Assembly: GCF_000159955.1 (NCBI RefSeq)
Contig: NZ_GG695972.1
Span: 368,393 to 396,497, forward strand
Reading direction: 5' to 3'
DNA: 28,105 nucleotides
From: Paenibacillus sp. oral taxon 786 str. D14
GTDB taxonomy: Bacteria; Bacillota; Bacilli; Paenibacillales; Paenibacillaceae
Part shown: positions 1-28,105 of the stretch, piece by piece
Numbering within the stretch: the first letter of the stretch is position 1
How the letters are laid out: the number at the start of each line of letters is the position of its first letter
The notes under the pieces: generated by a model
What the model was told of the DNA's origin: nothing
The model's input: the letters and a program-made list of their open reading frames with translations, nothing else
The model's database searches: none
Made by a program: the position numbers and the translations under genes

Positions 1-395
1 CCGGCCAAGCGCCGCCTCGCACGGCGGCGCCCAGAGGCGCCCAGAGGCGCCTTATCGCGCTACGGCCTGTGGGCCCGCCTCTTGGGCGTCCCCCTCACAC
101 ATGCCCCAAAATGTTCATTTCCCACCTCTCCACACCCCATTCATGGGCTGGTTCGGCAAACTTCTTCACCCCGCACTTTCACCGAATGGAAAGGATATTG
201 TACCATCAAAATCAGCAGATCTCGTGCAGCCAAGGCCAGTGTTCCTTAGGAGCACAAAGGGGCATTTGAGGTCCCGTAATTGGAGCTTGATGGCCGCTGT
301 GAACCTTAAGAAGCCGCTTCCTGAGTCGCAGGACGGTTTCATGGGGGTGCAAAATCTGGTATGATTATGAATATTTCGCGGGGAGGAATCATGTC
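1..395. other. Noncoding stretch with GC-rich inverted repeats at its left edge
   Basis: No convincing gene. The two short open frames here (69-269 and 101-364) lack ribosome binding sites and recognisable composition. Bases 1-95 are very GC-rich: a 10-nt unit, ccagaggcgc, is repeated in tandem at 31-50, and the segment around 77-92 is its imperfect inverted complement, so a hairpin can form. The left edge may be the tail of something outside the window. The only regulatory signal I can support is the promoter-like element at 337-365. Confidence 0.5.
337..365 (+). promoter_or_regulatory. Candidate sigma-A promoter, extended -10
   Basis: TTTCAT (337-342), a 17-bp spacer, then TATGAT (360-365) preceded by TG at 357-358, which is an extended -10 element. 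It would start transcription near 372, just before the ribosome binding site of the gene at 396. The -35 is weak. Confidence 0.4.
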
Positions 396-1199
396 ATGAA
401 AATTTTACAACGCTTGAAAGACGGTGCGGGCAAGGTTACCGATCGCGCGCAAAATGTCGTGGAGATTAGTAAACTAAATACTCAAATTTCAAATATCGAA
501 CGTGAGCTTGGTTTATATTTTCATAAAATGGGCGAAGTGTTCTATGAGGCTTATCGGAAGAAGGATATGGCCGCAGCGGAAAAAGAGATGCTCGAGCTGG
601 CCAAAACCTGCGATTTGCTGACGGAAGAACGCGACGAAATTCGGATGAAAATCGCCGAGCTCAAAAATGAACGCTTATGCGGCGCCTGCGGCCGGAACGT
701 GGCGGAAGACGCCTTGTTCTGCCAATACTGCGGCCATAAGCTGGCCGTGGCGAAGAAGGCCGTTCCGACCGAGCTGCTGAAGCCGGTGCAGAAGCCGGTG
801 AAGTCCCCGGCAGCCAGCGAGGCGGCCGCTAGCGCCGAGCCGCCTGTGATGAAGCGGGTCGAGGTAGACGAGATGGATACGTTGGAGCTTGCCGCGTCCC
901 TCGTTCGGGAGAAAGCAGAGCAACGGGAGTCGGCGCCCGTATCTGGAGCGGTGGAGCCGATCGATCCTGAGGAAGAGGAGCGTCTCCAACGCGAGCTGGA
1001 GCGGGAACGCAGACGTCAGGAGGAGCTGGATCGCCGCATTCGCAGTTGGAAGCAGGACGCCGCCGCTCCGCAGCCGGAGAGTTCGGCGGAACCTGAACTC
1101 ATCATCGGCGGGGTGGCCACGGTGAAATGCCAAATCTGCTCGTCGACGCTGGTAAAAGGGACAAAATGGTGCCCGCATTGCGGCTCAGAACAAATCTAG
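396..1199 (+). CDS. Coiled-coil protein with two zinc ribbons
   Basis: Function unknown. Residues 1-92 are charged and helical (a coiled coil with many Glu, Lys and Leu). They are followed by a four-Cys zinc ribbon (C95, C98, C109, C112), a Pro/Ala-rich linker, a second strongly charged Glu/Arg helix around 190-220, and a second zinc ribbon at the extreme C-terminus (C245, C248, C259, C262). No signal peptide or membrane segment is seen, so it is probably cytoplasmic. Zinc ribbons in such bacterial proteins commonly mediate protein or nucleic-acid contacts, but no partner can be named. The start at 396 is set by GGGAGG at 381-386; the ATG at 391 is out of frame and stops at once. It appears to be monocistronic, with a candidate terminator at 1311-1371. 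Confidence 0.85.
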   Translation: MKILQRLKDGAGKVTDRAQNVVEISKLNTQISNIERELGLYFHKMGEVFYEAYRKKDMAAAEKEMLELAKTCDLLTEERDEIRMKIAELKNERLCGACGRNVAEDALFCQYCGHKLAVAKKAVPTELLKPVQKPVKSPAASEAAASAEPPVMKRVEVDEMDTLELAASLVREKAEQRESAPVSGAVEPIDPEEEERLQRELERERRRQEELDRRIRSWKQDAAAPQPESSAEPELIIGGVATVKCQICSSTLVKGTKWCPHCGSEQI

Positions 1200-1310
1200 C
1201 ATTTTAACGCTGGATCGCCGGCTTAAAGAAAGTTCATCAGGTTGTCATAAAATCCACTGCCGCAGCAGCATGCTGATTCGTAGTAATAGCTAAGAGCATG
1301 CGGTCTACGC

Positions 1311-1371
1311 CGGCACGGCGGCCCAGGGGCTGGGTGAGATGAAGCAGCTCCGCAGCTGTCGTGCCGTTTTT
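1311..1371 (+). terminator. Hairpin with T-run between two genes
   Basis: A 12-bp stem (1311-1322 with 1355-1366, including two G-T wobbles) is followed by five T residues (1367-1371). The loop is long, about 32 nt, and can fold further. It lies 110 nt after the stop of the zinc-ribbon gene and about 90 nt before the next start, so it could end the former or attenuate the latter. Confidence 0.55.
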
Positions 1372-1462
1372 CTTATCGCGGGCGTTCGGCTTTAAGTGGA
1401 TGCTCCCGCCTGCGGCAGGGGATGCTATACCGCATAGAACATGATACAGGAGCGTGCAGCAC

Positions 1463-1768
1463 ATGGAATGCATTGTACATTTTGACGTCGTACATAAGGA
1501 TGAAGTGAAGCACTTGCGCGGACTACTCTTCCTCGATCAAGGGAAGACTCCGAGTGAAGCTGACTATCTGCAAATGTTTGACGAGATGGGATATAAGCTG
1601 CGTTTGGAGGATCGGAAGAATCTTGTGTTCAAGCCAACGGAAGCCGGTGCGGATTACAGCGAGATCCGGGTACGCCGCCTCGACACGGGGGAGAAGACGT
1701 ACAAGGAAGACGGCGAATTAAAAACGCTGCTCACCCATCTTTTGCCGCAAGAGCCGAAGCCGCTTTAA
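1463..1768 (+). CDS. Small conserved-looking hypothetical protein (101 aa)
   Basis: Not recognised. A soluble, charged 101-residue protein without signal peptide, Cys motif or membrane segment. The ATG at 1463 is preferred over the in-frame GTG at 1454 because the AGGAG at 1448-1452 sits 10 nt before the ATG but only one nt before the GTG. Codon use resembles the neighbouring genes and the reading frame is clean, so I consider it real. The hairpin at 1311-1371 lies upstream. No terminator was seen immediately after it. Confidence 0.7.
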   Translation: MECIVHFDVVHKDEVKHLRGLLFLDQGKTPSEADYLQMFDEMGYKLRLEDRKNLVFKPTEAGADYSEIRVRRLDTGEKTYKEDGELKTLLTHLLPQEPKPL

Positions 1769-1848
1769 ACCAGTCTCTGGCGCGGTTTGACGGCACTGCT
1801 TCTCGCAGGGCTTTGCAAAGTTTTCACAGAACCCTAAAAGATTCCTCT

Positions 1849-1877
1849 TTCTCTACCCGGGCGGAATGCGTTATACT
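1849..1877 (+). promoter_or_regulatory. Candidate promoter of the riboswitch-xpt-pbuX transcript
   Basis: A good -10 hexamer, TATACT (1872-1877), lies 17 bp after a weak -35 (TTCTCT, 1849-1854). It is about 32 nt upstream of the riboswitch aptamer, a typical position. Confidence 0.4.
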
Positions 1878-1908
1878 TCTAGCATTGGTTAAATGCGAAT
1901 CCATGAAT

Positions 1909-1977
1909 TTTCCGTATAAGTGCAGGAATTGGCCTGCACGTCTCTACCTGATCACCGGAATGATCGGACTACGGAAA
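1909..1977 (+). promoter_or_regulatory. Purine riboswitch aptamer, guanine class
   Basis: All elements of the three-way junction are visible. P1 is tttccgt (1909-1915) with acggaaa (1971-1977). J1/2 is ATAA. P2 is gtgcagg (1920-1926) with cctgcac (1933-1939). J2/3 contains the conserved TCTCTACC (1941-1948). P3 is 1948-1953 with 1962-1967. Loop L2 has GG (1931-1932) and L3 has CC (1955-1956), the known kissing pairs. The specificity base in J3/1 is C1969 (in ACTA), which marks guanine/hypoxanthine rather than adenine binding. The downstream xpt-pbuX operon is the classic target, which is switched off when guanine binds. Confidence 0.95.
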
Positions 1978-2084
1978 GTACCGCCGTGCATGTGCCCGGG
2001 AACCAAGGGGATCAGCTATAAGCTTTCGCTGCCCTGATCGCTGGTTTTGCTATTCGGGTTTATTAGGTGCTTTCTAAATTTAAA

Positions 2085-2114
2085 GTCCATTTCCGTTGAG
2101 AAATGGGCTTTTTT
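2085..2114 (+). terminator. Riboswitch-controlled terminator upstream of xpt
   Basis: A 9-bp stem (2085-2093 with 2100-2108, one wobble), a six-base loop and TTTTTT (2109-2114). The ascending arm and loop contain tttccgt (2090-2096), identical to the 5' strand of riboswitch P1. The P1 3' strand (1971-1977) can therefore pair with it and act as antiterminator when no ligand is bound. Confidence 0.9.
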
Positions 2115-2142
2115 GCGTTTAGTTCATGTGATGAATTATTAG

Positions 2143-2751
<609 letters not shown>

Positions 2752-2785
2752 GATGAACTAATCATCGGGGAGGAACCAGAATTCT

Positions 2786-4153
2786 ATGGAACGCGAACGT
2801 ATTTTTCAGAAACACCGTCATCCGCTTAAAACCTTTTCGCTAGGCTTGCAGCACGTATTGGCTATGTATGCCGGGGCTGTGATCGTACCGCTGATCGTTG
2901 GAGGCGCGCTGAACTTCACTAACCAACAGCTGACTTACCTGATCGCTATCGACTTGTTGGCTTGCGGTGTAGCTACGCTGCTTCAAGTCTGGGGGAACCG
3001 CCTGTTTGGCATCGGGCTTCCGGTGATGCTGGGCTGCGCTTTTCAGGCCGTGTCGCCGATGATTGCCATCGGGCTGACAGACGGCGCAGGGGTCTCCGCC
3101 ATTTACGGTGCGATTATTGCCTCCGGGCTGTTTGTTTTCCTCTTTGCCGGTTTGTTCGGCAAGCTGATTGCGTTGTTTCCGCCGGTCGTGACTGGCTCCG
3201 TGGTCACTATTATCGGTGTCACGCTGATTCCGGTGGCGATTTCGGATCTTGGCGGCGGCAGTCCGGGTGAGAATCCCGACTTTGGGAGCCCGCTTAATCT
3301 TGCGCTTGGATTTGGGGTATTGCTGTTCGTTATTTTGATGAACCGCTTTGCCAAGGGCTTTCCGCGTTCCATCTCCGTCTTGCTGGGTCTGATTGCAGGG
3401 ACGCTGGTGGCTGCGCTCGCCGGGAAAGTAGATTTGACGCCGCTGAAGGAAGCCAGCTGGTTTCATGCGGTACAACCGTTTTATTTTGGTGCACCTACGT
3501 TCCACGCTTCAGCGATTCTGACGATGATTCTGGTGGCGATCGTGAGCGTTGCCGAGTCGACCGGCGTATTTATGGCGCTTGGAAAAATCGTGGATAAAGA
3601 GATTACGGATAAGGATTTGACGCGGGGGTATCGGGCGGAAGGGCTGGCGATCATGCTCGGCGGGATATTTAACTCGTTTCCGTATACGACATATTCCCAA
3701 AATGTCGGGCTTGTCCAAATGAGCCGGGTGAAAACCCGCGACGTGATCGTAGTGGCCGGTACGCTGCTGATCTTGATCGGCTTCGTGCCGAAGATCGCCG
3801 CATTAACGCAGCTGGTACCTACGTCGGTGCTCGGCGGAGCGATGATCGCGTTGTTTGGTCTTGTTTTGTCCTCCGGGATTCGGATGTTGGGCGACCAAGT
3901 GGATTTGAACCGGCATGAAAACCTGCTGATCATCGCTTGTTCCGTCGGCATGGGGCTGGGTGTGACCGTGCTGCCTGAACTGTTCGACCGGCTGCCGGCC
4001 GCGCTGCGGATTCTGGTGGACAATGGCATCGTCGCCGGCAGCTTTACGGCGATTGTGATGAATTTGCTGTTTAACGGTTGGAAGGGTCAGCGCAAGGCAG
4101 CTGTGCTGAATGGGGCCGCTGAACCAAGCGAATCCGTCAAAGCTACAGCGTAA
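2786..4153 (+). CDS. pbuX: Xanthine permease, NCS2 family
   Basis: A 455-residue polytopic membrane protein of the nucleobase:cation symporter-2 family, which takes up xanthine and supplies the adjacent phosphoribosyltransferase. Many hydrophobic segments run along the whole length. The N-terminal region around residues 13-40 (LKTFSLGLQHVLAMYAG and on) is a hallmark of NCS2 uracil/xanthine permeases, and the conserved AESTG segment lies near residue 257. The ribosome binding site is GGGGAGGA (2767-2774). Placement directly after xpt behind the guanine riboswitch supports xanthine rather than uracil specificity. Confidence 0.92.
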   Translation: MERERIFQKHRHPLKTFSLGLQHVLAMYAGAVIVPLIVGGALNFTNQQLTYLIAIDLLACGVATLLQVWGNRLFGIGLPVMLGCAFQAVSPMIAIGLTDGAGVSAIYGAIIASGLFVFLFAGLFGKLIALFPPVVTGSVVTIIGVTLIPVAISDLGGGSPGENPDFGSPLNLALGFGVLLFVILMNRFAKGFPRSISVLLGLIAGTLVAALAGKVDLTPLKEASWFHAVQPFYFGAPTFHASAILTMILVAIVSVAESTGVFMALGKIVDKEITDKDLTRGYRAEGLAIMLGGIFNSFPYTTYSQNVGLVQMSRVKTRDVIVVAGTLLILIGFVPKIAALTQLVPTSVLGGAMIALFGLVLSSGIRMLGDQVDLNRHENLLIIACSVGMGLGVTVLPELFDRLPAALRILVDNGIVAGSFTAIVMNLLFNGWKGQRKAAVLNGAAEPSESVKATA

Positions 4154-4178
4154 AAAGTGCCTCGGTCTAGCCGGAGAA

Positions 4179-4517
4179 TTACATCCGTTGCAGTTGCTTT
4201 TCCGCGAGTTCGCCGATCCAAGGCAGCTTCAGCCATTTGCCCTGGAGCGCAGCCAGCATCATGATAATCCAAAGCGTAACGCCCAGCAGGGTCAGCAGCA
4301 GATTGACGACCACGCCGATGATCGGCAGAAAGCCGGACAAGGCATGGGCCAGCATGAATCCGCCAAACAGCATGACCGATTGCAGGGCGTGGAACAGCAC
4401 GAATCGACTGCGCCGCTCTAGGACAAGGAATGCAACTCCGCCCACAAAAGCAAGCAGGTAGCACAGGAAGCCGGCGACATTTTCGTAGAGGCCGGTGGAT
4501 GATTTGAAAGGGGACAT
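4179..4517 (-). CDS. DUF4870-like small membrane protein
   Basis: A 112-residue protein with about three hydrophobic segments (roughly residues 12-32, 40-62 and 63-92). Its arrangement, with an N-terminal segment, an FHALQS-like motif before the second segment and a short polar tail, fits the DUF4870/Tic20-like family of uncharacterised bacterial membrane proteins. A GAAGG-type ribosome binding site precedes the ATG. It lies 59 nt downstream of the UgtP-like gene on the same strand, so the two may be cotranscribed. Its function is unknown. It converges with pbuX, leaving only 25 nt between the stops. Confidence 0.75.
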   Translation of the reverse strand: MSPFKSSTGLYENVAGFLCYLLAFVGGVAFLVLERRSRFVLFHALQSVMLFGGFMLAHALSGFLPIIGVVVNLLLTLLGVTLWIIMMLAALQGKWLKLPWIGELAEKQLQRM

Positions 4518-4576
4518 GAGGACGACACCTTCTTTCAGGAGAGGATTGTCTTATCCTAAATGTATGACGAGCCCCC

Positions 4577-5743
4577 TCATGAAAGAACCAGCTCGGCCCG
4601 CTTGGGCGCGAACCACTGCTCTAAAATATCGTCTGCAATCACCTCCGCGGCTTCAGGCCGGCGGAGGTGATCTATTTTTTGGCGAAGCTCGGTTAGCCGG
4701 TGTGGGTCCCGAAAGAGCGCGTCGATTTCCTCGGTCAGCTCCGCAGGGGTACGGGCGATACAGGCAACGCCTTTTTGTGCGAGGTAACGCGCATTATTGA
4801 GCTCTTGCCCGGGAACGGGGCGGTAGACGAACACCGGCAGCCGGCAAGCCAGCGCCTCGGACAAGGTAATCCCTCCCGGCTTGGTTACGATGCAGTCGCA
4901 TTTTCGCATCAATGCAGCTACCTGCTCGACATACTCCAAGAGGTGCACGTCTGGATGGGGAGGGAGTTGCTCGTGCAGTGCACGGTATAGCTCGCGGTTC
5001 CTTCCGCAAACGGCGATCACCCGGTAACGCTCCAGCGCCATAAACCGCTCGATCACCTCGCGTACTCCCTGCATGGAACCGTAGGCTCCTGCCATCAGTA
5101 GGACGGTGGTTTTGCCGGTGCGGTTGTCTGGGAAAAGGTCTTGAAGGGGGCCGATAAGGCGTTCTTCACCTGCGGGATGTTGATGGTTAAACTCTGGTTT
5201 TACCGGGATGCCGCTTACCCGTATGCGATCTTCGGCGATCCCCCGGCTGATCATTTCCGCTTTCAAGTCGTCGGTTGCGACGTAGTAGCGGTCGACTCCG
5301 GAGTGAATCCATCGTCCGTGCAGGTCAAAGTCGGTGATGATATTCGCCAGCGGCAGCGATTGGCCGGTCCGCTTCAGCAGTCTAGGCATCGCGAGCTGGG
5401 GGAAGGTGTGGATGATCAGATTCGGCTGGGCTTGTCGCAGCGTTTGTTGCAGCTTGCTGATGCCAAACGAATTGATGACCTCGAGCAGCGGCGCTTCTTG
5501 CGGCATTTGTTTGGTGGCGTTGTAGACCCAGCCGTAGAGGCCGGGGATGGTTTTGAAGCTTTGCATATACACGAACTTCGTCAGCCCGTTGATCAGCGGA
5601 TGTGCTTCAGCCATCAGATCAAGCAACGTGATGTCGGTGACGCCTCTGCTTCGCAAGCTGGCTTCCACCGCTTTGGAGGCTTGGTAATGCCCATCCCCGT
5701 AGCTGGCATATAAAATAAGGATTTTTGGAGACCGGGAAGTCAT
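4577..5743 (-). CDS. UgtP/MGDG-synthase-type glycosyltransferase
   Basis: Likely transfers glucose (or another hexose) from a UDP-sugar to diacylglycerol, making membrane glycolipid and possibly the lipoteichoic acid anchor. The N-terminal domain carries the MGDG-synthase signature ILYASYGDGHYQA. The C-terminal half has the GT28 donor-binding pattern TKPGGITLSEAL, then PVPGQE-N. With the start chosen here it is 388 residues, close to Bacillus UgtP (382). I chose the ATG at 5743 because AGAGGAGT (complement of 5752-5759) lies about 9 nt ahead of it. The ATG at 5764 has no usable site. It is a peripheral membrane enzyme by family. A DUF4870-like gene follows in the same direction. Sugar and processivity cannot be read from sequence. 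Confidence 0.85.
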   Translation of the reverse strand: MTSRSPKILILYASYGDGHYQASKAVEASLRSRGVTDITLLDLMAEAHPLINGLTKFVYMQSFKTIPGLYGWVYNATKQMPQEAPLLEVINSFGISKLQQTLRQAQPNLIIHTFPQLAMPRLLKRTGQSLPLANIITDFDLHGRWIHSGVDRYYVATDDLKAEMISRGIAEDRIRVSGIPVKPEFNHQHPAGEERLIGPLQDLFPDNRTGKTTVLLMAGAYGSMQGVREVIERFMALERYRVIAVCGRNRELYRALHEQLPPHPDVHLLEYVEQVAALMRKCDCIVTKPGGITLSEALACRLPVFVYRPVPGQELNNARYLAQKGVACIARTPAELTEEIDALFRDPHRLTELRQKIDHLRRPEAAEVIADDILEQWFAPKRAELVLS

Positions 5744-5863
5744 GGCTGTATCACTCCTCTTCATGTCCAGGCAATGCCCCTCAACTGCTTGTAGTTTGCC
5801 CCTGCACCCCGTTTATAAATAGTATTAGGTGAAGCGGATAAAAAATGTACAATTGGAAGAAAG

Positions 5864-5892
5864 CTGAAACCTTCTTCTGAATATGTTACAAT
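5864..5892 (+). promoter_or_regulatory. Candidate promoter with extended -10
   Basis: CTGAAA (5864-5869), a 17-bp spacer, and TACAAT (5887-5892) with TG at 5884-5885. It would give a transcript starting close to the AGGAGGT at 5901-5907 and running to the gene at 6016. Confidence 0.4.
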
Positions 5893-6015
5893 AAGACAAT
5901 AGGAGGTCTTTCCATTACAACTAAATAGCCGGCACAGCTTCATGAATCTGAACCCGCACTTTTCGGCATCGCAAAATCGGAGCATTTACCTTAAGCGTTC
6001 TGGGAGGGAATCAGT

Positions 6016-6204
6016 ATGGCAACGAAAGGTCATGATGAAGTGAAAGAAAGTTTACGGGAAATGACCCGAATCTTCAGACCGAAAGATCCGAAGAAGTTCG
6101 TGAAAGAATATGTACGCAAGTATCGGATTATGGGCGGCTATGAAGAGGAATTGACCCACCTGGTTGAGCATGAGCTCGGGAAATTGGACTCGTCTGTTTC
6201 CTGA
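6016..6204 (+). CDS. Small hypothetical protein (62 aa)
   Basis: Not recognised. A short, highly charged, probably helical cytoplasmic protein, rich in Lys, Glu and Arg, with no membrane segment or Cys. GGGAGG precedes the ATG by a normal distance and a strong terminator follows (6229-6265). With the candidate promoter at 5864-5892 this makes a self-contained small transcription unit, which supports it as a real gene. Confidence 0.75.
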   Translation: MATKGHDEVKESLREMTRIFRPKDPKKFVKEYVRKYRIMGGYEEELTHLVEHELGKLDSSVS

Positions 6205-6228
6205 ACCATTGAGATGGAAGGATATTCG

Positions 6229-6265
6229 CCGTTCCGGCGCCTTGGGCGTTCGGGACGGTTTTTTT
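6229..6265 (+). terminator. Intrinsic terminator
   Basis: Stem ccgttcc (6229-6235) with gggacgg (6252-6258), one wobble, with further pairing possible inside the loop, then seven T residues. It closes the small gene at 6016. Confidence 0.85.
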
Positions 6266-6343
6266 CTTCTGTTCCCACATATATTAAACTGACGGGAACA
6301 TCACGAAATCAATCGTCGTAGGGCAGCGGAAGGAGAACAGGAC

Positions 6344-7099
6344 GTGAAGGTACGCATAAAAACGAAAGAGGAAATCAAGCGGATCCGTGAGGCGGGACGG
6401 ATATTGGCCGAGTGCCACCGCGAAATCGCCAAAATGATCGGGCCGGGTATAACCACCCTGGAGATCGACGCCTTCGTGGAGTCGTTTTTGGCGAAGCGGG
6501 GAGCTAAGGCGGAGCAAAAGGGATACCACGGGTTTCCGTTTGCGACTTGTGCGTCGATGAATGACGTGGTTTGCCACGGGTTCCCGAGCGATCGTAAGCT
6601 GGCGCTCGGAGATATCGTCACGATCGACATTGTGGTAGGCAAAAACGGCTGGATGGCCGATTCCGGCTGGTCTTACCGGATCGGACAGGTGAGCGCTGAG
6701 GCGGAGAAGCTGCTGACGACCACCGAGCAGGCGTTGCTGGCCGGGATCGCGCAGGCGGTCCCCGGCAATAAGATCGGGGACATCGGGTATGCGGTGCAGC
6801 GCGTGGCACAGGCCGCGAACATCGGCATCGTGAAGCCGCTGATCGGCCACGGCATCGGCCAGTCGATGCACGAAGCGCCGGACGTGCCGAACTTCGGCCG
6901 GCCGCGCACGGGAGTGACGCTGCGGCCGGGGATGGTCATCACGATCGAGCCGATCTTCACCGGCGGGGAAACCGGCGCGGTGCTGTGGGAGGATGACGGC
7001 TGGACGATCCGTACCGCGGACGGCAGCCTCGGCGCGCATTATGAACACACGCTGGCGATCACGGAGGACGGACCGCTGGTGCTGACAAACGGGGAATAA
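6344..7099 (+). CDS. map: Methionine aminopeptidase, type I
   Basis: Removes the initiator Met from nascent proteins; a two-metal cytoplasmic peptidase of the pita-bread fold. All five metal ligands are in place: D95, D106, H169, E202 and E234. The substrate-contact histidines H78 (VCHGFP) and H176 (SMHEAP) are also present. It is 251 residues with no N-terminal zinc extension and no type II insert. It starts with GTG at 6344, set by AGGAG at 6331-6335. It stands alone rather than in the secY-adk-map ribosomal cluster, so it may be a second, accessory map of the kind B. subtilis also has. A terminator follows at 7111-7134. Confidence 0.93.
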   Translation: MKVRIKTKEEIKRIREAGRILAECHREIAKMIGPGITTLEIDAFVESFLAKRGAKAEQKGYHGFPFATCASMNDVVCHGFPSDRKLALGDIVTIDIVVGKNGWMADSGWSYRIGQVSAEAEKLLTTTEQALLAGIAQAVPGNKIGDIGYAVQRVAQAANIGIVKPLIGHGIGQSMHEAPDVPNFGRPRTGVTLRPGMVITIEPIFTGGETGAVLWEDDGWTIRTADGSLGAHYEHTLAITEDGPLVLTNGE

Positions 7100-7110
7100 C
7101 GCGGACGAAG

Positions 7111-7134
7111 AGAGAGCGGAAAGCTCTCTTTTTT
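7111..7134 (+). terminator. Intrinsic terminator after map
   Basis: Stem agagagc (7111-7117) with gctctct (7123-7129), a 5-nt loop, and six T residues (7129-7134). Confidence 0.88.
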
Positions 7135-7147
7135 GTTTGCTTTGTTC

Positions 7148-7331
7148 TAACGGAACCTAGAGCCGCTATTTGTCCAGTTTAGTGGTGTCCCTGAATGCTA
7201 ACGGAACCAGGAGACCTTATTTGAGAGGTGGACAGCGAAATGGCCGCCAAAAACGTGCAATAAGGTCATTACGTTCCGTTACAGCGGGAAATAGCCGGGA
7301 AATGAGCAAATAAGGTCGCTACGTTCCGTTA
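7148..7331. repeat. Cluster of four 25-nt repeats, two forward and two inverted
   Basis: The unit reads approximately TAACGGAAC, five variable bases, GACCTTATTTG. Forward copies lie at 7148-7172 and 7199-7223; inverted copies lie at 7258-7281 (one base shorter) and 7307-7331. Successive copies are about 50 nt apart on each side, and the reverse copies also share weaker similarity in the spacer (an atttc/gctg segment). Copies 2 and 3, and 1 and 4, can pair as nested stems. The block fills the space between the map terminator and the control region of the caa3 operon. No open frame is involved. Confidence 0.9.
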
Positions 7332-7405
7332 GAGTCACGAAATAAAGTTTGAAGAAATGTCAAAAATGAAGCGGAGCAGGGAAACGTCACAATTCGCCGA
7401 GATTT

Positions 7406-7505
7406 GTTCAAAATTGGCAGCCTTTTCACTCGGTGTCGAACTGGGGAAAACGTTCACAAAACCTTTTGTGGCGCGGGTCCTCGGATTTTTGAACAATTTG
7501 TGAAC
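7406..7505. promoter_or_regulatory. Cluster of GTTCA(C/A)AAA boxes upstream of ctaC
   Basis: GTTCAAAAT at 7406-7414 and GTTCACAAA at 7452-7460; on the other strand, two boxes 11 nt apart inside 7486-7505, whose proximal one reads TTTGTGAAC (7497-7505). CACAAAA-CC-TTTTGTG (7455-7470) is a perfect 7-bp inverted repeat around a 2-nt centre. The proximal box ends 13 bp before the -35. TTTGTGAA-type sites are known for ResD, and tandem TTNACA boxes at 11-bp spacing are known for PhoP. Which factor binds here is inference. Confidence 0.55.
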
Positions 7506-7518
7506 TGACCCCGAATCA

Positions 7519-7547
7519 TTGACAAACGAGGGGTTCAATCATATATT
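7519..7547 (+). promoter_or_regulatory. Sigma-A promoter of the caa3 oxidase operon
   Basis: Consensus TTGACA (7519-7524), a 17-bp spacer and TATATT (7542-7547). Transcription would start near 7554, giving an untranslated leader of about 118 nt before ctaC. Confidence 0.8.
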
Positions 7548-7671
7548 TAATAGGTGATTGTTGTAATTGACAGGAATGTAGTTTCCGTGATAGACAGGTG
7601 GATTTTTGAGCTGCGCAGGCTGGAAATCTCTGTGATGCTGCGGAAGAAAACGTAAGAAGTGGGGTAGATCA

Positions 7672-8730
7672 ATGATGAAACCTTGGAAGGCTGTTAAGCG
7701 GCTAGTACCTTTGTTTGCCATGCTAGCGTTGCTCTTGTCCGCATGCGGCCGTGAAGACCTGTCCGTGCTCAGACCACAGGGTCCAGTAGCTGAAGGGCAG
7801 CTCGGATTAATTAAACTGTCGATTACGATCATGATAGTTGTCATGCTGATCGTATTCGGGATCGCGGCTTACGTGTGGATCAAGTATCGCCGTAAACCGG
7901 GGCAAAACGACATTCCAAAGCAAGTTGAAGGCAACCATAAGCTGGAGATCATCTGGACTGCGATTCCGTTGGTTCTGGTACTGATTCTGGCGGTTGCAAC
8001 GGTACAGAAAGTATTTGCTTTTGGCGAGGATTACTCGAAGGATGCCAATGCGGTGAAGATCAAAGTCACTTCGCATTTGTTCTGGTGGGAGTTCACCTAT
8101 CCGGATTACGGCATTACGACCGCCCAGGATATGATTATCCCTACGGGCAAGAAGATTGCGCTTGAGCTGAAGACAGCGGACGTGCTGCACTCCTTCTGGG
8201 TGCCTTCACTCGCCGGCAAAACGGATACGAATACGGACGGAACGATTAATAAAGCTTGGCTGGAAGCCACGAACGAAGGGGTTTACCTCGGGAAGTGCGC
8301 CGAGCTGTGCGGGAAATCCCATGCTTTCATGGAGTTTAAAGTCAAGGCGGTTAGCCCAGAGTCCTTTGACCGTTGGGTTGAAGCGATGAAGGCGCCAGTA
8401 CAAACGATTCAGGATCCAGCCGTTGCGGAAGTATTTAAGACGCAATGCTTGAGCTGCCACGCTATCGGTGACCAAGGCGGACCAGTTGGACCAAACCTGA
8501 CGGGGATCGGCAGCAGAGAGACGGTTGCGAGCATTTTACATAATGCAGAAGCGTCCGGCAAACCGATCGACGGCAAACCGGTTAAGGATAATTTGGTGGA
8601 ATGGCTGATGGATCCGCAAAAGGTAAAACCGGGCAACAAAATGCCAAGTCCGAAGGAAGATCTCGGATTAACGGATGCTGAAATCGAAGCCATCGCCGAC
8701 TACTTGGCTAACAGCAAATTATCTTATTAA
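7672..8730 (+). CDS. ctaC: Cytochrome c oxidase subunit II with fused cytochrome c (caa3 type)
   Basis: Electron-entry subunit of the terminal oxidase. A lipoprotein signal ends in LLSAC with the lipidated Cys at 25. Two transmembrane helices follow (about 46-70 and 92-112), then the extracellular cupredoxin domain with the CuA ligands H173, C209, E211, C213, H217 and M220. A C-terminal cytochrome c domain is fused: CLSCH (259-263) binds heme c, and M324 in KMPSP is the likely sixth ligand. The 352-residue length fits caa3 subunit II. It heads the operon ctaC-D-E-F. Upstream are a consensus promoter and operator-like boxes. The ribosome binding site (AAGTGGGG) is only moderate. Confidence 0.95.
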   Translation: MMKPWKAVKRLVPLFAMLALLLSACGREDLSVLRPQGPVAEGQLGLIKLSITIMIVVMLIVFGIAAYVWIKYRRKPGQNDIPKQVEGNHKLEIIWTAIPLVLVLILAVATVQKVFAFGEDYSKDANAVKIKVTSHLFWWEFTYPDYGITTAQDMIIPTGKKIALELKTADVLHSFWVPSLAGKTDTNTDGTINKAWLEATNEGVYLGKCAELCGKSHAFMEFKVKAVSPESFDRWVEAMKAPVQTIQDPAVAEVFKTQCLSCHAIGDQGGPVGPNLTGIGSRETVASILHNAEASGKPIDGKPVKDNLVEWLMDPQKVKPGNKMPSPKEDLGLTDAEIEAIADYLANSKLSY

Positions 8731-8789
8731 TCTTGCGTGCCTCTATGGACGGCATGGATGGATAGGAATTAAAAGAGGGGGTACAAACC

Positions 8790-10679
8790 TTGGCTCATGC
8801 TCACACTGTCAAGCGGCACAAGGGGTTAATGGACTGGTTGACGACGGTCGATCACAAGAAAATCGCCATTTTGTATTTAGTGGCGGGCGGTTTGTTCTTT
8901 GGGATCGGCGGTATCGAAGCATTGCTGATCCGCGTGCAGCTGGCAAAACCGATGAATGATTTTGTTACGGCACAGCAATTTAACGAATTGATTACGATGC
9001 ACGGCACAACGATGATTTTCCTTGGCGTTATGCCGGTTATCTTCGCCCTGATGAACGCGGTGATTCCGCTGCAAATCGGGGCTCGGGATGTGGCGTTCCC
9101 TTTCTTGAACGCTCTCGGATTTTGGACATTCCTGTTCGGTGGACTGCTGCTGAACCTGAGCTGGGTGATGGGCGGTGCACCGGATGCGGGTTGGACCTCG
9201 TACACGCCGCTGTCGAGTACGACGTACAGCTTGACGCATGGGGTTGACTTCTACACGATCGGCTTGCAGATTGCTGGTCTAGGGACACTGATCGGCGGTA
9301 TTAACTTCCTAGCGACGATCATTACGATGCGCGCGCCGGGGATGTCTTTTATGCGGATGCCGATGTTTACTTGGACGACGTTCGTGACGTCCGCGATGAT
9401 CCTGTTCGCTTTCCCGGCGATCACGGTAGGTCTGGTGCTGTTGACGTTCGACCGGATTCTCGGCGCGAACTTCTTTAATGTAGAAAGCGGCGGTAACCCG
9501 GTGTTGTGGCAGCATATTTTCTGGATTTTCGGACACCCCGAAGTTTACATTTTGATTTTGCCAGCGTTTGGGGTTATCTCCGAAGTTGTTAGTACGTTCT
9601 CGCGTAAGCGGTTGTTCGGTTATAGCTCGATGGTGTTCGCTACGATCCTGATCGCCTTCCTGGGCTTCATGGTTTGGGCGCACCATATGTTTACGACAGG
9701 GATGGGGCCGGTGGCCAATGCGCTGTTCTCCATCGCTACGATGTTGATCGCTGTTCCGACGGGGATCAAAATCTTCAACTGGTTGTTTACGATGTGGGGC
9801 GGTCAAATCCGCTTTACGACGGCCAACCTGTTCGCTTCCGGTTTTATCCCGACGTTCGTTATGGGCGGGGTTACCGGGGTGATGCTGGCTTCGGCGCCGG
9901 CAGACTATCAATATCATGATACTTACTTCGTAGTAGCGCATTTCCACTACGTTATCGTAGGCGGTCTGGTTCTGGGCTTGTTCGCCGGACTGCACTACTG
10001 GTGGCCGAAGATGTTTGGCCGCGTCCTGAATGAGAAGCTTGGCAAATGGGAGTTCTGGACCTTTATTATTGGCTTCCATATGACGTTCTTCGTACAGCAT
10101 TTCCTTGGCTTGCTTGGGATGCAACGCCGCGTATTTACGTATTTGCCGAACCAAGGCTTTGACCTGTTGAACTTGATCAGTACGATCGGCGCGTTCTTGA
10201 TGGGCGTCGGGGTCATCTTGTTCCTGGTGAATATTGCGATTACGGCGAGACAACCAAAAGGCGTTCCGGGCGATGTCTGGGAAGACGGACGGACGCTGGA
10301 ATGGTCGATTGCTTCTCCACCGGAAGAATACAACTTCAAGCAAATTCCGCTGGTTCGCGGGATTGATGCTTTCTGGAAAGAGAAGATGGCTGGCAACAAA
10401 GAAATGACGCCGGCTGAGCCGGTTGGTCCGATTCATATGCCTTCGCCGACGATTCTTCCATTTATCATGTCGGTAGGTTTGTTTATTGCCGGTCTGGGCT
10501 TTATGTTCGCTAACGACGATTTTGGTAACGGTGCGATGAACTTCCTGTTCAACAATTACATCGTAGTAGGGCTCGGCTTGGCGATCACGTTCTTGTCGAT
10601 GCTGCTCCGTTCCTTGTTTGACGATCACGGCTGGCACATCGAACCGGATGAACTGAATGGGAAGGAGGTCAAAGCATGA
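8790..10679 (+). CDS. ctaD: Cytochrome c oxidase subunit I
   Basis: Catalytic, proton-pumping heme-copper subunit that reduces oxygen to water. Ligands seen: H71 and H386 for heme a, H384 for heme a3, and H249, H298 and H299 for CuB. Y253, in HPEVY, forms the His-Tyr crosslink. About 14 membrane helices; the 629-residue length is typical of caa3 subunit I with its C-terminal extension. The start is TTG at 8790, supported by GAGGGGG at 8775-8781; the nearby ATG at 8797 is out of frame. It lies 59 nt after ctaC, and its stop overlaps the ctaE start (ATGA at 10676-10679). Confidence 0.96.
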   Translation: MAHAHTVKRHKGLMDWLTTVDHKKIAILYLVAGGLFFGIGGIEALLIRVQLAKPMNDFVTAQQFNELITMHGTTMIFLGVMPVIFALMNAVIPLQIGARDVAFPFLNALGFWTFLFGGLLLNLSWVMGGAPDAGWTSYTPLSSTTYSLTHGVDFYTIGLQIAGLGTLIGGINFLATIITMRAPGMSFMRMPMFTWTTFVTSAMILFAFPAITVGLVLLTFDRILGANFFNVESGGNPVLWQHIFWIFGHPEVYILILPAFGVISEVVSTFSRKRLFGYSSMVFATILIAFLGFMVWAHHMFTTGMGPVANALFSIATMLIAVPTGIKIFNWLFTMWGGQIRFTTANLFASGFIPTFVMGGVTGVMLASAPADYQYHDTYFVVAHFHYVIVGGLVLGLFAGLHYWWPKMFGRVLNEKLGKWEFWTFIIGFHMTFFVQHFLGLLGMQRRVFTYLPNQGFDLLNLISTIGAFLMGVGVILFLVNIAITARQPKGVPGDVWEDGRTLEWSIASPPEEYNFKQIPLVRGIDAFWKEKMAGNKEMTPAEPVGPIHMPSPTILPFIMSVGLFIAGLGFMFANDDFGNGAMNFLFNNYIVVGLGLAITFLSMLLRSLFDDHGWHIEPDELNGKEVKA

Positions 10680-11302
10680 GTACGCCAAACACATCGCATG
10701 TAGCAGGTACGCTGCCGCACGAACCGGAGAAGGCGACGCTGGAAGGCCGTAATAAAATTTTGGGCTTCTGGTTGTTTCTCGGAGGCGAGGCCGTCCTGTT
10801 TGGTACCTTGTTTGCAACCTTCCTGACATTGCGGAATCAAATCGCGGATGGCCCGTCCGCAAGTGAGCTGTTTAACTTGGGGATCACGGCCGCTGCAACC
10901 TTTATCCTCTTGGTCAGCAGTTTGACGAGTGTGTTCGCCATTCAGGCGATGCACCGGGGAGACAAAGGCAAGCTGGCAGGCTGGTTGGCTGTAACTGTTT
11001 TGCTTGGCCTGGCCTTCCTTGTGCTGGAGATTTATGAGTTTGCTGAGTATGTCCTGCATGAAGACTACGGCATGACAACAAGTGCGTTCAGTTCGGCGTT
11101 CTATACGCTGGTTGGCTTCCACGGCGCGCACGTGTTGTTCGGGATTTTGTGGATTTCCCTGCTCATCGGGCAACTCTTTAAAAAAGGTCTGACCGTTGTC
11201 ACGGCACCGAAGATTTACGTGTCGGCCATTTACTGGCACTTCATCGACGTTGTCTGGGTGTTCATTTTCACGGTTGTCTACCTGCTCGGAAAGGTGGTCT
11301 AA
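10676..11302 (+). CDS. ctaE: Cytochrome c oxidase subunit III
   Basis: A 208-residue membrane protein with about five helices, matching the short bacterial form of subunit III, which stabilises subunit I. Conserved features include WLFLGGEAVLF-type helix 1 residues, EIYEF-EY in the middle, and the GFHGAHVLFG and YWHFIDVVW segments, which are diagnostic. The ribosome binding site GGAGG lies inside the end of ctaD, and the start overlaps the ctaD stop by 4 nt, indicating translational coupling. Confidence 0.95.
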   Translation: MSTPNTSHVAGTLPHEPEKATLEGRNKILGFWLFLGGEAVLFGTLFATFLTLRNQIADGPSASELFNLGITAAATFILLVSSLTSVFAIQAMHRGDKGKLAGWLAVTVLLGLAFLVLEIYEFAEYVLHEDYGMTTSAFSSAFYTLVGFHGAHVLFGILWISLLIGQLFKKGLTVVTAPKIYVSAIYWHFIDVVWVFIFTVVYLLGKVV

Positions 11303-11305
11303 CGG

Positions 11306-11626
11306 ATGGTCAATCAGGAATCAAACGGTTCGCCGGCGGTAAAGCACCGTCAGCGGCATGAAGGTCCGGAGAAACATATTATCGCGTTTATTTTCTCCAT
11401 CGTTCTGACCCTGATCGCTTTTGCAGCGGTTGCGGCCGGCGGAGTGAATACCGCGTTCACCGTCATTTTGCTGCTGGTGATGGCGGTACTGCAGGTGCTG
11501 GTTCAACTGGGTTACTGGATGCACATGAAGGATAAGGGACATTTGATCCCGATCCTCTTCATGGCCGGCGGATTTTTTGTCGCATTTACCGCGATTATTG
11601 CCGCTTTATATTGGATGTGGTGGTAA
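11306..11626 (+). CDS. ctaF: Cytochrome c oxidase subunit IV
   Basis: A 106-residue protein with a hydrophilic N-terminus and three membrane helices. It belongs to the small prokaryotic subunit IV (COX4_pro) family that helps assemble the CuB centre of caa3/aa3 oxidases. The segment QLGYWMHMKDKGH between helices 2 and 3 is typical. It begins 3 nt after the ctaE stop, with GGAAAGGTGG as ribosome binding site inside ctaE. It is the last structural gene before two hairpins that separate it from ctaG. Confidence 0.92.
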   Translation: MVNQESNGSPAVKHRQRHEGPEKHIIAFIFSIVLTLIAFAAVAAGGVNTAFTVILLLVMAVLQVLVQLGYWMHMKDKGHLIPILFMAGGFFVAFTAIIAALYWMWW

Positions 11627-11632
11627 AGGGAG

Positions 11633-11669
11633 AAGAGGAGGCTTTCGCCGTTGGCGGGCCCCCTCTTTT
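11633..11669 (+). terminator. Possible (leaky) terminator after ctaF
   Basis: Ten-base arms (11633-11642 with 11658-11667) pair except for one mismatch. The T-run is short and overlaps the stem. It probably reduces rather than abolishes transcription into ctaG. Confidence 0.45.
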
Positions 11670-11703
11670 GCGAGTTCATCTGCACAGTTAGGATATGTAT
11701 GGC

Positions 11704-11748
11704 ACAAAAACGGTACCTTCCCGCTTGGGATGCTGTCACCGTTTTTGT
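11704..11748. terminator. A-tract/T-tract hairpin between ctaF and ctaG
   Basis: Perfect 11-bp arms, acaaaaacggt (11704-11714) and accgtttttgt (11738-11748), with a small inner hairpin (tccc/ggga). The A-tract before and T-tract after the GC core are the layout of a bidirectional terminator or processing site. Confidence 0.5.
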
Positions 11749-11811
11749 CGTATTTGCCCCCTTGTTCACAATTTGGACAGAACTAAGCGCGCTGCGGAAG
11801 GAGGGTTTGCC

Positions 11812-12759
11812 GTGCTGGGGTTAGAATATTTTAATTTCACAGCGGTCTGGAGCCCGGTATTTTTGGCTTTCATGCTGCTGGTCACGGCCGGATATTTCGT
11901 GTTAATTGGGCCGGGAGCTGAGAAATGGGCAGAGGGTGAAGTCCACGTTCCAGCGAGACGGAAAGTGTTGTTCGTCACCGGGATGCTGCTGCTCTATCTG
12001 GCTCAAGGCGGCCCGGTGGAACTGCTCGGCCATATGATGTTCAGCTTCCATATGCTCAGCATGGCGATGTCCTATCTGTTGGCGCCGCCGCTGTTAATGC
12101 TGGGGCTTCCCCCTTGGGTTTGGCGCCGTGTGACGGCGTTTCTGGCTTCAAGCCCGCTCAGGGCACTGAAGTTTCTGGCTCGCCCGGTGGTGGCAGCTGT
12201 GGTGTTTAACGGGTTGTTTTCGTTTTATCATCTGCCGGTCGTGCATGATTATGTGATGCTTCATTTCGGGGTGCATCGCCTGTACTATGTCGTATTGTTT
12301 ATCGCGGCAGTTCTCATGTGGTGGACGCTGGTGAATCCGCTGCCCGAGCGGGCAGGGGTTCAGGGGCTCAAGAAGATGGGCTTTATCTTCCTCAACATGG
12401 TGCTGCTCACGCCAGCCTGCGGCTTGATCATCTTTGCGGACGAGCCGCTGTACGCGACTTACAGCGATCCGGCTGTCTGGGCGCGGGCGATGGGTTATTG
12501 CGTTGCCGGCGACCCGGCGCAGCTGCTTCGTCAGTTCGGCGGCCCGCAATTTTTTGGCTACCTGCAGCCCAACATCGATCAGCAGGTCGGTGGAATCCTG
12601 ATGAAATTCATTCAGGAATTCATCTTTGCGTCGATGCTGGCGTACGTGTTTTACCATTGGTACAAGCAGGAAAACCGCGAGAACGACGAGGAAGAAGCGG
12701 AGGGAGCTGCGTTGTCTAACTCTTCGCTGAATCCACCCCCGCCTCAGACCGGATCTTAA
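11812..12759 (+). CDS. ctaG: Cytochrome oxidase assembly factor CtaG
   Basis: A caa3_CtaG-family membrane protein of 315 residues with about seven helices, needed for assembling active caa3 oxidase in Bacillus (copper-centre maturation is the usual explanation). Seen features include repeated hydrophobic helices, the histidine- and methionine-rich segment around GHMMFSFHMLSMAMSYLLAPP, and the FSFYHLPVVHDYVM segment. The start is GTG at 11812, set by AAGGAGG (11798-11804). The longer reading frame from 11695 would translate through the 11704-11748 hairpin and is rejected. The C-terminal tail is acidic, then Ser/Pro-rich. Confidence 0.92.
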   Translation: MLGLEYFNFTAVWSPVFLAFMLLVTAGYFVLIGPGAEKWAEGEVHVPARRKVLFVTGMLLLYLAQGGPVELLGHMMFSFHMLSMAMSYLLAPPLLMLGLPPWVWRRVTAFLASSPLRALKFLARPVVAAVVFNGLFSFYHLPVVHDYVMLHFGVHRLYYVVLFIAAVLMWWTLVNPLPERAGVQGLKKMGFIFLNMVLLTPACGLIIFADEPLYATYSDPAVWARAMGYCVAGDPAQLLRQFGGPQFFGYLQPNIDQQVGGILMKFIQEFIFASMLAYVFYHWYKQENRENDEEEAEGAALSNSSLNPPPPQTGS

Positions 12760-12833
12760 ATCTGTGGGATGGGAGTCCGGCCTGCGAATTGGGGTCAGAA
12801 GGTTACCTCACAAAACGTTTAGGAGGATGCAAA

Positions 12834-13298
12834 TTGGATCTGTTCACGTTATTTCCGACGCTCAGCACATCGTTTATCGTCATTAGTGCCGTGCTGGTAG
12901 CGATCGGTTGGGGGCTCATCATTAAAGGGAAACGGGAAGCTCACAAGAGGACGATGATTGCTGCGGCCGTCGCTGCGCTTCTGTTCTTCCTGATCTATAT
13001 GTCGCGGACCGTATTTATCGGCAATACCTCATGGGGCGGACCAGATAGCCTCAAAGGCTATTATCAGACGTTCCTCGCCTTCCATATCGTCCTGGCGACC
13101 GTTGCGGCCGTATTTGGCATCACCACGCTGGTGCTTGGCTTCAAGGAGAAATACGCCAAACACCGCAAATGGGGACGAGTCACCTCGGTCATCTGGTTCT
13201 GCACGGCGATTACCGGCGTAGTCGTTTATGTGCTGCTGTATTTGCTGTATCCAGGCGGCCATACGAAGCCGGTATGGGAAGTTATTTTGGGTATGTAA
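12834..13298 (+). CDS. ctaM: DUF420 membrane protein, CtaM/YozB-like
   Basis: A 154-residue protein with about four membrane helices and conserved histidines: H in the loop after helix 1 (KREAHKR), the FHIVLA segment, and KHRKWGR before the last helix. This is the pattern of the DUF420 family. The Staphylococcus member CtaM is required for activity of the heme-A oxidase, and the location here, directly after ctaG, supports that role. The start is TTG at 12834, with AGGAGG at 12821-12826; the upstream in-frame TTG at 12789 has no site. A strong terminator follows, so this ends the oxidase unit. Confidence 0.8.
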   Translation: MDLFTLFPTLSTSFIVISAVLVAIGWGLIIKGKREAHKRTMIAAAVAALLFFLIYMSRTVFIGNTSWGGPDSLKGYYQTFLAFHIVLATVAAVFGITTLVLGFKEKYAKHRKWGRVTSVIWFCTAITGVVVYVLLYLLYPGGHTKPVWEVILGM

Positions 13299-13328
13299 AT
13301 CATCGTAAGTATACTGGATCTATCTACG

Positions 13329-13372
13329 GCCAATGGCCGATTCGTAAAGAATCGCGCTGTTGGCTTTTTTTT
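13329..13372 (+). terminator. Strong terminator of the oxidase unit
   Basis: A two-part stem, gccaatggc (13329-13337) with gctgttggc (13356-13364) and inside it cgattc with gaatcg, then eight T residues (13365-13372). Confidence 0.95.
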
Positions 13373-13388
13373 GTGGATGAAAGAAGCA

Positions 13389-13417
13389 TTGACATCGAAA
13401 TAAGCAAAGATTATACT
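13389..13417 (+). promoter_or_regulatory. Consensus sigma-A promoter of the ABC export operon
   Basis: TTGACA (13389-13394), a 17-bp spacer and TATACT (13412-13417). It is the only good promoter seen for the genes at 13509-17843. Confidence 0.88.
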
Positions 13418-13439
13418 GTGTATAAAGATATAAACAGTA
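13414..13439. promoter_or_regulatory. Palindromic operator overlapping the -10
   Basis: A 26-bp imperfect palindrome with arms TACTGTGTATA and TATAAACAGTA; 10 of 13 positions pair. It covers the end of the -10 and the transcription start, the placement of a repressor site. The YtrA-type GntR regulator encoded second in this operon is the likely ligand, giving autoregulation (inference). Confidence 0.75.
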
Positions 13440-13508
13440 AGCACAGTGGCCATCACAGCCTGTCGATGATCGAAGGACGAAGATGGGAATGAAAGAGGTT
13501 GATGAACG

Positions 13509-14231
13509 ATGGATAATTGGAAAGGCGCTTGGGTGATCTTCAGAAGAGATTTGCAAAGCGATCGGATGTATCTCATTTGGAATGTCATCTTTATGCTGTA
13601 CATTGCGCTGATGCTCGGCATCTTTATTGGAACACAAGACCATGTCCAGTACGTGATAAATCCAATGAGCGACTTCCTGATGTTGATCATGGTTCCTTTC
13701 ACAGGGTTCTTTTTTACTCGGCGCTCATTTAACTATATTCGGGAAAATTCGTATACCCAAATGCTGCGATATTATCGCGTGTTGCCAATTTCGGTGAAGA
13801 CGGTGCTGAGAAGCAGGCTGATTCAACTGGGAGCGGCGATGCTGCTCAACGGGATTCTGTTCTACGGCGGTCTTTATCTGGTCACGTATCTGATGAATAG
13901 TATGATGTGGGATTTTGGAGCCTTTCTCGTGTTTTGCTTCACTTGGACCGGGTACAGCTTACTGATCAACGGGTTGTTCATCTTTTGCGAGCTTCTGACG
14001 AGCGGCAAAGTTTATTTAGGGTTAACGTTCCTGCTCATGCTGGTGTTGGGGGGAGCCGCTTTGGTTATGAATTTGCTTGACTTCAACCTGCTGGCGTTCA
14101 TCTTGGAAAGCTCCCGGCGTTACACCATACTCTCACCAATGATGTGGTGCTCCTTAGCTATCGGCGGTCTCGGATTCACTTACCTGTTATCGTTGACGCG
14201 GCGAAAACTGCTGCAGCGGGATTTGGCCTAA
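13509..14231 (+). CDS. ABC-2-type permease of the YtrA-regulated module
   Basis: A 240-residue protein with about six hydrophobic segments and no signal peptide. It is best explained as the membrane subunit for the ATPase at 14690. The cytoplasmic segment after helix 2 (SFNYIRENSYTQMLRYYRVLPISVKTVLRSRLIQ) resembles the coupling region of ABC-2 permeases. AGAGG lies 10 nt ahead of the ATG. It is first in the operon, 46 nt before the regulator gene. The substrate is unknown. Homologous B. subtilis ytr genes respond to cell-wall-active peptides, but this link is by family only. Confidence 0.8.
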   Translation: MDNWKGAWVIFRRDLQSDRMYLIWNVIFMLYIALMLGIFIGTQDHVQYVINPMSDFLMLIMVPFTGFFFTRRSFNYIRENSYTQMLRYYRVLPISVKTVLRSRLIQLGAAMLLNGILFYGGLYLVTYLMNSMMWDFGAFLVFCFTWTGYSLLINGLFIFCELLTSGKVYLGLTFLLMLVLGGAALVMNLLDFNLLAFILESSRRYTILSPMMWCSLAIGGLGFTYLLSLTRRKLLQRDLA

Positions 14232-14276
14232 AGATGGCACGGAAATACGGGAGTAAGGCGGAGGTGAGCAAGAAAG

Positions 14277-14690
14277 GTGTGGATTCCCATTCAAATCAAC
14301 GAAAATAGCGCTGCGCCGCTTTATCATCAAATAGAGTCGCAGCTTCGCTCCCTGATCGTCAGCGGCCAAATCGAAGAAGGTACGTTGCTGCCTTCGATTC
14401 GGGAATTTGCCGGCGCCTTAAACTGCAGCGTCATTACGGTACGCCGGGTTTATCAAGATTTAGAGGCCGAGGGATTGCTTCGGACGCGGCAGGGAACAGG
14501 TACGTTTGTCGCCAAGGTCAGCGCGGACGAACGTGATGAATACCGCACCGCAGTTGTGAAGGAAGCGCTGGAGAAGGCGGTGGATACCGGGAAATCGATG
14601 CAATACGAGGCGGAAGAGTTAAAGCAGCTTTTTTTGCAGGTCATGCAACAGAAATATAACTCAAATCAAGACAAGGAGGGGGCGGATTAA
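14277..14690 (+). CDS. GntR-family repressor, YtrA subfamily
   Basis: A 137-residue regulator with an N-terminal winged helix (about residues 10-80; PLYHQIESQL, LPSIREFAGAL, VRRVYQDLEAEGLL and GTGTFV are the diagnostic segments) and a short helical C-terminus instead of a large ligand domain, as in YtrA. It starts with GTG at 14277, supported by GGAGGTGA at 14260-14267. Its stop overlaps the ATPase start (TAATG), so the two are translationally coupled. It probably binds the palindrome at 13414-13439 and represses its own operon. Confidence 0.9.
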   Translation: MWIPIQINENSAAPLYHQIESQLRSLIVSGQIEEGTLLPSIREFAGALNCSVITVRRVYQDLEAEGLLRTRQGTGTFVAKVSADERDEYRTAVVKEALEKAVDTGKSMQYEAEELKQLFLQVMQQKYNSNQDKEGAD

Positions 14691-15622
14691 TGGCACAACC
14701 GATGGCGATTGAGCTGATTGGAGCGCTGAAGCAGGGCCGCCGTAAAACGATCGGGCCGTTGCATTTACAAGTACCGAAGGGGTATATCGTGGCTCTGGTT
14801 GGACCTAACGGCTCTGGAAAAAGCACGATGATGCAATTCATTCAGCAAACGCTGCGGCCGGATGCGGGGGAGATTCGTTGGTTTGGACAGTCGTTCTCCG
14901 GCGAATTGCCGCTTGAGCTGCGCCAACAAATCGGATATGTCCCGGAAGCACCAGAACCGGAAGAAAATTATATGACCGCCGAGCGCGCAGCTGAATTCCG
15001 GTCGCAATGGTATCCGACTTGGGATGAGAAACTCTTTGAGGATCTCATGAATCGGTTTGAGGTCCCAAGAAATGAACGGTTAAACCGGATGTCCAAAGGA
15101 GAGCGACGTAAATTCGAGATTGCGGCAGCGCTGGCTGCCCGGCCGAAACTGCTGCTGCTCGACGAGCCCTCCTCGGGGCTGGATCCCTTCGCTTGGAAGC
15201 GCATGATCGACGAGCTCCGGGACTTTATGGCAGGCGAGGACATGACGATTTTGATCGCGACCCATATCGTGGAGGAAGTCAAGCGGCTGGCTGACTACAT
15301 TGCTTTAATCCACCAGGGGCAGGTACTCGGGATGGCCGAGAAGGATCAGCTGTTCAGCAGCTGGAAGGAGATCTGGATCCGCAGCAGCGACTGCTCGCCA
15401 AGCGATTTGCCCGAGGGAACGATTCTTCGCGTCGATGGACCGCAGGTGACGAAGCTGGTCGTCCAGGAGCAGCATGAAGGAGAACTGCAGCGGAGTCTCG
15501 CGGCGAAAGGCCTGCAGGTGATCCAGACCCGCAGCTTGGAGTTAGATGAAATTTTGCAGCTATGGATTCAAGGGCATTCACCGGCGAAGCTGGTATCCAC
15601 ATCCACAGCGGCATTGGTTTAA
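14690..15622 (+). CDS. ABC transporter ATPase, YtrB-type
   Basis: A 310-residue nucleotide-binding subunit. Walker A GPNGSGKST (38-46), signature MSKGERRKF (134-142, the variant of LSGGQ seen in Ytr/BcrA-like ATPases), Walker B LLLLDEP (154-160) and H-loop H192. The Q-loop Gln is replaced (GYVPEAPEPEE), as in several ATPases of this branch. A C-terminal extension of about 80 residues follows. It is coupled to the GntR gene and presumably drives the permease at 13509. A short gap of 39 nt separates it from the next ATPase. Confidence 0.9.
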   Translation: MAQPMAIELIGALKQGRRKTIGPLHLQVPKGYIVALVGPNGSGKSTMMQFIQQTLRPDAGEIRWFGQSFSGELPLELRQQIGYVPEAPEPEENYMTAERAAEFRSQWYPTWDEKLFEDLMNRFEVPRNERLNRMSKGERRKFEIAAALAARPKLLLLDEPSSGLDPFAWKRMIDELRDFMAGEDMTILIATHIVEEVKRLADYIALIHQGQVLGMAEKDQLFSSWKEIWIRSSDCSPSDLPEGTILRVDGPQVTKLVVQEQHEGELQRSLAAKGLQVIQTRSLELDEILQLWIQGHSPAKLVSTSTAALV

Positions 15623-15661
15623 TGGCATGAATCATTTTCGTAGTGAAGAAGGAGAGGGAAT

Positions 15662-16567
15662 ATGGCGAAACCATTGGTACTGGACAACGTAATGAAGCAG
15701 TTTGGCGAGAAAACGGCTGTCAACAACATTTCGCTCCAGGTAGAGGAAGGCGAGATTTACGGTTTGCTTGGCGCCAACGGTGCCGGGAAGACGACAACGA
15801 TGCGGATGGTGCTGGGTTTGATCTATCCGGATGGCGGGCAGATCTTGTACAACGGTAAGCCTTACAGCCGGGAGCTGCAATCGCAAATGGGTTATCTGCC
15901 GGAGGAACGCGGCTTGTACCCGAAGGTGAAGGTCAGCGACCAAATCATCTACCTGGCCCGCTTGCGCGGCATGTCTGCGGCGGAGGCCGACAAGAGCTTG
16001 AAGTATTGGCTTGAACGGTTTGAAGTGCCGGAATACTACGATAAGAAAATCGAGGAACTGTCCAAAGGCAACCAGCAAAAAATGGGCTTTATCGCCGCGG
16101 TCGTCCATAAACCGAAAATCGTCATCATGGACGAAGCGTTTAGCGGCTTGGACCCGGTTAACGTCGAGCTGCTGAAGGCGACGGTGAAGGAGCTGCGCGA
16201 TCAAGGCACCAGCATTCTGTTCTCCACCCACCGGATGGAGCATGTAGAGGAGCTGTGCCGTAACATCACGATTTTGCACCGTTCGAATACCGTGCTGCAG
16301 GGCAATTTGCAGGAGATCAAAAAACGTTATCCACGCGAAGAAGTGCTCTTGCATACAGCGGGAGAAGTAACGGGACTCGAGCGGATCGCGGGCGTGGAGA
16401 AGGTTGAGCGGAAAGAACGCGGCTATCTGGTGCGGATCTCGCAGGTATCGGCGGCGCAAGAGATTTTGCGTAGAGCGATGGAAGTCAGCGAAGTGGAGCA
16501 TTTCGAGATTAAGGAGCCTACGCTGAATCAGATCTTCATTAAAGAGGTAGGTGAATCCAATGAATAA
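15662..16567 (+). CDS. ABC transporter ATPase, YhaQ/NatA-like
   Basis: A 301-residue nucleotide-binding subunit with Walker A GANGAGKTT (37-45), signature LSKGNQQKM (133-141), and Walker B IVIMDEAF (153-160), with DEAF in place of DEP, characteristic of the NatA/YhaQ branch. The H-loop is STHRMEH. A C-terminal extension of about 90 residues is typical. AAGGAG precedes the ATG. Its end overlaps the start of the permease at 16560, so the pair forms one transporter. By family, NatAB-type systems export Na+ or small toxic compounds; the substrate here is unproven. Confidence 0.9.
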   Translation: MAKPLVLDNVMKQFGEKTAVNNISLQVEEGEIYGLLGANGAGKTTTMRMVLGLIYPDGGQILYNGKPYSRELQSQMGYLPEERGLYPKVKVSDQIIYLARLRGMSAAEADKSLKYWLERFEVPEYYDKKIEELSKGNQQKMGFIAAVVHKPKIVIMDEAFSGLDPVNVELLKATVKELRDQGTSILFSTHRMEHVEELCRNITILHRSNTVLQGNLQEIKKRYPREEVLLHTAGEVTGLERIAGVEKVERKERGYLVRISQVSAAQEILRRAMEVSEVEHFEIKEPTLNQIFIKEVGESNE

Positions 16568-17843
16568 AATGGGGACGGTCGTTGGCTTTACGTTCATGAA
16601 TAAAGTTCGAACGAAATCATTTATCATTACGACGCTCGTGTTGGCGCTGCTGGTGACGATCGGGCTGCATGTGCCTTATTTTATCGATAAATTTACCGGC
16701 GGGGAGGATCAACCGACGAAGATCGGCATTGTGTACGAAGGGCAGCCGGAGCTGGCGAAGTCACTTGAAGCCTACACGGAGAAGCAGCCGGCGGCAGGTT
16801 ACACGCTGGTTCCTTATGAACAAGCGGACAACGCGAAACTGCTAGCGGCGATTGAAGCCGGGGAAATTGATGGTTATTTGCAATTTGCCGAAGGAGATGG
16901 CGGGGTCTTCCCAGCGGTGACCTATACCTCGAAAAAAGACAGCTTGGGAATGGGACTGCAAAATGCGCTGCAGGCAGCACTGCAGAACGTTAAGGCGGAG
17001 TATATCACGAAAGGCATGCTGACTGAGGAGCAGATCGCCGCGTTAAGCGCGCCGGTCCAAATCGATGCGGTGAAGGCTTCACCGGAATCCGGCGCTGAGG
17101 AATCGGGTCATCAGGCGAAAGCGATGGGGGCGATTAATTACGTTATCGTGTATGTGCTCATCATCTTGTTCTTCATGACCATTATGATGACGGGCAATAT
17201 GATCTCGGCCGAAGTCACCGCAGAGAAAAGCTCGCGCATTATGGAAATTCTCATCACCAGCGTATCACCGCTGGCGCAAATGTTCGGGAAGATTATCGGG
17301 ATGTTTTTTATCGGGCTGCTGCAAATCGCCGTTTTTGCCGGGGTGATTGCGATCAATATCTCGCTGCCGTATAACCAGCCGGTGTTGGCGGATTTCAATT
17401 TGCATCTGTCCGACATCCGCGTAGAAGTGTTAGTGCTTGGCCTGATTTTCTACATCTTGGGTTACTTCCTGTATGCGACGCTGTTTGCCGCGATCGGCTC
17501 GCTGGTCAGCCGGACCGAGGAGCTGGGGCAAGCGGTGATGCCAATTATGATGCTGTCGCTGGCGGCGTTCTATATCGGGATCTTCAGCTTGAGCACGCCA
17601 GACTCGCTGCTGATGAAGGTCAGCTCCTTCATCCCGTTCGTTTCGCCGGTCTCGATGATCGTGCGGATCGGCATCGGGGAGCCGCCGGTCTGGGAAATCG
17701 CGGCTTCGCTGATCGTCCTGGCTATTGCCATCTTCGTGTTCGGCTGGTTGTCGGCGAAGATTTACCGCACCGGCGTCCTGCTGTACGGGAAACGTCCGAC
17801 CTTCAAAGAGCTGCGCAAAGCGATGAAGGCTTATAAGATCTAG
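16560..17843 (+). CDS. ABC-2 permease, YhaP/NatB-like
   Basis: A 427-residue membrane protein. One helix near the N-terminus (about 17-40) is followed by an extracytoplasmic domain of about 150 residues and then five to six C-terminal helices, the NatB/YhaP architecture. The conserved EVTAEKSSRIMEILITSVSP segment before the second half is the ABC-2 signature that links permease to ATPase. I chose ATG at 16560 over the GTG at 16551; both lie inside the end of the ATPase gene. A 15-bp terminator follows, ending the operon. Confidence 0.9.
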   Translation: MNKMGTVVGFTFMNKVRTKSFIITTLVLALLVTIGLHVPYFIDKFTGGEDQPTKIGIVYEGQPELAKSLEAYTEKQPAAGYTLVPYEQADNAKLLAAIEAGEIDGYLQFAEGDGGVFPAVTYTSKKDSLGMGLQNALQAALQNVKAEYITKGMLTEEQIAALSAPVQIDAVKASPESGAEESGHQAKAMGAINYVIVYVLIILFFMTIMMTGNMISAEVTAEKSSRIMEILITSVSPLAQMFGKIIGMFFIGLLQIAVFAGVIAINISLPYNQPVLADFNLHLSDIRVEVLVLGLIFYILGYFLYATLFAAIGSLVSRTEELGQAVMPIMMLSLAAFYIGIFSLSTPDSLLMKVSSFIPFVSPVSMIVRIGIGEPPVWEIAASLIVLAIAIFVFGWLSAKIYRTGVLLYGKRPTFKELRKAMKAYKI

Positions 17844-17873
17844 ATTAACTGCGCTAAGCAATCAAAGTGTATT

Positions 17874-17913
17874 AAGCCTTGGTAGACGTACTCTCGTCTA
17901 TCAAGGCTTTTCT
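17874..17913 (+). terminator. Terminator of the ABC export operon
   Basis: A 15-bp stem (17874-17888 with 17895-17909, one wobble), a 6-nt loop, followed by a T-rich tail (ttcttg). Confidence 0.85.
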
Positions 17914-18048
17914 TGTTTGCGCGGAGTTATGGTGCGTAATGCTCCAGAAGCTCGCGGGACCATCGAGTATCCCGGCTGTTAGGCGAATACATGAACCGGC
18001 ATGACGCCAGCATCGCGATTTTGAATCGGGATTTTGTGCAGCTTCACT

Positions 18049-18336
18049 ATGAACCCTAATAAAACACTGGTACTTTTGATGGCAGCCCTGGCAGCGGTAT
18101 TGATGCTGAGCGCATGCGGCAATAAATCGTTAAGTGGGGCACCACAAGAGCAAAATACGACGACGAATACGTCAGGGGTCAGTGACCAGACATCGGCAAA
18201 TTCCGAATCGGGAAATAACGCGGCCGCTTCGGATCAGCAGACGGGGACAAACGATAACGCAGCAGATACGACGGCGGCCCGCACCCTCGTTTACGAAGGC
18301 GCGGGCTGGGCTGTTTTTAGGGCATGTTCGGTTTGA
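18049..18336 (+). pseudogene. Lipoprotein stub, probably truncated
   Basis: A 95-residue frame beginning with a textbook lipoprotein signal (hydrophobic core, then LMLSAC-GN, lipidated Cys about 22). A low-complexity Asn/Thr/Ser/Gly/Gln/Asp linker of about 50 residues follows. It ends abruptly after LVYEGAGWAVF, the beginning of what looks like a folded domain. The stop codon lies in the -35 region of the next promoter. No good ribosome binding site precedes the ATG. I read it as the 5' remnant of a longer lipoprotein gene. It could still be expressed as a short surface peptide. Confidence 0.5.
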
Positions 18337-18361
18337 CGATAGAGGGATTATTAACTATAAT
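18333..18361 (+). promoter_or_regulatory. Near-consensus promoter of the cstR-rhodanese operon
   Basis: TTGACG (18333-18338), a 17-bp spacer and a perfect TATAAT (18356-18361). Confidence 0.92.
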
Positions 18362-18363
18362 AT

Positions 18364-18379
18364 ATACCCGTGGGGGTAT
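18364..18379. promoter_or_regulatory. CsoR/CstR-type operator
   Basis: ATACCC-GTGG-GGGTAT: perfect 6-bp arms around a GC-rich 4-bp centre, the layout recognised by CsoR/CstR family repressors. It starts 2 bp after the -10 and so covers the transcription start. The repressor is encoded immediately downstream. Confidence 0.88.
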
Positions 18380-18431
18380 GATGTAATAATGCGATGTCAG
18401 GCACGAGGGATAATTGAAAGGAGTGCACGAC

Positions 18432-18704
18432 ATGTCCGAAGAACATCACTATGCAGAAGAAGTCAAACGCAGATTGAAACGAATCGAAGGTCAGGTGCGC
18501 GGGGTGCTTCGCATGATGGAGGAAGGGAAGCCATGCAAAGAAGTGGTGTGCCAGCTATCTGCAGTGCGGAGTGCTGCGGATAAGGCTTTGGCCCAAATCG
18601 TTGCGGATAACCTGCAGCAGTGTATTTTGGAGGAGCAGGCCCAAGGGGGAGATACCGCCCATTTGGTGAAGGAAGCGGTAGAGCTGCTGGTTAAGAGCCG
18701 GTAA
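18432..18704 (+). CDS. cstR: CstR-like persulfide-sensing repressor (CsoR family)
   Basis: A 90-residue all-helical CsoR/FrmR-family protein (RIEGQVRGVLRMMEEGKPC is the family core). The sensing pair C35 and C64 is present. The copper-ligand His that lies four residues before the second Cys in CsoR is N60 here, as in CstR. An extra C40 is present. CstR proteins respond to reactive sulfur species by forming di- or polysulfide bridges between the two Cys. Two rhodanese genes downstream and the absence of a copper ATPase support this assignment. The ATG at 18432 is set by AAAGGAG (18417-18423); the in-frame TTG upstream overlaps that site. Confidence 0.85.
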   Translation: MSEEHHYAEEVKRRLKRIEGQVRGVLRMMEEGKPCKEVVCQLSAVRSAADKALAQIVADNLQQCILEEQAQGGDTAHLVKEAVELLVKSR

Positions 18705-18725
18705 TTCGAAAAGGAGATGATCACG

Positions 18726-19037
18726 GTGGCGTTTCAGCCAGAAAAGGAAATAACTCCGGCCGAGCTCGTCATGCGAATGAAACGGGGCGAACAGGTTCAT
18801 GTGCTGGATGTACGCGAGCCGCTTGAGTGGGCCGAAGGCCATATTTCAGGGGCTAAACATATTCCGTTGGGGCAGCTGCCAGAGCGATTTGTGGAGCTGG
18901 ATCCGGAGGAAGAGCTGATCGTCGTCTGCCGCAGCGGCGGGCGGAGCAGTCTGGCGTGTGAGCTGCTCAGTGAAAGAGGCTACCGTGTGGTCAACATGAC
19001 CGGCGGAATGCTGGCCTGGCAGGATGAAGTGGAGTGA
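18726..19037 (+). CDS. Rhodanese-domain sulfurtransferase
   Basis: A 103-residue single-domain rhodanese. The active-site loop CRSGGRS has the catalytic Cys at 68, and the LDVREPLEW and GHISGAKHIPLGQL segments are typical. It is expected to carry persulfide sulfur and so take part in detoxifying sulfide-derived species. I chose GTG at 18726, 9 nt after AGGAG; the ATG at 18717 touches that site directly and is unlikely. It follows cstR by 21 nt. Confidence 0.9.
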   Translation: MAFQPEKEITPAELVMRMKRGEQVHVLDVREPLEWAEGHISGAKHIPLGQLPERFVELDPEEELIVVCRSGGRSSLACELLSERGYRVVNMTGGMLAWQDEVE

Positions 19038-19042
19038 GCGAC

Positions 19043-19450
19043 ATGCTGACCATGGCAGGAGGAATATTGCTTGCCGCCTGGATAATCGGATATGTACTGC
19101 GGTTGGTATGGCCTGTCTCGGGCCTAAAGTTCGTGGAGGAGAGGGCCTTATGCGGGTTCGACCTGCCGCCGCAGACGAAGATACTGGATGTCCGGGACGC
19201 GTCTTATTATGAAGAATGCCACCTGAACGGAGCGATCAACATTTCGTTAGGTCGATTACCTTTTGTATGGGCGAAGGAGCTTTCGTCTTCGGACCCTGTT
19301 CTGATTGTCGCGGACCGTCGGTCTGCGGTGATAAAAGCAGCACGAATCTTACGCAGACGAGGCTTCCGGCAGCTTTACGCCTTGCGCGGCGAAGCTTGCC
19401 GGGAAGGAGCTTCGCGGCAGCATTGTTTAGAGAAAGAACCCGCCTGTTGA
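19043..19450 (+). CDS. Membrane-anchored rhodanese-like protein lacking the catalytic Cys
   Basis: 135 residues: an N-terminal hydrophobic helix (about 5-24), then a rhodanese fold (ILDVRDASYYEECHLNGAINISLGRLP). At the position of the active-site loop it has LIVADRRSAV, so the catalytic Cys is replaced by Ala (A90). Cys occurs elsewhere (37, 59, 119, 128, 135). It is therefore probably a binding or scaffold protein rather than a standard sulfurtransferase. The ATG at 19043 has GGAG at 19031-19034; a GTG at 19034 overlapping the previous stop is possible. Its stop codon lies in the loop of the operon terminator. Confidence 0.8.
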   Translation: MLTMAGGILLAAWIIGYVLRLVWPVSGLKFVEERALCGFDLPPQTKILDVRDASYYEECHLNGAINISLGRLPFVWAKELSSSDPVLIVADRRSAVIKAARILRRRGFRQLYALRGEACREGASRQHCLEKEPAC

Positions 19451-19465
19451 TGCAGGCGGGTTTTT
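19438..19465 (+). terminator. Terminator overlapping the end of the last rhodanese gene
   Basis: Perfect 9-bp stem, acccgcctg (19438-19446) with caggcgggt (19453-19461), then TTTTT. The 5' arm encodes the last residues of the upstream protein. Confidence 0.92.
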
Positions 19466-19575
19466 GGTGTACAGTGAAGCGATCATGGGTCTACTTGCGA
19501 AAATGAAACTTTCAGACTAACATGAACGTTTAATGTACAGCAAGTATATTAGAGAGCAGGGGAGAGACAAGCATC

Positions 19576-20739
19576 ATGCCAACGCCTACATTACCCAGCC
19601 GCGCGAGCCGGACAAGCCCCGCGTCGGCAAAGCGGGCAACGGGGGCTAAGAAGCGTACGTCCGCCAAGAAACGGCGGAAGCGTGGATTTTTCTATCTGTT
19701 ATCCCGGCTGATCCTCACGATGATGCTGATCGGGACGGCGGCCTTATTCTGGTTGTTCTTTACCCCGTCTGGGAACAATATGCGCTATTTAATGGCCGAT
19801 ACGCTGATTACGACGCAGCATCGCCATTGGGCCAAATATATCATCGGACAAGCTGAGCTGGACAAACGGGTCGCCGCTTACCAGGCTCAATTCGAGGAAA
19901 TGGGGACGGAGAAGGACACCCATACGATTGACTTACCCGACCCGGATGATAAAGAAGACACACAAGCGGAGAAGCCGCTGATTGAAATTGAAGAGATCTC
20001 CGGCAAAAGCTATCACGGGTACGTGTTAACTGTAAACGACCCGACCAAAATCCGTTTAGGAGTTCCAGCGAAACGAGGCAAAGGAGAAAAGGTCTCCAGC
20101 ATGGTGGCGCGGACCGGTGCCCTTGCCGGTGTGAACGGCGGCGGCTTTGCCGACCCGAACTGGAAGGGCAACGGCTTCAAGCCGATTGGGGTGGTCATTT
20201 CCCGAGGGAAGCTGTATTACAACGGCATCAGTTCAGGGGCAGCGACGCAGATCGTTGGCCTGGACAAGCAAGGCAAAATGATCGCTGGTAAATATACGCT
20301 GGAGGAATTGGACAAGCTGGGCATTCAGGAAGCGGTGACGTTTCAACCGCGAATTATCGTAAACGGCAAAGGACAGATCCGCAGTCAAAAAGAAGGCTGG
20401 GGCATCGCACCGCGGACGGCCATGGGGCAGCGCGAAGACGGCGCGATCCTGTTCGTCGTCATCGACGGACGTCAGCCGGGATACAGCATCGGCGCCAGCC
20501 TGTACGATGTTCAGCAGATCATGCTGGAACGCGGCGCGGTGATCGCTGCCAATTTGGACGGCGGGTCGTCAACCGTATTGGTCAAGGAAGGCGGGGAGAT
20601 CGTTAACAAGCCTTCGTCCGAATACGGAGAACGTTATTTGCCAACCGCGTTTCTCGTCTTTGAGGATCCGTCCAAAGTGAACATCCCGAACATTTGGGAA
20701 GGTTTGCGTCCGCAGGACATTGATCCCGGGAAGAAGTGA
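19576..20739 (+). CDS. Membrane-anchored phosphodiester glycosidase-domain (NAGPA) protein
   Basis: 387 residues. A very basic, Ser/Thr/Ala-rich N-terminus (1-36) precedes one membrane helix (about 38-62), so the bulk lies outside the cell. The C-terminal half (about 140-372) is a NAGPA/phosphodiester glycosidase domain: GVNGGGF, GIAPRTAMGQ, and NLDGGSSTVL are its hallmark segments. Family members cleave or handle sugar-phosphodiester bonds in cell-wall or exopolysaccharide material; the substrate here is unknown. GGGGAGAG precedes the ATG. It stands alone between terminators at 19438-19465 and 20774-20816. Confidence 0.88.
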   Translation: MPTPTLPSRASRTSPASAKRATGAKKRTSAKKRRKRGFFYLLSRLILTMMLIGTAALFWLFFTPSGNNMRYLMADTLITTQHRHWAKYIIGQAELDKRVAAYQAQFEEMGTEKDTHTIDLPDPDDKEDTQAEKPLIEIEEISGKSYHGYVLTVNDPTKIRLGVPAKRGKGEKVSSMVARTGALAGVNGGGFADPNWKGNGFKPIGVVISRGKLYYNGISSGAATQIVGLDKQGKMIAGKYTLEELDKLGIQEAVTFQPRIIVNGKGQIRSQKEGWGIAPRTAMGQREDGAILFVVIDGRQPGYSIGASLYDVQQIMLERGAVIAANLDGGSSTVLVKEGGEIVNKPSSEYGERYLPTAFLVFEDPSKVNIPNIWEGLRPQDIDPGKK

Positions 20740-20773
20740 TGAAGTTAGCGGTTCCTGGTGACGAAATAGAAGG

Positions 20774-20816
20774 AGAGGCCGGGCAGAGGGAATTATCCCT
20801 TTTGCCCGGCCTCTTT
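20774..20816 (+). terminator. Terminator between convergent genes
   Basis: A 12-bp stem (20774-20785 with 20803-20814) enclosing a smaller aggga/tccct hairpin; a short T-run overlaps the end. It ends the gene at 19576 and may also serve the convergent AraC gene. Confidence 0.8.
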
Positions 20817-20832
20817 GTATGAAGTAAATCGA

Positions 20833-21738
20833 TCAGTCCTTGCTCCAAGTGAAGCGTTGACGATATTTTCGCGGGGACATGCCTTCGGTCTTGCTGAAGC
20901 AAGCGGTGAAATAAGCGGCCTGGTTAAAGCCCACCTGCTCGGCGATCCGCTCGATGGTCAGATCGGTTTGCAGAAGCAGCAGCTTGGCCTGCTGGATACG
21001 CAGCCGTTGCAAGTAGACGGCGGGCGAACAGCCAAACACCTTCTGCATACAGCGGGCGATATAGACCGGATGGAAATTGATGCTCTCCCCAAGCTTTTGC
21101 GCAGAGAAAGGCTCGTCATAATGCTCACGCAAATAGGAGGCTGCCTTTTCGGCGCAGGCCGACTGCGGAGAGAGTCCCGTATTGGTCGACAAAGCCGACA
21201 GCTCAACGATCACGTTTTGAAATAGAGCTTGCTGGCGCAACCGGACGCTGTCCAAATGGATATCGCGGTTCAAATCCGTCAGTTCCTTCAGCAGCGCGAT
21301 CATTTTCTGCGGCTGGGCCAGCTTCGCATATTGGGGAAGGGGGACTGTATATGACGTCGCCGTGAACGGCGGCAGGGAAATCGAGCCAGGGGTGCCCTGA
21401 TCCGTCAGGCTGCATCCGCAATGCCGGTATTCCTCCTCCTCAACTACACGCCAATCGCCCAAGAGTTGAAAATGCAGCCAATGGTGCAGCGTATCTTCCC
21501 GGCAGCCTTCCAGCGCATAGTGATAACAGTCCGGGCGGAGAATGAGCGAGTGTCCGGCGGTCACCTCGTAATCGCGGCCTTCCTCGCTGATATATAAACA
21601 TCCGTACTCGACGACCAGCAGGTCGAAGGCCCCGATATTTTGCCGGCTGGGATGCTTGCCGCCGACCGGGATCACCGCCGAGCCGCTGACGATGTAATGG
21701 GGAAGTGGAGGCGCGGTAAATTCAATGATGGGAGGCAA
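20833..21738 (-). CDS. AraC-family transcriptional regulator
   Basis: 301 residues with an N-terminal cupin-like sensing domain (GCLYISEEGRDYEVTAGHSLIL and HWLHFQL segments) and a C-terminal double helix-turn-helix (last about 100 residues; FSAQKLGESINFHPVYIARCM, then IERIAEQVGFNQAAYFTACF and GMSPRKYR). This is the layout of sugar- or metabolite-responsive AraC proteins. The start is probably TTG at 21738, because AGAGGAGT (complement of 21748-21755) is about 9 nt ahead. A TTG at 21789 would add 17 residues but has no site. It is divergent from the MATE exporter and is its obvious candidate regulator. Confidence 0.87.
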   Translation of the reverse strand: MPPIIEFTAPPLPHYIVSGSAVIPVGGKHPSRQNIGAFDLLVVEYGCLYISEEGRDYEVTAGHSLILRPDCYHYALEGCREDTLHHWLHFQLLGDWRVVEEEEYRHCGCSLTDQGTPGSISLPPFTATSYTVPLPQYAKLAQPQKMIALLKELTDLNRDIHLDSVRLRQQALFQNVIVELSALSTNTGLSPQSACAEKAASYLREHYDEPFSAQKLGESINFHPVYIARCMQKVFGCSPAVYLQRLRIQQAKLLLLQTDLTIERIAEQVGFNQAAYFTACFSKTEGMSPRKYRQRFTWSKD

Positions 21739-21886
21739 AGGATACCCACTCCTCTTAGGTTGGAATATTGAAAAATTGAGTTGATTCAATGATACATCAA
21801 AACGGCGTTACCATCTATAATGTGTTTCATGCTAACACGATGACAGGGAATCAACGGGATTCTCCAATCTCCAGGAGGTTGTAATA

Positions 21887-23323
21887 ATGAAGAAAGTCAA
21901 TGGCGGCGAGAAGAATAAGTTCTCTCTCTGGCTGCTCGCATGGCCCATCTTTATCGAGTTGTTCCTGCAAATTTTGCTGGGGACAGTCGATACGCTGATG
22001 GTTAGCCGCATTTCCGACAATGCGGTGGCGGTCGTGGGGTTCTCGAACCAGCTGTTTAATGCGCTGACGACGCTGTTTGCAACTGTCGCTAGCGGGGCGG
22101 GGATTGTCATCGCCCAGAAGATCGGTTCGGGCCGCGAAGAGGATGCGCGAACCGTCGCGATTATCGCTTTCAAGGTGACGGCTGGGATTGGTCTTGTTCT
22201 CAGCATTTTGCTGATTGCGGTTCCGGGACCGATCGCCACCATGCTGCAGCTTCCGGATGAGCTGCTGCCTCTGGCCAAAATCTACATCTCCATCGTTGGC
22301 GGAGGCATGATTCTAACCGCGATGATTTCCCTGTTGGGTACGGCGATCCGCAACACCGGAAATACGAAAGGCCCGATGTACACGGCGGTGGGCATGAACG
22401 TTTTGCATATCCTGATGAACTATTGCTTTATCTTTGGGGCCTTTGGATTTCCGCAATGGGGGCTGACCGGCGTGGCGATTTCAACGGTAATCAGCCGCTT
22501 GGTCGCTACGGTTGTCTTGCTCTTCATTTTCCTCGGCACGTTCCAGCGGCGGATCGGCTTCAAGGACATGTCTGTCTACGATGGCAAGCTGTTTAAGGAG
22601 GTTCTGGTCATTGGCTGGCCGCTGGGAGTCAATTCGGCGAGCTGGGTGTTCTCGCAGCTGGCGATTTTCTCCTTCCTGGCGATGCTTGGCGCAACCGAGT
22701 TGGCCGCCAGAACCTATATGAATACGCTGGAGTCGTTCTGCTTTATGCTCGGCTTCTCGCTGGCGATGGCGGCGCAAATCCAGATCGCTCACCTGTACGG
22801 AGCGGGCAAAACCAAAGAAGCTTACCGCGCGGTATACCGCGTGCTGGCCTTTGGGCTGCCGCTCGTTATCGTTAATGCGTTTATCCTTGTTCTGTTTGGT
22901 CCGAAGCTGTTGGGATTGTTTACACAGGATCCCGATATCTTGGCCCTCTGTGCGGCATTGCTCTGGCTCAATCTGTTGCTGCAGCCGGGCAAAATGATCA
23001 ACATGGCCCTCGGGAACTCGTTGAATGCGGTAGGGGATACGCGATATACGATGATCATTTCCTTGATCTTTATGTCCGTCGTTGCGACCGGCTGCTCGTA
23101 TCTGTTTGGCGTTTCGCTCGGCTGGGGCATTATCGCCATTTACGCTTGTATGATCAGCGACGAATATATTCGGGGCGTCTTTTCGTTCTTCCGCTGGAGA
23201 GGGCGTAAGTATCTGCGCAGAAAAGAGCAGGAGCTGCTTCAAGCACGCGGATGGGCCCAGGAAGAGCGAGATCAGGGTCAGGGGAACCAGACGATGGATG
23301 GCGTTGCTCCTTCGGCGTTATAA
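21887..23323 (+). CDS. MATE-family efflux transporter
   Basis: A 478-residue protein with about 12 membrane helices in two homologous halves, belonging to the multidrug and toxin extrusion family (Na+ or H+ coupled export). Family-typical segments include the N-terminal WPIFIELFLQILLGTVDTLMVS, and GMILTAMISLLGTAIRNTGNTKGPM at the end of the first half. AGGAGG is well placed before the ATG. A TATAAT at 21816-21821 is a possible -10, but its -35 is poor, which would fit activator dependence on the adjacent AraC protein (inference). The substrate is unknown. Confidence 0.9.
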   Translation: MKKVNGGEKNKFSLWLLAWPIFIELFLQILLGTVDTLMVSRISDNAVAVVGFSNQLFNALTTLFATVASGAGIVIAQKIGSGREEDARTVAIIAFKVTAGIGLVLSILLIAVPGPIATMLQLPDELLPLAKIYISIVGGGMILTAMISLLGTAIRNTGNTKGPMYTAVGMNVLHILMNYCFIFGAFGFPQWGLTGVAISTVISRLVATVVLLFIFLGTFQRRIGFKDMSVYDGKLFKEVLVIGWPLGVNSASWVFSQLAIFSFLAMLGATELAARTYMNTLESFCFMLGFSLAMAAQIQIAHLYGAGKTKEAYRAVYRVLAFGLPLVIVNAFILVLFGPKLLGLFTQDPDILALCAALLWLNLLLQPGKMINMALGNSLNAVGDTRYTMIISLIFMSVVATGCSYLFGVSLGWGIIAIYACMISDEYIRGVFSFFRWRGRKYLRRKEQELLQARGWAQEERDQGQGNQTMDGVAPSAL

Positions 23324-23341
23324 AGGGTGAGAATAAAAGAT

Positions 23342-23390
23342 GAGCCGCAGGGCGGCCCGGGAAGGGCGCCTGCGGCTCTTTCTGTTTTTT
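23342..23390 (+). terminator. Terminator after the MATE gene
   Basis: A perfect 10-bp stem, gagccgcagg (23342-23351) with cctgcggctc (23369-23378), followed by a T-rich tail that includes TTTTTT at 23385-23390. Confidence 0.82.
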
Positions 23391-23403
23391 GTGGCAAGAT
23401 ATC

Positions 23404-25275
23404 CTACTCTTTCTCTCGGTCAGGCAGCTGCTTCACGTAGCTGTCGCTGAGACGGAGCAGTTCAAGCGCACGGTTATATTCGCTTTCCGTCGTTAACGCT
23501 TGGGTCACACCGTCCTTGGGGAGCGGATACTTCGTACCGTCATCATACCAAACCCCTGGGATAAACAGCGCCTGGTCGTTGATAAACGAGCCGGATGGCA
23601 GATAGTAACGCTGCGGTAACAGGTTGTAAGATGTTTGGTTCAGCAAATCCTCACCAAAATGAATATGATTATCGAGATTGATGCCAAACAGGTTGGCTAC
23701 CGTCGGCAGGATATCCACTTGGCCGCCGACATTGTCCATGACATCTGGCATATCGGTACCCGGCACATGAAGAAGCAGCGGGATATTGATCATATCAATA
23801 TAGCTGTAATCCCGGCCATAAATTTCTTTCATCAGCTCAAGTCCATGTTTGTCCAGCGAATACATTGGCAAGCCGAGATGGTCACCGTAAATGACAACCA
23901 CGCTGTTGTCCCAGATGCCTCTTTGCTTCAGATCCTCGATAAATTGACCGAGTGCGTAGTCCGCATAGCTTTGCGCCCGCAAATAATCGCCAACCATATT
24001 GTCTTGGTAACGTTCAGGCAACTGAATCTTATCCTTGTCATGCGGTGTTGTAAACGGATGGTGAGCCGTCATCGAGATCACTTGAGTATAGAAAGGCTGT
24101 CCCGTTTGCTGCATGCGGTTCAGCTCTTCAGCTGTCTTCTTGTAGAGCACTTCATCCGAAGGGCCAAAGAAGACGGTGTCTTCGGTACCAAACCATTTCT
24201 GGTCATAATAGCGGTTGAAGCCAATCGCTTTGTACAATTCGCCGCGGTTCCAGAAATCAACGACATTCGTGTGGAACGTTGCCGTATCATACCCTTGATC
24301 CCGCATCAGCTTCGGCAAGCTTGGCAGATCCTTGTCCGGATAGTTTTGCGTTGCGGCCTCATTGTACGGAATGTAGAACGAGGTGTTCACAACAAACTCG
24401 GCATCAGAGGTGTTCCCTTGTCCGACCATTTGATAGAAATGCTTGAAATAAGTGTTTTCCTTAACAAGTTTATTCATGTTTGGCGTGACTTCCTGACCAT
24501 CGATCTTCAGGTCAATCAGGAAGTTCTGGAACGATTCCATCTGAATGATGATCAGGTTTTTGCCTTTGGCCGCACCAAAATATTTCGGTTCCGCTGGGAT
24601 GGTAATGCCTTTCAGGTTATTGATTTTCTCTTGCGAGATCTGGTCCTTGTCAACCAGTTCTTCCTTCTTGGCGCTGGAGAAAATCGTGTACGTTTCATAG
24701 TTCAGGATGCCCATTTGCTCGGCCTGTTTGATCTCATTCATGCTGGCCCGGTTCGGCCATACATTAAAGATACACAGCAGCAGGGAAAAGGCGAAAATTC
24801 CGGTAATGACGCCGGTGCTGGCTTTTCTTAGATTAAATAAAGCTTTTAGCTTCTCGGCGCGTTTCTTCCGGAACAACCAGAAGCCGATCACCACGATGTC
24901 CACAAAGATCAGCAGATAATAAGGCGCCAGCAGGGAGAACACGCTGTTCTTCACCGCGGTGACTTGATTCACCTGCTGCAGGGCAGTGTAATTCACGATA
25001 ACCCCATAATATTTATGGTACATAACAGCGGCGAAGAAAATGGCTGTAACGATCAAATTGACGGTTAAATAAAGGCCGATCTTACGTTTGGAGGAGAACC
25101 ATTCAATCAAGCAGAACAAAATCCAGATAAACGGGATTTCCTTCAACAATGGCCCCCAAGCGGGTACTACATCAAAGATAGCCGTCCAGACGAGATAAAT
25201 CTTGAAGATCATAATGACAGAGAAAAAGACAAACGGCTTGATGCTGGCGAGCCGGATGCGATTGAACTGTGACAC
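23404..25275 (-). CDS. LtaS-family lipoteichoic acid synthase/phosphoglycerol transferase
   Basis: 623 residues: five N-terminal membrane helices (roughly 12-170), then a large extracellular sulfatase-fold domain. The catalytic Thr is T289 (GQGNTSDAEF). Metal and substrate residues correspond to the LtaS set: E247 (QMESF), H335 and W342 (HTNVVDFWNR), H406 (TAHHP), and D465 and H466 (YGDHLG). The enzyme polymerises glycerol-phosphate from phosphatidylglycerol onto a glycolipid anchor. The start is GTG at 25275, with GGAAGG about 7 nt ahead. It is transcribed alone, away from the UgtP-like gene at 4577. Whether it is the main synthase, a primase or a stress paralogue cannot be told. Confidence 0.92.
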   Translation of the reverse strand: MSQFNRIRLASIKPFVFFSVIMIFKIYLVWTAIFDVVPAWGPLLKEIPFIWILFCLIEWFSSKRKIGLYLTVNLIVTAIFFAAVMYHKYYGVIVNYTALQQVNQVTAVKNSVFSLLAPYYLLIFVDIVVIGFWLFRKKRAEKLKALFNLRKASTGVITGIFAFSLLLCIFNVWPNRASMNEIKQAEQMGILNYETYTIFSSAKKEELVDKDQISQEKINNLKGITIPAEPKYFGAAKGKNLIIIQMESFQNFLIDLKIDGQEVTPNMNKLVKENTYFKHFYQMVGQGNTSDAEFVVNTSFYIPYNEAATQNYPDKDLPSLPKLMRDQGYDTATFHTNVVDFWNRGELYKAIGFNRYYDQKWFGTEDTVFFGPSDEVLYKKTAEELNRMQQTGQPFYTQVISMTAHHPFTTPHDKDKIQLPERYQDNMVGDYLRAQSYADYALGQFIEDLKQRGIWDNSVVVIYGDHLGLPMYSLDKHGLELMKEIYGRDYSYIDMINIPLLLHVPGTDMPDVMDNVGGQVDILPTVANLFGINLDNHIHFGEDLLNQTSYNLLPQRYYLPSGSFINDQALFIPGVWYDDGTKYPLPKDGVTQALTTESEYNRALELLRLSDSYVKQLPDREKE

Positions 25276-25325
25276 TTCGTTTCCTTCCTTTCCGTAAAAA
25301 CTCCTTAGTTGTAATTAATGCCGAG

Positions 25326-25353
25326 TTTACAATTTTAACACCCCATATATAAT
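25326..25353 (+). promoter_or_regulatory. Candidate sigma-A promoter toward the MutS2-like gene
   Basis: TTTACA (25326-25331), a 16-bp spacer and a perfect TATAAT (25348-25353). Confidence 0.5.
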
Positions 25354-25447
25354 ACATGAAATGGCCGCAAGAATAAAATTAATCAATTCACTCAATTAGC
25401 AAGATATTCCACTTAAAGCCGTATGCAACGCGTCGAAAGCCGTATTA

Positions 25448-25477
25448 TTGACGGATAACGCCCCTTTTTGGTAAATT
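25448..25477 (+). promoter_or_regulatory. Second candidate promoter in the MutS2-like leader
   Basis: TTGACG (25448-25453), an 18-bp spacer and TAAATT (25472-25477). It would start transcription about 50 nt before the seven-codon ORF, the usual distance for an attenuator leader. Confidence 0.4.
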
Positions 25478-25533
25478 AAACGTATTCCTTCTTTTCGGAA
25501 TAATGCTTCGTGATCGAAAGAGGAGAGATCTTG

Positions 25534-25557
25534 ATGTCGGTGAAGGTTCTTAACTAG
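25534..25557 (+). CDS. Seven-codon leader peptide MSVKVLN
   Basis: ATG at 25534 with AGAGGAGAG (25519-25527) ideally spaced, and a TAG stop at 25555. The last four codons lie inside the 5' arm of the long hairpin, so a ribosome on this ORF would keep the hairpin open. That combination is known from leaders of ribosome-targeting antibiotic resistance genes. It is a sequence-based proposal; no peptide evidence is available. Confidence 0.5.
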   Translation: MSVKVLN

Positions 25558-25662
25558 TAATTTCATAGGGACAGAGACACGAGTACAGGAACGTGCCGCT
25601 TGAGTTTTAAGCGCGCATGTATTTTTCCGTACGCTTGTTTCGGTCTATGAATAGTTAAGAAC
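25546..25662 (+). ncRNA. 117-nt imperfect hairpin in the MutS2-like leader
   Basis: The outer stem pairs gttcttaacta (25546-25556) perfectly with tagttaagaac (25652-25662). After a 5-nt bulge, ttcatag (25562-25568) pairs with ctatgaa (25645-25651). Then 13 of 16 bases of 25571-25586 pair with 25629-25644, and an inner stem (cgctt with aagcg, 25597-25601 and 25609-25613) closes a 7-nt loop. I do not recognise it as a known riboswitch, T-box or 6S RNA. It may be a cis-acting leader structure, a small RNA ending at 25747, or a small mobile inverted repeat. Confidence 0.65.
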
Positions 25663-25717
25663 ACACGCGAAAGCATCTTGCAGCTCCCCATTAGCTGCCG
25701 TTATCTTGATAACGATC

Positions 25718-25747
25718 AAGCCGTGCTGTTTTCAGCACGGCTTTTTT
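25718..25747 (+). terminator. First leader terminator
   Basis: Perfect 11-bp stem aagccgtgctg (25718-25728) with cagcacggctt (25733-25743), a tetraloop of four T residues and a T6 tract (25742-25747). Confidence 0.93.
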
Positions 25748-25781
25748 GATTACCCGGATCGGCAGAGAGCGGGAGAAGTAT

Positions 25782-25820
25782 AGGCAAAGGATGGCATACG
25801 TGCGTCCTTTGCCTTTTTTT
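25782..25820 (+). terminator. Second leader terminator, 45 nt before the MutS2-like start
   Basis: A 12-bp stem (25782-25793 with 25803-25814, one wobble), a 9-nt loop and seven T residues (25814-25820). With the first terminator it means transcripts starting upstream must pass two stop signals to reach the gene. Confidence 0.93.
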
Positions 25821-25865
25821 ATTCCGGAAAGAAGGAAGATCAACCATTTTGAAGGAGGATTTCCC

Positions 25866-27953
25866 TTGGAGAGATTTTCGCTAAGTACATTGGAATATGA
25901 AAGCATCAAACAGGAATTGCTGGGATACGCGGTATCTTATGCCGGCCGGAAACGCATCGAAGAGCTCGCACCGATGGTGGAGAAGCGGGCCATCGAACGG
26001 GCGATTGCGGAAACGGCGGAGGCGGTCGCCCTGTACAGGAAGGGAGCCAGTGTCCCGCTGCCTTCGCTGGAAGGGATCGAGCAGGTCGTCTCATTGCTGG
26101 GCACAGGGTATCTGTTCACGGAGCAGGATTTGACGGCAGTGCAGACGTTCCTGCACAGCTGCGGGCAACTCAAGAAATATATGGCTGCCAAAGGCGAGCT
26201 GGCCTGGCGAATCGGCATTTATGCGACCGATTTGCAGGATTTGCCTGCACTGCAGCAGGAGATTCTCCGTTGTATTCGGCACGGAGTGATTATGGATGAC
26301 GCCAGCCGGGAGCTGGAGAAGATACGTAAAAAAATCAGCATCGTCAAAGAGCGGATCCAGAAGCGGATTCAGGCTGTTATGGCTCGTCACGCCTCGATTT
26401 TGCAGGAGAACATCGTAAGCGTACGCGGCGGCAGATACGTGATCCCGGTGAAAAAAGACTACTACAAGCAAGTTAATGGGCGTATGCTGGACCAATCGAC
26501 CAGCGGGCAGACCGCGTTCATCGAGCCCCAGGAGGTGGCAGCCTTGCAAAGCGAGCTGGAGCTGCTTCAAGGCGAAGAGGCCCGGGAGGAAGCGAAAATC
26601 CTCGGATACCTCGCCGGATTGGTCGAACGGGAAGCGGCTGACCTGATTCGGAATATCGAGATTACAGGGTTGTATGACTTTATTTTCGCTAAGGCAAAAT
26701 ACGCTGCGGCAATCGGCGGGACCGAGGTGCAGCTCAGCGAGACCGGAGAGACGGTGATTCGCGGCGCCAAGCATCCGAAGCTGCTGCAGACGATGGTGCC
26801 GCTGGATATGGCGATCGGTACGGATTACCGGACGCTGATCATCACCGGTCCCAATACCGGCGGGAAAACGGTCGTCCTGAAGACGTTTGGTCTGCTGACA
26901 TTGATGGTGCAATCGGGTCTGCTGGTGCCGGTCTCGCCGGATAGCCGGTTTGCGGTGTACCAGGGCATCCGCGCTGTCATCGGGGACGGCCAGAACCTGG
27001 AGCAGTCACTCAGCACGTTCTCCGCTCAGATCGGCGCGCTGGTACAAATCCTGAAAGAGTCGGGCCCCGCTACCCTGGTGCTGATCGATGAGCTGGCGGC
27101 GGGCACCGATCCAGGCGAAGGGATCGCCTTGTCGATTGCGATCCTGGAGGAGTTCGCCCGGAAAGGGTCGACGGTGATGGTCACGACCCATTTCAACGAA
27201 CTCAAGACCTTCGCCTCCCGGGCGGAGGGGTTTGAGAACGCGCGGATGGAGTTCAACACCGAGACGCTGCGTCCGCTGTACCGCCTGACCATCGGGCAGT
27301 CCGGCCGCAGTTATGCGATCGAAATCGCCCGCAAGCTGGGGATGTCCGGCGGGATCATCGAACGCTCGCAGCATATCGTCAGCCGCCAGCAATCCACCGA
27401 TGGCTCTGGCAGCGGCGGTCTGCGTTGGGATGAGATCGTACCCGCGAAGCCATCAGCGGCTGCGCGGGATGCACGGGATAAGGCAGCTTCTGTGCCCGGG
27501 AGTTCGCGAGCAGCGGGGGAGCCGGGGAAAGGTTCGGGAGCTAAGGGACAGCTGAAGCCCCAGCGAGCAGCAGGCTTGAACGGCGGAGGAACGGAGACCG
27601 TAACGGGGGCCGGGAAACCCGCTGACGCTGAGGCGGCAACCGGAGAAGCAGCCCTTCCGCCGTCCCGCAAGTTTAAGGTGGGGGACGCCGTTCTCGTCAC
27701 TTCCATCGGGAAGATTGGCATCGTCGTGGAACCGCCGGATTTGCGAGGAATGGCGTTAGTTCAGGTGCAGAAGCAGAAAATCAAGGTGAACCATAAGCGA
27801 TTAAAGCCTTATCTTAAGAGCGAGTCTCTGTATCCGGAGGATTACGATTTGGATATCGTGTTCGACTCGAAGGAAAACCGGAAAAAGCGCAAGCTGATGA
27901 GCAAACGGCACGTGGAAGGCTTGATGATTATCAAGAAACCGGGGGAGGATTAA
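25866..27953 (+). CDS. MutS2-family ATPase lacking the Smr domain
   Basis: 695 residues. The N-terminal helical MutS2 core (MERFSLSTLEYESIKQELL matches the MutS2 N-terminus) and lever/clamp region are followed by a MutS ATPase domain: Walker A TGPNTGGKT near residue 330, Walker B LVLIDELAAGTDP, then MVTTHFNELK. A 110-residue low-complexity Ala/Gly/Pro linker leads to a KOW-like barrel (KFKVGDAVLV...VQVQKQKIKV) and a basic tail ending LMIIKKPGED. The Smr nuclease domain that ends the 785-residue B. subtilis MutS2 is absent. The TTG start at 25866 is set by GAAGGAGG (25850-25857); an extension to 25746 would run through the second terminator and is rejected. B. subtilis MutS2 splits collided ribosomes; a similar role without nuclease is inference. 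Confidence 0.88.
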   Translation: MERFSLSTLEYESIKQELLGYAVSYAGRKRIEELAPMVEKRAIERAIAETAEAVALYRKGASVPLPSLEGIEQVVSLLGTGYLFTEQDLTAVQTFLHSCGQLKKYMAAKGELAWRIGIYATDLQDLPALQQEILRCIRHGVIMDDASRELEKIRKKISIVKERIQKRIQAVMARHASILQENIVSVRGGRYVIPVKKDYYKQVNGRMLDQSTSGQTAFIEPQEVAALQSELELLQGEEAREEAKILGYLAGLVEREAADLIRNIEITGLYDFIFAKAKYAAAIGGTEVQLSETGETVIRGAKHPKLLQTMVPLDMAIGTDYRTLIITGPNTGGKTVVLKTFGLLTLMVQSGLLVPVSPDSRFAVYQGIRAVIGDGQNLEQSLSTFSAQIGALVQILKESGPATLVLIDELAAGTDPGEGIALSIAILEEFARKGSTVMVTTHFNELKTFASRAEGFENARMEFNTETLRPLYRLTIGQSGRSYAIEIARKLGMSGGIIERSQHIVSRQQSTDGSGSGGLRWDEIVPAKPSAAARDARDKAASVPGSSRAAGEPGKGSGAKGQLKPQRAAGLNGGGTETVTGAGKPADAEAATGEAALPPSRKFKVGDAVLVTSIGKIGIVVEPPDLRGMALVQVQKQKIKVNHKRLKPYLKSESLYPEDYDLDIVFDSKENRKKRKLMSKRHVEGLMIIKKPGED

Positions 27954-27993
27954 CTTTGCGCGGTAGTTAGCCAGGCGTCAGGCATAATGAAAG

Positions 27994-28050
27994 AGCGCGA
28001 GTTTAGAGGTCCGTTTCGTTCGGTCCTTAGGCTCGCGCTTTAGTTTTGTT
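27994..28050 (+). terminator. Probable terminator after the MutS2-like gene
   Basis: Perfect 8-bp outer stem agcgcgag (27994-28001) with ctcgcgct (28032-28039), imperfect inner pairing, then the interrupted T-rich stretch ttagttttgtt. Confidence 0.6.
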
Positions 28051-28070
28051 CGCTAGGGGGGAGATAGCTG

Positions 28071-28100
28071 CAAAAGTACAGTTTTTTCTGTCAAAAGTAC
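28071..28100 (+). repeat. Short direct repeat at the right edge
   Basis: CAAAAGTAC occurs at 28071-28079 and 28092-28100, 21 bp apart (two helical turns), with an acag/ctgt hairpin around TTTTTT between them. It may be a regulatory element for a gene beyond the window or part of a dispersed repeat. Confidence 0.4.
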
Positions 28101-28105
28101 GATTT

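Follow-up and report, generated by a model that had tools for sequence, protein, structure and literature searches.

How is the MutS2-family gene that starts at position 25866 of this Paenibacillus sp. oral taxon 786 str. D14 sequence controlled, and to which signal does the long leader in front of it respond? Within the window, i.e. the whole stretch of 28,105 nt analyzed here, this leader had been described in a first-pass annotation as attenuator-like. The answer considered likely is that it functions as a ribosome-mediated transcription attenuator with 1-2-3-4 logic, which would let stalled translation induce a ribosome factor derived from MutS2. Sequence comparison establishes the parts of the leader (Table 1), their conservation, a set of alternative pairings in predicted folds and co-variation, and a regulon of two genes.

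Table 1. Positions of the leader elements and of the downstream gene in the window.
Feature	Position	Strand	Details
Attenuator leader, whole element	25448-25866		promoter, ribosome site, MSVKVLN-stop, 117-nt stem, two terminators
Sigma-A-type promoter TTGACG-18-TAAATT	25448-25477	+	9 of 12; TG before -10
Mini-ORF Shine-Dalgarno AGGAGAG	25521-25527	+	sequence; conserved GGnGAnAT in relatives
Mini-ORF MSVKVLN-stop, region 1	25534-25557	+	ATG TCG GTG AAG GTT CTT AAC TAG
P1, anti-antiterminator stem	25546-25662	+	arms 25546-25556 with 25652-25662; fold prediction
P1 extension	25562-25569 with 25644-25651	+	continues the P1 core; fold prediction
Region 2, P1 3' arm AAGAACACACG	25657-25667	+	5' strand of the antiterminator
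P2, hairpins between region 2 and T1	25680-25713	+	3' side re-used in P3
P3, long-range helix around T1	25685-25781	+	strands within 25685-25712 and 25750-25781
Terminator T1, regions 3 and 4	25718-25747	+	stem 25718-25743, tail to 25747
Terminator T2	25782-25820	+	ends 45 nt upstream of the TTG start at 25866
Main-gene Shine-Dalgarno AGGAGG	25853-25858	+	sequence
mutS2L, Smr-less MutS2 paralog	25866-27953	+	695 aa, TTG start

Sequence inspection and fold prediction placed the ribosome site, the seven-codon ORF, the 117-nt stem (measured between the outer ends of the P1 arms) and both terminators where the first-pass annotation had put them, including the gap between the last terminator and the gene start. 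The extent given for the hairpin held for the stem and fell short in its reach, as the predicted hairpin extends into the mini-ORF start and pairs 25537-25542 with 25664-25670. T1 is composed of CCGTGCTG-TTTT-CAGCACGG followed by a U-tract. The predicted leader fold amounts to -160.4 kcal/mol in comparison to -102.8 kcal/mol for dinucleotide shuffles (z = -10.3), with 0 of 100 shuffles as good. A simple terminator scan of positions 24500-28105 returned four candidates, T1 among them and T2 absent, where 4.2 are expected, and a simple promoter scan returned three sites where 2.7 are expected, i.e. the chance level if taken alone. Across the leader family, a promoter with at least 9 of 12 matching positions is located within 85 nt upstream of the mini-ORF in 109 of 121 leaders (8 of 121 after shuffling), and the promoter of the window, directly upstream, belongs to the leader element. 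In 104 leaders, 29-34 nt separate the end of the -10 box from the ATG; in the window, whose promoter lies about 25 nt farther from the ORF than usual, the distance is 56 nt.

At the gathering threshold, no Rfam family matches the leader, and the sole Rfam match in the window is a purine riboswitch aptamer elsewhere (RF00167, positions 1892-1991, 72.3 bits), upstream of ORFs at 2161 and 2786. In the predicted fold, the start of the leader (25484-25503) is complementary to the stretch before the main ribosome site (25819-25837). Positions 25505-25520 carry a GCTTCGTGATCGAAAG motif that recurs on the promoter side of the mini-ORF in the close relatives L002 and L004-L007, with up to three copies spaced by about 185 nt in L006; this segment of the window seems to be the remnant of an inserted repeat.

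The leader occurs in many Bacilli and in a few other Firmicutes. The annotation had suggested that the mini-ORF and the stem be looked for in relatives, their absence counting as a refutation, and both are kept there: a DNA search yielded a leader match in 33 of 59 relatives, and the mini-ORF pattern, with up to three mismatches allowed, matched 224 of the 392 genomes sampled from the order. In a class-level sample, 34 of 299 genomes matched, with 18 of 272 outside the order (families f21, f29 and f32). The reversed pattern was found 0 times among the matches listed for the order-level and class-level samples, those listed for the order being about 150 of its matches. Searching named species genomes with the exact pattern returned 83 stretches, 80 of which were examined; the named genera include Paenibacillus, Saccharibacillus, Fontibacillus, Brevibacillus and Aneurinibacillus, together with Neobacillus mesonae, two Geosporobacter (which we take to be Clostridia) and one record titled Roseburia. 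For the comparisons below, 204 loci were reduced to 158 without repeats and 121 non-redundant leaders, 113 of which fall within the limits set for the distance between the P1 arm and T1. L113 and L178 were left out of the leader set for having no 3' arm, and the pattern match L109, with an in-frame stop and no leader, was judged a chance match. None of the papers listed in searches of the open-licence PMC literature dealt with this leader, and the available portions of the uORF4u paper and of an ncRNA survey contain no mention of MutS.

Which genes follow the leader? In all 30 loci taken from the DNA search, a MutS2-like match lies 303-404 nt downstream of the mini-ORF; in L013, this match comprises 33 residues only and meets the contig end. 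Among 161 distinct leaders, with exact duplicates removed, 122 precede the MutS2 paralog (mutS2L), 30 precede a BpsA-like gene (bps) and 9 are unmatched, 8 of these 9 stretches stopping 555-604 nt after the mini-ORF; by eye, the unmatched L184, L186, L195, L199 and L227 show mutS2L-like starts, and L088, likewise unmatched, has what is left of a mutS2L gene. The 80 named loci divide into 64 with mutS2L, 13 with bps and 3 at a contig edge, and share species with the former set, so the two are not independent. One leader type thus appears, from these gene neighborhoods, to define a new two-gene regulon, mutS2L and/or bps. An origin of the stem as a mobile or repeated element was considered and rejected, since the gene that follows, wherever it can be identified, nearly always belongs to one of the same two families.

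The two targets are combined in several ways. Some genomes contain two leaders, and the second class (MSAVVLN-stop, MSGVVLN-stop and others) mostly precedes bps. The peptide class does not set the target: MSAVVLN-stop is found before mutS2L in L055 and L168, and MSVCVLN-stop before bps in L167. In L176, L177, L180, L288 and L308, bps lies downstream of mutS2L. The MutS Walker A motif is absent from 26 bps loci, each covering at least 3.2 kb of DNA; one of their genomes, G002, has mutS2L further on, in the order leader, bps, acetyltransferase, HAD protein, carrier protein, mutS2L. Nine PF01861 matches exceed the cut-off in the 59 relatives; one is a fragment, and of the other eight, five have the leader and three lack it. 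The two canonical MutS2 loci examined (L135 and L136) have no such leader. The leader is retained in L088 and in L124/L057, where only a remnant of mutS2L follows it, and a mutS2L remnant lies between leader and bps in G083. In L227 (G009), the leader is followed, by eye, by a short broken bps-like start and then mutS2L.

The gene had been assigned to the MutS2 family, and the presence of the core and ATPase domains agrees with this; the comparison refines it to a second, Smr-less paralog that exists beside a full-length MutS2. All 29 relatives inspected encode a canonical MutS2 (28 at full length, one in two pieces), and 21 of them possess additional shorter copies, 22 in total, of which 20 match up to positions of about 512-558 of 790 and two up to 701-718. 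By the author's reading, the leader precedes the short copy or its gene run in 21 of these 21 genomes (16 identified in the DNA search; G009, with both copies, G004, G037 and G044 by eye; G002 by pattern and locus reading), and the eight genomes without a short copy gave no leader match in the DNA search. Over about 500 residues, the window protein and the canonical MutS2 of G001 share 40% identity, and nothing in the window protein corresponds to the C-terminal Smr region of the latter; TIGR01069 matches positions 4-515 with 579 bits. In ten of ten members of the mutS2L family, PF00488 (MutS ATPase domain V) is detected and the Walker A sequence GPNTGGKT is invariant, while an Smr domain has no Pfam match at E<=0.001. 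PF01713, which we take to be the accession of the Smr domain, does not occur among the 120 listed of 7,991 homologs, and homologs are annotated just as endonuclease MutS2 or mismatch-repair MutS. The KOW-like PF20297 scores 26.1 bits in the window protein against a cut-off of 26.8, and 0 of the 9 other members match. The family shares a conserved VGD..LG..GIV block, and the structure model predicts five strands at 608-650, with a pLDDT of 77-86 for the block and 71.3 for the whole model, which makes a KOW-like barrel likely. In comparison to Bacillus subtilis MutS2, mutS2L shares the core and ATPase domains and, by prediction, probably a KOW-like barrel, but lacks the Smr domain and the long charged region (coiled-coil-like by eye). 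In the available portion of a study on B. subtilis MutS2, a Walker B mutant was as sensitive to erythromycin as the deletion, and other mutations cost little survival (PMC10897456). A Smr-less form that acts on ribosomes is therefore plausible.

The second target is, from its sequence, a BpsA-like gene in these Bacilli with putative aminopropyl transferase function. The protein tested, from L066, contains the BpsA_C domain PF01861 (146 bits), and a phmmer search against the PDB retrieved BpsA (5xnc, E = 6.5e-22) and, as best match, 2qm3 (E = 1.1e-23), whose title reads predicted methyltransferase. A DPPY motif is present, which could also fit a methyltransferase. The PF01861 domain is shared with BpsA, the N4-bis(aminopropyl)spermidine synthase, while bps has an added cysteine-rich C-terminus (four cysteines, zinc-ribbon-like by eye). 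In the part of a review available here, BpsA is treated as an enzyme of thermophiles (PMC12979288). The surroundings of bps resemble a small biosynthetic operon: a HAD protein, FkbH-like by eye, follows bps in L228 (G002), L066 and L124, with a HAD motif in 5 of the 26 bps loci, an acetyltransferase-like protein lies nearby in L228 and L124, and a carrier protein in L228. The leaderless bps copies L139, L143 and L144 follow, by eye, the end of an apparent non-ribosomal peptide synthetase gene.

To weigh the helices, a swap test was applied in which the two strands of a leader were compared with strands exchanged between leaders (113 rows; 82 for T2). Covariation in the stem, a check that the annotation had named, is evident in the P1 extension, for which the own strands pair with -14.4 kcal/mol in comparison to -8.8 kcal/mol for swapped ones and are better in 113 of 113 rows. 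For the P1 core, the effect is tiny (-12.6 versus -12.0 kcal/mol; p = 2.3e-12) because its letters hardly vary. The candidate antiterminator (AT) reaches -9.4 versus -8.5 kcal/mol (p = 7.0e-8, own strands better in 71% of rows), P2 p = 3.6e-12 (79% of 113 rows) and P3 p = 2.4e-11 (75% of 113 rows; predicted duplex in the window, -20.9 kcal/mol), and T2 p = 3.7e-15. Related rows make these p-values optimistic, and some controls, pointing the opposite way, gave p-values of 0.0002-0.02. When 76 of the 121 leaders were aligned by MAFFT and all column pairs were tested for covariation against a tree-based null, only two pairs were listed, both in T2 (E values of 0 and 0.2); this test was underpowered or misaligned. 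The case for pairing therefore rests on the swap test, on the predicted folds and on the asymmetry between the T1 strands. Two further pairings were rejected: a relay in which the T1 3' arm opens T2 is visible by eye in some sequences and gave p = 0.57 in the swap test, and the start-codon pairing P0 is present in folds and shows no co-variation (p = 0.85). By structure, a T1-like hairpin with U-tract is found in 118 of 121 leaders (a loose T1 sequence pattern gave 202 of 204 matches, at least three of them wrong, namely L040, L080 and L192), and a T2-like hairpin in 97 of 121 by loose and 82 of 113 by stricter criteria.

The annotation had seen no clear antiterminator pairing. This stands for T2, for which the swap test supported none among the T1-T2 gap, the P2 strands and region 2; for T1, in turn, fold modelling yields a good candidate, the P1 3' arm with the T1 5' arm and loop. 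If the mini-ORF is masked in the window, 25658-25666 is predicted to pair with 25723-25732 with one bulged C. In silico, all 113 unmasked leaders fold into P1, and AT (at least 6 bp) forms in 98 of 113 masked leaders in comparison to 5 of 113 unmasked ones and to 215 of 565 (38%) controls with a shuffled T1 5' segment; the fold of 15 of the 113 masked leaders contains no AT, and 8 of the 121 rows fell outside this test by their arm-T1 distance. AT excludes both P1 and T1 in the predicted folds. With T1 identified by structure alone, the 5' strand reads CCGTGCT in 100 of 118 leaders and the 3' strand AGCACGG in 47 of 118; this stronger constraint on the 5' strand is consistent with a second partner, and a hairpin alone would not require the asymmetry. 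A first strand count, whose pattern favored a fixed 5' strand, gave T at T1 position 4 in 111 of 119 leaders and A, G or T at its partner in 74, 42 and 3. Beside the T1 CCG, position -1 fits region 2 in 60 of 81 leaders (shuffle mean 43.7, maximum 58) and the terminator in 56, while position -2 fits region 2 in 43 of 81 (mean 41.5) and the terminator in 63 of 81, a weak contingency test from which 40 of 121 rows were dropped for having no CGG or CCG. Divergent leaders before mutS2L appear, by eye, to keep the complementarity of regions 2 and 3 in other letters: in G004, GAACCCTACA complements TGTGGGATTC, and in G037, GAACCCTGC complements GCGGGTTTC, each with one mismatch. Since T1, once complete, is the more stable structure, with a predicted -70.1 kcal/mol in the window against -56.3 for AT, a margin of about 14 kcal/mol, the switch must be kinetic.

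From these parts, we infer how the leader would operate. Transcription would begin shortly upstream of the seven-codon ORF, which corresponds to region 1. If ribosomes finish the ORF and leave, region 1 would pair with region 2 (P1), T1 (3:4) would form and transcription would end. A ribosome that stays on the ORF, in contrast, would cover region 1, so that region 2 could pair with the nascent region 3, T1 would be blocked and the downstream gene would be transcribed. Time for the ribosome to finish would come from the spacer of roughly 95 nt between regions 1 and 2 and from a pause-like hairpin, which about half of the leaders have. The spacer between the P1 arms measures 86-116 nt in 109 of 121 leaders, and 62 of 121 have a hairpin with a GGTTTATTTG-like run behind it (9.4 in shuffled sequences), located in 53 of these 34-40 nt before region 2. 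A TTNTTT pause motif is found in 58 of 121 leaders (9.5 shuffled) and is absent from L001, the near twin of the window.

The mini-ORFs of the 121 leaders follow the consensus M-x-x-x-V-L-N-stop. The start is ATG in 120 and GTG in 1, and codon 2 encodes Ser or Thr in 99, which would suit context stalling of the phenicol or oxazolidinone type and is noted as a lead only. Codon 4 is free; codon 5 encodes Val in 119 (GTT in 119), codon 6 Leu in all 121 (CTT in 115, CTG in 6) and codon 7 Asn in 118 (AAC in 118), the exceptions being A, I and I, and a TAA, TAG or TGA stop is in place in 118. In one genus, the peptide reads MLVSVLI, MLVLVLI or MLVLVLN, and the arms are changed. Since codons 5-7 build P1, this conservation is no proof of selection on the peptide.

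The same codons could also be read as a metabolite sensor, in which a small molecule such as a polyamine would stall the ribosome on VLN-stop; the six-codon MAGDIS ORF of eukaryotic AMD1 mRNA undergoes a ligand-dependent stall at its stop codon. The conserved codons are the last three before the stop, with codon 4 free, and one target gene belongs to the branched-polyamine-synthase family. By eye, Geosporobacter keeps VLN despite an extra A in the 3' arm, so that selection on peptide or codons is possible. Against this, GTTCTTAAC lies within P1 and third codon positions are near-fixed as well, for which RNA pairing alone suffices; L052, L056 and L070, where VLN is followed by Ser, and L178, with more residues, have a displaced stop; mutS2L leaders with other ORFs exist by eye (MSVLGSK-stop, MSVAGFQQV-stop); and G001, of the genomes compared the nearest to the window, has no PF01861 match. 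Ligand-sensing arrest is thus considered unlikely. More doubtful still is a device in which a protein or the RNA alone would choose between P1 and the antiterminator, with the mini-ORF incidental. The support for the P1 extension, P2 and P3 as RNA helices, and a nucleotide conservation that outweighs that of the peptide, are compatible with this idea, but an RNA-only device would have no need for an ORF with a well-spaced Shine-Dalgarno sequence, a near-invariant ATG, a stop in place and a promoter just upstream. As trp attenuators likewise combine a 1-2-3-4 topology with a translated leader, stalling by uncharged tRNA at a control codon under amino acid starvation could be proposed, yet this is very improbable: there is no run of a single codon, and the identified targets are not biosynthetic genes for Val, Leu or Asn. 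The leader also differs from the trp type in having region 1 inside the coding sequence of the seven-codon ORF. That the tandem terminators do no more than insulate the gene or set free a small RNA, at a low constitutive level of read-through, can be nearly dismissed in view of the dedicated promoter, the conserved mini-ORF, the alternative pairings and the association with two gene families, even though terminators are common and T2 has no identified antiterminator.

Under the preferred reading, a ribosome-mediated attenuator, the outputs mutS2L and/or bps make a response to stalled translation the most likely purpose, with ribosome-targeting antibiotics probably acting as the trigger. A broader proposal, put forward tentatively, is a two-gene stalled-ribosome programme of Bacilli and some Clostridia, in which the M-x-x-x-VLN sensor would activate a stripped-down MutS2, itself acting on stalled ribosomes, and a BpsA-family enzyme, and these would protect translation, the latter through a branched polyamine or ribosome modification. 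If true, genes annotated as MutS2 or MutS would become candidate inducible ribosome-stress factors, as HflXr is for HflX, and the leader would offer a ready reporter for finding the inducer. In addition, a BpsA-family enzyme of mesophilic bacteria would be tied to translation stress, a link absent from the papers listed in searches of the open-licence PMC literature.

Two known systems, each as presented in the available part of its source, come closest to this arrangement. The vmlR leader of Bacillus subtilis shares a very short ORF inside the anti-antiterminator stem, an antiterminator with an apex hairpin, an intrinsic terminator, a pause hairpin and a Shine-Dalgarno sequence upstream of the stem, and its NusG pause can be likened to the hairpin with run, or TTNTTT, of about half of the leaders described here; its product is an ABC-F protein that acts on drug-stalled ribosomes (PMC9226507). 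The vmlR leader adds a hairpin that sequesters a Shine-Dalgarno sequence, whereas the present family has a MutS2 paralog or a BpsA-like gene behind it, an M-x-x-x-VLN ORF and, in most leaders, the second terminator T2. In Listeria monocytogenes, hflXr (rli80) is likewise an extra paralog under a mini-ORF attenuator whose ORF overlaps the anti-antiterminator: it encodes an additional ribosome-splitting factor alongside the homolog lmo1296 of the same genome, its 14-codon ORF contains an RLR macrolide motif, and its induction by lincomycin and its role in resistance to lincomycin and erythromycin are established (PMC6310831). The controlled gene is an HflX homolog there and a MutS2 paralog here, and the best reading is that the MutS2 paralog would play the part that HflXr has in Listeria.
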